Assembly (NCBI GenBank): GCA_016938655.1
Contig: JAFGUG010000011.1
Coordinates: forward strand, 186,001 to 250,000
DNA from: Thiotrichales bacterium
GTDB lineage: Bacteria > Pseudomonadota > Gammaproteobacteria > Thiomicrospirales > Thiomicrospiraceae
Length of the DNA: 64,000 nt
Direction of reading: 5' to 3'
The notes under the pieces were generated by a model. The model was not told the DNA's origin and made no database searches. It saw only the letters and a program-made list of their open reading frames with translations. Positions 1 to 64,000 of the stretch are shown here, one piece after another. The position numbers and the translations under genes were made by a program. Positions within the stretch are counted from its first letter, which is position 1. Every line of letters begins with the position of its first letter.

Positions 1-249
1 TCAATTGAATATATGTTGCCGTATGCCGATTATTTAACGTTATTGGGGCAAAACGAATTTGCCTTTGCGGTGATGCACGCCTTTATTCAAAAATCGCCCG
101 AACATTTTTCAGGGTTATTAAAGTTGGCCGAGTTGGCTTTAAAGGTCGGTAAGGCGGCCGAGGCATTAGATGCACTTAAACAAGCAGAAGCATTGCAACC
201 CAATAACCCGCAAGTTAAACAGATGATTCAGCTTTTGACGTCCAATTAA
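1..249 (+). CDS. TPR-repeat protein, C-terminal part (5'-truncated by window edge)
   Basis: Reading frame is open from base 1; TPR-like 'KLAELALKVGKAAEALDALKQAEALQPNNPQ'. Confidence 0.6.
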   Translation, partial: SIEYMLPYADYLTLLGQNEFAFAVMHAFIQKSPEHFSGLLKLAELALKVGKAAEALDALKQAEALQPNNPQVKQMIQLLTSN

Positions 250-276
250 TTCGTTGTCATAAGAGAATAACCCATA

Positions 277-309
277 AAAACGTACTTTAATCAGTGCGTT
301 TTTTTTTGT
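277..309 (+). terminator. Rho-independent terminator-like hairpin + T-run
   Basis: AACGTAC...GTGCGTTTTTTTTT after the TPR ORF. Confidence 0.55.
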
Positions 310-411
310 CCATCCCTCCTGTAAAGCATCCTGTGAACCACCCTTAAGCCTCCTGTTAAGCCTTCCAAACTGATACCCCTACAAAAAAATGACAAAAAAA
401 GGTTAAAAAAA

Positions 412-438
412 CTAAAGAAAGAAGTCTCGTGCCGTTAC
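412..438 (+). promoter_or_regulatory. Candidate sigma28 (FliA) promoter for first flagellin
   Basis: CTAAAG-N13-GCCGTTAC, an imperfect match to TAAAGTTT-N11-GCCGATAA, upstream of flagellin. Confidence 0.55.
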
Positions 439-523
439 ATAAATTGAAGGTAAGAAACATTACCTCATAAATATAAGAAATGTAAAAACACAACACACAA
501 AAAGAGACAAGGGAGAACTTATC

Positions 524-1474
524 ATGGCTATGGTAATTAACACAAATATGGGATCTTTAAACGCAGTTCGTTTATTGGATCAAACCTCGGGTGAACAGAA
601 AACGACAATGGAGCGTTTAACATCCGGTTTAAGAATTAACCGTTCAGCAGATGATGCAGCTGGTTTAGCGGTAGCAGAAGGGATGAACTCGCAGATTCGT
701 GGAACGGACATGGCGATTCGTAATACCAATGATGGTATCTCTTTAGTGCAGACCTTAGATGGTGCAGCTGAAGAAGTAGTAAGCATGCTACAGCGTATGC
801 GTGAATTATCGGTTCAGTCTTTAAACGGCACTTACAGTGCCGAAAACCGTTTACAAATGGACCAAGAAGTCCAACAGTTAATGACGGAAATTGACCGAGT
901 TGCGGTGACCACCAAATTTAACGAAGTGAATATTATGCAAAATGTTGCGGCATCGGGATCGATTTTATCAGCGGCGCCTTCGGCATTAAATATTCATGCC
1001 GGTTGGGAAACAGGGATGGACAATAAAATCCCAGTATCCATTGGTAACTTTAATACCGGTTTGTCTGGTTCAGCGGGTGGAGCGAATGTATTTGGATATT
1101 TCACACACTACAGCACACAAGTTGCAGGTGGAGCGCAGGTTGCGATTTCCATTCGTGAGTCGGCTTTTAGTACGGCAGACATCACAACCGTTACCGGTGC
1201 CTCAATTGCATTGATGAAAGTAGATGGGGCTCTGTCCAACATCAATACTCTAAGATCAAAATGGGGTGCTTTGCAAAATCGTATGGAATCAACCGTATCG
1301 AACTTAAGTAACGTAAATGAAAACATGAACGCTGCACGTTCACAGATTATTGATGCCGATTTTGCAAGAGAAAGTGCAAACCTAGCAAGAACGCAGGTTC
1401 TTCAACAAGCAGGGATGAGTATGCTCTCTCAAGCCAATCAGCAGTCACAGAATGTACTTCAGTTGCTGCAGTAA
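524..1474 (+). CDS. fliC: Flagellin
   Basis: N-term 'MAMVINTNMGSLNAVRLLDQTSGEQKTTMERLTSGLRIN' and C-term 'DADFARESANLARTQVLQQAGMSMLSQANQQSQNVLQLL'. Confidence 0.97.
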   Translation: MAMVINTNMGSLNAVRLLDQTSGEQKTTMERLTSGLRINRSADDAAGLAVAEGMNSQIRGTDMAIRNTNDGISLVQTLDGAAEEVVSMLQRMRELSVQSLNGTYSAENRLQMDQEVQQLMTEIDRVAVTTKFNEVNIMQNVAASGSILSAAPSALNIHAGWETGMDNKIPVSIGNFNTGLSGSAGGANVFGYFTHYSTQVAGGAQVAISIRESAFSTADITTVTGASIALMKVDGALSNINTLRSKWGALQNRMESTVSNLSNVNENMNAARSQIIDADFARESANLARTQVLQQAGMSMLSQANQQSQNVLQLLQ

Positions 1475-1543
1475 AACAGAATTCGAGCGAATCAGTTTTC
1501 TGATGGACTCAAATAGGATTTGGGACTCAACCCAAACAGAATT

Positions 1544-1588
1544 CGCCACCTAGTTGGCGGATAACTTAAAGTTAGCAACCCAACTAGG
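1544..1588 (+). promoter_or_regulatory. Inverted repeats in the leader of the second flagellin
   Basis: CCTAGTTGG (1549-1557) is complementary to CCAACTAGG (1580-1588); overlapping alternative stem CGCCA/TGGCG (1544-1548/1555-1559). Confidence 0.5.
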
Positions 1589-1623
1589 GCAAGACTAACA
1601 TTTTCTAAAAAAGGAGATTTATC

Positions 1624-2574
1624 ATGGCAATGGTAATCAATACAAATATGGGTTCGGTGAATGCCAACCGTATTTTAGAAAGAACCTCTGGTGAGCAGAT
1701 GACCGCTATGGAGCGTCTAACCTCCGGTAAACAGATCAACAGTGCCGCGGATAACGCAGCGGGTCTGGCAATCTCTACTGGTATGACATCACAGATTATG
1801 GGTACAGATCAGTCCATTCGTAATGCGAATGACGGTATCTCACTTGTCCAGACGCTTGATGGAGCAGCAGAAGAAGTTGTTAGCATGTTGCAGCGTATGC
1901 GTGAACTGTCAGTTCAGTCTTTGAACGGAACCTACAGTACTGAAAACCGTGGACAGATGCAGGAAGAGTATGCTCAGTTAACGACTGAGATTAATCGTGT
2001 TGCGGTCACCACTAAATTCAACGAAGTACAGGTAATGCAGAACGTAAATACATCTGGTTCGATTATGTCTGCAGCGCAAGCAAACACCAATATTCATGCT
2101 GGTTGGGAAACTGGTGCGGATAACAAAATTGCAATCTCACTAGGTAACTTCAATACAGGCCTATCAGGTTCTGGTGGTGGTGGTAACATGTTTGGTACCT
2201 ATACTCATTACAGTACACAAGTAGCGGGTGGGGCTCAAGTGGCGATTTCTGTTCGTGAGTCTGCGTTCAGTGCAACCAGTATTGGTAATGCTACGGGTGC
2301 GTCTGTTGCAATCATGAAAATCGATGGTGCCTTATCAAACATCGGTACGCTTAGATCAAAATGGGGTGCTTTGCAAAACCGTATGGAATCAACCGTTTCT
2401 AACTTAAGTAACGTGAATGAGAACATTACGGCTGCAAGATCACAGATTCAAGATGCGGACTTTGCTCGTGAAAGTGCTAACTTGGCTAGAACTCAGGTTC
2501 TTCAGCAGGCAGGTATGAGTATGTTGTCGCAAGCGAATCAGCAGTCTCAGAACGTACTATCACTACTTCGATAA
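1624..2574 (+). CDS. fliC: Flagellin (tandem paralogue)
   Basis: Same length (316 aa) and highly similar to preceding flagellin. Confidence 0.97.
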   Translation: MAMVINTNMGSVNANRILERTSGEQMTAMERLTSGKQINSAADNAAGLAISTGMTSQIMGTDQSIRNANDGISLVQTLDGAAEEVVSMLQRMRELSVQSLNGTYSTENRGQMQEEYAQLTTEINRVAVTTKFNEVQVMQNVNTSGSIMSAAQANTNIHAGWETGADNKIAISLGNFNTGLSGSGGGGNMFGTYTHYSTQVAGGAQVAISVRESAFSATSIGNATGASVAIMKIDGALSNIGTLRSKWGALQNRMESTVSNLSNVNENITAARSQIQDADFARESANLARTQVLQQAGMSMLSQANQQSQNVLSLLR

Positions 2575-2603
2575 ACACTTAGTGTTAGAAGGGGGAGGCA
2601 GAT

Positions 2604-3014
2604 ATGGACATTAATTCGATCTTATCATCTGCTGTTGCAAAACCTGCTCAACCGTCGGCTGTTAAGCCGGCGGTCAATGAAGAGGCGAAACAACAACAGT
2701 CTGAAGCATCAGTCGTCTCTCCAAAATCGAATACTGAATCTACATCGTTTCAAGTGTTAAGTGATAAAGCCGAGCAACTTAATCAACAGATGAAATTGTT
2801 AGGCCAGTCACTCGCTTTTACGGTAGACGAAACCACCCAGTCCGCTGTGGTGAAAGTAGTTGATAAAACGACTGATGAAGTGATTAGACAATTTCCGAGT
2901 GAAGGGTCGTTGCGAATTATGCAAAATATTCAAAATTACCTAAATTCGGTGCAACAAAGTGGCGGACAAACTAAAGAAGGTTTGACAGGTTCCTTATTCA
3001 GTGAAATCATATAA
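2604..3014 (+). CDS. flaG: FlaG family protein
   Basis: FlaG C-terminal pattern 'LGQSLAFTVDETTQSAVVKVVDKTTDEVIRQFPSE'; position after flagellins. Confidence 0.88.
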   Translation: MDINSILSSAVAKPAQPSAVKPAVNEEAKQQQSEASVVSPKSNTESTSFQVLSDKAEQLNQQMKLLGQSLAFTVDETTQSAVVKVVDKTTDEVIRQFPSEGSLRIMQNIQNYLNSVQQSGGQTKEGLTGSLFSEII

Positions 3015-3040
3015 GTTGATGAAATTGTTAAGGAGGGGGT

Positions 3041-3499
3041 ATGGCAGAATTAAATGTTATGCAACCGAACAGCTTAAACAGCAGTCTGAAAAGCCTTTCT
3101 GCAGGTTCGCCAATTGGAACATCGGTTTCTGACGAGGTTAGCCGCATTGATCAATCTAATGTGACTCAAGAAATTGAGAAAACCAAGAATGATCTTAAGC
3201 AGCTAAAATCTGAAGAGACCAATGGCCAAACCGAGCAAGTACAATTAGATAGTTTAATGAAAGATTTAAACCTTCAATTGGAAAACCTCCAGAATTATTT
3301 AAGATTTGAGCGAGATGATTCATCCGAAAAGATGGTTATCTTTATCAAAAACAGTGAGACGGATGAGGTAATACGCCAGATTCCATCACAAGAATTTATG
3401 ACTATCTCTAAAAATATTACGAATTATCTAGAGATGCGTCAGCAACTATCGGAAACGGTAGTGACTCCGCCGGGCTTGATTACACATGAAAAAGCTTAG
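3041..3499 (+). CDS. flaG: FlaG family protein (second copy)
   Basis: 'LRFERDDSSEKMVIFIKNSETDEVIRQIPSQEF'. Confidence 0.85.
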   Translation: MAELNVMQPNSLNSSLKSLSAGSPIGTSVSDEVSRIDQSNVTQEIEKTKNDLKQLKSEETNGQTEQVQLDSLMKDLNLQLENLQNYLRFERDDSSEKMVIFIKNSETDEVIRQIPSQEFMTISKNITNYLEMRQQLSETVVTPPGLITHEKA

Positions 3500-3522
3500 G
3501 TAAACAGTTCCCTTGTGTGTTT

Positions 3523-3547
3523 AGCGGTCTTTTGACCGCTTTTTTTC
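3523..3547 (+). terminator. Rho-independent terminator
   Basis: AGCGGTC-TTTT-GACCGCT + T-run. Confidence 0.85.
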
Positions 3548-3572
3548 GTTTTAAGTCCCCCAAAAATCCCAT

Positions 3573-3599
3573 TAAAGTTTTAACGCTTGCTGTCGATAA
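3573..3599 (+). promoter_or_regulatory. Sigma28 (FliA) promoter upstream of fliD
   Basis: TAAAGTTT-N11-GTCGATAA; 15/16 match to TAAAGTTT-N11-GCCGATAA. Confidence 0.85.
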
Positions 3600-3689
3600 C
3601 TTTATATAAGAGTGTTGGCATTTATGATGCTTATAAACTCTGTATTATAATTAAAAAAAACAAACGATTTGACGACCAGGAGCTGAGCC

Positions 3690-6026
3690 ATGGCAAATGA
3701 AATTGGCACCACGCTATTAAATACTCTTACCAACAGTACTTTTGACATTGGAAATATGGCCAAGGTACTGGCAGAAGCAGACGTGTCTGGTTCAAAAGCG
3801 ATTCTCGAACGAAATCAGACCAAGGTTTCGACCGAACTGGATGCGCTTAAATACATGGAAACGAACCTAGCGGCATTTAGCTCCTATTTAACGGATCTTT
3901 CTTCACCGGATCTTTTTTCACAGCGCAGTTCCGTCTCTTCAGATGAGGGCGTCGTTACGATGACGGCAACGAACACGGCCGCAATCGCCTCTTATCAAGT
4001 GGAATCGCGTCAGTTAGCGCAAGCCAATACGTTGGTTGCGAATACAACGTATGGTTCGGCTTCGGATACCATCTCATCGGGAACTTTGGATATTGTCGTT
4101 GCTGGTCAAACACAATCCATTATTGTCGATGCCAGTAACAATACCTTAGAAGGTTTGCAAAACGTGATCAACAGTGGCGATTACGGTGTCACCGCTTCCA
4201 TCATCAATAACGCCGGTAGCTATCAGATGATGTTTACCTCGAAACAAACCGGTGCGGCGGGTGAAATCAGTGTTTCAGGCCTGCCTGATTTTGATGCCAG
4301 TGGCTATACAACTACAGCAGAAGCGCAAGATGCCGTTATGGTTTTAAATGGTTTAACCATTACTAGCGCCTCGAATACCTTTGAGGATGTCATTGATGGC
4401 GTGACGTTTAACTTGAATTCAGCCGCGGTGGGCAGCCCAAAAACCTTATCAATTTCGCAAGATAGTGAACAAGTCTCAGAAACCATCACTAGTTTTGTTG
4501 GAGTTTATAACCAGCTTCAAACGATTTTGGATGAATTAGGAAAGTACGATAAATCCGATTTGACGGAAGCCGAATTGGAGTCAGAAGAGTTTGCTTTTTA
4601 TGGCGATTTAGCAGGGAACAGTCTGTTACGTTCTGTTCAATCGCAAATTGAATCGTCGCTTTCAGGCGCCATTACTGAGCTCAATAGCAGTTATAACACC
4701 TTGTCTTCTGTGGGAATTACTTTGAACAGGGAAGGGGTTTTACAGCTGGATGAAACCCTATTAAACAACGTCATGCAAACCGACATGCAAGCATTATCTA
4801 ATTTGTTCTCAAAAGGGGGCAGTAGTTCAGATCCCTTAATCAACGTGACTGGTGGCAGTGATCGAACACAAACAGGCAGTTATGCGCTAGACATTACCCA
4901 GTTAGCGGAACGTGCTTCGGTTACCGGTGGTGCGGTAGTATTATCCACCGATGAAAAAGTAGCGGGCGACCGTGTTGTCGACAGCGCTGCGGCTTTAACC
5001 ATTGATGCTGGTGCGAGTTTTGATTTAGACATTGGTGGTACAAGCAATACGATTAGCTTGGCAGGTCTTGCCGGAACGTATGCCACAAAAGAAGAGGTGG
5101 CAACCGCCATTCAAGGTCAGATTGACAGTGCCTTTGGTGGTGGTGTCGCCAGTATCTTATACGATGCCACCCAATCTCGGTTTGAAATTGCCGCTGCAGT
5201 TGGGGAAGGCTCGGCTTCGCTTTCAAATGTAACCGGTATGAGTAATCAAGCTTTTAACAATGACAGTTATACCGGCCAAGCGTTAATTGATTTAAGTGCC
5301 GCGCCAGCGACCTTTGATGTGAAAGTGAATGATTCGGTGAGCGCAACAGCCACATTAGCCACCGGTCGTTATACTTTAGATGAACTTGGTCGCGCCATGG
5401 CGACTGCAATTAATACTAATAGCGAAGTTCAGGCGGTGGGGGCTGAAGTCAGCGTGTCAACCGCGGGTGGCGTTCTTAATGTCTCTTCAAGTCGATTTGG
5501 AATTTTCTCTTCAGTCGAATTGACCAACATAACCAATATGGGCAATGCGGGTTTAACAACCGATTTAACCGATATTGGTCAAAACGTAGATGGCACCATT
5601 ACCACGGATTCAGGAATCTTAAATATTGGTGCCTACGCCTCTTCTGAGGATGGCCGAAAAGTCAAAGTCAGTGATTTTGCGGTGATTGCTGGTGAAGAGG
5701 CGGAAGTTCGTGGATTAGAGTTTGAAGTACTTGGTGGCGTTATTGGTGCGCGTGGTGATATGACCTACGCACAAGGCTTTGCCAGTGTGATGGAAGAGAC
5801 CATTAAAAACTTATTTGATGAAGATAATGGATTAATAGCCCAGCGTATCGATTCGTTAAACAGTAAAAACGATCGCTATGATGAAAAAACCAAAGAGATT
5901 GATGTGCGTTATGAAAAAATGCTGCTTAAATATCAGATGCAGTTTTCCATGCTACAGTCAATTATTTCGAGTTCTGAACAGACTCGTGACTACTTATCAG
6001 CAACGTTTAGCAATAGCAGTAATTAA
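3690..6026 (+). CDS. fliD: Flagellar filament capping protein FliD (large, 778 aa)
   Basis: FliD N-term and C-term coiled coil 'LNSKNDRYDEKTKEIDVRYEKMLLKYQMQFSMLQSIISSSEQTRDYLSATF'; flagellin/FliD context. Confidence 0.92.
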   Translation: MANEIGTTLLNTLTNSTFDIGNMAKVLAEADVSGSKAILERNQTKVSTELDALKYMETNLAAFSSYLTDLSSPDLFSQRSSVSSDEGVVTMTATNTAAIASYQVESRQLAQANTLVANTTYGSASDTISSGTLDIVVAGQTQSIIVDASNNTLEGLQNVINSGDYGVTASIINNAGSYQMMFTSKQTGAAGEISVSGLPDFDASGYTTTAEAQDAVMVLNGLTITSASNTFEDVIDGVTFNLNSAAVGSPKTLSISQDSEQVSETITSFVGVYNQLQTILDELGKYDKSDLTEAELESEEFAFYGDLAGNSLLRSVQSQIESSLSGAITELNSSYNTLSSVGITLNREGVLQLDETLLNNVMQTDMQALSNLFSKGGSSSDPLINVTGGSDRTQTGSYALDITQLAERASVTGGAVVLSTDEKVAGDRVVDSAAALTIDAGASFDLDIGGTSNTISLAGLAGTYATKEEVATAIQGQIDSAFGGGVASILYDATQSRFEIAAAVGEGSASLSNVTGMSNQAFNNDSYTGQALIDLSAAPATFDVKVNDSVSATATLATGRYTLDELGRAMATAINTNSEVQAVGAEVSVSTAGGVLNVSSSRFGIFSSVELTNITNMGNAGLTTDLTDIGQNVDGTITTDSGILNIGAYASSEDGRKVKVSDFAVIAGEEAEVRGLEFEVLGGVIGARGDMTYAQGFASVMEETIKNLFDEDNGLIAQRIDSLNSKNDRYDEKTKEIDVRYEKMLLKYQMQFSMLQSIISSSEQTRDYLSATFSNSSN

Positions 6027-6049
6027 AAAGCAAATCGAGGGAATGTGAA

Positions 6050-6484
6050 ATGAATATGGCATTACGAAATAAGTTTGCTCAACAATATGCGAATAATTAT
6101 GTTGAAACCGCTGTCTCAGAAGCGACCCCACATAAGTTAATCGAAATGTTGTATGAGGGCGCTTTAAAGCATTTGAACTTAACCAAGGTGTTTATTGAAC
6201 AAAAAAACTTTGAGAAAAAGTCCGTGCACGTCAATAAAACACTCTCTATTTTGAATGCACTGCGCTCTGGCGTGGATTTGGAAAAAGGTAAAGACGTAGG
6301 CGGCAATCTCTACGACTTATACGATTACTGTTATCGTCGAGTATTTGAAGCTTCCTCTAAAAATGATATTGAAATCATTAATGAAATCATTGTATTAGTA
6401 AAAGACCTTGATGAGGCATGGAAGCAGATGCCTGAAGATATTAAGCGCGTTTCTAAAGATCAAATTGATAAGTTAAAAGCCTAG
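6050..6484 (+). CDS. fliS: Flagellin export chaperone FliS
   Basis: 'YVETAVSEATPHKLIEMLYEGALKHL'; follows fliD. Confidence 0.95.
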   Translation: MNMALRNKFAQQYANNYVETAVSEATPHKLIEMLYEGALKHLNLTKVFIEQKNFEKKSVHVNKTLSILNALRSGVDLEKGKDVGGNLYDLYDYCYRRVFEASSKNDIEIINEIIVLVKDLDEAWKQMPEDIKRVSKDQIDKLKA

Positions 6485-6486
6485 TT

Positions 6487-6777
6487 ATGAACGCATTAGA
6501 AAAACAAAAGCTAACCTTGTTAACGCATTCAAAAAACATGATGAATGCGGCCTTAGCAGAGGATTGGCAACGGTTTTCGGAACTGGATTCTGTATGGCAG
6601 TCACAGCTAAAAACGGCTGTGGACACCTACGGTGTTCAGTTGGATTCTATTAGCGAACAGCTACTGAAAGACAATGAAGCCATTCAAAAAAAAATCAAAC
6701 AAGCGCAAGCTCAATTGGCCAGTCAGTTACAAAAGAGCACCCAGTCGCACACCTCCGTAAAACAATACCTAAAATAA
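6487..6777 (+). CDS. FliT-like chaperone/small coiled-coil protein
   Basis: Position after fliS, size and predicted helical character. Confidence 0.55.
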   Translation: MNALEKQKLTLLTHSKNMMNAALAEDWQRFSELDSVWQSQLKTAVDTYGVQLDSISEQLLKDNEAIQKKIKQAQAQLASQLQKSTQSHTSVKQYLK

Positions 6778-6869
6778 ACCATACAAAAAAGATTGCCAAA
6801 ATTTTGACATCTTAGAGAAACCCGTATATAAAGGGAGTCCAAGTCAAAATTAATGTATGTGGCGGTTTA

Positions 6870-7982
6870 ATGTCTATTGAGCATCTATCGAATCTTGTTG
6901 GCGACGGTCCAGCAATGCAGAAAGTCAAAAAACTGATTCTTCAGGTTGCGCAAACCGATGCGACCGTCCTAATTCTTGGCGAGTCCGGAACGGGTAAAGA
7001 GGTCGTCGCCCAATCCCTCCACCAAGTCTCTCAGCGTTCAGATCGTGCTTTTGTTCCTATTAACTGTGGGGCCATTCCTGCCGAACTGTTAGAGAGTGAA
7101 TTGTTTGGTCATGAAAAGGGTGCGTTTACTGGCGCGATTACGGCTCGTAAAGGGCGGTTTGAAATGGCAGAAAAGGGAACTATTTTCTTGGATGAAATTG
7201 GCGACATGCCCCTGCCTATGCAAGTGAAGCTGTTACGCGTTCTTCAAGAGCGCACCTTTGAACGAGTAGGCGGTAACAAAAGCTTTGAGTGTGACGTTCG
7301 CGTCATCGCTGCAACCCACCGAACCTTAGAAGACAATATTGAAGCCGGCACCTTCCGTGAAGATTTGTTCTATCGACTCAATGTATTTCCTATCGAAATG
7401 CCTGCCTTGCGTGAACGCCCTGAAGACATCCCGAGTTTATTGACATTTATGTTTTCTAATATTGAAGCGAATGGTCGAAAAATTCCTACCTTTACTGAAA
7501 AAGCGATGATTGCTCTTCAGCACTATCCTTGGCCGGGCAATGTTCGTGAATTGGGAAACTTAGCCGAACGTCTATCCATTTTATTTCCAGGTTTACCGGT
7601 CGACTATGATGATTTGCCAAGTAAATACCAAGTAGAACTGCCAGAAGACGCGCAGCTTATAAAATCGGATCCTATTATTGCCGATTCCATTATGGCCATA
7701 CCTGATTCTGATGGGGTGGATACGATAATTCAAGATAAGGTGGCAGATTCTGCAATAGCAAACTCAGCAGGCCTGCCAAATACCAATTCAAATGGCGTCT
7801 TTAATGAGATTCCAGATTTAAATACGGGACTCGATTTAAAGTCGTACTTGGTTGAAATGGAAGTACAGTTAATTCAAAAAGCGTTATCACAAACTGATGG
7901 CAATGTTTCACAAGCGGCTAAATTGTTACAAACCAATCGCACGACATTGGTTGAGAAAATTCGTAAGTATGAACTTTCATAG
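6870..7982 (+). CDS. fleQ: FleQ-like sigma54-dependent flagellar regulator lacking the N-terminal domain
   Basis: AAA+ with '[12 protein letters not shown]' and GAFTGA; Fis-type C-term '[30 protein letters not shown]'; starts right at the AAA+ domain. Confidence 0.85.
7766..7777. repeat. Palindrome variant AGCAGGCCTGCC (11/12)
   Basis: In fleQ-like linker, encodes SAGLP. Confidence 0.8.
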
Positions 7983-8027
7983 ATTCGATTTAAGGTGTTT
8001 TAGTCAGATAAACAGGAGGTTTTTGAC

Positions 8028-9176
8028 ATGTTAAACGAAATTGAAAAAAGCCGTTTAGCTGAACTAGAGCAGGCCTTTGAACTTTTTAACGAGACCTCAG
8101 TTCAACTGACCCAGTCTTATGAATCCTTGCAGCAACAGGTTTCCGATCTGCAAATGCAGTTGGCTAAAAGTGACCGTGAAAAGCGTCGAGTGGCTGAACG
8201 CTTGAGTCGATTGCTCTCCTTATTGCCAGCCGGCGTTATTGCCCTTAACGAATTTAATGAAATTACTGAAATGAATCCCAGTGCCGAGCGCATTCTAGGC
8301 GCCGATGCGATAGGACGAAATTGGGATGTGGTGGTTATGAATGTGTTTTTAACTGCTAATGATGCCGGTGAGTTAATGACTCATGACAATCAGGCCTATC
8401 AGCTTTCAGAAACGTCATTAGACCAAGCGTTAGGAAAAATCTTATTGATTCAAGATGTAACGGCTGCACGTCAATTGCAAGATCATATTAATCGCCATCA
8501 GCGCTTGCACTCAATGGGTGAAATGGCCGCCTCTTTAGCACATCAGATACGAACCCCTTTGGCTTCTGCGTTGCTTTATGTGTCACAAATGAACTCTGGG
8601 CACTTGGATGACACCAATCGTGAACGTTTTGTTGGTAAGGCCTTAAACAGTCTGCGTCACTTAGAAGGTTTGGTAAAAGATATGCTGCAATACGCCAAAG
8701 GGGGCAAGGGCAGCGATCAAAGAATTGAGTTAACTCATCTTATTGGGCGCGTTAAAATAGCCGTAGAAAATAAAGTAACTCAAAGCCAAAGTTTTGTTGA
8801 ATTTGATTCGTTTATGCCCGGTTTAGTTGTCACTGGCGATTTAGACGGGCTGGTAACCGCACTAGAGAATTTGATTAATAATGCCATTGACGTAGTGGGT
8901 TCAAAAGCGCATATTCAAATTAGTGTCAATAAAGTAGCCGATAATAAAGTTGATATTGTGGTTAAAGATCATGGTCCCGGTATTGAAGCAACAAACTTAG
9001 AGAAGATTTTTGAGCCTTTTTATACCAGTCGAGCGCAAGGAACGGGTTTGGGGTTGGCGGTGGTAAGAGCCATTGCAGAAGCGCATAATGGTCAGGCTTG
9101 GGTGAAGTCGATTGTAGGGTATGGGTCATCTTTTGGCATACGTTTACCACTTGCAGAAATGAAGGGAATCGAATGA
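8028..9176 (+). CDS. fleS: FleS-like soluble PAS sensor histidine kinase
   Basis: PAS, H-box 'MGEMAASLAHQIRTPLASALLY', G-box 'GTGLGLAVVRAIAEAH'; paired with fleR. Confidence 0.9.
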   Translation: MLNEIEKSRLAELEQAFELFNETSVQLTQSYESLQQQVSDLQMQLAKSDREKRRVAERLSRLLSLLPAGVIALNEFNEITEMNPSAERILGADAIGRNWDVVVMNVFLTANDAGELMTHDNQAYQLSETSLDQALGKILLIQDVTAARQLQDHINRHQRLHSMGEMAASLAHQIRTPLASALLYVSQMNSGHLDDTNRERFVGKALNSLRHLEGLVKDMLQYAKGGKGSDQRIELTHLIGRVKIAVENKVTQSQSFVEFDSFMPGLVVTGDLDGLVTALENLINNAIDVVGSKAHIQISVNKVADNKVDIVVKDHGPGIEATNLEKIFEPFYTSRAQGTGLGLAVVRAIAEAHNGQAWVKSIVGYGSSFGIRLPLAEMKGIE

Positions 9177-10558
9177 ATATCGCTAAAATTTTGATTGTAG
9201 AAGACGATCAGGAGCTGCAAGAAGCGCTTGTTGACACCTTGACGCTTAATGGCTTTGAAGTAATAAGCGTAAGCTCTGCGGAAGATGCGCTTGTGGCCTT
9301 AGAAGATGATATTGGTATGGTGTTTACCGATATTCGTATGGATGGCATGGATGGTTACGCACTAATGAAGCGTATTCGAGCGATTAAACCCTATTTGCCA
9401 ATTGTGTTAATGACGGCTTACGGAACGATTGAGCAAGCCGTAGACGCCATGAAATCCGGTGCCGTAGACTACATAGTCAAGCCATTTGAGGCAAGCGTAT
9501 TGGTTGAAAAGGCCAAGGCCTACTTCAATCGTGATGCGTCAACTGATGATGATTTTGTTGTTGCCGATCCAGCTACTCAGCAACTGAAAACGATGGCCAA
9601 AAAGGTCGCAGAGAGTGAAGCCAGTGTCTTAATTAGTGGTGAAAGTGGTACCGGTAAAGAGGTGTTAGCACGTTATATTCATAAGCAATCTCAACGATCA
9701 AAGCAACCTTTTGTTGCTATAAACTGCGCGGCAATTCCTGAGAATATGCTGGAAGCCATGTTGTTTGGATATGAAAAAGGGGCATTCACGGGCGCCGCGA
9801 AATCAATGCCCGGAAAGTTTGAACAAGCGCAAGGTGGCACTATTTTCTTGGATGAGATTGGTGAAATGAAATCCGACCTGCAAGCCAAGATTTTACGTGT
9901 TTTGCAAGAGAAAGAGGTTGAACGAATCGGCAGTCATAGGGTGGTTTATTTAGATGTGCGCGTTTTGAGTGCTTCTAATATCAACATGAAAGAGGCGATT
10001 CAAGATGGCCGTTTTAGAGAAGATCTCTTCTATCGATTAAATGTGTTTCCGATGCATTTGCCACCGTTGCGTGAAAGACCAAGAGACATTGCCGCTATTT
10101 CTGAGAAAATTTTACAGCGTCATTGTGGACGAAGCCGTATTGAACCGATGGTTTCCGCGCCAGCAATGAAACAGTTGATTGAGTACACTTGGCCTGGAAA
10201 TATTCGAGAGCTTGATAATGTGATACAGCGTGCGTTGGTGATGATGTCGGGTGATACCATTCAACTGCAGGATATTATTTTGGATACTGATACGGCCTTT
10301 TCTAACAGTGCTCATGCGCCTGAAGAGCAGCAGGCAATCGTGGAAGATTCGGAATCGTCTCCTGCATTTGAAGTGGCTTCGGTAGACAGTGCCGATGATA
10401 CTAAAGACCTTCGTGCCCGAGAGGTGGCGCTCATTTTAGAAACATTGAAGCAATTTAATGGTCACCGTCAAAAAACCGCTGAAACCTTAAATATTAGTCC
10501 GAGAACATTACGATATAAAATTGCAAAATTAAAAGAACAAGGTGTGGATGTGCCTTAA
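9173..10558 (+). CDS. fleR: FleR-like sigma54-dependent response regulator
   Basis: REC + AAA+ ([14 protein letters not shown]) + Fis HTH; ATGA overlap with fleS stop supports start at 9173 rather than 9098. Confidence 0.92.
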   Translation: MNIAKILIVEDDQELQEALVDTLTLNGFEVISVSSAEDALVALEDDIGMVFTDIRMDGMDGYALMKRIRAIKPYLPIVLMTAYGTIEQAVDAMKSGAVDYIVKPFEASVLVEKAKAYFNRDASTDDDFVVADPATQQLKTMAKKVAESEASVLISGESGTGKEVLARYIHKQSQRSKQPFVAINCAAIPENMLEAMLFGYEKGAFTGAAKSMPGKFEQAQGGTIFLDEIGEMKSDLQAKILRVLQEKEVERIGSHRVVYLDVRVLSASNINMKEAIQDGRFREDLFYRLNVFPMHLPPLRERPRDIAAISEKILQRHCGRSRIEPMVSAPAMKQLIEYTWPGNIRELDNVIQRALVMMSGDTIQLQDIILDTDTAFSNSAHAPEEQQAIVEDSESSPAFEVASVDSADDTKDLRAREVALILETLKQFNGHRQKTAETLNISPRTLRYKIAKLKEQGVDVP

Positions 10559-10612
10559 ACAAGGTATTATCGGCATAGAAGAAGAAACCTTGAGTGTTAA
10601 ATTGCTAAAATA

Positions 10613-10624
10613 AGCAGGCCTGTC
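10613..10624. repeat. Palindrome variant AGCAGGCCTGTC (10/12)
   Basis: Intergenic fleR-fliE. Confidence 0.65.
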
Positions 10625-10642
10625 AGGTTTTTGATAATTGAT

Positions 10643-10658
10643 TGGCATATCAATTGCT
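10643..10658 (+). promoter_or_regulatory. Sigma54 promoter upstream of fliE
   Basis: TGGCATA-TCAA-TTGCT, full match to TGGCAYR-N4-TTGCW. Confidence 0.85.
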
Positions 10659-10768
10659 GATTCACTGTCACCGTGAAGTAAGCGGTGGAATTTTGGCATG
10701 GTAGTTCACTTAAAGGTGGCAACGTTAATTCTTCCAGTAAAACTGGATTAGTTTGGAGTCTGGATCGT

Positions 10769-11107
10769 ATGAGTACGATTGATACACAAAGTTTAATGTT
10801 ACAAATGCGCTCATTAGCAGCGCAGGCTGCATTGAATCCAGAAAAACCGGCTAATGAGAATCCACCAACAGGTGAAGCGCAAGCGGAAAATTTTGCCGAT
10901 TTATTGAGCCATGCTGTTCAGTCGGTTAGCAATGAGCAACATAAATCTGGCGACATGAAAAAAGCCTTTGAAAGGGGTGATTTGGACGTAGAGCTTTCAG
11001 AAGTTATGTTGCAAGCTCAAAAAGCCAGCCTCTCTTTTCAAGCGATGACTCAAGTTCGTAATAAGCTAACTGAAGCTTACAAAGATATTATGAACATGCC
11101 TATCTAG
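10769..11107 (+). CDS. fliE: Flagellar hook-basal body protein FliE
   Basis: C-term '[37 protein letters not shown]'; start refined from 10685 to the ATG giving '[13 protein letters not shown]'. Confidence 0.92.
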
Positions 11108-11157
11108 ATAGATTGGCTATTTACAAGACTTTGCTTAAAACAAAATAAAGAAACATT

Positions 11158-12852
11158 ATGGCCGAATCTCAAGCGTCAATTGACCAAAATCTAAATACTC
11201 AAGTTCAAAGTGGAGTAGGGTCAACGTTAGTCAATAACTTGATGGCGCTGTCGGTAGCCAAACAAGTCAGCTTGGTGATTGCTTTAGCGGCAAGTATCGC
11301 GCTGACGATTGGCATTTTAATGTGGTCGCAAGACAAGCCCTACACCCTCCTTTTTGGCAGTTTAGACGCCAAAGACATCAATGAAGTCGTTCAGACTCTA
11401 GACCAAGAACAAGTTGCTTACAAAATTGACCAAGCCAGTGGCGGTATTATGGTGCCGTCTGATCAAGTTCATACTCTTCGCCTTAAGTTAGCCGCCGCCG
11501 GCTATCCAAAACAAGCCGCTACGGGCTATCAGTTGCTGGATGCTGAACAAGGCTTTGGAATTTCTCAGTTCAAAGAAACCACGCAGTATCATCGCGCGCT
11601 AGAGGGTGAATTAGCAAAGTCTGTTTCTTCAATTAATGCGGTTAAATCTGCTCGAGTTATGCTGGGCTTGCCTAAGCGTTCGGTTTTTGTGCGTAAGCAA
11701 CAAAAGCCATCAGCATCGGTGGTTGTAAAGCTTTACCCTGGTCGTTCATTAAATGATGAGCAGGTAAGTGCGATTGTTTATTTAGTTTCATCTAGTATCC
11801 CGAATATGGATATTAAGGATGTGACCGTAGTTGACCAGTTGGGTAACTTATTAACGGGCGATACCAATTCTGCGGGCACTCTGAATATGAGCATTAAACA
11901 GCTCGATTACACTCGCATGGTGGAAGAGACCTTATCAAGCCGAATCGTGAATTTACTGGCTCCGATTGTTGGTGGCGACGGTAAAGTGCGTGCCCAAGTC
12001 ACGGCAGAACTTGATTTTACTCAGCAAGAGCAAACCCGTGAAAACTATGAACCCGATCCAGAGGCGATTCGTTCTGAGCAAGAGATTAAAGAGATTAACC
12101 GTAATGAAGGGCCTATGGGCATTCCAGGCGCGCTGACCAATCAACCGCCACGCGCGGGCTTAGCGCCAGAAGAGGGTTATACAGCAGAAAATGATCCTAA
12201 TCTCCGAAACTCTTCAGAGAAGAAAACCAAAAACTATGAGCTAGATCGCACGATCAGTCATATTAAAAATTCAGTGGGCAATATCCATAGGCTTTCAGTT
12301 GCGGTTGTTTTAGATGATAAAACCGCTTTAGATGAAGAAGAAAATATTGTTCGAACACCCATGACGGATGAAGAGTTGCTTCGTTACCGCCAGTTAGTCA
12401 GTGATACGGTTGGTTTAGATGAGGCACGGGGTGATACCTTAACGGTTGTAAATGCTTCTTTCGTAGTGGCACCAATGGAAGAAGTTGAGATGCTTCCCGT
12501 ATGGCAAGAGTCATGGTTCTGGGATTTGGTTAAGCAATTATTGGCTGGTTTAGCGGTACTCATTATCATCTTTGGTGTAATTAGACCCATGCTGAGAGAC
12601 TTGTCTAAGAAAGAAGAGAGCATCCTTGATTACCCAGAGCATGTCGCTGAAGAGGAAGAACAACTTGAAAACGTTGATGAAATTTCAGCCGCTCTAGAGA
12701 AAATGAATGAAGAAGTTGAGCAGACGGCTGCTGAAGCAGTCGCCGATTCAAATGAAGAGCGTGAGTTGCTTGAGAAAGTAAGAACCATGGTGGCTGCAGA
12801 TCCGAAAATGGCTGCTCACATTGTTAAACAGTGGATGACTGAGGAGAAATAG
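11158..12852 (+). CDS. fliF: Flagellar MS-ring protein FliF
   Basis: 'PYTLLFGSLDAKDINEVVQTLDQEQVAYKI...'; two TM segments. Confidence 0.97.
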   Translation: MAESQASIDQNLNTQVQSGVGSTLVNNLMALSVAKQVSLVIALAASIALTIGILMWSQDKPYTLLFGSLDAKDINEVVQTLDQEQVAYKIDQASGGIMVPSDQVHTLRLKLAAAGYPKQAATGYQLLDAEQGFGISQFKETTQYHRALEGELAKSVSSINAVKSARVMLGLPKRSVFVRKQQKPSASVVVKLYPGRSLNDEQVSAIVYLVSSSIPNMDIKDVTVVDQLGNLLTGDTNSAGTLNMSIKQLDYTRMVEETLSSRIVNLLAPIVGGDGKVRAQVTAELDFTQQEQTRENYEPDPEAIRSEQEIKEINRNEGPMGIPGALTNQPPRAGLAPEEGYTAENDPNLRNSSEKKTKNYELDRTISHIKNSVGNIHRLSVAVVLDDKTALDEEENIVRTPMTDEELLRYRQLVSDTVGLDEARGDTLTVVNASFVVAPMEEVEMLPVWQESWFWDLVKQLLAGLAVLIIIFGVIRPMLRDLSKKEESILDYPEHVAEEEEQLENVDEISAALEKMNEEVEQTAAEAVADSNEERELLEKVRTMVAADPKMAAHIVKQWMTEEK

Positions 12853-12853
12853 T

Positions 12854-13876
12854 ATGCCTGATTCGGCCATTGAAGAAGTTACCGGTTCAAAAGATTTAAG
12901 TGGGACAGACAGTGCTGCAGTGTTCTTGTTGGCGCTAGGAAAAGAGAACGCCGCGCAAATTTTGAAACATCTTAATCCTAGAGAGGTTCAAAAGTTAGGC
13001 TCTGCCATGACCTCAGTAGAGAACATTGGTCGTCATGATATTCACAATGTTATGCAACGTTTTGTAGATGATGTTGGTGAAGATGTGTTAGGCGTTAACC
13101 CAAGTGAGTACGCTCAGTCCTTAATGGCCGATGCCCTTGGTGAAGGTGGCGGTCACCTTATGGATGCCGCGCTTCTTGGAGATCAGGTTAAAGGCCTTGA
13201 GGCATTGAAGTGGATGCATCCATCCACTATCTCGAACATGCTGCGTAACGAACACCCACAAGTTGTAGCGATTGTATTGTCATATTTTGACGCAGATCAA
13301 GCGGCTGAAGTTTTACGTGGGATTCCTGAGCGTTTTCAAGCCGAAGTTATTTACCGCATTGCAACCTTAACCACGATTCAACCGCGTGCATTGTTTGATT
13401 TGAATGATGTTCTTGAAGGTGCATCGAGTGACGGTGAGGGCGGTAAGTTGGCGACCATTGGTGGTGAGAAACGAGCGGCTGAAATTTTGAACTTGGTGGG
13501 CAGTGGTGTCGATTCTCGTATTCTGGATGATATTGCAATCGAACATGATGATGTCAGTAAAGCCATTCAAGACAAAATGTTTGTGTTTGATGATATCGAA
13601 GGCATTGATGATCGAGGTATTCAAACCATTGTGGGCGAAATTCCGAGCGATGTTCTCATCTTGGCACTTAAAGGTGCTGAGGATGCGCTTAAAGAGAAAT
13701 TCTTGGCCAACGTATCTAAACGTCAGGCAGATATCATGCGTGATGATTTAGAATCTGGTGGCCCTGTTAAACTCAGTGCGGTTGAAGATGCACAACGTAC
13801 TATCATTCAAACGGTGCGTCGTTTAGCGGATGAAGAGAAAATTCTAATGCCGGGTGGTGGTGAGGAGTTCGTGTAA
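12854..13876 (+). CDS. fliG: Flagellar motor switch protein FliG
   Basis: 'EHPQVVAIVLSYFDADQAAEVL', C-terminal FliG motif. Confidence 0.97.
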   Translation: MPDSAIEEVTGSKDLSGTDSAAVFLLALGKENAAQILKHLNPREVQKLGSAMTSVENIGRHDIHNVMQRFVDDVGEDVLGVNPSEYAQSLMADALGEGGGHLMDAALLGDQVKGLEALKWMHPSTISNMLRNEHPQVVAIVLSYFDADQAAEVLRGIPERFQAEVIYRIATLTTIQPRALFDLNDVLEGASSDGEGGKLATIGGEKRAAEILNLVGSGVDSRILDDIAIEHDDVSKAIQDKMFVFDDIEGIDDRGIQTIVGEIPSDVLILALKGAEDALKEKFLANVSKRQADIMRDDLESGGPVKLSAVEDAQRTIIQTVRRLADEEKILMPGGGEEFV

Positions 13877-14674
13877 GTGTCCTCTGACTTTAAAGCTTCT
13901 GAGTATGTAAATTCCAAAGTTACAAACAACGACTTGGACTCTGATGAAGTCCCGCAAGAGGTAGCGGGCATTATTAGTGCCTCTGAGGTCTCAGCTCCTG
14001 AAATTCAAACTTGGAATTTACACGATTTGTCTAGTGATGTTGATGTAAAAGCACAGGCACGTGAGCGCGAAATCTACTCTGAAATTGAAAAAAAACTCCA
14101 GCCAGAAATAAATCGTCAAACCGAAATTTTAAAAAAAGAAGCCTATGAAGAGGCAAAAAAAGCTGGGTTTGATGCCGGTTACAACGATGGTAAAAAGCTC
14201 GGTGAACAAGAAGCCAAGGACATTGCTTTGGCTGAGGCAGAAACAAAGCTTGCCGAAAAAATAGCCAGTTTAGAGGGGCTTATGGTTTCTTTAAATGCAC
14301 CTTATAAATTGATTGAGATGCAGGTGTTTGAGCATCTCTCTTCCTTAGCGCTTCATATTGCAGAAGAGGTCATTCAGCAACAAATTACCGATAAGCCAGA
14401 GTGGATTATGCAGACGATTCATCAGGCAATTGAAGTGTTGAATGATGACCTTTCACCTCTAGAAATTCTTTTAAATCCAGATGATTTCGCCTTAATTGAA
14501 TCGATTAAAACTGGTTTTTCTGAGCACTGGTCGGTCAAACCCAGTGAAAAAATTTCTCTAGGAACCTGTCAAGTTAAGCAAAACTTTTCATCTATTGAAC
14601 ATAATTGGAAAAACCGTTTTGAAAGCATGTCAGTTAAGCTTGAAGCGCAAGCCATTGCTGAAAAAGCAGACTGA
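13877..14674 (+). CDS. fliH: Flagellar assembly protein FliH
   Basis: FliH-like; position between fliG and fliI; GTG start. Confidence 0.9.
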   Translation: MSSDFKASEYVNSKVTNNDLDSDEVPQEVAGIISASEVSAPEIQTWNLHDLSSDVDVKAQAREREIYSEIEKKLQPEINRQTEILKKEAYEEAKKAGFDAGYNDGKKLGEQEAKDIALAEAETKLAEKIASLEGLMVSLNAPYKLIEMQVFEHLSSLALHIAEEVIQQQITDKPEWIMQTIHQAIEVLNDDLSPLEILLNPDDFALIESIKTGFSEHWSVKPSEKISLGTCQVKQNFSSIEHNWKNRFESMSVKLEAQAIAEKAD

Positions 14675-14757
14675 TTTTAATTATGATGTTACTAATCTTT
14701 ATGACTCGCTAACCCTCTGTTTAAACCTTTACGCTTTTACCTTATTAGGCCCTCCCA

Positions 14758-16104
14758 ATGAACCTTGCCAACGACCTTAACGAATTTTTAACGGATAGAC
14801 TGGACAAGCTTTCTGGGCAAATCTCCTTGCCATCTTCATTGGTGGTATCTGGTCGTTTGGTCAGAATGGTTGGCATGACATTAGAGGTGGTGGGTACTTT
14901 TGCACCTGTTGGATCGCGTTGCCAAGTGCAAAGCAGTCAAGGTGCTCCAATTGAAGCAGAGGTGGTTGGTTTTCATGATGATCGACTGTTTTTAATGCCG
15001 ATTGGTGATACACAAGGATTATCCCCAAATGCAAAAGTAACCCCCATTTTAGGGGGCGTCAAAGTCAAAATTGGGTCGGCGATGCTTGGACGGATTGTTG
15101 ATGGTTCTGGGCAACCATTGGACACCAAAGGGCCAATAGAAACTGATACCGAAGTTTTATTGTCTGGCCGCAGAATTAACCCATTAAAAAGAGCCCCCAT
15201 CGAAAAGCCTTTAGACGTGGGTATTCGTGCTATCAATGGATTGTTAACCTTGGGGCGTGGTCAGCGTGTTGGATTAATGGCCGGTACCGGCGTAGGTAAA
15301 AGTGTGTTGTTAGGTATGATGACACGTTACACCGATGCCGATGTGGTTGTGGTAGGTTTGGTGGGGGAGCGTGGTCGAGAGGTGAATGACTTTGTTCGTA
15401 ATAACTTAGGTGAAGAGGGGTTAAAGCGAGCAGTGGTGGTTGCCACGCCTGCAGATGATCCGCCTTTAATGCGTCTTCATGGTGCTATGTTAGCAACAGC
15501 GATAGCTGAACACTTTAGAGACAGTGGCCTGCATGTTCTGTTGCTGATGGATTCGTTAACCCGTTTTGCGCAAGCACAGCGAGAAATTGCATTAGCCGTA
15601 GGTGAGCCACCGGCAAGTAAAGGTTACCCGCCTTCGGTTTTTTCAAAATTACCTCAGTTGGTTGAGCGTGCCGGCAACGGTCAGGTTGGCGCGGGCTCTA
15701 TTACTGCAATTTACACCGTGTTGGCAGAAGGGGATGATCAAACAGATCCGGTTGTCGATTCGGCGCGTGGGGTACTCGATGGTCATATCGTTCTATCACG
15801 ATCCATTGCCGACTCGGGTCGTTATCCGGCGATTGATATAGAAGCTTCGATCAGCCGTGTGATGGTAGATGTTGCCTCTGCTTCGCAGTTGGCGGATGCC
15901 CGAAAGTTTAAACAACTCTACTCTACCTATCAGCAAAACCAAGACTTAATTAATGTTGGCGCATATCGTAAAGGGAGTGACGCCAACATTGACCGTGCTG
16001 TTGCAAAATACCCCGTTTTAAATCAATTTCTATCGCAAAATATAAGTGAATCGTTTGATGTTGCTAAAAGCGTTGAGCAGCTCTCTAAAGCCCTTTCCGA
16101 ATAA
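14758..16104 (+). CDS. fliI: Flagellum-specific ATPase FliI
   Basis: Walker A 'GLMAGTGVGKSVLLGMM', 'VVGLVGERGREVNDF'. Confidence 0.97.
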   Translation: MNLANDLNEFLTDRLDKLSGQISLPSSLVVSGRLVRMVGMTLEVVGTFAPVGSRCQVQSSQGAPIEAEVVGFHDDRLFLMPIGDTQGLSPNAKVTPILGGVKVKIGSAMLGRIVDGSGQPLDTKGPIETDTEVLLSGRRINPLKRAPIEKPLDVGIRAINGLLTLGRGQRVGLMAGTGVGKSVLLGMMTRYTDADVVVVGLVGERGREVNDFVRNNLGEEGLKRAVVVATPADDPPLMRLHGAMLATAIAEHFRDSGLHVLLLMDSLTRFAQAQREIALAVGEPPASKGYPPSVFSKLPQLVERAGNGQVGAGSITAIYTVLAEGDDQTDPVVDSARGVLDGHIVLSRSIADSGRYPAIDIEASISRVMVDVASASQLADARKFKQLYSTYQQNQDLINVGAYRKGSDANIDRAVAKYPVLNQFLSQNISESFDVAKSVEQLSKALSE

Positions 16105-16148
16105 TGCGTTACTTTTGATGGCGATGTCTAAAAGCGTGGGAAATTTGA

Positions 16149-16592
16149 GTGAGCTCTAGAATCGAAAAAATCCAAACATTGGTCGAACTTTCAGAGGCCG
16201 AAGAGTCAAAGGCGCTGGAAACATTTTCGACCGTTCAAAGTCAATTTCATGAGCACCTGGATCAGCTGGATGCACTGCGTTCATACGTTGATGATTATGC
16301 ACATCAAAATCTTGATAAAACGCTAAGTTCTATTCAAATGTTGTCCACCCAGGCGTTTGTAGGCAAATTACATCATGCCATTGAAAATGAATCTTCCAAA
16401 ACAGAGCGATTTAAAGAGGTTGTTGAAAAAGCCCGTGAAGCTTGGATAGAGAAACGTTCGCGTGTTAAAGCGCTGCAAAACCTTCTATTAAAGCTTAAAC
16501 AAAATCGACAGGCCTCCTTAGATAAACAAGAGCAAAACTTTTTAGACGATTTATCGAGCCAAGCTTTTTCACGTAAGATTCAAAAAAAATAA
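16149..16592 (+). CDS. fliJ: Flagellar protein FliJ
   Basis: Coiled-coil protein of FliJ size between fliI and fliK; GTG start. Confidence 0.85.
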   Translation: MSSRIEKIQTLVELSEAEESKALETFSTVQSQFHEHLDQLDALRSYVDDYAHQNLDKTLSSIQMLSTQAFVGKLHHAIENESSKTERFKEVVEKAREAWIEKRSRVKALQNLLLKLKQNRQASLDKQEQNFLDDLSSQAFSRKIQKK

Positions 16593-16605
16593 CAATTTCA
16601 ATTTG

Positions 16606-16621
16606 CGGCATGGGTATTGCT
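16606..16621 (+). promoter_or_regulatory. Candidate sigma54 promoter upstream of fliK
   Basis: CGGCATG-GGTA-TTGCT; one mismatch to TGGCAYR-N4-TTGCW. Confidence 0.65.
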
Positions 16622-16650
16622 TCATGGTACACACCTAAAACTGATATGCG

Positions 16651-18363
16651 GTGAAAAGAACCATGTTAGAACTGATGATATCTAAACCTACCACGCCTGT
16701 AATGATGCAGACTGACACGACTAAACGGCAAGCTTTGCCGAGTGAATCCGGTTTTGCACAATTATTGCAGTCCAGCTTACCGCAGCCGCAAGCAGCAACG
16801 TTGAACGACGCTAATGGCAAAGCAGTCAACTTGATTGATTCAGATGCGCCGGTCTTAATGAATGTGAATGGTTTTGACAAGGTATCCTCTGAGCCCGATG
16901 CGTTAAGTTCTTCGGGTTTAGCATCCATGCCGATAGCTGAAAATATGGAATTAACTCTGGCTCAATTCGTGCAGGTAGATGAAAAAAACCTATCAAATTT
17001 GAATATGCCAGCCTCAATGGTTCAAGAGTTGCAAGTAGGCGAGCAAATAGCTGAAGAGATAGCGTCAAATATAAACATGTCAATATTTATAACTCAAGAC
17101 GTGCAACTTGATCAAAAGCTACCATCCGATTTATTGGCAACAAAATTAGAAACTGCTGCAGAGATTGCTGCGGTGGGTGAAGCGGATGTAAGTATTCATA
17201 CTCCGTCATCATTGAGTCAATTTGAGAATGTAACGCCACTTATGGATACCGCTTTAGAAGAGTCGTTTGTCACCATTGAATCAAATTCGACTATTGAACA
17301 AAGCACACCGACAGATTTAAGTTTACCTATTATCAATGGCAATCTTACTTTGGAGGCAGAATCTACTATTGCCTCTGAAGAGGTTGGACTCTCTTTAGTG
17401 CCTGATGTTATTGCAGAACCTGAGGGTGTGGTGCCACCCATGTCTTCTGACGTTGCTCGAGATGAAACGCTTGCAGAGGCCGAACAATTGTCGGCCATGA
17501 CAGCTGACGAAGAGTTGGTTTTAGCACAGGCTGCAATAGCGCCAGATGAGGTAAATGAAAAAGGATTAATTTCCCAAGGCTCGGAGAAGGTCGTTGACCG
17601 AACAACTGAACTACGTCAAGAAGCCCGCACTATCAAGTTAAATACAGCAAATGAACAAGCGGCACAAAATCCAATGATGCAAAAGAATTCAACATCCGAA
17701 GATTCAGGTCAGCAGAGTCGAGGCCAGTCAACACAACAACAGTTTACAAATATGGCTCAAACAGTCTCGCAAAACACCCAAACAGTTCGTGAGCAACAGG
17801 TTGAGCGTCAATTTAACGCAGTACTGAATGAACGTTTAGCAACGCAAACATCAAGTACGGCAGAAAATGCGCGCGCTAACTCACCATTAAGTTCTGCGGA
17901 AGGAAGGGGGCAGTTGCCAGTAGGGCTACAGTCAATTGGTTTGCCAGTGATGCACCAGAAATGGGGGCAGGCCTTAGGTCAGCGTGTTGTCTATATGGCG
18001 AACCAACAGATGCAGCAAGCACAGATAACGTTAAACCCTGAAAAATTGGGGCCAGTTCAGGTGCGTTTGCAAATTGATCGAGATCAAAAGGTCAATGTGG
18101 TGATGACTGCTCAGCACGGGGTAACGCGTGAAGCAATGGAAGCAGCGATGCCTAGATTACGAGAAATGCTTGAGCAATCTGGTATTGATGTTGGTTCAGT
18201 TGATGTCAATGATCAAAAACAGTTTGCCGATAGTGAACAAGAAAACTCAGAAAACCAGCAGGCCTCATCTGCTAATGGTGAAGTGGTAGATGAAAACAGA
18301 GCGGACAGCACATCAGATGTCTTAACGCATACAACAGATAATGTAGTGGATTACTACGCTTAG
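16651..18363 (+). CDS. fliK: Flagellar hook-length control protein FliK
   Basis: C-term 'AQITLNPEKLGPVQVRLQIDRDQKVNVVMTAQHGVTREAMEAAMPRLREMLEQSGI'; GTG start or ATG 16663. Confidence 0.92.
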   Translation: MKRTMLELMISKPTTPVMMQTDTTKRQALPSESGFAQLLQSSLPQPQAATLNDANGKAVNLIDSDAPVLMNVNGFDKVSSEPDALSSSGLASMPIAENMELTLAQFVQVDEKNLSNLNMPASMVQELQVGEQIAEEIASNINMSIFITQDVQLDQKLPSDLLATKLETAAEIAAVGEADVSIHTPSSLSQFENVTPLMDTALEESFVTIESNSTIEQSTPTDLSLPIINGNLTLEAESTIASEEVGLSLVPDVIAEPEGVVPPMSSDVARDETLAEAEQLSAMTADEELVLAQAAIAPDEVNEKGLISQGSEKVVDRTTELRQEARTIKLNTANEQAAQNPMMQKNSTSEDSGQQSRGQSTQQQFTNMAQTVSQNTQTVREQQVERQFNAVLNERLATQTSSTAENARANSPLSSAEGRGQLPVGLQSIGLPVMHQKWGQALGQRVVYMANQQMQQAQITLNPEKLGPVQVRLQIDRDQKVNVVMTAQHGVTREAMEAAMPRLREMLEQSGIDVGSVDVNDQKQFADSEQENSENQQASSANGEVVDENRADSTSDVLTHTTDNVVDYYA

Positions 18364-18375
18364 GAGCATCCGGAA

Positions 18376-19371
18376 ATGAAAATGGCGAATATTATATTAG
18401 GTTTATTGATGGTTGCGCCGACAACGGCTTTTGCAGGTGGCTTTGAGATGTCAACAACGGGTTTGGTCATTATTGCCGTTGGGATTACCGCCGTGATTGT
18501 TGGCGCATTGGTTTATTTGTTTTGGTGTAACGCCTCTGGTGTGTGCGAGCAAAATGAACTTTTGGACGATATTAAATTGATTTTGAATAAAGAATCGCTT
18601 GATATGCCTTTAAAATCAGAAAACACTGACCCTAAACTCCTAAGATACCTTAATCAACTGATAGAATTGGCGCAAGATCAAGTGACTCGCGCGTCGGTCG
18701 AAAAGGCCCATGCAGAAAGTCGAGTAACGGATTTAGAAAATCAAGTTGAAGAATTGAACGAATCTCTCGCTGCTTGTTTTGCAAAACAGTCTGAAATGAA
18801 CTCGAATATTGTGCCAGCTGTGGCCTTTGATAATACAGAGCTGATGAGCATGTCTGATCAGCTTGCTGTGGTGGTTGGCCAGCTTGGGCAGGGTTCTTCA
18901 CGAGGTATGGAATCGGTTGGTAATGTTATCAGTGAAGTCAGTGGCTTAACCGAAGAGGTCGCGCATGCTTCTGGGGTTATTAAGCAATTAGAAGCCGACA
19001 GTAATAACATTGGTACCGTTTTAGTATTGATTCGTGATATTGCAGAACAAACCAATTTATTGGCATTGAACGCTGCGATTGAAGCGGCGCGCGCCGGTGA
19101 ACATGGGCGTGGATTTGCTGTGGTTGCCGATGAAGTAAGAATACTTGCTGGTAAAACACAAAAAGCGACAACGGAAATTCAAACCATTATCGAAGAGTTA
19201 CAGCAACGTGCACGCAATGCAGTATCGGTGATGGAACATGGTCAAGGCCGTGTTGAAGCAACGCAGTCTCAAGCTGCATTTGTGAGCGATGCACTGCATG
19301 CTATTGAAGATAATTTAATGCAGCTCAAAACTGCCCAGGAAGGTCTTTCTGGATTAATTCAGCGCTCTTAA
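18376..19371 (+). CDS. Short MCP-like signalling protein (N-terminal TM, no obvious sensor domain)
   Basis: Signal-peptide-like start, one TM, MCP hairpin '[35 protein letters not shown]'. Confidence 0.88.
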
Positions 19372-19427
19372 GTGGTGCTGAATTTAAAAGAAGAAAATAT
19401 ACAAGATGAGAACAAGGTAGCTTTGGT

Positions 19428-20279
19428 ATGAAAGCGATAGTCGGTACACTCGTAGTAATAGGGACACTGTTAGGGGGATACTTACCTCACGGTAGTTTCG
19501 GGATTCTGATTCAACCGCTAGAGGTAGTGATTATCTGTGGTGGTGCCATCGGTGCTTATATTATTGCCAATCCAGGTTGGGTTGTTAAAGCAGGTTTTGC
19601 TAATAGTTTGGGTTTAGCCAAGCCGGATCCAGTGACTCAAGAGATGCACATGGAGTTATTAGGATTGATGTTTCGTCTGTTCAATAAAGCACGTCGTGAA
19701 GGTTTAATGTCGATTGAAGCAGACGTTGAGGATCCGCATTCAAGTGAACTGTTTAACAGTGCGCCTTTAGTGGCGGCAGACCATCATGCTATAGATTTTA
19801 TTTGTGACTACTTACGTTTAATGATTAGTGGGGCTTCAAACCCATACCAGTTAGAAGATTTGATGATTTTAGAAGTGGATTTGCATCATCACGAGGCCTT
19901 AATGCCATCGGAAGCGATCGCAAAAGTCGGTGAAGGTTTACCTGCCTTTGGTATCGTTGCTGCCGTTCTAGGTATTATCGTGACCATGACCTACCTGGAT
20001 GCAGGGCCGATGGAAATTGCTCACCATATGTCTGTGGCACTGGTGGGAACCTTCCTAGGTATTTTGTTTGCTTATGGTTTTATTGCCCCAATCTCATCTG
20101 ATTTAGCCAACCGAGCGAATTCTGGAAGCGCTTTTTATGGCGTAATTAAAACCTGTTTAATGGCTAACTTGAACGGTTATGCCCCTCAAGTCGCAGTGGA
20201 GTTTGGTCGAAAAGCGATTCCTGGAAAACTTAGACCGAGTTTTAAAGAAGTTGATGAATTCCTTCAGAGCCAGAAATAG
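19428..20279 (+). CDS. motA: Flagellar motor stator protein MotA
   Basis: MotA/TolQ/ExbB-type TM pattern; 'KVGEGLPAFGIVAAVLGIIVTM'. Confidence 0.95.
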   Translation: MKAIVGTLVVIGTLLGGYLPHGSFGILIQPLEVVIICGGAIGAYIIANPGWVVKAGFANSLGLAKPDPVTQEMHMELLGLMFRLFNKARREGLMSIEADVEDPHSSELFNSAPLVAADHHAIDFICDYLRLMISGASNPYQLEDLMILEVDLHHHEALMPSEAIAKVGEGLPAFGIVAAVLGIIVTMTYLDAGPMEIAHHMSVALVGTFLGILFAYGFIAPISSDLANRANSGSAFYGVIKTCLMANLNGYAPQVAVEFGRKAIPGKLRPSFKEVDEFLQSQK

Positions 20280-20325
20280 TTTTGGCTAGTACTCAACCCT
20301 TTAATGGGGCTGAAAGAGAAATAGT

Positions 20326-21213
20326 ATGAGTGATGAACAATCCATAATTATCAAACGACTGAATAAGTGCCCCCACGTTGCACACGGTGGGGCATGGAAA
20401 ATAGCGTTTGCGGATTTCATGACAGCGGCGATGGCCTTCTTCTTAATGCTATGGGTGCTTGGCGGGGTGAATGACGAAGAGATGAAAGCCATGGCTGAGT
20501 ATTTTCGTAATCCAACCGTTATAGAAGCTTCACCGATGAAATTAGTTGAGTCGGATGAAGCCGGACAGTCATCCGATTCGATGATTGACATGGGTGGCTT
20601 TAAAGATGCACCAAAAGGCAAAGAGGGGGATGAAGACGGTTCTGGCAAAGAGGGACAAGAGCAAGCTCAGATGGAGGCAATGAAAATTAGCCTAGAGCAA
20701 AAGCTTGATCAAGACCCAGACTTAAGTCAATTTAAAGATCAGTTAAAAATTGACATAACACCGAATGGATTGCAAGTTCAAATTTTAGACGACCGTAAGC
20801 GCCCCATGTTTGGTTCGGGGGTGGACCTGCCGAGAGACTATGCGATGAAGCTGCTTAAAGAGGTGGGTGAAGTCATGGCACAAACATCGAATAAGATTAG
20901 TATTGCTGGTCATACCGATTCGTCGGGTTACCATGATCAATCTGAATACACTAACTGGGAGTTGTCGGCAGACAGAGCCAATGCAGCCCGAAGATTATTG
21001 TTACAAGGTGGGGTTGATCCAAAGCGGATTGCCCAAGTTGTTGGATTGTCCGATACGGTGCCATTTGATTCAGAAAACCCGTATAATCCACTAAATAGAC
21101 GTATAAGTATTATTGTCTTGTCTAAAGAGGCAGAGCAGCGATTAAGCGCGTTGAGCGAAGCGCCTGTCTTAGAGGATTTAAGCAAAGAACTTAACAATCC
21201 TTTGGGACAATAG
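20326..21213 (+). CDS. motB: Flagellar motor stator protein MotB
   Basis: 'WKIAFADFMTAAMAFFLMLWVLG'; C-term OmpA-like 'IAGHTDSSGYH...ELSADRANAARRLL'. Confidence 0.96.
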   Translation: MSDEQSIIIKRLNKCPHVAHGGAWKIAFADFMTAAMAFFLMLWVLGGVNDEEMKAMAEYFRNPTVIEASPMKLVESDEAGQSSDSMIDMGGFKDAPKGKEGDEDGSGKEGQEQAQMEAMKISLEQKLDQDPDLSQFKDQLKIDITPNGLQVQILDDRKRPMFGSGVDLPRDYAMKLLKEVGEVMAQTSNKISIAGHTDSSGYHDQSEYTNWELSADRANAARRLLLQGGVDPKRIAQVVGLSDTVPFDSENPYNPLNRRISIIVLSKEAEQRLSALSEAPVLEDLSKELNNPLGQ

Positions 21214-21269
21214 AGTAAGTAAAATTATTTATATTAGACATTAACTGGTTAATTTAAGGGTAGTAAGGT

Positions 21270-21875
21270 ATGTCAGAAGAAGCGGTAGAAGAGAAGAAGA
21301 AAGGTGGTGGTAAAGGCCTAATTATCATTCTATTAGTGATTCTCATTTTAATGATGGTGGGGATTGGGGTGCTGGTTTACATGTTGATGAGCAAGGACAG
21401 TGGAAGTGACTCGGCAGCCGATGAAACCGAAGTTCATGGTTCTGCTGAGCACGGTGATGGTCATGGTGATGAACATGCCGATGAAGACAGTCACGCGAAA
21501 GAGTACTCACCAAAATTTAAACAGTTTGAAGCGCCTGCACCAGGTTCTCCTCCAGCCTACTTCACAATGGAAAAATTTGTTGTGAACTTTAACGGTGATG
21601 GCCAAGCGAAATTTTTAGCGGTGGATCTCAAATTCTTGTCTTACTATCCGCAAATTGTCGGCGATGCTGGTGAGATGGAGCATTTGCGTCCAATCTTAAA
21701 AAATGACATTCAACGCCTGTTGCGTAACCAGCACTTTAACGAGCTCAATACGCCTGATGGTCCAGATAAACTTAGAGAAGAAATTTTAAAAACCGCTCGC
21801 GCCATTTTAGAGAAGCATAATATCTATCCAGACTTATTGGAAGATGTTTACATGACTCGCTTTGTGATGCAGTAG
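21270..21875 (+). CDS. fliL: Flagellar basal body-associated protein FliL with His/Asp-rich periplasmic linker
   Basis: Single TM; C-terminal FliL domain; upstream of fliM. Confidence 0.92.
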   Translation: MSEEAVEEKKKGGGKGLIIILLVILILMMVGIGVLVYMLMSKDSGSDSAADETEVHGSAEHGDGHGDEHADEDSHAKEYSPKFKQFEAPAPGSPPAYFTMEKFVVNFNGDGQAKFLAVDLKFLSYYPQIVGDAGEMEHLRPILKNDIQRLLRNQHFNELNTPDGPDKLREEILKTARAILEKHNIYPDLLEDVYMTRFVMQ

Positions 21876-21897
21876 TCAGTTTGAATAAGGTCTAACT

Positions 21898-22917
21898 ATG
21901 GATGATATTCTAAGCCAAGATGAAGTCGATGCCCTCTTAAAAGGGATGGGTGGGGGTGACGTTGAAACCGAAGATGACGATTCGGCAGATTCGGCGACGG
22001 CCAAAGTCTATGACTTTACTAACCAAGAACGTATTGTTCGTGGTCGTCTACCGGCTTTAGATATTATCAACGAACGATTTGCACGCGGTTTTCAGCGACA
22101 CTTCAATGAGATGATTATGTCGAGTGTTGAAGTGACGCCTGGGGAAGTAAAAATCATTAAGATGATTGATTACTTACGCAACTTATTTGTCCCCACCAGT
22201 TTAAATATTTACCGAATCAATCCTTTGAATGGCGTTTCCCTTTTTACCCTTGATTCTAAATTGATTTTTACCGCAGTTGATATCTATTTTGGTGGCACAG
22301 GCCTGCTGCCTTTTAAAATTGAAGGTCGTGAATATACCCCTGTTGAAATGAGTATGGTTCGCAGTATTCTTGATATTTCATCTGAAAACCTCCGCAAAGC
22401 GTGGGGGCCGGTTATGGACATTGAAATCGAATACATGCACTCGGAGATGAACCCAAAGTTTGCTGGGATTGTTGATCCTACAGATATGATTGTGGTCAGC
22501 CCGATACATGTTCGTTTTGAAGGGGTTGAAGGGCGTGTTGATATTGTTATGCCTTATGCCATGCTTGAACCTGTTCGAGATAAGCTTGAAGAGGGCATGC
22601 AAAACCTCCAGGGTGAGAGTGATAATCGTTGGTCTCGCACGCTAAAAGAAGAGTCCAAAAATATTGAAGTTGATCTTTCGGTTAATTTAGCCGAATTAAA
22701 AATGAATATGAACGATTTAATGAAGATGGAAAAAGGTGATATTATCCCGATTGATATGCCAAAACAAGTCACCATCAAAGCCGAGGGCATTGCAATTGTT
22801 CGGGGTAAATTGGGCGAAAGTAACAACAAAAAAGCAGTTAAAATTGAGGATGTATTTCATCATCCTGCTTATCAAGAGCGCAAGATAGAAAACGTTAAGG
22901 AGTGGTACGATGAGTGA
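21898..22917 (+). CDS. fliM: Flagellar motor switch protein FliM
   Basis: 'DDILSQDEVDALLKGM' CheY-P-binding N-terminus. Confidence 0.97.
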   Translation: MDDILSQDEVDALLKGMGGGDVETEDDDSADSATAKVYDFTNQERIVRGRLPALDIINERFARGFQRHFNEMIMSSVEVTPGEVKIIKMIDYLRNLFVPTSLNIYRINPLNGVSLFTLDSKLIFTAVDIYFGGTGLLPFKIEGREYTPVEMSMVRSILDISSENLRKAWGPVMDIEIEYMHSEMNPKFAGIVDPTDMIVVSPIHVRFEGVEGRVDIVMPYAMLEPVRDKLEEGMQNLQGESDNRWSRTLKEESKNIEVDLSVNLAELKMNMNDLMKMEKGDIIPIDMPKQVTIKAEGIAIVRGKLGESNNKKAVKIEDVFHHPAYQERKIENVKEWYDE

Positions 22918-23338
22918 TGAAGAGGATTTAAGTGCTTGGGGCGAGGCGCTTAACGAGCAGGCGGAGGCGACTGAAGATGATCCTTGGGGTGCGGCACTTA
23001 ACGAGCAAGCGGAAGCTTCTGTTGGTGGTGCTCCCGATTTAGATGCATTGGCAGAAAGTCGTGGCGACAGTCGTGATAAGGTTGATTTGGATGTATTACT
23101 CGACATCCCTGTGACGTTACAATTGGAAATTGGTCGCACTAAAGTATCGATTCGAAACTTACTTTCTTATACTCAGGGATCGGTAGTAGAGATGGATCGT
23201 CTTGCCGGTGAACCGCTGGACTTATTAGTGAATGGTACCTTAATTGCGCACGGTGAAGTCGTCGTTATCAACGATAAGTTTGGGGTGCGTTTAACCGATG
23301 TTATTAGCCCACAAGAACGAATTAAGAAGCTTAAATGA
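22910..23338 (+). CDS. fliN: Flagellar motor switch protein FliN
   Basis: 'VTLQLEIGRTKVSIRNLLSYTQGSVVEMDRLAGEPLDLLVNGTLIAHGEVVVIN'. Confidence 0.97.
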   Translation: MSDEEDLSAWGEALNEQAEATEDDPWGAALNEQAEASVGGAPDLDALAESRGDSRDKVDLDVLLDIPVTLQLEIGRTKVSIRNLLSYTQGSVVEMDRLAGEPLDLLVNGTLIAHGEVVVINDKFGVRLTDVISPQERIKKLK

Positions 23339-23853
23339 TGATTAGTGTCAGTCGTGATCGGCAATACTTATCCGTTAATGTATTTATAAGAGGTTTTTTT
23401 AAACCTCTTTTTGCGTTTTTGATGATGGGTTTTTCGCAATTGATTTTAGCTGCCGAAACGGTTAAAGAGGTCGGGGAATCGGTGGTCCAGCCAAGCGACT
23501 ATTTTTTGCAAATTGTTTTATCGCTTGTCTTGGTTTTATTGATAATTTTTGTCTCAGCATGGATGTTAAGAAGATATGGGCGTTACCCTGGGGTTGCGGA
23601 TGGCAATCTTAAGGTTTTAGGAGCACTGTCAGTTGGACAGCGTGAACGCATCTTACTACTTCAAGTCGGTAAAGAACAAATTTTGGTTGGCGTCACGAGT
23701 AGCCGAATTACCACCTTACATCAGCTGCCTGAAAATATTGAAACTCATCAAGTACAGCCTTTAAAAGGCGCTTTTGCCCAACGGTTTCAAGAAGCTTTAA
23801 GTCAAAAAGCAGCACCTAATTCAAGCAATAACGCAAAGTCGGAACAAAAGTAA
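23335..23853 (+). CDS. fliO: Flagellar biosynthetic protein FliO
   Basis: TM + FliO domain; between fliN and fliP. Confidence 0.9.
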   Translation: MMISVSRDRQYLSVNVFIRGFFKPLFAFLMMGFSQLILAAETVKEVGESVVQPSDYFLQIVLSLVLVLLIIFVSAWMLRRYGRYPGVADGNLKVLGALSVGQRERILLLQVGKEQILVGVTSSRITTLHQLPENIETHQVQPLKGAFAQRFQEALSQKAAPNSSNNAKSEQK

Positions 23854-23857
23854 CGTT

Positions 23858-24631
23858 ATGAAAAGCAGCAGGCCTCCTCTGAAACCTTATCAATTTGTTC
23901 TGTTTTTAGGACTTGTTTTGTTTCCATTGATCTCCTTGGCTATGCCTGGGGTTCCGGCATTTACCGTTGAAACCGATGCTGCGGGTAATCAAGACTATAC
24001 CTTGACCATGCAAATTCTGTTGTTAATGACGGGGCTAACACTCTTGCCTGCCGCGTTAATCGCAATGACCTCATTCTTACGTATAATCATTGTTTTGGCG
24101 CTTTTAAGGCAAGCGTTAGGTACGATGCAAACTCCATCAACTAAAGTGTTGATCGCATTAGCCCTGTTTTTAACGCTGTTTATTATGTCGCCGGTTTTAG
24201 ATAAGGTTTACGAGACCGCGGTTGCACCTTACATGGAAGAGCAGATTCAATTTACCGAGGCGGTTGAGCTAGGTTCAAAGCCCGTTTATCAGTTCATGCT
24301 GCAACAAACTCGCGAAGATGATTTAGGGATGTTTGCTGAAATGGCTGATATTACTTTAGATGATCCACAAAACATTCCCTTTAAAGTCTTAATTCCTGCT
24401 TTTATGACCAGTGAGCTTAAAACGGCTTTCCAAATTGGGTTTATGCTGTTTATTCCCTTTTTAATTATTGACTTGGTTGTCGCCAGTTTATTGATGTCGA
24501 TGGGTATGATGATGCTCTCGCCCATGATTATCTCGTTGCCGTTTAAGTTGATGCTTTTTGTATTAATTGACGGCTGGGCGCTCGTTGTGGGAACATTAGC
24601 CAATAGTTTCGTCGTCCCTGGAGGCATATGA
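23858..24631 (+). CDS. fliP: Flagellar type III export protein FliP
   Basis: 'SFLRIIIVLALLRQALGTMQTPSTKVLIALALFLTLFIM'. Confidence 0.97.
   Translation: MKSSRPPLKPYQFVLFLGLVLFPLISLAMPGVPAFTVETDAAGNQDYTLTMQILLLMTGLTLLPAALIAMTSFLRIIIVLALLRQALGTMQTPSTKVLIALALFLTLFIMSPVLDKVYETAVAPYMEEQIQFTEAVELGSKPVYQFMLQQTREDDLGMFAEMADITLDDPQNIPFKVLIPAFMTSELKTAFQIGFMLFIPFLIIDLVVASLLMSMGMMMLSPMIISLPFKLMLFVLIDGWALVVGTLANSFVVPGGI
23867..23878. repeat. Palindrome variant AGCAGGCCTCCT (11/12)
   Basis: 5' end of fliP. Confidence 0.65.
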
Positions 24632-24900
24632 TGCAAGAAGCGTTTGTATTAACATTAGGTCAAAAAATGCTTGAGGTAACCGCCATGTTGGCTGCGCCTC
24701 TATTAATTCCAGCATTGATTATTGGTTTGGTCGTGGGGATGTTTCAGGCCGCTACACAAATTAACGAGATGACCTTGAGTTTTATTCCTAAGCTCGCAAT
24801 CGTAGGGTTGGCACTGGTCTTTTTTGGGCCCTGGATGCTGACGACTTTAATCTCCTTCACTAAAGAGCTCTATCAGAATATTCCGGCGCTTATTGGATAA
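24628..24900 (+). CDS. fliQ: Flagellar type III export protein FliQ
   Basis: 'LIPALIIGLVVGMFQAATQINEMTLSFIPKL'. Confidence 0.97.
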   Translation: MMQEAFVLTLGQKMLEVTAMLAAPLLIPALIIGLVVGMFQAATQINEMTLSFIPKLAIVGLALVFFGPWMLTTLISFTKELYQNIPALIG

Positions 24901-24903
24901 GCT

Positions 24904-25683
24904 ATGACTTTTAGTTACGTTGAGTTTCTTCAGCTACTAGGTTTGTACTTTTGGCCTTTTGTTCGTATTGGTGCCATGCTCTCCATTGTTCCGCTATTCA
25001 GTTTACAATCTATTACAATGCAAACTCGCGTTATTCTTACGCTCTTTATCACCATTGTCGTTGCTCCTAATCTAGCCTTGCCACCGCCGGTTGACCCTTT
25101 TACTTGGCAGGGTGTCTTATTTCTTATTCAGCAAATTTTAATTGGTTTGGCAATGGGGACGGTTTTTTTAATTGTCTTTCAGGCTTTTATTATTGCGGGT
25201 CATATTATTGCGATGGGTATGGGGTTAGCGTTTGCACAGATGGTTGATCCCGGAACAGGGGTTAGTTCACCGATAGTTTCGCAATATTTTTCCATTATTG
25301 TCACCTTACTGTTTTTAGCCCTCAATGGCCATTTGTTGATTATTCAGGTGGTGGTTGATAGTTTTGAGTATTTGCCCATTGGAGTGCACTTTTTAACTCA
25401 AGAAAGTCTGCGAAATTTAGTTGAGTTTGGAAGTTATATGTTTTCTGCAGGGGTTTTGGTTGCTTTGCCTGCAGTGACAGCTCTGTTATTAATTAACGTT
25501 GCGTTCGGTGTTGTCACGCGAGCAGCACCTGCCTTAAATATTTTTGCAGTTGGTTTCCCGGTTACGCTTCTAACTGGTTTGGTCATGCTGTCTTTAACAA
25601 CACCGTTGATATTGCCACATCTGCAAGAACTCATCCATCGTTCAGTCGAATTGATTACTAATTTTAAATTGGTGGGCGGTTAG
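24904..25683 (+). CDS. fliR: Flagellar type III export protein FliR
   Basis: FliR family sequence; context. Confidence 0.97.
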   Translation: MTFSYVEFLQLLGLYFWPFVRIGAMLSIVPLFSLQSITMQTRVILTLFITIVVAPNLALPPPVDPFTWQGVLFLIQQILIGLAMGTVFLIVFQAFIIAGHIIAMGMGLAFAQMVDPGTGVSSPIVSQYFSIIVTLLFLALNGHLLIIQVVVDSFEYLPIGVHFLTQESLRNLVEFGSYMFSAGVLVALPAVTALLLINVAFGVVTRAAPALNIFAVGFPVTLLTGLVMLSLTTPLILPHLQELIHRSVELITNFKLVGG

Positions 25684-25687
25684 GTAA

Positions 25688-26812
25688 ATGGCTGAGAACG
25701 AAGACGGTTCAGAAAAATCCGAAGAACCTACCGATAAAAAGGTTCGAGAGTCTAGAGAAAAAGGGCAGATACCCCGTTCTAAGGAGTTAACGACGGTTTT
25801 AATGACCTTGGGAGCGGCCGTTTTTTTACTTTTCTACGGCGCACAGATGATGCAAGATTTCCAGATTCTTGCAACCCGAGGCTTAAGTTTCGGACGGGAG
25901 GTTGCGTTTGATGAGCTTAAAATGTGGCATTTGATTGAAGCATTAGTTGTTCAGGGAATTTTAATGATTACCCCTTTTTTGCTGGTCATGGCCTTAATTG
26001 CAATGATTTCCCCCATGCTTTTAGGCGGTTGGTCATTTAGCGCTAAAGCGATTTCACCAAAATTGAGTAAACTTAACCCTGTGTCGGGTATTAAGCGCAT
26101 GTTCTCTTTCAAGGCCTTGTTAGAGCTCTTTAAGGCGTTGGCTAAATTCACATTAGTTATATCAATCGCGACGTTCTTTTTATATTCGATCTTTGGAGAG
26201 GTTTTGGCCTTAGGTATCGAACCTTTGAAATTTGCGCTCGGACACGCCGGTAGTATTATTGTTGAAGCGTTTATTTTTGTTAGCCTATCCTTAATTATTA
26301 TTGCTCTGGTTGATGTACCGTTTCAGGTGTGGGACCATAATCGACAGTTAAAAATGACTAAGCAAGAGGTCAAAGAAGAATTTAAGCAGCAAGAAGGTAA
26401 TCCCGAGGTTAAAGGGCGTATTCGACAGATTCAGCGGGAGATGTCGCAGCAACGAATGATGCAGAAGGTACCGGAAGCGGATGTGATTGTAACCAACCCA
26501 ACCCACTTTGCCGTTGCCCTTAAATATTCTCCAGACGACATGCAAGAACCCGTGGTTTTAGCAATGGGTGTTGATTTCTTGGCTTCCCAGATTCGTACCA
26601 TCGCACAAGAACATAATATTCCGATTGTAGAAGCACCACCTTTAGCCCGTGCTTTATACTATAATGCGGAAATAGACCAGGCAATTCCTTATGACCTATT
26701 TAAAGCGGTTGCGGCGGTACTGGCTTATGTTTATCAACTCAAACAAACGGGTAAAGCCAATACCGTTGATTTTGAAAACTTACCTATTCCGAGTGGTGTG
26801 AAAACGGAATAA
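25688..26812 (+). CDS. flhB: Flagellar type III export protein FlhB
   Basis: 'ADVIVTNPTHFAVALKY' autocleavage NPTH motif. Confidence 0.97.
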   Translation: MAENEDGSEKSEEPTDKKVRESREKGQIPRSKELTTVLMTLGAAVFLLFYGAQMMQDFQILATRGLSFGREVAFDELKMWHLIEALVVQGILMITPFLLVMALIAMISPMLLGGWSFSAKAISPKLSKLNPVSGIKRMFSFKALLELFKALAKFTLVISIATFFLYSIFGEVLALGIEPLKFALGHAGSIIVEAFIFVSLSLIIIALVDVPFQVWDHNRQLKMTKQEVKEEFKQQEGNPEVKGRIRQIQREMSQQRMMQKVPEADVIVTNPTHFAVALKYSPDDMQEPVVLAMGVDFLASQIRTIAQEHNIPIVEAPPLARALYYNAEIDQAIPYDLFKAVAAVLAYVYQLKQTGKANTVDFENLPIPSGVKTE

Positions 26813-26843
26813 TTCTCGTTAGAGAACTAGATTTAAGAGACAA

Positions 26844-28934
26844 ATGGATTTTCAACAACTGCTTGCCAAAATAAAACAAAATTCCTTTCGTGGCCTAGGG
26901 GTCCCGATTGCAGTTTTGGCATTGTTGGGAATGGTGACCATTCCACTGCCTCCTGCACTTTTGGATCTGTTTTTTACCTTTAATATCGCCTTATCACTTG
27001 TTGTTTTAATGGTGACCCTTTACGCCAAGCGTCCGCTTGATTTTGCGATATTTCCAACCATCATCTTGTTGGCAACCCTCTTTAGACTCTCTTTAAACAT
27101 TGCCTCAACTCGTGTTATTTTGCTTGAAGGCCACAATGGTGGGGCATCAGCTGGACACGTGATTGAGGCCTTTGGTGAGTTTGTTATTGGTGGAAACTTT
27201 GCCGTTGGTTTAGTCGTGTTTGCCATTCTTGTTATTATTAACTTTGTGGTAATTACCAAAGGTGCTGGACGAGTTGCGGAAGTAAGCGCACGTTTTACCT
27301 TAGATTCCATGCCGGGTAAACAGATGGCGATTGATGCCGATTTAAATTCGGGACTAATATCGCAGGAAGAGGCGCAGTTAAGACGCCAAGAGATTGCTTC
27401 AGAAGCGGATTTTTATGGTTCCATGGACGGTGCCAGTAAGTTTGTTCGTGGTGATGCCATTGCCGGTATTATCATTCTGTTTATAAACTTGATTGGTGGT
27501 TTTGCTATCGGCATGGGTCAACATGATTTGGCATTTGGACAAGCGCTTGAAGTCTATACGTTATTGACGTTAGGTGATGGTTTGGTGGCGCAAATCCCAG
27601 CACTCTTGCTCTCAACGGCCACCGCAATTATTGTCACTCGAGTCACCGGTGATAAACGCGATATGGGCGAGCAGGTGCAGATGCAAATGTTCAACAATCC
27701 GCGCTCATTAGCAATGACAGCAGGGATTGTTGGTGTGTTTGGTTTGATTCCTGGTATGCCAAACTTAGCTTTTTTATCATTTGCAGTGGTTGCGGGTGGT
27801 GGGGCATATTTAATTTATCGTCGACAGCAAGAGACACCGGAACCTGAAGCAGTATTGAGCGAATCGACACCCGCAGATTCCAAGCCGCCAGAACTCAGTT
27901 GGGACGATGTTCAAGAACTGGATGTTTTAGGATTGGAAGTCGGTTACCGACTGATTCCAATGGTCGATCAATCACAAAATGGTCAGTTGCTGGAGCGTGT
28001 TAAAGGGGTTCGTCGTAAAGTATCCCAAGAACTTGGCTTTTTAGTGCCAGCGGTTCATATTCGTGATAATTTAGACTTAAAGCCCAACCAGTATCGAATT
28101 ATGTTGATGGGGGTTGCCAGTGGCGAAGGTGAAGTTTTTCCTGATAAAGAGCTTGCCATTAATCCGGGGCAAATTTTAGGCGAAGTACAAGGCATTAAAA
28201 CAACAGATCCCACTTTTGGCTTAGAAGCGGTTTGGATCGATCCAAAAGAGCGTGACCAAGCTCAAGCATTAGGTTACACGGTAGTGGATGCCAGCACAGT
28301 TGTCGCCACTCATATAAGTCAGCTGATTCAAGACTATGCGTTTGAATTACTTGGGCATGATGAAACTCAAAAACTATTGGACAAACTCAAACTTATCTCA
28401 CCAAAGCTGGTCGATGAGTTGATTCCTGATAAGCTTAGCTTAGCGGTTTTGGTTAAAATTTTACAAAATTTGTTATTAGAAAAAGTCTCTATTCGCGACA
28501 TGAGAACCATTTTAGAAACCTTAACTACGCGTGCCTCGTTAACTCAGGATTCAAATGAACTGACACAATATGTAAGAGCTGCGTTAGGGCGTTCTATTGT
28601 GCAAGACATTTTAGGCAAAGAGAACGAGTTAAAGGTTATTACGCTTGAGCCTTCTTTGGAACAGTTATTGCTCCAAGCCACTCAAGGCGCACCTGAAGGG
28701 CAGCTTGCGATTGAACCAGGATTGGCTGAAAGGTTGCATGGCACTTTAAAAGAAGAGTCTCAAAAGATTGAGATGACTGGGCAGTCTGCCGTATTGCTCG
28801 TCGCACCCCAAATTCGAGCTCAATTGGCAAGGCTTTTTCGCTACAGTCTGCCATCACTGCATATTTTGGCTTACTCAGAGGTGCCAGAAAATCGACAAAT
28901 CAGTGTTGTAGCAAACGTTGGTCAAGGAGGTTAA
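26844..28934 (+). CDS. flhA: Flagellar type III export protein FlhA
   Basis: 'MDGASKFVRGDAIAGIIILFINLIGG'. Confidence 0.97.
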   Translation: MDFQQLLAKIKQNSFRGLGVPIAVLALLGMVTIPLPPALLDLFFTFNIALSLVVLMVTLYAKRPLDFAIFPTIILLATLFRLSLNIASTRVILLEGHNGGASAGHVIEAFGEFVIGGNFAVGLVVFAILVIINFVVITKGAGRVAEVSARFTLDSMPGKQMAIDADLNSGLISQEEAQLRRQEIASEADFYGSMDGASKFVRGDAIAGIIILFINLIGGFAIGMGQHDLAFGQALEVYTLLTLGDGLVAQIPALLLSTATAIIVTRVTGDKRDMGEQVQMQMFNNPRSLAMTAGIVGVFGLIPGMPNLAFLSFAVVAGGGAYLIYRRQQETPEPEAVLSESTPADSKPPELSWDDVQELDVLGLEVGYRLIPMVDQSQNGQLLERVKGVRRKVSQELGFLVPAVHIRDNLDLKPNQYRIMLMGVASGEGEVFPDKELAINPGQILGEVQGIKTTDPTFGLEAVWIDPKERDQAQALGYTVVDASTVVATHISQLIQDYAFELLGHDETQKLLDKLKLISPKLVDELIPDKLSLAVLVKILQNLLLEKVSIRDMRTILETLTTRASLTQDSNELTQYVRAALGRSIVQDILGKENELKVITLEPSLEQLLLQATQGAPEGQLAIEPGLAERLHGTLKEESQKIEMTGQSAVLLVAPQIRAQLARLFRYSLPSLHILAYSEVPENRQISVVANVGQGG

Positions 28935-28935
28935 G

Positions 28936-30120
28936 GTGAAAATCAAACGTTACTTTGCACCCACCATGCGACAAGCGATGCTGTTAGTAAAAGAGGCTCA
29001 AGGCGATGATGCCGTCATTCTGTCGAGTCGAAACACCCCTGAAGGAATTGAGCTTGTTGCTGCGGTAGACCCAGAGGTTCAAGAGTTTAAAAACAAACAG
29101 TATAAGCCTGAATTAGGCAGCAGTTATGTTTCACCTGAAACGGTAAATCATGGTTCTGCGAATTCAGAGTCGGCTAGTCACAATTCGGCTGAGATTGCTA
29201 GGATGGCACAAGAGTTAAAAGCCGTTCGAGCCATGCTCGAAAACCAGTTATCAGGCTTGGCTTGGGGGCAATCTGAGCAGCAAAACCCCGATAAAGTTTC
29301 GTTAATTAAGCGCTTAATGCAATTAGGGATCGGTTGGAACTTAAGTGAAAAATTTGTAGAAAATATACAAGGTCATAAGCAGCAGGCCTGGTCAGAAATT
29401 TTGCTTGAGATGGAGCGTTCTATTCCAGTTGAAAATCGGGATATATTAGAACGTGGCGGGATAGTTGCTCTAGTTGGTCCAACGGGGGTGGGTAAAACCA
29501 CCACCATTGCTAAAATGGCCAGTCGTTTTGTGATGCGGAATAGTCCAGAACAGCTGGCGCTAGTCACAACCGACTGTTACAAAATTGGTGCCCAAGCGCA
29601 GTTAAAAACGTTTGCTGAATTGATTGGTGTGCCAGTGCATGTTGTGAGTTCGCAGGGTGAACTTTATGCACTGCTGGCCTCGATGAGCCACAAAAAATTA
29701 ATACTTATTGATACAGCTGGAATGAGCCAGCGTGATTTACAACTTTCACAACAACTAACGACTGCCAATGCAGGGTTTAGTAGTGTTAAAAACTACTTAG
29801 TTATGTCAGCAGCGACGCAACTCAATGTGATGAAAGACATTGTTAAGTCGTTTAATCAAGTGGGCTTAAATGGCTGCATTTTGACTAAAGTCGATGAAGC
29901 ATTACAATTAGGCAATATAATAACGGTTTTAATAGAACAAAAACTTTCCATTGCCTACTTATCCGAAGGACAACGTGTGCCAGAAGATTTAACGCCCGCC
30001 AAAGTAAGAGATTTAATTGATCGTGCAATCGTGCTTGGTCAACAAAATAACCACAACAGACAAGATGATGAAAAAGCATTCCGTTTAGGAATGGGAAAGG
30101 AGATATCTGATGCTCAATGA
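28936..30120 (+). CDS. flhF: Flagellar SRP-like GTPase FlhF
   Basis: 'VKIKRYFAPTMRQAMLLVKEAQGDDAVILSSR'; G1 'GPTGVGKTTTIAKMA'; GTG start (28936) after AAGGAGG preferred over 28918. Confidence 0.93.
   Translation: MKIKRYFAPTMRQAMLLVKEAQGDDAVILSSRNTPEGIELVAAVDPEVQEFKNKQYKPELGSSYVSPETVNHGSANSESASHNSAEIARMAQELKAVRAMLENQLSGLAWGQSEQQNPDKVSLIKRLMQLGIGWNLSEKFVENIQGHKQQAWSEILLEMERSIPVENRDILERGGIVALVGPTGVGKTTTIAKMASRFVMRNSPEQLALVTTDCYKIGAQAQLKTFAELIGVPVHVVSSQGELYALLASMSHKKLILIDTAGMSQRDLQLSQQLTTANAGFSSVKNYLVMSAATQLNVMKDIVKSFNQVGLNGCILTKVDEALQLGNIITVLIEQKLSIAYLSEGQRVPEDLTPAKVRDLIDRAIVLGQQNNHNRQDDEKAFRLGMGKEISDAQ
29381..29392. repeat. Palindrome variant AGCAGGCCTGGT (11/12)
   Basis: In flhF. Confidence 0.75.
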
Positions 30121-30991
30121 TCAAGCAGCAGGCTTGCGAGCAATGCAATCAAAACCGGTTACCAAAGAGAATTCGCCTTCGGGTAGTCCGGTGAGAGTGA
30201 TTGCCGTTGCCAGTGGTAAAGGAGGGGTGGGGAAAACCAATGTCTCAGTGAATCTAGGCATCTCTCTTTGCAAGTTGGGTAATCGTGTGTTGTTAATGGA
30301 TGCTGACATGGGTTTGGCCAATGTTGATATTATGCTCGGATTACAAACCAAATATAATTTGTCACATGTGCTGGATGGTGAAAAAACATTAAAAGAGATT
30401 ATCGTTGAAGGCCCTGGTGGATTAAAAGTCATCCCTGCTGCTTCAGGGGTTCGCCGAATGGCGCAATTAAATGCCATGGAAAATGCCGGCATCATCAATG
30501 CATTTTCAGAACTTAGCGGTGAGCTTGATGTTTTGATTATCGATACCGCGGCCGGTATTGCCGATAGTGTTGTGAGTTTTTGTCGTGCGGCTCAAGAGGT
30601 GGTCGTAGTGGTCACAGATGAACCTGCTTCTATCACCGATGCTTACGCATTAATTAAAGTTTTGAGTCGTGATTACCAAGTCACTCGTATTCGTTTGTTA
30701 GCGAATATGAGTCGATCAGAACAACACGGTAAGCAGCTATTTAATAAACTTTCGCGCGTTTGTGAGCAGTTTTTGGATGTGACTATTGATTACCTAGGTA
30801 CGATTCCATTTGATCACGACCTTCGTGATGCGGTTCAAAAACAGAGCCCTGTTACCATTAGTTATCCTAATAGTGCCGCTGCAAAAGCCTTTAAAGAGGT
30901 GGCATACGCTGTGGACTCTTGGCCTATTCCTAAAGGCATGACGGGATATTTACAGTTTTTTGTAGAAAATTTATTTCAATCTGGCCATTAA
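30110..30991 (+). CDS. flhG: MinD-like ATPase FlhG/FleN
   Basis: 'VASGKGGVGKTNVSVNLGISL'; 'DQAAGLRAM' N-terminus. Confidence 0.95.
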   Translation: MLNDQAAGLRAMQSKPVTKENSPSGSPVRVIAVASGKGGVGKTNVSVNLGISLCKLGNRVLLMDADMGLANVDIMLGLQTKYNLSHVLDGEKTLKEIIVEGPGGLKVIPAASGVRRMAQLNAMENAGIINAFSELSGELDVLIIDTAAGIADSVVSFCRAAQEVVVVVTDEPASITDAYALIKVLSRDYQVTRIRLLANMSRSEQHGKQLFNKLSRVCEQFLDVTIDYLGTIPFDHDLRDAVQKQSPVTISYPNSAAAKAFKEVAYAVDSWPIPKGMTGYLQFFVENLFQSGH

Positions 30992-31000
30992 GGACATCGA

Positions 31001-31729
31001 ATGAGCGCAACCGACGTTTATAGTTCAGTTCAAAAGCAGAATTCACGGCCAACAGGTAATGATATTGAGCAATACTTGCCGTTGGTAAAGCGCATTGCTT
31101 ATCACTTAAAAGGCCGTTTGCCAGACAGTGTTTTTGTTGAAGACTTGATCCAGTCGGGGATTATTGGCTTAATGGAAGCGATGCAAAAGTTTGATTCTGG
31201 TCAGGGTGCAAGTTTTGAAACCTATGCCGGTATTCGTATTCGTGGTTCCATGTTGGATGAAATTCGTAAGGGCGATTGGACTCCCAGATCCGTTCATCGC
31301 AAGTCTCGAGAAGTCAGTGATGCAATCAATCGACTAGAGTCAAAGTTTGGTCGAGAAGCCAAAGATGATGAAATTGCCGAAGAATTGGGTGTTTCAATTC
31401 ATGATTATCATAAGATTTTAAAAGATACTAATGGTGCCCAACTCTTATCGATTGATGAGCCTGATCACGAAGAGTTATCAGAAGATCGTATTGTCGGTTC
31501 TTTTTTATCGCCTTTTGCAGAGTTGGCGGAGTCGGGTTTTCAAGCGGCGCTTGTAGAGCAAATTGCCGCCTTGCCGGAAAAAGAAAAATTGGTTATGGCG
31601 CTTTATTACGATGAAGAGTTAAACCTAAAAGAGATTGGCGAAGTGTTGGATGTGAGTGAATCGCGAGTCAGTCAGATACACACCCAAGCCGTAAAGCGTT
31701 TAAGAGCCCGTTTGGACAGTTGGATTTAG
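31001..31729 (+). CDS. fliA: RNA polymerase sigma28 factor FliA
   Basis: 'YLPLVKRIAYHLKGRLPDSVFVEDLIQSGIIGLMEA'; region 4 HTH. Confidence 0.97.
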   Translation: MSATDVYSSVQKQNSRPTGNDIEQYLPLVKRIAYHLKGRLPDSVFVEDLIQSGIIGLMEAMQKFDSGQGASFETYAGIRIRGSMLDEIRKGDWTPRSVHRKSREVSDAINRLESKFGREAKDDEIAEELGVSIHDYHKILKDTNGAQLLSIDEPDHEELSEDRIVGSFLSPFAELAESGFQAALVEQIAALPEKEKLVMALYYDEELNLKEIGEVLDVSESRVSQIHTQAVKRLRARLDSWI

Positions 31730-31758
31730 CCAATGCATTTCCGTAAAAGGAAGAGGCC

Positions 31759-32166
31759 ATGCAATTAGATCGAAGTATGCACATTTTAGTGGTTGATGAC
31801 TTTTCTACTATGCGTAGAGTTGTGAATAACCTCTTAACAGACTTAGGCTTTACCCATATTGATGAAGCGGATGACGGTGCAACCGCTTGGCCATTAGTTA
31901 AAACGGGTCGATATGACTTTATTGTCAGCGACTTAAACATGCCTAAGATGTCTGGACTTGAACTATTAACTAACATTCGTGCCGATATAAACTTAAAGCA
32001 TACACCCTTTTTATTGATAACCGCTGAAGCAAAAAAAAGTCAGTTTTTAGAGGCAACCCAATTGGGTGTCGATGGTTACATCGTAAAACCCTTTACGGCC
32101 GAAACCTTACATAGCCAAATTCAAAAAATCTTTGAACAACGTGCTCAAGAAGCAAATGCATACTAA
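31759..32166 (+). CDS. cheY: Chemotaxis response regulator CheY
   Basis: 'ILVVDDFSTMRRVVNNLL...VSDLNMPKMSGLELL...KPFTAETL'. Confidence 0.96.
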   Translation: MQLDRSMHILVVDDFSTMRRVVNNLLTDLGFTHIDEADDGATAWPLVKTGRYDFIVSDLNMPKMSGLELLTNIRADINLKHTPFLLITAEAKKSQFLEATQLGVDGYIVKPFTAETLHSQIQKIFEQRAQEANAY

Positions 32167-32179
32167 TTTAGACAATAAT

Positions 32180-32230
32180 CATAAAGCTCCATGCCAATAA
32201 AATAGATAACAGGCAAGGGGCTTTTTTTTT
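32180..32230 (+). terminator. Possible intercistronic terminator/attenuator between cheY and cheZ
   Basis: AAAGCTCCATGCC...GGCAAGGGGCTTTTTTTTT. Confidence 0.5.
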
Positions 32231-32247
32231 GACCAGAGGAAACAAGG

Positions 32248-32922
32248 ATGACGATGGAAACTCAAATTGATAAAGCATTGGTGCAGGCGTTACTGGATGC
32301 CATTGAAAATAATCAAACCGACAAGGCTGCGATATTAGTGGATGAGCTTACTCAGTTAAGAGAGTCCGAGTTAGTTAACCAAATAACCGAACTTAGTCAA
32401 AATTTGCATCATACTTTAAATGATTTAGAGTCGGACACACCCATTCTGATGCATGCCAAACATGACTTGCCGGATGTGACTGAACGACTTCAATATGTCA
32501 TTGATGAAACTCAAAAAGCCAGTGAAACGACATTATCTTCTACGGAATGCGTGTTAAATTTATTGGAGCAAGTTAAATTGCTACTAGCTGAGAATCAAAG
32601 TCCAGAACAAAGTATTAATCTAATTGAGCAGGCCTGCTCAGAAGTCATCAATATTATGATGGCACAATCTTTTCAAGACTTAACAGGACAAGTGTTAAAC
32701 CGTGTTATTTACATTATGACTGATCTGGAAGGGAGTTTGAAAGGGCTTATTGAACGCTCTAAATATGACTTTCAAGCGATTCCTGAAAGACAACAGACGG
32801 ATTCCGAGAGAGAAGCAGCGGAAGCTAAAGGTGTCGGTCCTAATGTGACTCGTAAAGGTAAGGAAGACATTGTGGCGTCTCAAGAAGATATCGATGACCT
32901 ATTGGGTGATCTAGGACTCTGA
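32248..32922 (+). CDS. cheZ: CheY-P phosphatase CheZ
   Basis: 'QSFQDLTGQVLNRVI'; C-terminal CheY-binding 'QEDIDDLLGDLGL'. Confidence 0.95.
   Translation: MTMETQIDKALVQALLDAIENNQTDKAAILVDELTQLRESELVNQITELSQNLHHTLNDLESDTPILMHAKHDLPDVTERLQYVIDETQKASETTLSSTECVLNLLEQVKLLLAENQSPEQSINLIEQACSEVINIMMAQSFQDLTGQVLNRVIYIMTDLEGSLKGLIERSKYDFQAIPERQQTDSEREAAEAKGVGPNVTRKGKEDIVASQEDIDDLLGDLGL
32627..32638. repeat. Exact AGCAGGCCTGCT (16-bp palindrome TGAGCAGGCCTGCTCA)
   Basis: In cheZ. Confidence 0.95.
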
Positions 32923-32957
32923 ACTTTTAAGCCTGATAAGGTTTAGTGGCATGGTGA

Positions 32958-34955
32958 TTGCTTGATCAAGCCATAAACCCGAGCAATGGCTTAGATGAGG
33001 AACAGGTTGTGGACGAAGATATTTTACAGGACTTTCTGGTTGAAGCGACAGAGCTGGTTGATGCACTCAATGGACAGTTAATGGACCTTGAACAGTCACC
33101 AGAAGACCGTGACTTGCTCAATGCTGTCTTTAGAGGGTTTCACACCATTAAAGGGGGCGCTGGCTTTTTAAGCATTACCGCGCTGATTGAGGTATGCCAC
33201 CGAGCAGAAAATGTTTTCGACAAAATTCGTAATGGTGATGTGCCCTATGATGCGCGAGCGGCGGATGTCATTTTAAGAGCGTATGATGTGATCAGCGACA
33301 TTATTGAGGCCTTGAATGGTGGTGCAACCGCTGAAGAGTTGCCAAAGAATGATGCTGGATTGTTAGCCGAGTTAGATGCCTTAACCAAAGGTGGTATGCC
33401 GGAACCCGCTGTGGAAGCGAAGCCTGTTGCAACGGGTGGTCAGTTAAAACTTTCCGATGATGTGGATCCTGACGGCGATATGACCGACGAAGAGTTTGAA
33501 GCGTTGTTAAATCAACGAGATAGCTTACCCGATTCTGTTCAAGAAACCCCGTTACCTGTTGAAGGACTGCAGTTGAGCCCTGATGTAGATCCAGACGGTG
33601 ATATGACCGATGAGGAGTTTGAGGCCTTATTGAACCAAAGAGATATGATTTCAACTGAACCGGAAGAGATGCCGGTGGAAATAGTTGCCGCTCCTCCTGC
33701 TCCGAAACCTGCTCCAGCCCCAAAACCAAGCTCTAAAGCTGTCGCTAAGCCATCTGCGGACGCTGCTCCAAATAAAGCGGTCGGTAAAAGTGCCGCTGAA
33801 TCTTCGGTGCGTGTGGATACCAAGCGACTAGACGAAATAATGAATTTAGTGGGTGAGCTGGTATTGGTAAGAAATCGTCTGTTGACTTTACGATCCGTTC
33901 AGGGGGGCAGTGAAGATTTATCAAATGCCGTTGCCAACCTCGATCACGTTACTACCGATTTACAAAATTCGGTTATGAAAACGCGAATGCAACCGGTTAA
34001 AAAAGTGTTTGGTCGTTTCCCTCGCGTTGTTCGTGATTTGGCTCGAAAATTGGGCAAAGAGATTGATTTAGAGTTACTCGGTGAAGAGACTGATTTAGAT
34101 AAAAACTTGGTTGAAGCACTGGCCGATCCATTAGTGCATTTGGTTCGTAACTCGGTTGACCATGGTATTGAAATGCCTGCAGACCGAATTGCTTCTGGTA
34201 AAAGTAAGAACGGAACAATTATTCTGGCTGCCGAACAAGAGGGTGACCACATTCTGCTATCGATTACCGATGATGGCAAAGGGATGGATCCAGACATGCT
34301 TCGCCGTAAAGCGGTTGAAAAAGGCATGATGGATGAACTCACAGCCCATCAGCTGGATGATAAAGCTGCTTTCCAATTAATTATGGGCGCCGGTTTTTCA
34401 ACGGCTGACCAAATCAGTGATATTTCTGGTCGGGGTGTGGGGATGGACGTGGTCAAAAGTATGATCACCAAACTCAACGGTAGTATTGATATTCACTCAG
34501 TGCCGGGAGAGGGCACTCGAATGAGTATTCGTGTGCCTTTGACTTTAGCAATTTTGCCTACTTTAATGGTCTCATTTGAAGAAGATAATTATGCAATTCC
34601 ATTAACCAGTGTCCAAGAGATTTTCGACTACGATTCAGGCAAGACCAATAAAATTGATGGTCAAATGATGGTGCGTTTGCGAGACAGAAGTGTACCTCTC
34701 TATTTTCTGTCTGAGTGGTTATCACCCAATCATACAAAAGAGAGCTATGAAAACGATAAGGTTATTATTGTTTCCATTGGAAATCAGCGAGCTGGACTTG
34801 TCGTTGAGCAAGTCAACGGGCAGGAAGAGGTGGTCATTAAACCCTTAGGCGTCATGCTTAAAAAAGTGCCCGGTTATGCCGGTGCAACCATTACTGGTAA
34901 TGGAAGTATTGCGCTTATTCTCGATCTACCTGGCGTACTTCAGCGCTTTCAGTAA
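32958..34955 (+). CDS. cheA: Chemotaxis histidine kinase CheA
   Basis: Hpt 'FRGFHTIKGGAGFL', dimerisation, HATPase 'LVHLVRNSVDHGIE', CheW-like C-term; TTG start uncertain. Confidence 0.95.
   Translation: MLDQAINPSNGLDEEQVVDEDILQDFLVEATELVDALNGQLMDLEQSPEDRDLLNAVFRGFHTIKGGAGFLSITALIEVCHRAENVFDKIRNGDVPYDARAADVILRAYDVISDIIEALNGGATAEELPKNDAGLLAELDALTKGGMPEPAVEAKPVATGGQLKLSDDVDPDGDMTDEEFEALLNQRDSLPDSVQETPLPVEGLQLSPDVDPDGDMTDEEFEALLNQRDMISTEPEEMPVEIVAAPPAPKPAPAPKPSSKAVAKPSADAAPNKAVGKSAAESSVRVDTKRLDEIMNLVGELVLVRNRLLTLRSVQGGSEDLSNAVANLDHVTTDLQNSVMKTRMQPVKKVFGRFPRVVRDLARKLGKEIDLELLGEETDLDKNLVEALADPLVHLVRNSVDHGIEMPADRIASGKSKNGTIILAAEQEGDHILLSITDDGKGMDPDMLRRKAVEKGMMDELTAHQLDDKAAFQLIMGAGFSTADQISDISGRGVGMDVVKSMITKLNGSIDIHSVPGEGTRMSIRVPLTLAILPTLMVSFEEDNYAIPLTSVQEIFDYDSGKTNKIDGQMMVRLRDRSVPLYFLSEWLSPNHTKESYENDKVIIVSIGNQRAGLVVEQVNGQEEVVIKPLGVMLKKVPGYAGATITGNGSIALILDLPGVLQRFQ
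33459..33644 (+). repeat. Two copies of a 63-nt/21-aa unit in the CheA linker (period 123 nt)
   Basis: DVDPDGDMTDEEFEALLNQRD at 33459-33521 and 33582-33644. Confidence 0.92.
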
Positions 34956-34969
34956 AAAGGATAATCATA

Positions 34970-35470
34970 ATGGATTTGGAACAACAATCATCAATGTCAC
35001 CTTCTTACGGTGCTGATATGGAAGATGAATCGAGTTACATGGGACCAAGTGCACGTTGTGTACTGTTTATGCTTGAAGATGAAATCTACGGTATCCATGT
35101 TAAAAAGATTCGAGAGGTTTTGCGTGTTGGCTCAATTCGTAATGTAGCAGGAACGCCGCACAATGTCCTAGGCGTCATCAATGTTCGTGGTGTCATTGTG
35201 ACCGTATTAGATGCACGTTCTATGTTCAATATGGGCTCTAAAGAGATTACTGACCACTCGCGAATTATTATTGTCGAGTTGGATGAAGAGCAGACGGTTG
35301 GTCTTATGGTTGATTTTGTGATGGAAGTTAAAGATATTCCTGAAAATAAATTTGAAGCGCTCTCAACCACAAAAGAAAATGCCTCACGCTATATTCAAGG
35401 TATTGCCCATTTCCAAGATAATGTCATTATTTTAATTGACGTAGATAATATGTTCACAGAGCTTTTGTAA
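34970..35470 (+). CDS. cheW: CheW-like chemotaxis coupling protein
   Basis: 'CVLFMLEDEIYGIHVKKIREVLRVGSIRNVAGTPHNVLGVINVRGVIVTVLDAR'. Confidence 0.93.
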   Translation: MDLEQQSSMSPSYGADMEDESSYMGPSARCVLFMLEDEIYGIHVKKIREVLRVGSIRNVAGTPHNVLGVINVRGVIVTVLDARSMFNMGSKEITDHSRIIIVELDEEQTVGLMVDFVMEVKDIPENKFEALSTTKENASRYIQGIAHFQDNVIILIDVDNMFTELL

Positions 35471-35595
35471 GCTTAGGTTTATCTTTCTTTAATCGCCTTG
35501 CTTTAATGGTAAATATACCAATATTTTTCACTCATTCTTTGCAAGTGCTTACGTTCTGTAAGTGCGTGACCTGAAAACCAATTTAAATTCCCCCG

Positions 35596-35889
35596 CTATT
35601 TCTTAGGGATAGGTTTGTCATTAAGTTGATAAGCGAATACCAAGACTTGTGCGACCGCTTCGTAGAGGACTTGAGGGATTTCTTGATTGAGTTCAACTTG
35701 GCTCAAGAGTTCAACCAGTTGAGGGTCTTGTTTGATGGGAATGTTATGTTTTTTTGCGATGTCCAGAATTTGTTGAGCAATATATCCAGAGCCTTTAGAC
35801 GTGACGATGGGAGCGGTATCGCCTTCATATTGAAGCGATACCGCAACTCTGTCACTTAAGGGCACCGAATTATTTTTCGGTTCATTCAT
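35596..35889 (-). CDS. Stand-alone FlhB C-terminal-domain homologue lacking NPTH
   Basis: 'VAVSLQYEGDTAPIVTSKGSGYIAQQILDIAKKHNIPIKQDPQLVELLSQVELNQEIPQVLYEAVAQVLVFAYQL' aligns with FlhB C-term. Confidence 0.88.
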   Translation of the reverse strand: MNEPKNNSVPLSDRVAVSLQYEGDTAPIVTSKGSGYIAQQILDIAKKHNIPIKQDPQLVELLSQVELNQEIPQVLYEAVAQVLVFAYQLNDKPIPKK

Positions 35890-35892
35890 GTT

Positions 35893-36195
35893 TTAATTAT
35901 TCAAAAGTAGCGCTTCTGATAACCCTGTTTTTTTAGCGGCATCAGTAAGTGTGTCGTTGGTATTTTCCCAGGCGATATTCTTTTGATTGTTTTGAGCAGT
36001 TTGAATGATCGAAAGTAAACTTTGTAAACCACTGGTATCGATGTTTTCAACAGCCTGGGCATCAAAAATAATGTCATCACCCAGGTCAGAAATTGCCGTG
36101 CTAATTTCGTTGTAGCTGGCTTCAATGGTATGAATCGTCAAGCTTTCAGGTAAGGTGATTGTGTCAGCCATGTAGTTCCCCTTAGGAGGTTTCAA
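35893..36195 (-). CDS. STAS-domain protein
   Basis: 'IIFDAQAVENIDTSGLQSLLSIIQTAQNNQKNIAWENTNDTLTDAAKKTGL'. Confidence 0.85.
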   Translation of the reverse strand: MKPPKGNYMADTITLPESLTIHTIEASYNEISTAISDLGDDIIFDAQAVENIDTSGLQSLLSIIQTAQNNQKNIAWENTNDTLTDAAKKTGLSEALLLNN

Positions 36196-36254
36196 ACAGG
36201 TTACGTCACCAAATTACCGTTTGTAAAATGGCGAAGCGAGATATTTGTTTTTAA

Positions 36255-36614
36255 TTACAGAACGCGAGTGATCACAGAAAGTAGTTTTTCTGGGCTAAAT
36301 GGCTTAACAATCCAACCGGTCGCACCCGCTTCTTTACCTTTTGTTTTCATATCACCTGAAGATTCTGTTGTCAGGCACAAAATAGGGGTGAATTTGAAGT
36401 TAGGCATTGCACGTAATGCCGTAATTAGTTCAATTCCGTTCATATTAGGCATGTTGATGTCAGTCACAATTAAATCAAATTGCTGTTGTTTAGCAATTGC
36501 GAGTGCAATAGCCCCATCTTCAGCTTCTGTTACATCGTGTCCTGCGGATTTTAAAGACATGCTTACCATTTGACGCATTGATTTTGAATCGTCGACAGCT
36601 AGAATTTTTGACAT
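36255..36614 (-). CDS. cheY: CheY-like response regulator (second)
   Basis: 'ILAVDDSKSMRQMVSMSL...VTDINMPNMNGIELI...WIVKPFSPEKLL'. Confidence 0.94.
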   Translation of the reverse strand: MSKILAVDDSKSMRQMVSMSLKSAGHDVTEAEDGAIALAIAKQQQFDLIVTDINMPNMNGIELITALRAMPNFKFTPILCLTTESSGDMKTKGKEAGATGWIVKPFSPEKLLSVITRVL

Positions 36615-36671
36615 TTTTTTAATCTCTTACTGGGTTCGTTATTGATTGCGAGTTATTAATTATCGACTATT

Positions 36672-37196
36672 TTATTCTTTATTGAGGCTATTTTGAATAG
36701 AAGCCAGTATTCCATCGTTAATTAATTGATTCACATTAAGCACAACCACCATTTTATCGGCCATGGTTGCAAGTCCATTTATGTATTCAGTGTGGATTGA
36801 ACCACTCATATCTGGCGAGTTTTGTAAGCTGCTGGACGACAAAGAGTGAACGTCTGAGACGCCGTCAACAACTAAACCAATAATTTTGTGATTGCCGTTG
36901 GCATCCTGTGATCGAAGAATAATGACAACCGTTGATTCATTATAGGTAACGCTGTCAAGTCCAAACCGAACCCGTAAGTCGATAATGGGGACGACAGCAC
37001 CACGAAGGTTAATAACGCCCATTACATAGTTGGGTGTATTTGGAATGTTCGTGGTTTTTTCCCATCCTTTAATCTCTTGAACGGTCAGAATATCCACGCC
37101 GTACTCTTCATCGCCTAGAACAAAACTTAAGACTTGGTCATCTTGATCTTGTTTTTGCCCGATTTGATCTTTTACTTTATTAAGATTTGCACCCAT
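36672..37196 (-). CDS. cheW: CheW-like coupling protein (second)
   Basis: 'VLSFVLGDEEYGVDILTVQEIKGWEKTTNIPNTPNYVMGVINLRGAVVPIIDLRVRFGL'. Confidence 0.95.
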   Translation of the reverse strand: MGANLNKVKDQIGQKQDQDDQVLSFVLGDEEYGVDILTVQEIKGWEKTTNIPNTPNYVMGVINLRGAVVPIIDLRVRFGLDSVTYNESTVVIILRSQDANGNHKIIGLVVDGVSDVHSLSSSSLQNSPDMSGSIHTEYINGLATMADKMVVVLNVNQLINDGILASIQNSLNKE

Positions 37197-37334
37197 GTTT
37201 TGAGTCTCTCTCTATGTAACGTCATCGATAAAGTACCTTATTGAGGCAAAAATATCTAGCCTAACCCTGATAATAAAAGGGTTCAAGCGAATAATCATGA
37301 CATAAGGTTCTAATTGAATTAGTTAAAGCAAAAA

Positions 37335-38390
37335 CTAGACCGATATGTCAATCAGAGCAACTTTTGTTACAAATTCGCTGGCTTTAAAAGGTTTTTGAAC
37401 CACTTCTATTTTAGAAACGGTTAAGTTGAGTTGTTGAAATTGCTCAGCCAGCCTGTCTTGGTGAGTGCGAATTTTATCCTCCAGTGCAAGGCTTTCACAC
37501 CAAACATAACAACTTAATTGATTTTGTTCTTCGTTTAACTGCAGTTTTACTTCCATGTGTTGTTCGTCAATCGTCACTTTTATGAGCACTTCCCATGTTT
37601 TTTCATTGGGTGCTTTGTGTCGATAAATTTCAAAACCAGACACTTGCAGTTGTGAACTTGCTTGAACAGGGAGTTCGATGTTGACCAAGTTTGGGTTTTC
37701 ATAAAGCTGTAATTGCTGAACCGTAAGTTTATTAATGGCTTGGTTTATTAAGCTGTTTAATTGCTTCAGGCCTGCTGAATTTGGTGTATTTTGCAAAAGC
37801 GCTAGTGTTTGATTCTGTAATTTAAGAAGTTGGGCTTTTGTATCTTGATTAAAAGGCGTTTGCGATCGATTCTGTTTGAGATTGTTTTCCAGGAACAGAC
37901 CGCTTTGTGAAAACAACTGTTTTAAATCTTTTCCATCCAAATTAGGTTTTGGGCGTAATAGTTGCTCAAGCAGAAGTTGAATAGATGTCTGTATAACAGC
38001 GGGCAAATTCGGAAGGGTTAGGATTTGATTTAAGGCTTGGTGAATCGGCAGTTGTTGCCCTAAGGCTTGCCGGTAGGTTGTCTGGAGTGTGTTGTTGATG
38101 AGGTTTTGCGTCTGTTGGCTGGTTTGATTCGCTGTTTTGAGATCGTTAATCGATAAAATGACCGAAGGGTGTGTTTGTTTAACCGTGACTTGTATATTGC
38201 CAGCGGTTAAGTTCGTTAATTTGGTGTCAGCCAAAAGGGATTGCGAGCCAATTTGCAATAGTAGTTGATTACCAATTGGCTTGACAATGGTTGCAGTGAG
38301 CACTTGACCGATTTTAAAATCGTTTAACGCAATTTTATTAGGGTTATTGAGCTGTAAAGTGTTGCTGTTTACCTGCGATATATTTACCAT
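37335..38390 (-). CDS. FliK-like (hook-length control C-terminal domain) protein
   Basis: Gln/Asn/Leu-rich; C-term 'EVLIKVTIDEQHMEVKLQLNEEQNQLSCYVWCESLALEDKIRTHQDRLAEQFQQL'. Confidence 0.7.
   Translation of the reverse strand: MVNISQVNSNTLQLNNPNKIALNDFKIGQVLTATIVKPIGNQLLLQIGSQSLLADTKLTNLTAGNIQVTVKQTHPSVILSINDLKTANQTSQQTQNLINNTLQTTYRQALGQQLPIHQALNQILTLPNLPAVIQTSIQLLLEQLLRPKPNLDGKDLKQLFSQSGLFLENNLKQNRSQTPFNQDTKAQLLKLQNQTLALLQNTPNSAGLKQLNSLINQAINKLTVQQLQLYENPNLVNIELPVQASSQLQVSGFEIYRHKAPNEKTWEVLIKVTIDEQHMEVKLQLNEEQNQLSCYVWCESLALEDKIRTHQDRLAEQFQQLNLTVSKIEVVQKPFKASEFVTKVALIDISV
37765..37776. repeat. Palindrome variant TTCAGGCCTGCT (10/12)
   Basis: In minus-strand FliK-like gene, encodes SAGLK. 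Confidence 0.65.
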
Positions 38391-38522
38391 GGCACCTTAT
38401 TAGCTTTGTGAATGCTTAATAGCCTAACTATAATGTAGAAACGTTGCAAAAGCCAAATGGCTTTTTTAATAGCAAAACAACTTCCCGGTTTTGGGGGGGG
38501 TTGTTAAAGGTGTAAATGCTTT

Positions 38523-39350
38523 ATGAGTGAACATGAATTTGACTTTAATGATCAAGATTTTACGCGAGTAAAAAAAATGGTCTACGATTTTGCCGGTATC
38601 GACCTTAACGATTCCAAAAAGAGTTTAGTTTACAATCGACTCTCAAAACGGATACGTTTTTTAGATTTATCAAGTTTTAAAGCCTATCTTGATTATGTGG
38701 TCGAGCAAGGTGAGAGTGAGTTTGTTCATTTAATTAATGCGATTACCACAAACCTTACCTTTTTCTTCCGAGAGAACCATCATTTTGAATACCTTGCGGA
38801 TACGGTTATACCTCAACTGATTAAAGATAATCATCAATCTAAGAAGATACGGATTTGGTCAGCAGGTTGTTCAACTGGAGAAGAGCCTTATTCGATTGCC
38901 ATTGTTTTAAAAGAAACCGTTCCCGCAGGTTGGGATGCGCGCGTTATTGCAACTGACCTTGACACCACCGTCGTAGAGACCGGAAAAGCCGGTGTTTACA
39001 AAGATGACCGTTTAAAAGGGGTTTCTGAAGCACGTAAAAAAAGATGGTTTCTAAAAGGAACGGGCTCTATGGACGGCTGGATTAAAGCTAAGCCAGAAAT
39101 CCAAGAAATTATTGATTTTGGTCAAATAAATCTTATGAATGATTGGCCGCTTAAAGAGAAGATGGATGTCATTTTTTGCCGTAATGTCGTCATTTATTTT
39201 GATAAGCCAACTCAAAGTAAGTTGTTTGACCGCTACGCTAACCAGTTGGTTGAGAAAGGTCACCTTTTTGTTGGGCATTCAGAGTCACTTTATAAAGTAT
39301 GTGATCGATTTGAACTATTAGGTAAAACAATTTATAAAAAAACACATTGA
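38523..39350 (+). CDS. cheR: Chemotaxis protein methyltransferase CheR
   Basis: 'IRIWSAGCSTGEEPYSIAIVL'; 'DVIFCRNVVIYFDKPTQSKL'. Confidence 0.96.
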   Translation: MSEHEFDFNDQDFTRVKKMVYDFAGIDLNDSKKSLVYNRLSKRIRFLDLSSFKAYLDYVVEQGESEFVHLINAITTNLTFFFRENHHFEYLADTVIPQLIKDNHQSKKIRIWSAGCSTGEEPYSIAIVLKETVPAGWDARVIATDLDTTVVETGKAGVYKDDRLKGVSEARKKRWFLKGTGSMDGWIKAKPEIQEIIDFGQINLMNDWPLKEKMDVIFCRNVVIYFDKPTQSKLFDRYANQLVEKGHLFVGHSESLYKVCDRFELLGKTIYKKTH

Positions 39351-39479
39351 AATTGTTTGATGAATTCAATCAAAATAGATTAGAACTGCTTTAAACTTTA
39401 CCTCATTTCTTTTTGCATCAATCGACTTAAGATTGATCTTAAAAAAATATTTATAGAAAACGTAATAGAAGGGAAACCC

Positions 39480-40610
39480 ATGGCGGCAACGAAAGTCCTT
39501 ATTGTGGATGATTCTGCGTTAATACGACAGATGTTAGAAGAGATGTTATCGTCCGACCCAATGATAGAAGTGGTTGGAACGGCTGCGGATCCTTACGTGG
39601 CGCGCGAGAAAATTAAAGAGCTGCACCCTGATGTGTTAACTCTGGATATTGAAATGCCACGCATGGATGGTTTGACCTTCCTCAAGAACTTAATGCGCTT
39701 ACACCCTTTACCCGTCATTATGGTTTCTACGCTGACTGAAAGCGGTGCAGATATTACCTTTGAAGCCCTAGAATTAGGTGCAGTGGACTTTGTTACCAAG
39801 CCTAAAATTAACGTTAAAAATACCTTCGAGGCTTACCGTGAAGAGATTTGTGGCAAAGTACGAATGGCTTCAAGAGTCAGCAAGTCCATGTTGGAGCGCC
39901 GTTATCAACGTTACAGTCAAAACCAGCAGACTCCAGCGCACAAGCCTCAACCAATTAAACCTTTGGCTCCGGTAGCAGAAAAACGGTCGCTGGATGATGT
40001 GCTTGGTCAAAATAAACCCGTTAATCGCTCTTTTAGAGCCACCGATAAAATTATAGCTCTAGGCGCTTCGACTGGCGGAACCGAAGCAATTAAAGAAGTG
40101 CTGATGGGCTTGCCTGCTAATGCACCTGCCATGGTTATTACCCAACACATTCCAGCGGCCTTTAGTTTGCCGTTTGCAAAACGAATGGATACGGTGACTG
40201 CTATGACGGTTTGCCAAGCAGAAGATGGCCAAGCCATTTTACCCGGCCATGTTTATATCGCGCCAGGTGACCAGCATTTAATGGTGATGCGCGAAGGCAC
40301 AAAGTATGTGTGCCGTTTAAACGATGGTCCGCCAGTTAACCGTCATAAGCCCTCTGTGGATGTGATGTTTCGTTCTGTGGTACAAAATGTTGGCCCCAAC
40401 GCGATTGGCGTGTTACTAACCGGCATGGGGAACGATGGGGCACAAGGTATGAAAGAGCTTCAAGGGCTTAAAGTGCCAACCATTGCTCAAGATGAAAAAA
40501 CCAGCGTTGTTTGGGGTATGCCAGGCGAGGCAGTTAAGCTCGGTGCAGCGGATGACATTTTGCCTTTAACTTCCATTGCAGCACGCATCATTGCGCTTGC
40601 GGCAAAGTAA
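39480..40610 (+). CDS. cheB: Chemotaxis methylesterase CheB
   Basis: REC + '[17 protein letters not shown]', '[16 protein letters not shown]', '[16 protein letters not shown]'. Confidence 0.97.
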
Positions 40611-40631
40611 TATAAAAACAGTATGAATTTT

Positions 40632-40647
40632 TGGCATATTACCTGCT
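40632..40647 (+). promoter_or_regulatory. Candidate sigma54 promoter upstream of MCP
   Basis: TGGCATA-TTAC-CTGCT; one mismatch to TGGCAYR-N4-TTGCW. Confidence 0.7.
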
Positions 40648-40718
40648 TTAACCTAGCGGTATAGAGACGTTTATCAAGCTTGATCCGTCTTGGCAAATAA
40701 CCGTTAAGGAACTTAAAC

Positions 40719-41972
40719 ATGCTTCAATTCATGAAAGATTACTGGACCGCTTGGGTCGTGACTCTGATTGTTTTTATCGTCAGCTTTCTAGAAGTCACGT
40801 TATTAACCGCTGTTGGCGTGTTACTTCTGTCAATTGTCTGGTCACTGATTGTGGCAAGAGTTGCCGGGGCCAAGCCAGCGTCTTCTAAGCCAGTATCCTC
40901 GGCTCCAACAACTGCGTCACCCGTATCCAGATTGGCAATGGGTGGATCAATGGTTTCTATTTCCACTGCAGATGAATCGATTCACTCAGTGGTCATGGAC
41001 TATGACGAAACCATCAACAGCGAAATCGCAGTAATTAATGATGAGTTAGCCCAAGTCAACGTGTTGATTGCGGAGTCTATTGAAACCCTGAATAACAGCT
41101 TTTCTGGTCTCTACCAACATACTCAGGCAGAATACGAACTGATTCGTTCTTTGCTTGAAAATTTAGGTGGCGATGAACACTCTGATGAGATGAGTGTGCA
41201 AAAGTTCTCTGCCGAGATTAAAGTGGTCTTAACCTATTTGATTGGGTTACTAACAAATTCGAGTCAACGAAGTTCGCAAACCGTTGAAAAAATTGATGAT
41301 ATGGTTGGTCAGATTGAATCCATCTTCACCTTGCTTGAGGATGTAAAAGGCATTGCCGACCAAACGAACTTACTGGCTTTAAATGCAGCTATTGAGGCGG
41401 CACGAGCGGGTGAAGCAGGGCGTGGTTTTGCCGTTGTAGCCGATGAAGTTCGCAAATTATCACTTAACTCAAACCTACTTAACGCACAAATTCGTAAACA
41501 GGCTGAGAAAGCTCGTGGTACGGTTGACCAAGTTCGTCATATCGTCAGTGAAACAGCCAGCAAAGATATGGAACAAGCCGTTTCCTCTGAAAAACAAGTT
41601 GACAATATGTTGAATGACCTTGAAGAGATGAATGGTGGGATTGCCACTAAATTAGGTGATGTATCTGGCATTGTCACTCAAATTGAAGCTAATATCTCTG
41701 ATGCGATGCGGTCGCTGCAATTTGAAGACATTGTTCGTCAGTTAGTTGAGCAGGTGATGAACCACAATTTAAAGTTAAGTCACTTTTCTTCAATGGTGAA
41801 CCAGTTTGTTGAAGAGAGTAAGTCCTTGTCTGTTGCCGATGAAGCAGAATTTAAAGAGCGTATAGAACAGCTAAAAATGGTTGTGTTGCAACAGCGTCAA
41901 GAGATGGAGAATAATCGAATGACTCGAGTGAATGCGGGCAGTATGGATGAAGGGGATATTGATCTGTTCTAG
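40719..41972 (+). CDS. Methyl-accepting chemotaxis protein with N-terminal TM hairpin
   Basis: '[34 protein letters not shown]'; two adjacent TMs. Confidence 0.93.
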
Positions 41973-42011
41973 AGATTGGTTTGAACTTAAACTTGCCCTC
42001 TAATCAAAGTA

Positions 42012-42023
42012 AGCAGGCCTGCT
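42012..42023. repeat. Exact AGCAGGCCTGCT
   Basis: Intergenic, after MCP. Confidence 0.95.
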
Positions 42024-42030
42024 AAAAAAC

Positions 42031-42059
42031 AAAAAAGCTCCAAAGTTGGAGCTTTTTTA
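42031..42059 (+). terminator. Rho-independent terminator
   Basis: AAAAAGCTCCA-AAGT-TGGAGCTTTTTT. Confidence 0.9.
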
Positions 42060-42159
42060 TTGTCTTAGAATATTATTTAAACGCTTAACGTTCGATTAAA
42101 ACAGGTGCGAATCAATTTCAAAAAGAAGGGGTAAGGTTTACATGTCAGTTTAATTTAAA

Positions 42160-42423
42160 TTAAGCCATTCCCCCCATCTTATCGTTCCATAAGCTACCCA
42201 GTAGCAGACTAAAAAAGATACCAAACGCTAGAACGATGTACCAGTAACGACGCATTTTTATCTCTTTTTCGCTCTCTTCATCTGGACGGTCTTTGAAAAA
42301 GACATACAAGAAACCAATCGCACCAATAAATCCAGCAATATTGGCAAAGTAATGAATGTCTGTTAACAGACTAGTAATACCGAGCAAAAGAATCACAGAA
42401 TAGGTAATCAGTAAGGCTCTCAT
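42160..42423 (-). CDS. Small membrane protein of unknown function
   Basis: Start refined to 'MRALLITYSVILLLGI'; three hydrophobic segments; 42546 start would overlap the + strand gene. Confidence 0.65.
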   Translation of the reverse strand: MRALLITYSVILLLGITSLLTDIHYFANIAGFIGAIGFLYVFFKDRPDEESEKEIKMRRYWYIVLAFGIFFSLLLGSLWNDKMGGMA

Positions 42424-42510
42424 GGTTAAATCCTTTATGAGTAGAGATAATAAGTAAGAGGCATATTGTAGTGAATTTAAAGTGCGTTGGGCAACTAAGG
42501 GAGTGATACC

Positions 42511-42822
42511 GTGTATAAATTCAGTTTTTTTGTCCCCGAATCCCATCTTGAGGTGGTTAAAGAAGCGGTTTTTGCGGCCGGGGCAGGCAAGATTGGTGAC
42601 TATGATTCATGCTGTTGGCAAGTGAAAGGCTTGGGCCAGTTTAGAGCGTTACCGGGCAGTCATCCCTTTTTGGGTGTGCAAGGTGTCGTTGAAGAAGTTG
42701 AGGAATATAAGGTCGAAATGGTTTGTGATAATACGCATATCAAGTCGGTGTTAGCGGCCTTAAAGACGGTTCATCCCTATGAAGAGCCAGCGTATGAGGT
42801 TGTTTTGCTTGAAGATTTTTAA
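42511..42822 (+). CDS. NIF3/YqfO C-terminal-like small protein
   Basis: 'MYKFSFFVPESHLEVVKEAVFAAGAGKIGDYDSCCW...HPYEEPAYEVV'. Confidence 0.85.
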   Translation: MYKFSFFVPESHLEVVKEAVFAAGAGKIGDYDSCCWQVKGLGQFRALPGSHPFLGVQGVVEEVEEYKVEMVCDNTHIKSVLAALKTVHPYEEPAYEVVLLEDF

Positions 42823-43026
42823 GGTACTTTTTGACAAGTTCAGACGGGTTTGAAACAAAGTTTAGTACGGTTATTTAAGTATCAAATGGTTATAATTTAT
42901 TTCTATCTAAGCGCAAAAATAAACATATCATAATTTATTGATATTAGAAGATTCTTAGATTAGTATGGATGACGTTGTTTACTTCAACACTCCTCTAAAG
43001 AGCAATTTAATTCCCGAATTTTGGGT

Positions 43027-43057
43027 AACCCAGTTAAGACTTTAACTGGGTTTTTTT
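43027..43057 (+). terminator. Rho-independent terminator
   Basis: AACCCAGTTAA..TTAACTGGGTTTTTTT. Confidence 0.85.
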
Positions 43058-43090
43058 ATGCCTAAAAAACACGTTTAGGCACGGTTTTTC

Positions 43091-43789
43091 TTACTCTTTA
43101 TCAGCAGGGGCAAAGGTAATCAATTCAACTGTAAAAATTAACGTTGAGTTAGGCCCAATGCGTTGTCCAGCCCCTTTTTCACCATACGCCAATTCACTTG
43201 GAATGTAGACTTCCCACTTAGAACCAGCCTTCATTAAAGACAAGGCTTCTTGCCAACCTTTAATGACGTTGCTCATGTAAAACTCTAACGGGGTACCACG
43301 CTCAAAAGAGCTATCAAATACGGTGCCATCAAGTAAGCGACCTTCATAGTGCGCAGTGAGTTTATTTTCTTCGGTTGGCGAAGCACCACTACCGGCGTTA
43401 ATCACTTTGTACTGCAAACCACTTGCAGTGGTTATTACGCCGTCTTTTTTGGCATTTTCAGCTAAGAAAGCTTTCCCTGCTTTGGCGTTTGCTGCAGCCT
43501 GTTCAGAACGCGCTTCAAGTTGCTTTTGCATCATCTGTTTTTTAACGGAATCAATCGCTTCTTTCATTTCAGCTTGAGTGATTTGCATCGGTTTTTTGTT
43601 CATTGCATCTTGTAAGCCTGCGGTTAAGGCTTCGACATCAATTTTTAAACCTTGTTTTTCAAAGTTATTAGCAAGATCAACCCCAAGGGTATAGCTGGCT
43701 TTTTGTTCATTGGTTTTTAAATCGGTGGCTTGCGCAATTGCGCTGTACGAAAAGGCTAGGCCAATTGCGAATAGGGCTGTTTTTTTCAT
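43091..43789 (-). CDS. FKBP-type peptidyl-prolyl cis-trans isomerase (FkpA/Mip-like)
   Basis: Signal peptide, FKBP N and C domains: 'TAHYEGRLLDGTVFDSSFERGTPLEF'. Confidence 0.95.
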   Translation of the reverse strand: MKKTALFAIGLAFSYSAIAQATDLKTNEQKASYTLGVDLANNFEKQGLKIDVEALTAGLQDAMNKKPMQITQAEMKEAIDSVKKQMMQKQLEARSEQAAANAKAGKAFLAENAKKDGVITTASGLQYKVINAGSGASPTEENKLTAHYEGRLLDGTVFDSSFERGTPLEFYMSNVIKGWQEALSLMKAGSKWEVYIPSELAYGEKGAGQRIGPNSTLIFTVELITFAPADKE

Positions 43790-43865
43790 TTATAACGTCC
43801 TTGGTTTGTCATTATTTCTTAAGTGTTTGATTATGAAGCATCATGTTTTTTTAAAAAAATAGAGT

Positions 43866-43895
43866 CAAAAAAAACCACCTGACAAGGTGGTTTCT
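43866..43895. terminator. Terminator-like hairpin
   Basis: AAACCACCTGACAAGGTGGTTT with A/T tracts. Confidence 0.7.
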
Positions 43896-43910
43896 CTATT
43901 GGTGTTCGAT

Positions 43911-44966
<1,056 letters not shown>

Positions 44967-45162
44967 TTAAAATTGCGCTTTTTAAAATTCGTTCATGCGT
45001 ACTTATGTACTTATGTAATCTCTCTAATGTGCTAAAATTTTAGCAGTTTTTGAGGTATAAACTAGCCCTAATACTGATAAAGCATACGTAAAACTGAATT
45101 CATAAAAATTTAGTCAACCTTCAGCGGTCAAATTCTTAAAGCTTGTGTGTTTAAAAAACGCA

Positions 45163-45174
45163 AGCAGGCCTGCT
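45163..45174. repeat. Exact AGCAGGCCTGCT (14-bp palindrome)
   Basis: Intergenic, upstream of ftsK. Confidence 0.95.
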
Positions 45175-45199
45175 TAAACTTATAAATTCGAAGAGCTGC

Positions 45200-47926
45200 A
45201 TGTCTTTTAAACCGGTAAAACCAAAAGTTGATACAAACCAAGCCCCACGTCCCCAAAAGGATGTGAAGAACCATGTGAGTTGGGTGTTTAAAGACGCGGT
45301 TGTTCTGAGTTGCATTGGCTTAGCGTTTTTTCTGTTTATTGTCTTATTTAGTTATGAGGCAACCGATCCGGGGTTTGACTCGGCGGGGGGCGTGCATGAG
45401 ATTAAAAACTACGGTGGTAAAACCGGTGCGTGGTTGTCATCCATGGTGCTCTATGTATTTGGGATATTTGGTTTTTTAATTCCATTTGGCATTCTTTTAG
45501 CAGGTTGGGTGACGTTAAAAATTCGCTCAGGCAGTGAGACCGATTATTTACGATTTGGTGTCAGTTTGCTGGGGCTGATTTTATTGATTTCAGCCGGCAG
45601 TGGCTTGGCCAATTTGTATATGCAACCCCACGGAGGCTTGGTGAACCTGCCTTACTCATCCGGTGGCGTTTGGGGTTATGAGTTCAGCACATGGCTGGTT
45701 GGTGGCATTGATCTACTGGGGGCTACGCTGTTTTTATTGGTGCTGTTCGCTGTCGCCTTTAGCATGTTAAGCAGTTGCACGTGGCTGAGTATCATTGAAT
45801 CAACAGGGCGGGTGGCATGGTCCATTGCAGAAAAAGTTAAAACCCGTGCGCAAAATTCGGATCGTTTAACAAACTTGGCGAGAAAAGCCGAATCCAGTTT
45901 TGCTGGACAATCAGCCAGTTCTTCAAATGCATCCGAAGAAAAGTCAGCAGGCCTGGTGATTGCAAAAAAACACAGCGTTTCAAGGCAAGAGAGTCAGCCC
46001 CAAATCAGTAAACGTCATCCGCTTTTAGCGCCCATTAGTAAGGTTTTTTTAGCCCTTAAAAACCGCACGTTGACTGCCCCCACTAGCAAAACGCCTGATC
46101 AACCCAACCCTACCGCTTATAAAGTTGAACCGAGTATCTCTTTTGATGTGCCCGATTACGAATTACAACCCACCGAACCGGATGGCAAGCCCGCTAAGGT
46201 CACAACCTCTCAACAATCCGCAACGGTGCAATCCAGTCAAGTCGTTGATACAGAGCAGTCAACGAGCGCGCGTAAAACAGAACAAACACAAAGTGCACAC
46301 GTTGATACAGAACCCCCCTCTGTGGCAACTCAAACCCCCTCCGAAAACAGCACGGTTACATCGCCAGCAGGCACCTTGTCGCATGTTAAGGTGGGTACTC
46401 GTAAAGCGCCTACGTCGACCTTTCCGATTATCGAGCACGGTGATTTGCCGAGTTTAGAGTTACTTGACCCCATTCCCGATTATGAAGAGGGCTTCTCAGA
46501 AGAGGAACTGAAAAGTTTATCCGCACTGTTAGAGCAACGCTTGTTGGAATTTGGTATTACCGTCAAGGTTGAATCAGTGCAACCTGGCCCGGTGGTAACG
46601 CGTTTTGAGATTTTACCTGCCCCCGGTGTTAAGGTTAGTCAAATCAATAACTTGGCAAAGGACTTGGCGCGTGTATTGTCGTTGCAATCGGTGCGCGTGG
46701 TCGACGTTATTCCAGGTAAAGCGTTTGTGGGGATTGAAATTCCCAATGAACAACGTGAACTGGTCAGTTTTAGAGAGGTTTTAGCCTCGGACGAATTCCA
46801 ACGCTCGGTGTCGCCTTTAACCATTGCACTCGGTAAAGACATTGCTGGTAAACCGGTGGTGGCGGATATTGCGAAGATGCCTCACTTACTGGTAGCCGGT
46901 ACCACCGGTTCGGGTAAATCGGTTGGGGTAAATAGTATGATTTTGAGTCTGCTTTATAAAAGTAGACCGGATGAAGTTCGCCTAATTATGGTTGACCCAA
47001 AGATGTTGGAACTGTCGATTTACGAAGATATTCCCCATCTGTTAACGCCGGTGGTCACGGATATGAGTGATGCCGCCAATGCCTTGCGTTGGTGTGTGTT
47101 TGAGATGGATCGCCGTTATCAGTTGATGGCCAAATTGGGGGTACGAAACATTGCCGGTTACAATGCCAAGGTCAAAGCGGCCATTGCCGAAGGGAAGCCT
47201 TTGGTCGACCCACTGTATCAGCAGGCCGCCAGTTTTGGTCACGATATAGGCGAATCGCCGCCTACCTTAGATTCTCTGCCGTTTATTGTGGTAGTGGTGG
47301 ACGAATTTGCTGACATGATTATGGTGGTCGGTAAAGAGGTGGAGCAGTTGATTGCACGTATTGCTCAAAAAGCCCGTGCTGCGGGGATACACTTGGTGTT
47401 GGCGACGCAACGTCCATCGGTTAACGTCATTACCGGTTTGATTAAAGCCAATATTCCAACCCGAATTTCGTTTATGGTTAATACCAAAATAGACTCAAGA
47501 ACCATCTTAGATCAAGGGGGGGCGGAGCAATTATTGGGAATGGGGGATATGCTCTTTATGCCGCCCGGTTCAGGGACACCACGCCGTGTGCACGGTGCCT
47601 TTATGAATGATGATGAAGTGCATAAAGTGGTCGAATTTATTAAAACGCAAGGCCAACCGCAATACCTCGACGCGATTACTAAAGGCCCCGGTTCTGGCTC
47701 GGATAGCGACGGTTTTGAAGACGCAGAGCAAGATCTGCTTTACGATGAAGCGGTTGAATTTGTGGTGCAAGGTCGTAAAGTTTCAATCTCCTCAATTCAG
47801 CGTCGTTTTAAAATTGGTTACAATCGTGCGGCCCGTATTGTTGAAACTATGGAGGCCGCAGGCGTGGTTTCTACCAGTGGCAGTAATGGCAACCGTGAAG
47901 TGCTTGCCCCCAAGCCTCAAGATTAA
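45200..47926 (+). CDS. ftsK: DNA translocase FtsK
   Basis: N-terminal TMs, linker, 'HLLVAGTTGSGKSVGVNSMILSLLYK', C-term gamma winged helix. Confidence 0.97.
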   Translation: MSFKPVKPKVDTNQAPRPQKDVKNHVSWVFKDAVVLSCIGLAFFLFIVLFSYEATDPGFDSAGGVHEIKNYGGKTGAWLSSMVLYVFGIFGFLIPFGILLAGWVTLKIRSGSETDYLRFGVSLLGLILLISAGSGLANLYMQPHGGLVNLPYSSGGVWGYEFSTWLVGGIDLLGATLFLLVLFAVAFSMLSSCTWLSIIESTGRVAWSIAEKVKTRAQNSDRLTNLARKAESSFAGQSASSSNASEEKSAGLVIAKKHSVSRQESQPQISKRHPLLAPISKVFLALKNRTLTAPTSKTPDQPNPTAYKVEPSISFDVPDYELQPTEPDGKPAKVTTSQQSATVQSSQVVDTEQSTSARKTEQTQSAHVDTEPPSVATQTPSENSTVTSPAGTLSHVKVGTRKAPTSTFPIIEHGDLPSLELLDPIPDYEEGFSEEELKSLSALLEQRLLEFGITVKVESVQPGPVVTRFEILPAPGVKVSQINNLAKDLARVLSLQSVRVVDVIPGKAFVGIEIPNEQRELVSFREVLASDEFQRSVSPLTIALGKDIAGKPVVADIAKMPHLLVAGTTGSGKSVGVNSMILSLLYKSRPDEVRLIMVDPKMLELSIYEDIPHLLTPVVTDMSDAANALRWCVFEMDRRYQLMAKLGVRNIAGYNAKVKAAIAEGKPLVDPLYQQAASFGHDIGESPPTLDSLPFIVVVVDEFADMIMVVGKEVEQLIARIAQKARAAGIHLVLATQRPSVNVITGLIKANIPTRISFMVNTKIDSRTILDQGGAEQLLGMGDMLFMPPGSGTPRRVHGAFMNDDEVHKVVEFIKTQGQPQYLDAITKGPGSGSDSDGFEDAEQDLLYDEAVEFVVQGRKVSISSIQRRFKIGYNRAARIVETMEAAGVVSTSGSNGNREVLAPKPQD
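45946..45957. repeat. Palindrome variant AGCAGGCCTGGT (11/12)
   Basis: ftsK linker, SAGLV. Confidence 0.8.
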
Positions 47927-47975
47927 CGAACTAAACACACCTAATAAAGATGCTAACAACTAAAGAAGTAGGCGA

Positions 47976-48614
47976 ATGAACTTAAAAAAAATGCTTTCTA
48001 AGCAAGTTAAATCAATAGTTTTTGTCAGTTTAGGAGTAATGTTATCCACCCAAGCACTGGCGGAGAATGCGTTACAAACTTACGTTAATCAACTCAAAAC
48101 CTTTACGGCGAATTTTGAACAAATTCAACCCGATGAAGCCCGTTTTCAATTAAACGAAGCGAATGGCTACTTTAAGTTAGAACGCCCTGGCAAATTAGAG
48201 TGGGTTTATAAAGAACCAGACTCACAACGCATTGTGGTGGATGGTGTCAACCTTTGGGTGCAAGATGATGATTTAGAGCAAGTGACGGTTCGTCCAATTG
48301 ACGACATTAAGGCGGACATTCCATTGAGTTGGTTGCTTTACGACGAGCGCATTGAGAGCCGTTTTGACATTATTAAATCGGGAAATGGCAATGGCATGCA
48401 ATGGTTCAATCTGACACCTAAGCAAGCCACTTACTTTCAAAGCATTGAGATTGGGTTGCAGAATGGTCAGATGAAAGAGGTGTGGATGTACCAAAGTGCT
48501 GACAATATCACTAAGGTACGTTTTAAAGACATCCAAGAGAACCAGCCGATTGCCGCTGCGGAATTTATGCTGAGTGTGCCACCTAATTACGACCTAGTCG
48601 GCCAAGCGCAATAA
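47976..48614 (+). CDS. lolA: Outer-membrane lipoprotein carrier protein LolA
   Basis: 'TFTANFEQIQ...GYFKLERPGKLEWVYKEPDSQRIVVDGVNLWVQDDDLEQVTVR'. Confidence 0.95.
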   Translation: MNLKKMLSKQVKSIVFVSLGVMLSTQALAENALQTYVNQLKTFTANFEQIQPDEARFQLNEANGYFKLERPGKLEWVYKEPDSQRIVVDGVNLWVQDDDLEQVTVRPIDDIKADIPLSWLLYDERIESRFDIIKSGNGNGMQWFNLTPKQATYFQSIEIGLQNGQMKEVWMYQSADNITKVRFKDIQENQPIAAAEFMLSVPPNYDLVGQAQ

Positions 48615-48620
48615 CCTTAA

Positions 48621-50000
48621 ATGGCACTCTATCAACCGCTTTCTGATCGTTTACGCCCCCAAACGTTACAAGAGTACGTGGGGCAAACGCACCTGTTGGG
48701 TAAGAACCGTGCACTGTCGCGTATGTTTGCCAGTGGCACCTTGCACTCCATGGTGTTTTGGGGGCCACCGGGCACCGGTAAAACGACCTTAGCGCGTTTG
48801 ATTGCTAAACAGTCTGACTTACAGTTTATTAGTTTATCGGCCGTTTTGGATGGCGTAAAACAGGTGCGTGAAGCGGTCGAAAAAGCCAAACTGCATCGTG
48901 AACAGTTTAAGCAAGGCACCTTGCTGTTTGTGGACGAAGTTCACCGCTTTAACAAGGCGCAACAAGACGCGTTTTTACCGTTTGTAGAAGACGGCACCTT
49001 TGTGTTTATTGGTGCCACCACCGAAAATCCTTCGTTCGAATTGAATAATGCCTTGCTCTCAAGAGCACGGGTTTACGTGTTGCGTAGTTTGGAAGAGGAT
49101 GAGTTGGCGGCTGTGCTTGAACGCGCGATTCTGTTGATTTCGGACGATTTTCAAACGTCAGCAGGCCTGTCATTTTCGGTTGAGCAAGAAGCTAAAGAAT
49201 TGTTGTTGCAAGCGGCCGATGGCGATGCACGGCGATTATTGAATTACATTGAACAGGCCACCGATTTTGCAGAACCGCTCGAGAACAATGAAACCATTGA
49301 AACCAACGAGGCATCAGCAGAATCACAAGAATCAGCAGGCCTGCTGGTTTTAACGTTAGACCACTGTAAAGAGGTGGTGCAAGGCGGGGTGCGCCGATTT
49401 GATAAAGGCGGCGAAGCGTTTTACGACCAGATTTCTGCTTTGCACAAGTCGGTTCGTGGTTCCGATCCGAATGCCGCTTTGTATTGGTTGGTCAGAATGT
49501 TAGATGGCGGAGCCGATGCTCGGTATTTAGCACGGCGCTTAATTCGCATGGCCAGTGAAGAGATTGGTAATGCCGACCCCAAAGCCTTGCAAATTGCCGT
49601 GAATGCCGCCGAAGCGTATGAACGCCTAGGCTCGCCAGAAGGGGATTTGGCTTTGGCACACGCCGCCAGTTATTTAGCGGTTGCGCCCAAGTCGAATGCG
49701 GCTTACATGGCCTACAAAGCGGCGTTAGCCGATGTGAAAGAGCACGGTTCTTACGATGTACCGTTGCACTTACGCAATGCGCCGACCAAACTGATGGCCG
49801 ATTTGGATTACGGCAAGGGCTACCGTTATGCGCATGACGAACCGGAAGCCTTTGCCGCCGGCGAAAGCTACTTCCCCGAAGATATGCCAGAGCGCGACTA
49901 CTACCAACCGGTCGAGCGTGGTTTGGAGATAAAAATTTCGGCAAAGATGTCGCGTTTGCGTGACTTAAATCAACACGCTATTTATAAAAGACGCTCATAG
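48621..50000 (+). CDS. rarA: Replication-associated recombination protein A (AAA+)
   Basis: '[22 protein letters not shown]', '[16 protein letters not shown]', '[23 protein letters not shown]'. Confidence 0.97.
49160..49171. repeat. Palindrome variant AGCAGGCCTGTC (10/12)
   Basis: rarA, SAGLS. Confidence 0.7.
49334..49345. repeat. Exact AGCAGGCCTGCT
   Basis: rarA, SAGLL. Confidence 0.95.
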
Positions 50001-50049
50001 GTTTGCCTAAGCGGCACATATAGCGCACCTAATAACAGGAACGAAACGT

Positions 50050-50430
50050 ATGACAGCACTGGCTTGGTTTGCGATTGCGATGGGGGGCGCATTGGGTGCG
50101 GTTTCACGGTTTGCGATGTCACATCAGGTGTACCAATGGTTTGGTCGTGACTTCGCTTGGGGCACCCTCTCTGTGAATGTGTTGGGGTCTTTTGTAATGG
50201 GCTTAGTGGCGGTTCTGTTGGTGGATAAGTTTGCCGTCGCAAACGAGTGGCGTGCCTTTATTATGGTGGGTTTTCTGGGTGCCTTTACGACTTTTTCGAC
50301 CTTCTCTTATGAAACCATGGAGTATATTCAAGTTGGTGAAATCAATAAAGCCTTCTTGAATATCGCCTTGAGTTTAGTCACCTGTTTAGTGGCGGTTTGG
50401 GCAGGCATGCTGGCCGCTAGACAGTTTTGA
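50050..50430 (+). CDS. crcB: Fluoride ion exporter CrcB/FluC
   Basis: 'GGALGAVSRFAMS', 'GFLGAFTTFSTFSYE'. Confidence 0.96.
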   Translation: MTALAWFAIAMGGALGAVSRFAMSHQVYQWFGRDFAWGTLSVNVLGSFVMGLVAVLLVDKFAVANEWRAFIMVGFLGAFTTFSTFSYETMEYIQVGEINKAFLNIALSLVTCLVAVWAGMLAARQF

Positions 50431-50594
50431 TTGCCGACTCAAAGCGGTGAATCTTGCCCAAAAATTTCAGCGAAATTCTCGTTTCCTCTCCCATCAAAAA
50501 GCAGTAGAATCGACTACTCAAATTCTTTTATAAAACGCGAACAGTAAAAACCCGTTAAGTGGCCAACCTACCCAACTCGCAAGGTATCAAAAGT

Positions 50595-51716
50595 ATGACG
50601 GATAACGCACCCTTAAAACACACGGCACTCTTTAATCTTCACCAACGCTTAGGTGCCAAACTGGTGCCGTTTGCCGGTTATGAGATGCCGGTGCACTATC
50701 CATTCGGCATTAAAAAAGAGCACCTGCATACGCGTGCGCAAGCCGGTCTGTTTGATGTCTCGCACATGGGACAAATTCGATTAAGGGGTAAACGTGCGGC
50801 AACCGCACTTGAACGTTTAGTGCCCGTGGACATTATTGATTTACCCAAAGGTTGCCAACGTTATGCGCTGTTTACCAATGAGCTGGGTGGCGTGCTGGAT
50901 GATTTAATGGTGACGAATGCGGGCGATCATCTGTTTTTAGTGGTCAACGCGGGCTGTAAAGAGCAGGACATTGCCCATCTACAACTGCACTTAAAAGACC
51001 AATGTGACATTGAGATATTAACCGATCATGCGTTGTTAGCCTTGCAAGGCCCGGCAGCGGCGCACGTTTTAGCCGAGCTGGTCCCTGAGTCCGCCGAGAT
51101 GGTTTTTATGACCGCTAGAACGTTGGTGTTGAATGGCGTGGAATGTTTGGTGAGTCGTTCGGGGTATACCGGTGAAGACGGTTTTGAAATTTCCGTGCCG
51201 AATCAACACGCTGAAGCCCTTGCTCAGTTACTATTAGCGAATGAACTGGTTAAGATGATTGGCTTAGGTGCGCGTGATTCATTACGCTTAGAGGCGGGGT
51301 TGTGTCTTTACGGCCACGAATTAACGCCGGCGATTACTCCGGTAGAGGCCAGTTTGTTGTGGGCGCTCTCTAAAACACGGCGTGCCGATGGTGCGCGTGC
51401 TGGCGGGTATATGGGCGCGGAAAAGATTCTTGCACAGATTGCCAATGGCGTTGAGCGTAAACGGGTTGGTTTAAAACCGCTTGGAAAAATGCCGGTTAGA
51501 GAGGGCGCAGAACTGGTCGATGAAGCTGGCAATGTGGTCGGGTTTGTGAGCAGTGGGGGCTTTGGTGTTTCGCTGAATGCGCCGGTTGCCATGGGCTATT
51601 TGCCGACCGAATTGGCACAAGCCGGCACGTTGGTTAATGCGCTGGTTCGCAATAAATCCGTGCCGATGCAGGTGGTGACATTGCCCTTTGTAAAACCAAA
51701 TTATTATCGTGGCTAG
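50595..51716 (+). CDS. gcvT: Glycine cleavage system aminomethyltransferase (T protein)
   Basis: 'KHTALFNLHQRLGAKLVPFAGYEMPVHY'; start refined to 50595. Confidence 0.97.
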   Translation: MTDNAPLKHTALFNLHQRLGAKLVPFAGYEMPVHYPFGIKKEHLHTRAQAGLFDVSHMGQIRLRGKRAATALERLVPVDIIDLPKGCQRYALFTNELGGVLDDLMVTNAGDHLFLVVNAGCKEQDIAHLQLHLKDQCDIEILTDHALLALQGPAAAHVLAELVPESAEMVFMTARTLVLNGVECLVSRSGYTGEDGFEISVPNQHAEALAQLLLANELVKMIGLGARDSLRLEAGLCLYGHELTPAITPVEASLLWALSKTRRADGARAGGYMGAEKILAQIANGVERKRVGLKPLGKMPVREGAELVDEAGNVVGFVSSGGFGVSLNAPVAMGYLPTELAQAGTLVNALVRNKSVPMQVVTLPFVKPNYYRG

Positions 51717-51741
51717 GCTAATCGATTTTGTAATCAAAACC

Positions 51742-51753
51742 AGCAGGCCTGCT
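51742..51753. repeat. Exact AGCAGGCCTGCT
   Basis: Intergenic gcvT-gcvH. Confidence 0.95.
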
Positions 51754-51806
51754 GACTTTTAAAACGTATTAAAAAACCCCAGTATCAATTGATTTAGGAG
51801 AACCCT

Positions 51807-52178
51807 ATGAGCAACATTAAATACAGCGCAGAACACGAATGGATTCAAGACAACGGCGATGGCACCGTTTTAATTGGCATTACCGACTTTGCTCAACAGC
51901 AGTTGGGTGATTTAGTGTTTGTGGAACTGCCCGCTATTGGCGATGAAATTACCAAAGGCGAAGAGATTTCGGTGATTGAATCGGTAAAAGCCGCCAGTGA
52001 TCTGTTTGCCCCCGTGGATGGCACGGTGGTGGAAGTGAATGATGCGTTGGAAGACGAGCCAGAATTGATTAACGAAGACCCGATGGCTAACTGGATTATT
52101 AAAGTAGAGCTGTCTGACCCATCGGATTTGGATGATTTAATGGATGAAGACGCCTATAACGCGTTAACCGAAGAGTAA
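51807..52178 (+). CDS. gcvH: Glycine cleavage system H protein
   Basis: 'KYSAEHEWI...SVIESVKAASDLFAPVDG'. Confidence 0.97.
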   Translation: MSNIKYSAEHEWIQDNGDGTVLIGITDFAQQQLGDLVFVELPAIGDEITKGEEISVIESVKAASDLFAPVDGTVVEVNDALEDEPELINEDPMANWIIKVELSDPSDLDDLMDEDAYNALTEE

Positions 52179-52318
52179 GCTTTTCGGTAAGGGATTCAAA
52201 TAGTTAAACAGTCGTTTGCCCGTTAATAAGCAATATAATCGCTTAAAGGATTTAATGTGACTTAAGTCTTTAAGTGGTTCATGTTATCCGTTGCGGGCAA
52301 ATCAACGGAGCGTAACCT

Positions 52319-55249
52319 ATGACCCAAACCACCTTATCAACGTTAGCAGGCCTGTCTCTCGACGAACTGCAACAAACCGACGCCTTTCGCTTTCGACATT
52401 TAGGCCCAGATGAAGCCGAACAGGCCGCCATGCTAAAAGTCTTGGGTTTAAGTTCTCTTGGGGCGTTAATTGATCAGGTCGTGCCTCCAGCGATTCGCCG
52501 CACCGATACCATGGCGATTGCCGAGGGGTTAACCGAACCGCAATCCCTAGCAAAACTCAAAGCCATCGCGAGCCAAAACCAAGTTCTGAAAACCTGCATT
52601 GGCATGGGCTATTACAACACTTTCACGCCACCGACTATTCAACGCAACATTCTCGAAAACCCGGCTTGGTACACCGCCTACACGCCTTATCAGGCGGAGA
52701 TTTCTCAAGGTCGCTTAGAGGCGATGCTCAACTTTCAGACCATGGTCTCCGATTTAACCGGTTTAGAATTAGCCAACGCCTCCATGCTTGATGAAGCCAC
52801 TGCCTGCGCTGAGGCGATGACCTTATGTCAACGCATGAGTAAATCCAAAGGCAAGGTGTTTTTTGTCGCTGACGACTGTCATCCGCAAAACATTGAAGTG
52901 GTCAAAACACGTGCGGAACCATTGGGCATTCAAGTGGTGGTCGGCAATCCCGCAGAGTGCATTGAGCAAGCCGACCTGTTTGGGGTGTTGTTGCAGTATC
53001 CAGGTACTTACGGTGAGGTGGTCGATTTTAGTGACTTAATTGCACAGGCGCACGCCAAAAAGGCTTTGGTGGCGATGTCGGCCGATTTGCTGGCGTTAAC
53101 CTTATTGAAAACGCCCGGTGAAATGGGCGCGGATGTCGCAGTGGGTAACACACAAAGGTTTGGCGTGCCATTGGGTTACGGTGGGCCGCACGCCGCTTAC
53201 ATGGCAACCAAAGACGATTTTAAACGCTCCATGCCAGGGCGCTTAATTGGGGTGTCTGTCGACAGTCGAGGGCAAAAGGCCTATCGCTTGGCATTGCAAA
53301 CCCGAGAGCAACACATTCGCCGTGAGAAAGCGACCAGTAACATCTGCACCGCCCAAGCCTTATTGGCAGTAATGGCGAGTATGTATGCGGTGTATCACGG
53401 TGCCGACGGACTCACTCAAATTGCCTATCGCGTGCATCGTTACACCCAAACCTTTGCAGCAGGCCTGCTTAAATTGGGTTTTACCATTCAAAACACCGTG
53501 GTGTTCGACACCCTCAAAATTTCAACTCCGACCAATGCGCAGCAAATTTTAGAATCTGCGCTTCAAGCAGGCTACAACCTCAGGCCCATTAATAACGATT
53601 GCGTGGGCGTGTCATTTGATGAAACCACTTCGATTGAAGACATTGAAACCTTGTGGCAGGTGTTTTCAGGTGAAAAGTCAGCAGGCCTGCTAGAAATGGT
53701 CAAGGTGGAAGAAGCTGTGGATAAGTTGTTGGTTATCCCGAATAACTTAGTGCGAACCTCTGAGTTTTTAACCCATCCGGTGTTTCACGAACACCGCTCC
53801 GAAACGGAGATGATGCGCTATATGCGCCATTTGGCGGACAAAGATTTGGCCTTAGATCGCGCCATGATTCCGCTTGGCTCTTGCACCATGAAACTGAATG
53901 CGGTGGCCGAGTTAATGCCGGTCTCTTGGCCTGAGTTTGCCCAAATACACCCGTTTTCACCGCTTAATCAAGCGTTGGGGTATCAAACTCTTGTGCAAGA
54001 GTTGGAGCAGATGTTGTGTGCCGCCACCGGGTACGATGCGGTTTCCTTGCAACCGAACTCCGGTGCGCAAGGCGAGTACGCAGGCCTGTTGGCGATTCGT
54101 GCGTATCACCAAAGTCGGAATGAAGCGTACCGAACTATCTGCCTGATCCCCGCGTCCGCGCACGGCACCAATCCCGCTTCTGCTCAAATGGCGGGCATGC
54201 AAGTGGTGGTGGTTAAAACCACCGCAGAAGGTGAAATTGACCTAGACGATTTGCAAACCAAACTCAACAAACATTCAGATAATCTGGCGGCCATTATGAT
54301 TACCTACCCATCGACGCACGGTGTGTTTGAAGCCAATGTCAAAACCGTGTGTGCCATGGTGCACGAGCATGGCGGCCAGGTTTACATTGATGGCGCCAAC
54401 ATGAACGCTATGGTCGGTGTGGCGGCTCCTGGGCATTTTGGAGGCGACGTTTCGCATTTGAATTTACACAAAACCTTTGCCATTCCGCATGGTGGTGGTG
54501 GACCGGGCGTGGGGCCGATTGGCGTAGGTAAACATCTAGCACCGTTTTTACCTGGTTATGCAGTCATGGCAAGCGATGCTGAGCCCAAACACGTTGGCGC
54601 AGTGTCTGGAACGCCTTGGGGCAGTGCCGGTGTGTTGCCAATTAGCTGGAGTTACATCACCATGATGGGGCGAGAGGGGTTGGTGCAGGCCACCAGTGTG
54701 GCTATTTTAAACGCCAACTACATTGCCAAACGCTTAGCGCCGCACTTTCCCATTTTGTACAGCGATAAAAACGGCTTGGTGGCTCACGAATGCATTATCG
54801 ATTTGCGACCTATTAAAGAAGAGACCGGTATCTCCGTGGATGACATCGCCAAACGCCTGATTGATTATGGGTTTCACTCACCGACAATGTCCTTTCCGGT
54901 GGCGGGTACCTTGATGATTGAACCGACTGAATCGGAATCCAAAGTTGAACTTGATCGTTTTTGCGATGCGATGATTGCCATTAAAGGTGAGATTAATGAC
55001 GTGGCCAATGGCGTGTTGGACGAGCACGATAACCCACTAAAAAATGCGCCGCACACCGCTGACAGAGTCATGGCGGACGAATGGCATCATCCGTACTCTC
55101 GCGAGTTGGCCGCTTACCCAGTAAAAACCTTGCGAGAGGGCAAGTACTGGTGCCCAGTTGGGCGGGTGGATAACGTCTATGGTGACCGCAACTTGGTGTG
55201 TTCGTGCCCACCGTTAACCGACTACATTCAAATGGAGGAGCCGGCATGA
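52319..55249 (+). CDS. gcvP: Glycine dehydrogenase (P protein), single chain
   Basis: '[17 protein letters not shown]', '[40 protein letters not shown]'. Confidence 0.97.
52345..52356. repeat. Palindrome variant AGCAGGCCTGTC (10/12)
   Basis: gcvP N-term, LAGLS. Confidence 0.7.
53458..53469. repeat. Exact AGCAGGCCTGCT
   Basis: gcvP, AAGLLK. Confidence 0.95.
53680..53691. repeat. Exact AGCAGGCCTGCT
   Basis: gcvP, SAGLLE. Confidence 0.95.
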
Positions 55250-55782
55250 AACAGTCAATTGTGATCAGTGTGCTCGGCCACGATTCTCCGGGTTTGGTAA
55301 AGGCGCTCTCAAAACTGATTGTGGCGTATCAAGGCGATTGGGTTGAGAGTCGTATGGCCAGTTTAGCCGGGCAATTTGCCGGTATCTTGCGCGTGGAATT
55401 GCCCAGTGAAAACGTCGAAAACTTTAAGAATGCTTTAACTCAAGCGGCACAGGCTAATGAATTAGGCTTGAAAGTGTTGTTTGAAGAATCAGCAGGCCTG
55501 CTTAAATTAAAGGCAGAAAAACAGCTTAAAATTGAGCTCATTGGTCAAGACCAACCCGGTATTGTGCATCGTATTTCTTCAGCGTTAGCGGATATTCAAG
55601 CCAGTGTCGATGAGCTGGAAACCGAGGTGATTGAAGCATCGATGTCCGGCGAGCGTTTGTTTAAAGCCAGTATTCGTTTGCACATTGCCAATGAGGTTGC
55701 GACAACGACGATTCGTGAGGTCTTAGAAGCGTTAGCCAATGAGTTGATTGTGGACATTGAATTGAATGACAGCCACGATTAA
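55246..55782 (+). CDS. gcvR: Glycine cleavage system regulator GcvR-like tandem ACT protein
   Basis: Two ACT-like segments ('[20 protein letters not shown]', '[19 protein letters not shown]'); ATGA overlap with gcvP. Confidence 0.87.
55491..55502. repeat. Exact AGCAGGCCTGCT
   Basis: gcvR, SAGLLK. Confidence 0.95.
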
Positions 55783-55837
55783 TGAACCTAGCAGGCCGGG
55801 CGAATTCCATTGCGGTAAACGCCACCAGAAATGATAG

Positions 55838-55870
55838 AATAGCCCCCATATTAGAACGGGCTATTTTTTT
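55838..55870 (+). terminator. Rho-independent terminator after gcvR
   Basis: AATAGCCC...GGGCTATTTTTTT. Confidence 0.85.
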
Positions 55871-55928
55871 AGCGGTCATTCTTCCGAATAGCGCACGCCC
55901 TTACTTACCAACAAATGAATCAAGATAG

Positions 55929-57224
<1,296 letters not shown>

Positions 57225-57252
57225 CTTACGTCTACCGTGCGAAGAAACATAA

Positions 57253-57290
57253 GAAACCATCGGCAAGTTTGCTTGCTTGATGGTTTTTTT
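57253..57290 (+). terminator. Rho-independent terminator
   Basis: AAACCATC...GATGGTTTTTTT. Confidence 0.8.
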
Positions 57291-57325
57291 ATGTGTGCAA
57301 TTGAGTTAAAAACTGAGCCGCTTCT

Positions 57326-57676
57326 CTAGTCGCTTAAATCTTGAAAATCAAAAAACACATTTTTAAAATCCACGATGCGACCCTCTGCAACAACTACCCC
57401 CTCTTTGGTAAGTAAGGCCATTTTTTTCTCTAGGCCAAACGCATAGCCGCCCAAGCGACCATCTGTGTTAACTACACGATGGCAGGGCACATTTATCGGG
57501 TTGGGGTTTTTATTCATGGCATTGCCCACTGCTTGATAAGCTTTCGTTCCTAATGCTTCAGCAATCGCTTTATAAGTGGTCACGCGCCCTTTGGGTATTT
57601 TCCTTAACAACAGATAGCATTGCTCGTTAAAGCTTAAATCACTTAAGTGTTTGTTTTGTTTGTTATTCGTTTGCAT
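57326..57676 (-). CDS. Methylated-DNA--protein-cysteine methyltransferase/ATL-type (MGMT family)
   Basis: 'IPKGRVTTYKAIAEALGTKAYQAVGNAMNKNPNPINVPCHRVVNTDGRLGGYAFGLEKKMALL' with PCHRV. Confidence 0.93.
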   Translation of the reverse strand: MQTNNKQNKHLSDLSFNEQCYLLLRKIPKGRVTTYKAIAEALGTKAYQAVGNAMNKNPNPINVPCHRVVNTDGRLGGYAFGLEKKMALLTKEGVVVAEGRIVDFKNVFFDFQDLSD

Positions 57677-57683
57677 GAGTTTT

Positions 57684-57695
57684 AGCAGGCCTGCT
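57684..57695. repeat. Exact AGCAGGCCTGCT
   Basis: Intergenic, just upstream of the minus-strand MGMT-family gene. Confidence 0.95.
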
Positions 57696-57778
57696 TAATT
57701 CAATAAAATTTTAATAAATTAGTATAAAACCCCTTGCAATAATCTCTAAGCACTTTATAATACGGCACATCAAAACAA

Positions 57779-57869
57779 GGTGGACTGGCTGAGTGGTTTA
57801 AGGCGGCAGTCTTGAAAACTGTTGTGGGTTTGTAGCCCACCTGGGGTTCGAATCCCTAGTCCATCACCA
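57779..57869 (+). tRNA. tRNA-Ser (anticodon UGA)
   Basis: Long variable arm; CAGTC-TTGAAAA anticodon stem/loop; GGTTCGAATCC T-arm; CCA encoded. Confidence 0.95.
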
Positions 57870-57876
57870 TATTTTG

Positions 57877-57917
57877 AGAACCTCGTATTAGAAATGTCTG
57901 ATACGAGGTTTTTTTAT
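57877..57917 (+). terminator. Rho-independent terminator after tRNA-Ser
   Basis: AACCTCGTAT...ATACGAGGTTTTTTT. Confidence 0.9.
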
Positions 57918-58219
57918 GTCTATTTATCTTCAAACACCCCTAAATCCTTTCGCTTTTCTAACATTGTGGCGTATTAAAAGAATCATTTAACCCTGCTTGA
58001 TTAATAAACTTTTTGCGGTATAAAAAGTGTTTATATGACTTAGTGATGTATTGGGTTAGTATAGTCAATGTACTTATTTGTGGCTTGTTAAAAGCGTTAT
58101 TTCCTTTACTGTCTTGTTGGTATTTTAGATAGAGATGTCTATGGTCTTTGTGGGCATAGAGGTCGCAAAGCCTGAGTAAATAGACGACACACCCTATTGC
58201 ATTATTGGAACCCTAGACA

Positions 58220-61200
58220 GTGAAGCACTCGTTAAATTTTCTTGTTTTGATTATTGGTATTACCTTAAGCGTAATACTCACTTGGACGACGCATAAACAC
58301 ATCCAAGAGAGCAGTCAGTTGCTGTTTGAAACTGCTGATAAGGAGATCATTCTTAAAATCCAGAGCAGAATGGAGGCTTATCGACAATCGCTGTATGCGG
58401 GTACGTCATTCTTCAAAGCCTCTAATGAGGTCACGAAAGATGAGTGGCGTTTATTTGTGCAAACGTTACGAATTGACAAAAACTTTGCGGGTATTCAAGG
58501 GCTTGGTTATGCAAAAGTCATCCCAAAAGAGCAGGCTGTAAATAAAAACACTTCGCAAGAAATTCATACATCCATTGTCTATTTAGAACCTCTTGATGAG
58601 CGAAATATCCGTGCGGTTGGATACGATATGTTTTCGCAGGAGACCCGACGAGAGGCGATGAGTCGTGCTATGGATTCTGGTGAGGCCGCCGCCAGTGGCA
58701 AAGTTAGGTTGTTACAAGAGAACGGTAAAGATGAACAGGCGGGTTTTCTGATTTATGTTCCCGTGTATGAGAAAAATGCATTATTGCGATCTCGTGAAGA
58801 GCGTGTAAAAGCCTTGCAAGGCTTTGTTTATGCGGCTTTTAGGGTGGACGATTTAATGCAAGGTATTTTGGGCTCGCGTTTTGAAAATGTTCGTTTAGAT
58901 ATTTACGACAGTGCGCCCACCGCTTCAAATCTTTTGTATTCAAGCAGTGCTGCACAAGATACGCTAGATGATTTTAAAACGGAAACTCGTATTAACGTCG
59001 ATGGTCGCACTTGGGTGGTTGTGAACCAGCCGAATGAAGCTTTTTTTAACGATACAAAATTTGAATTTAACCTGCCGATAATTGTACTTGCAACCGGACT
59101 ACTTTTTAGCTTTCTACTCTTTGGAATGGTGCGCTTTACCTCAACGCGTCAGGAATTGGCACAAAACTTAGCCAATAAAATGACGCAGCAATATTCAGAA
59201 CAAACTCAACGCCTCAATAATATCTTATCTGGTACCAATGTCGGTACTTGGGAGTGGAAAGTCCAAACCGGCGAAACCATTTTCAATGAGCTTTGGGTCA
59301 ATATGGTGGGTTACACCCTTAAAGAAGTGTCACCAACGACGTCTGATACCTGGATAAACCTGATCCATCCGGATGATGTGCTTAAGACTAATCAGGCGCT
59401 AGAGCGACACTTTAAAGGCGAAACGGAGTTTTATGAAGTTGAGCTTAGACTAAAACACAAAGATGGCCACTGGGTTTGGATTTTAGCAAAGGGAAAAGTG
59501 TCTGAATGGGATGCGGATGGTCAGCCTCTGTTAATGTCAGGCACTCAGCAAGATATCAGTAATCGTAAAGAAGTTGAGCAAGCGTTACGTTCTGAACGAG
59601 ACCTGTTTTCAGCCGGCCCTGTTATTACCATTGAATGGGATTTACTCGCCCATTGGCCTGTGACGTATGTTTCTAAAAATGTGTACGACATTTTAGGTTA
59701 CTCTGCCGACGAGATGACCTCTGATGGTTTTACGTACGCCGAATTGGTGCATCCTGCCGACCTACCGACGATTAATGAAGAGGTTGAAAACTATATTTCA
59801 GCAGGAACGACCAGCTGGGAGCAGTCCTACCGATTAAGATTGAAAAGTGGTGAGTACCGTTGGTTTTATGATTTCTCTCGTTTGATTCGTGATGAAAACA
59901 ACAATGTGGTCTCGATTCGTGGCTATATGTTTGATCAAACGCATATTAAAACTCTAGAAAATCAAATTATTAAAGAGAAAAATTTTATTTCAGCTATCGT
60001 TGAAAATGCCAATGCCATTATTGCTGTGATAGACTCCACCGGAACGATGATTCGATTAAACCCTTATGGGCAAGCGTTCTCACAATATTCGCTCGAAGAG
60101 GTCTCATCAGAACCCTATTTTTGGAAAAGATTGCTCCCTGAAAATGTCCAAGATAAAGTAACGACCATTATTGAAAATGCCAAAAAAGGGCAGTTGGTGT
60201 CGAGTTTTCAAAATGCTTGGACCGCTAAAGATGGCACACAAAGAATGTTTGAGTGGTCAAACACTTTGGTTAAGAAGTCTGATGGTTCAATGGATTACAT
60301 TGCCACAATTGGTGTGGACATAACCGAAACCAAAAAAATGGAGGCGAATTTAGTTCAAGCAAAAGAGGAGGCGATCGCCGCCAACATCTCCAAAAGTCAG
60401 TTTTTAGCCAATATGAGTCATGAGATACGAACGCCGATGAACGCCATCATTGGGCTGAGTCAGTTAATGCTAGATGCAAATTTAAGTCCGAAAGAGCGAG
60501 ATACCATCCAAAAAATCCATGGCTCGTCAAAAATGTTACTGGGCATTATTAATGACATTTTGGACTATTCAAAAATTGAAGCCGATAAACTGTTATTGGA
60601 TAAGGAAGCCCTTCATCTAGAGGATGTTCTGGCTCAATTGCGGATTTTATTTACCCAAAATGCGATTGAACAGGGTGTAGAACTTAACTTTCACCTTTTA
60701 GACACCGTGCCTCATGTCATTCTAGCGGATGAACTCAGGTTGGATCAGGTGTTATCGAATTTACTCAGTAATGCCTTGAAATTTACTGCAAACGGGTTGG
60801 TTACGTTGGAAATATCGCTGGTTGAAAGCCAAGGTAATCAGGCAACCATACAATTTAGTGTTTCGGACACGGGTATTGGTTTAACCCAAGAGGAGTGTGA
60901 AAAACTCTTTAAGCCATTTACACAGGCAGATAGCTCGATAACCCGCAAATATGGTGGCACCGGACTTGGACTGGCGATTACGCAAAAATTGATTCAAGCG
61001 ATGGGGGGCGAGCTTAAAGTCAAAAGTGAAAAAGGCGTTGGTTCAACCTTCTATTTTGAAATATCGGCGGAAGTTGTCTCTTGGCCGCATCACTATCCAA
61101 AAATTTCAGATAAACCCTATAAAGTTTTACTGGTAGATGACCAAGCAATTTGTCGCCAAATTTTAATGGAAATGGCCAACCATTTTGGCTGTCTTTCAGA

Positions 61201-62557
61201 CCAAGTTTCAAGCGGGAAAGTGGCGCTTGAGATGATAAAACACGCAGACCAAGCCGACGAAGGCTATGATGCAATTGTGATTGATTACATCATGCCAGAG
61301 ATGGATGGTAAAGAGCTGGCGCTGCAGATTAAAGCGTACCAAGAGCAGGGCGGCTTCAAATCGAAAGTACCGTCTCTGTTATTAGTCAGCGCGCATGCAA
61401 TTGATGAAATTTGTCCTGACACGTTCGGCGTTGAAGTGTGTCTTAACAAGCCGGTAACCAATTCCACCTTTTTTGATGCCCTTTCTAGTCTTAATAACGG
61501 CATCTATAAAGTTCAGAGACAAGCTTTAAATCACAAAACGACCAAAGAAGGCGCACCAAACTTTGCTGGTTTAAAAGTGTTGTTGGTTGAAGATAACGAG
61601 CTCAACCAAGAGGTCGCCTCACGGATGTTGCATCGAGCTGGCGTTGAGCTTATTGAAGTCGCCTCTGATGGCAAGCAAGCGGTTGAGATGTTTGCCAAGA
61701 AAGGCCAATTGTATGATGTGATTTTAATGGATCTACAGATGCCAATTATGAGTGGTTATGATGCTGCCATTCAGATACGCAAGCAGAATCAAACAGTGCC
61801 GATTATTGCGCTGACTGCGGCGGCAATGATAGAAGATAAAGAGCGCGCCTTAACCGTGGGGATGAATGATCACCTTGGTAAGCCAATTGATATGCAACAA
61901 CTGTTTGCCACCCTTGAAAAATGGTGCGGCTCAGGAAGAACTAAAGATACTCTGAGTAAACAAAAAACAGACGTTAATGATGTAAGCACGAATGCTGTGT
62001 TGGATATCGAATTTATCAAACAGAATATTGGTGATGATCGTGACATGCTATTGCATCTTTTAACCCTGTTCTCGAACCAGCTAGAAAACGACTTTGCAGA
62101 TATTCCAGAACAGATTAGAAACACCCCTGTTGAGGCACATACCGTTGTTCACTCAATTAAAGGAGTGAGTGGTAATATGGGGGCGCATCAGTTGTTTGAG
62201 TTGAGTAGTGACTTAAATAAAGCTTTAAAGCAAGGTAAGGTCATCTCAGAGCAAGACCTTAACAAGTTTGAAGAGGCATTAAAGGCCTTAAAGTTAGAGT
62301 TAGCTAGTCAAATTTCTTTGTTTACAGAGCAGACAACCCCTGTTAACCTGCTCAATGAGGTTGAATTTAAAGCCCTGTTAAAAAAAGTTAAAGTGGCCTT
62401 AAATGAAGGGGATTTAATTGAAACAACCTCCATTCAACTTATTTTAGAGGCATTAAAACAGACGGTTGATGAATCGGCTTTAACCGAATGGAAAGAAGCG
62501 ATTGATGCTTTTGAGTATGATAAGGCCAAGGAGATTATGGCTACATGGAAGATCTGA
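58220..62557 (+). CDS. Hybrid sensor kinase: CHASE - PASx3 - HisKA - HATPase - REC - REC - Hpt
   Basis: CHASE-like N-term, 'FLANMSHEIRTPMNAIIGLSQLML', 'KYGGTGLGLAITQKLIQAMGG', 'VLLVEDNELNQEVASRML', Hpt 'VVHSIKGVSGNMGA'. Confidence 0.95.
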   Translation: MKHSLNFLVLIIGITLSVILTWTTHKHIQESSQLLFETADKEIILKIQSRMEAYRQSLYAGTSFFKASNEVTKDEWRLFVQTLRIDKNFAGIQGLGYAKVIPKEQAVNKNTSQEIHTSIVYLEPLDERNIRAVGYDMFSQETRREAMSRAMDSGEAAASGKVRLLQENGKDEQAGFLIYVPVYEKNALLRSREERVKALQGFVYAAFRVDDLMQGILGSRFENVRLDIYDSAPTASNLLYSSSAAQDTLDDFKTETRINVDGRTWVVVNQPNEAFFNDTKFEFNLPIIVLATGLLFSFLLFGMVRFTSTRQELAQNLANKMTQQYSEQTQRLNNILSGTNVGTWEWKVQTGETIFNELWVNMVGYTLKEVSPTTSDTWINLIHPDDVLKTNQALERHFKGETEFYEVELRLKHKDGHWVWILAKGKVSEWDADGQPLLMSGTQQDISNRKEVEQALRSERDLFSAGPVITIEWDLLAHWPVTYVSKNVYDILGYSADEMTSDGFTYAELVHPADLPTINEEVENYISAGTTSWEQSYRLRLKSGEYRWFYDFSRLIRDENNNVVSIRGYMFDQTHIKTLENQIIKEKNFISAIVENANAIIAVIDSTGTMIRLNPYGQAFSQYSLEEVSSEPYFWKRLLPENVQDKVTTIIENAKKGQLVSSFQNAWTAKDGTQRMFEWSNTLVKKSDGSMDYIATIGVDITETKKMEANLVQAKEEAIAANISKSQFLANMSHEIRTPMNAIIGLSQLMLDANLSPKERDTIQKIHGSSKMLLGIINDILDYSKIEADKLLLDKEALHLEDVLAQLRILFTQNAIEQGVELNFHLLDTVPHVILADELRLDQVLSNLLSNALKFTANGLVTLEISLVESQGNQATIQFSVSDTGIGLTQEECEKLFKPFTQADSSITRKYGGTGLGLAITQKLIQAMGGELKVKSEKGVGSTFYFEISAEVVSWPHHYPKISDKPYKVLLVDDQAICRQILMEMANHFGCLSDQVSSGKVALEMIKHADQADEGYDAIVIDYIMPEMDGKELALQIKAYQEQGGFKSKVPSLLLVSAHAIDEICPDTFGVEVCLNKPVTNSTFFDALSSLNNGIYKVQRQALNHKTTKEGAPNFAGLKVLLVEDNELNQEVASRMLHRAGVELIEVASDGKQAVEMFAKKGQLYDVILMDLQMPIMSGYDAAIQIRKQNQTVPIIALTAAAMIEDKERALTVGMNDHLGKPIDMQQLFATLEKWCGSGRTKDTLSKQKTDVNDVSTNAVLDIEFIKQNIGDDRDMLLHLLTLFSNQLENDFADIPEQIRNTPVEAHTVVHSIKGVSGNMGAHQLFELSSDLNKALKQGKVISEQDLNKFEEALKALKLELASQISLFTEQTTPVNLLNEVEFKALLKKVKVALNEGDLIETTSIQLILEALKQTVDESALTEWKEAIDAFEYDKAKEIMATWKI

Positions 62558-63453
62558 CAACGAGTCTGCCAACCGTTTTAATTGTTGATGATATGGCAAC
62601 CAATCTTGAGGTGTTGTCTAAACTGTTAAAAACCGATTATCATGTTAAGGTTGCTAAAAGTGGTCAAAAAGCCCTTGAAATCGCCAACTCTGATGACAAG
62701 CCTGATCTGATTTTACTAGACATTGAAATGCCCGAAATCGATGGCTATGAGGTTTGCAGACAGTTAAAAAGTAATCCTTCAACCAACAGTATCCCCGTTA
62801 TTTTTTTAACGGCAAGAGACAGCCAAAGTGATGAAGAATTTGGTCTTAATTTAGGGGCGGTGGATTACATCGCAAAACCCTACAATCCAACCATTGTAAA
62901 AATCCGAGTACGTAACCATATGGCATTAAAGCTCAAAAGTGATTGGTTAGAAGAGCTTTCAATGATGGATGGTTTAACCAATGTTCCTAATCGTCGTTAT
63001 TTTGATAATGAATATGACAAGTACTTTAAACAAGCCATTAGAGAGTCGCAAAACCTTTTTATTGTGATGATTGATGTCGATGATTTTAAAGCCTATAACG
63101 ACCATTACGGGCATGGAAAAGGGGACGAGTGCTTGATAAAGATTGCGCACACTTTGCAAAGCAACTTAAAACGTCCTATGGATGTTTTGGCTCGCTACGG
63201 TGGCGAAGAGTTTGTTATCTTGCTCAAAGATATTGAGGATGCAGGTGCCTTACAAGTGGTGCAAGACTTAGTTGAAAGTATCGAGCAGCTTGGCATAAAG
63301 CACGCCTTCTCTTCCGCTTCTAAAAATGTGACAATCAGTGCCGGACTCTCTAAACATGCTCGTGGCCTAACCAAAGAATCACTCCTTACAAACGCCGATA
63401 ATGCCCTTTATCAAGCCAAAAAAGACCACAAAAATCGCTTTGTGTATTTGTAA
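62545..63453 (+). CDS. Response regulator with GGDEF domain (predicted diguanylate cyclase)
   Basis: REC + 'RPMDVLARYGGEEFVILL' (GGEEF and RxxD I-site). Confidence 0.95.
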   Translation: MEDLTTSLPTVLIVDDMATNLEVLSKLLKTDYHVKVAKSGQKALEIANSDDKPDLILLDIEMPEIDGYEVCRQLKSNPSTNSIPVIFLTARDSQSDEEFGLNLGAVDYIAKPYNPTIVKIRVRNHMALKLKSDWLEELSMMDGLTNVPNRRYFDNEYDKYFKQAIRESQNLFIVMIDVDDFKAYNDHYGHGKGDECLIKIAHTLQSNLKRPMDVLARYGGEEFVILLKDIEDAGALQVVQDLVESIEQLGIKHAFSSASKNVTISAGLSKHARGLTKESLLTNADNALYQAKKDHKNRFVYL

Positions 63454-63469
63454 GATGCGTTCTTAAATT

Positions 63470-63481
63470 AGCAGGCCTGCT
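63470..63481. repeat. Exact AGCAGGCCTGCT followed by T-rich tract
   Basis: Convergent intergenic between GGDEF gene and DUF2062-like gene. Confidence 0.95.
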
Positions 63482-63501
63482 GATTTTTTAAGATTTAACG
63501 T

Positions 63502-63963
63502 TTAAGAACGATGCAGTTTATTACGCATTTTGTTGAACGCGGTAATCCAATGAAACTTCAAAATAAACACATAGGTTGCAATGCCTATCAGCACACCTAA
63601 CAAGATATTTCCAAAAAAGAACGGTTGCCAAATTAACGGAAACACTTCGCTAAACCATAGTTCTGATCCGATGGTGATGCCATTGCTTTGCGCATACAAA
63701 TCTGGCGTACCTAAAATCCAGGTGCCAAACTTATAACCACCAAACCAAATTGGCCACATGGTTAATGGGTTAGTTATCCACGCTAAAGCGGTCGCTAATG
63801 GAATGTTGGCGCGAAGGTAATAAGCCAAAACAGAACCCAGTACCATTTGAAATGGAATCGGCAGCATCATACAAAACGTGCCAATAAAACCGGCACGGGC
63901 AAACGATTGACGATCGCCCGCCCAATACACGCGGTCTTTAAATCGCGGGAAATATTTATTCAA
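63502..63963 (-). CDS. DUF2062-like membrane protein
   Basis: 'ANIPLATALAWITNPLTMWPIWFGGYKFG'. Confidence 0.85.
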   Translation of the reverse strand: MNKYFPRFKDRVYWAGDRQSFARAGFIGTFCMMLPIPFQMVLGSVLAYYLRANIPLATALAWITNPLTMWPIWFGGYKFGTWILGTPDLYAQSNGITIGSELWFSEVFPLIWQPFFFGNILLGVLIGIATYVFILKFHWITAFNKMRNKLHRS

Positions 63964-64000
63964 AAAGACCGAACGTTTGGTTCTTCTGCCAATTTGATGG

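Follow-up and report, generated by a model that had tools for sequence, protein, structure and literature searches.

In the window, a 64,000-nucleotide stretch of DNA from a Thiotrichales bacterium, the chemotaxis kinase CheA carries two copies of a short helical unit in the disordered linker between its P1 and P3 domains, and these copies probably act as a set of short linear motifs that dock CheY and stand in for the P2 domain this kinase lacks. An initial annotation of the same DNA had raised two readings of the unit, a calcium-responsive kinase and a docking motif for CheY or CheZ. Docking of CheY is the better supported of the two, with the binding itself something that we infer, from conservation of the unit across related CheAs, from its absence where a P2-like domain is found, and from its likeness to the CheY-binding peptides of FliM and CheZ.

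A duplicated unit in the P1-P3 linker of CheA

The domain architecture of the window CheA leaves a long interval between P1 and P3. Pfam places P1 (Hpt) at residues 21-113, P3 (H-kinase_dim) at 282-342, P4 (HATPase_c) at 390-529, and P5 (CheW) at 536-663, and it returns no match to a P2 or CheY-binding domain; Pfam, a P2-like HMM, and AlphaFold agree that the P1-P3 interval holds no folded P2 domain. The start near TTG 32958 is probably real because the next in-frame ATG (33081), chosen by a Met-only ORF call, would truncate the Hpt domain.

The 21-residue unit occurs twice between the Hpt and H-kinase_dim domains, exactly where the initial annotation had placed it and with the sequence and 41-residue start-to-start spacing that it gave (Table 1). 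The annotation had also called the copies identical as protein and divergent as DNA, and had concluded that the duplication is either not very recent or under selection. Both statements hold, as there are 11 differences over the 63 nucleotides, in 11 codons, and every one of them is synonymous. Synonymous changes make up 18.5% of the possible single changes in the unit, giving a probability of ~1e-8 that all 11 would be silent; thus, the pattern points to purifying selection on the peptide and away from a recent duplication. Across this genome and its congeners, the repeat unit was found only in this CheA.

An AlphaFold model of CheA (47-sequence alignment, mean pLDDT 78.9) predicts that the P1-P3 linker is disordered, at a pLDDT of ~40, and is broken by exactly two isolated helices, both of which fall at the motifs. 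Block-mean pLDDT is 81-83 for helix 177-189 and 83-85 for helix 218-232. Modelled in this way, they resemble helical linear motifs carried on a disordered tether.

Table 1. Coordinates in the window of the CheA repeat, its core motif, and the genes with which it is compared
Feature	Position	Strand	Description and basis
cheA	32958..34955	+	TTG start, 665 aa; ORF, Pfam, AlphaFold
Repeat copy 1, DVDPDGDMTDEEFEALLNQRD	33459..33521	+	Residues 168-188; sequence and isolated AlphaFold helix 177-189
Repeat copy 2, peptide identical to copy 1	33582..33644	+	Residues 209-229; sequence and isolated AlphaFold helix 218-232
Core docking-like motif, copy 1, MTDEEFEALLN	33480..33512	+	Class-wide conservation; aligns with FliM LSQDEVDALLK
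Core docking-like motif, copy 2, MTDEEFEALLN	33603..33635	+	As for copy 1
CheA motif peptide, GDMTDEEFEALLNQRD			Putative CheY-docking peptide
fliM	21898..22917	+	N-terminal CheY-binding helix MDDILSQDEVDALLKGM; top non-CheA match of the CheA-motif profile
cheZ	32248..32922	+	C-terminal CheY-binding helix VASQEDIDDLLGDLGL; second non-CheA match, 13-column profile
cheY, proposed ligand	31759..32166	+	alpha4-beta5-alpha5 face conserved with E. coli CheY

Conservation of the unit lies in its helix

We gathered orthologues in two ways, by CheA similarity and as an independent class-wide sample picked on P3-P5 only, the latter being needed because one seed pattern of the similarity collection sits inside the motif. 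Close relatives, defined by a P3-P5 identity of at least 74%, contributed 117 copies of the unit, and a distant gammaproteobacterial set contributed 220. The part kept in both groups is the core [ST]-[DE]-[DE]-E-F-[DE]-x-L-L, which forms the helix following the loop and in which E is retained in 98-100% of copies, F in 98-99%, and the last L in 97-98%. Motif copies are present in all 120 related CheAs (three in 61, two in 48, four in 7, and one in 4), and this is not chance because shuffled linkers, against which the reality of the repeat was judged, yield the core pattern at 0.015 per linker. In the unbiased P3-P5 sample, 40 of 40 CheAs of the window type, representing 40 families, carry one to four copies, a count in which one protein (L149) was read by eye owing to its variant Hpt motif.

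Copy number varies from two to four within the close family, where copies resemble one another more within a protein (0.885) than they do across species, whether at the same position (0.805) or at different positions (0.814). The array therefore appears to have been homogenised or re-duplicated within lineages. Among L024 and its congeners, too, the number differs between species, and the genome G003 has three good copies and a degenerate fourth (E 0.73).

Against this background, the calcium reading, in which Ca2+ bound by the two DxDxDG loops would control CheA autophosphorylation, is very unlikely and the least credible of the explanations we weighed. The literal EF-loop match that had suggested it, D-x-D-x-D-G-x-hydrophobic-x3-E over 12 residues, is present in both window copies, and there is a weak match to caltubin, an EF-hand protein (E 0.18). 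However, the ligands are not conserved across relatives: Gly occupies position 1 in 85% of the 117 close-relative copies, and the complete loop pattern is seen in 8 of these copies, 2 of them the window's own, versus 0 of the 220 copies from more distant gammaproteobacteria. The full-loop matches that do occur are scattered over lineages, usually in one copy of the two or three in a protein. Units in Sulfurivirga read DPDEE and lack the loop Gly, and in the distant gammaproteobacterial copies the segment at the loop position reads DDITEEEFEALLDELHGKG. Relatives do keep Glu 12 of the 'loop', though as the E that belongs to the helix motif. Nor does the structural prediction favor an EF-hand, since the loop in the AlphaFold model is preceded by coil and followed by a helix, leaving an exit helix and no entering helix; Pfam returns no EF-hand match in CheA at E<=1. 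Ca2+ sensing is judged very unlikely because of the unconserved loop ligands and the missing entering helix. The outcome matches what the initial annotation had itself named as contrary evidence, namely an xDEFExLL part that is generic and a DxDxDG part that is not conserved. The DPDG segment is not a Ca2+ site but a spacer or cap specific to the family. In three Sulfurivirga-like CheAs (L057, L060, and L061), the unit has diverged to WDPDEEITDEEFEMLLKMREEK, in which the helix core is kept and the loop glycine is gone.

The same conservation bears on whether the unit is a SHOCT-like or oligomerising helix with no specific partner, or else a neutral low-complexity duplication, both of which we consider highly improbable. 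Weak similarity to SHOCT appears in 33 of 39 linkers, with a best value of 6e-9, but among the matches listed it covers only the second half of the model, and neutrality is argued against by F and LL, which are strictly kept across the class, and by the all-synonymous divergence of the two window copies. Amphipathic helices capped by S/T-x-x-E resemble one another, SHOCT included, and convergence is possible. Pfam matches to AcrF31 and Styelin were set aside as below the cut-off and touching only the acidic or helical motif, and PDB sequence searches with the linkers returned nothing useful.

The motif and a P2-like domain do not occur together in the sample

E. coli P2 docks both CheY and CheB, and the array occupies the same position between P1 and P3 as the P2 of E. 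coli and T. maritima CheA, with docking of CheY and CheB proposed for it as well. The difference is that P2 is a folded domain, whereas the linker of the window CheA is disordered and bears short helices. P2 is missing from more than half of known CheA sequences, whose linker Berry et al. 2023 (PMC10782961) describe as unstructured.

Pfam P2 models, whose insensitivity to P2 was also reported by Berry et al. (PMC10782961), missed the P2-like domain in other CheAs, and we used a leave-one-out HMM in their place. This model recovered a common domain in 33 of 40 linkers of other CheAs, the P2 identity of which was assigned by consensus together with a weak HHalign match of the group to E. coli CheA over P2 residues 199-224, and it recovered none in 121 linkers of motif-type CheAs. 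The motif, present in every window-type CheA of the P3-P5 sample (40/40), is found in its strict form in 0 of 40 other CheAs, among them a second CheA that this genome encodes. Thus, the motif array and the P2-like domain are mutually exclusive in this sample. That second CheA (L165, G000:C63:98190-101841) is ~44% identical to the first in P3-P5, has a P2-like linker and no motif, and provides a natural internal control for the exclusion.

Likeness to the CheY-binding peptides of FliM and CheZ

Conservation and the AlphaFold model together describe the CheA motif as a short amphipathic helix that lies in a flexible segment and has E-hydrophobic-[DE]-x-L-L as its core. A profile of the motif was built from distant copies only, leaving out the window's own family, and was scanned over all window ORFs. 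Among ~31,000 window positions, the FliM N-terminal helix LSQDEVDALLK ranks first with two choices of columns and second with two others, and the CheZ C-terminal helix ASQEDIDDLLGDL ranks second with 13 columns, fourth and fifth with two other choices, and beyond the top five with the shortest; the likeness stands on these ranks, as the absolute profile and BLOSUM scores for FliM and CheZ lie within the maxima of shuffled proteomes. An identity-based FliM profile run over the window places CheZ second and the CheA motif seventh. Across loci, the CheZ C-terminus is the top non-CheA match in 39 of the 103 that have CheZ, at ~25 ORFs per locus.

The FliM N-terminal helix and the CheA motif share the pattern [LMI]-[ST]-x-x-E-[hydrophobic]-[DE]-A-L-L, although the CheA motif has Phe where FliM has Ile or Val, and it is internal and present in one to four copies, whereas that of FliM is a single copy at the N-terminus. 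With the CheZ C-terminal helix it shares an acidic-hydrophobic-D-D-L-L-x-x-L pattern, and distant CheA copies end in LLDELHG where E. coli CheZ has LLDSLGF; the CheZ helix differs in being a single copy at the extreme C-terminus that ends in LG-hydrophobic. The EIDALL segment of FliM is an established binding site for CheY-P, in the alpha4/alpha5 groove (PMC9126983). Aligned with E. coli CheY, the window CheY keeps the corresponding face, with T87, A90, K91, K92, Y106, V108, K109, F111, and T112.

Conserved short helices that recur in a disordered linker typically serve to bind proteins, and a partner other than CheY could be the one bound here. Such a partner might be CheB, which E. coli P2 docks alongside CheY, or CheV, a HubP-like pole protein, or an MCP, or the helices might make an intramolecular contact that regulates P1 or P4. 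We regard this as unlikely, because the rank likeness is to CheY-binding peptides specifically and the exclusion with P2-like domains points to response-regulator docking.

Operon context and the ParP-binding LID

In the window, the gene order is fliA-cheY-cheZ-cheA-cheW, and in the outgroup loci cheB, motC, motD, and parC follow. The gene order taken to mark F6 systems is fliA-cheY-cheZ-cheA(-cheB-motCD-parC-parP-cheW), and the window CheA is provisionally called F6-like, a label that rests on the operon context fliA-cheY-cheZ-cheA. A separate chemotaxis-like cassette at 35893-37196 on the minus strand encodes CheW, a stand-alone CheY-like receiver, and a STAS-domain protein; it adjoins cheR/cheB and lies apart from the cheYZA-cheW operon.

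This context brings in the possibility that the motif is, or derives from, the LID of CheA, which binds the AIF domain of ParP, and that it serves polar placement of the array. The LID, compared here by its published description, sits after the P2 position and before P3 and is the ParP-binding region of Vibrio CheA (PMC5706961; PMC7534058), so that it shares with the motif a place in the linker before P3 of an F6 CheA, and most sampled motif-bearing loci also encode ParC downstream. The LID has been reported only together with ParC/ParP (PMC7534058), yet the genus of the window has the motif without ParC: only ~35%-identical ParA proteins and no ParC were found in its genome and genus, cheA has no ParC next to it in any of 34 near loci, and one further genome (G034, locus L131) has two motif copies and no ParC. 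Motif-bearing CheAs without ParC weaken the LID as a full explanation, and we consider this origin improbable.

A proposed role for the array and its significance

In the CheY-docking interpretation, each unit would be an N-capped amphipathic helix, [IM]-[ST]-[DE]-[DE]-E-F-[DE]-A-L-L, in the P1-P3 linker that docks CheY, and possibly also CheB, at the alpha4-beta5-alpha5 face, in the manner of the FliM N-terminus and the CheZ C-terminus. Docked CheY would be held near phosphorylated P1 for phosphotransfer, which is what the absent P2 would otherwise do; with two to four copies, the local concentration or occupancy of CheY would rise, and the CheA helices would compete with FliM and CheZ for it. 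The analysis shows the repeat, its conservation in CheAs of this type, the purifying selection, the predicted helices, the lack of P2, and the ranked likeness to FliM and CheZ, and from these we infer binding of CheY, the face engaged, the affinity, and the kinetic role. Against docking it counts that the motif is short, that its likeness to FliM and CheZ stands on ranks and could reflect convergence of capped amphipathic helices, that it has Phe in place of Ile or Val, and that E. coli CheA can still phosphorylate CheY in the absence of P2, more slowly (PMC10782961).

We found neither a description of the motif nor the motif string in the open-access literature (PMC) that the search covered, and the novelty of the CheA motif array is accordingly provisional. 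The passage of CheY from F6 to F7 systems went along with changes in its residues that face 'P2' (PMC7184735), and the motif could bear on why they changed if F6 CheAs are without P2.

How P2-less kinases recruit CheY quickly and specifically is the question that the motif array addresses. For a large gammaproteobacterial class of CheA, a conserved, repeated FliM-like motif would offer a concrete answer that is cheap to test. More broadly, a widespread class of flagellar CheA may have exchanged its folded P2 for tandem helices that mimic the CheY-binding peptides of FliM and CheZ, a proposal for which we find the balance to be even. Competition for CheY among kinase, motor, and phosphatase would then run through one type of peptide, and copy number would tune CheY capture.
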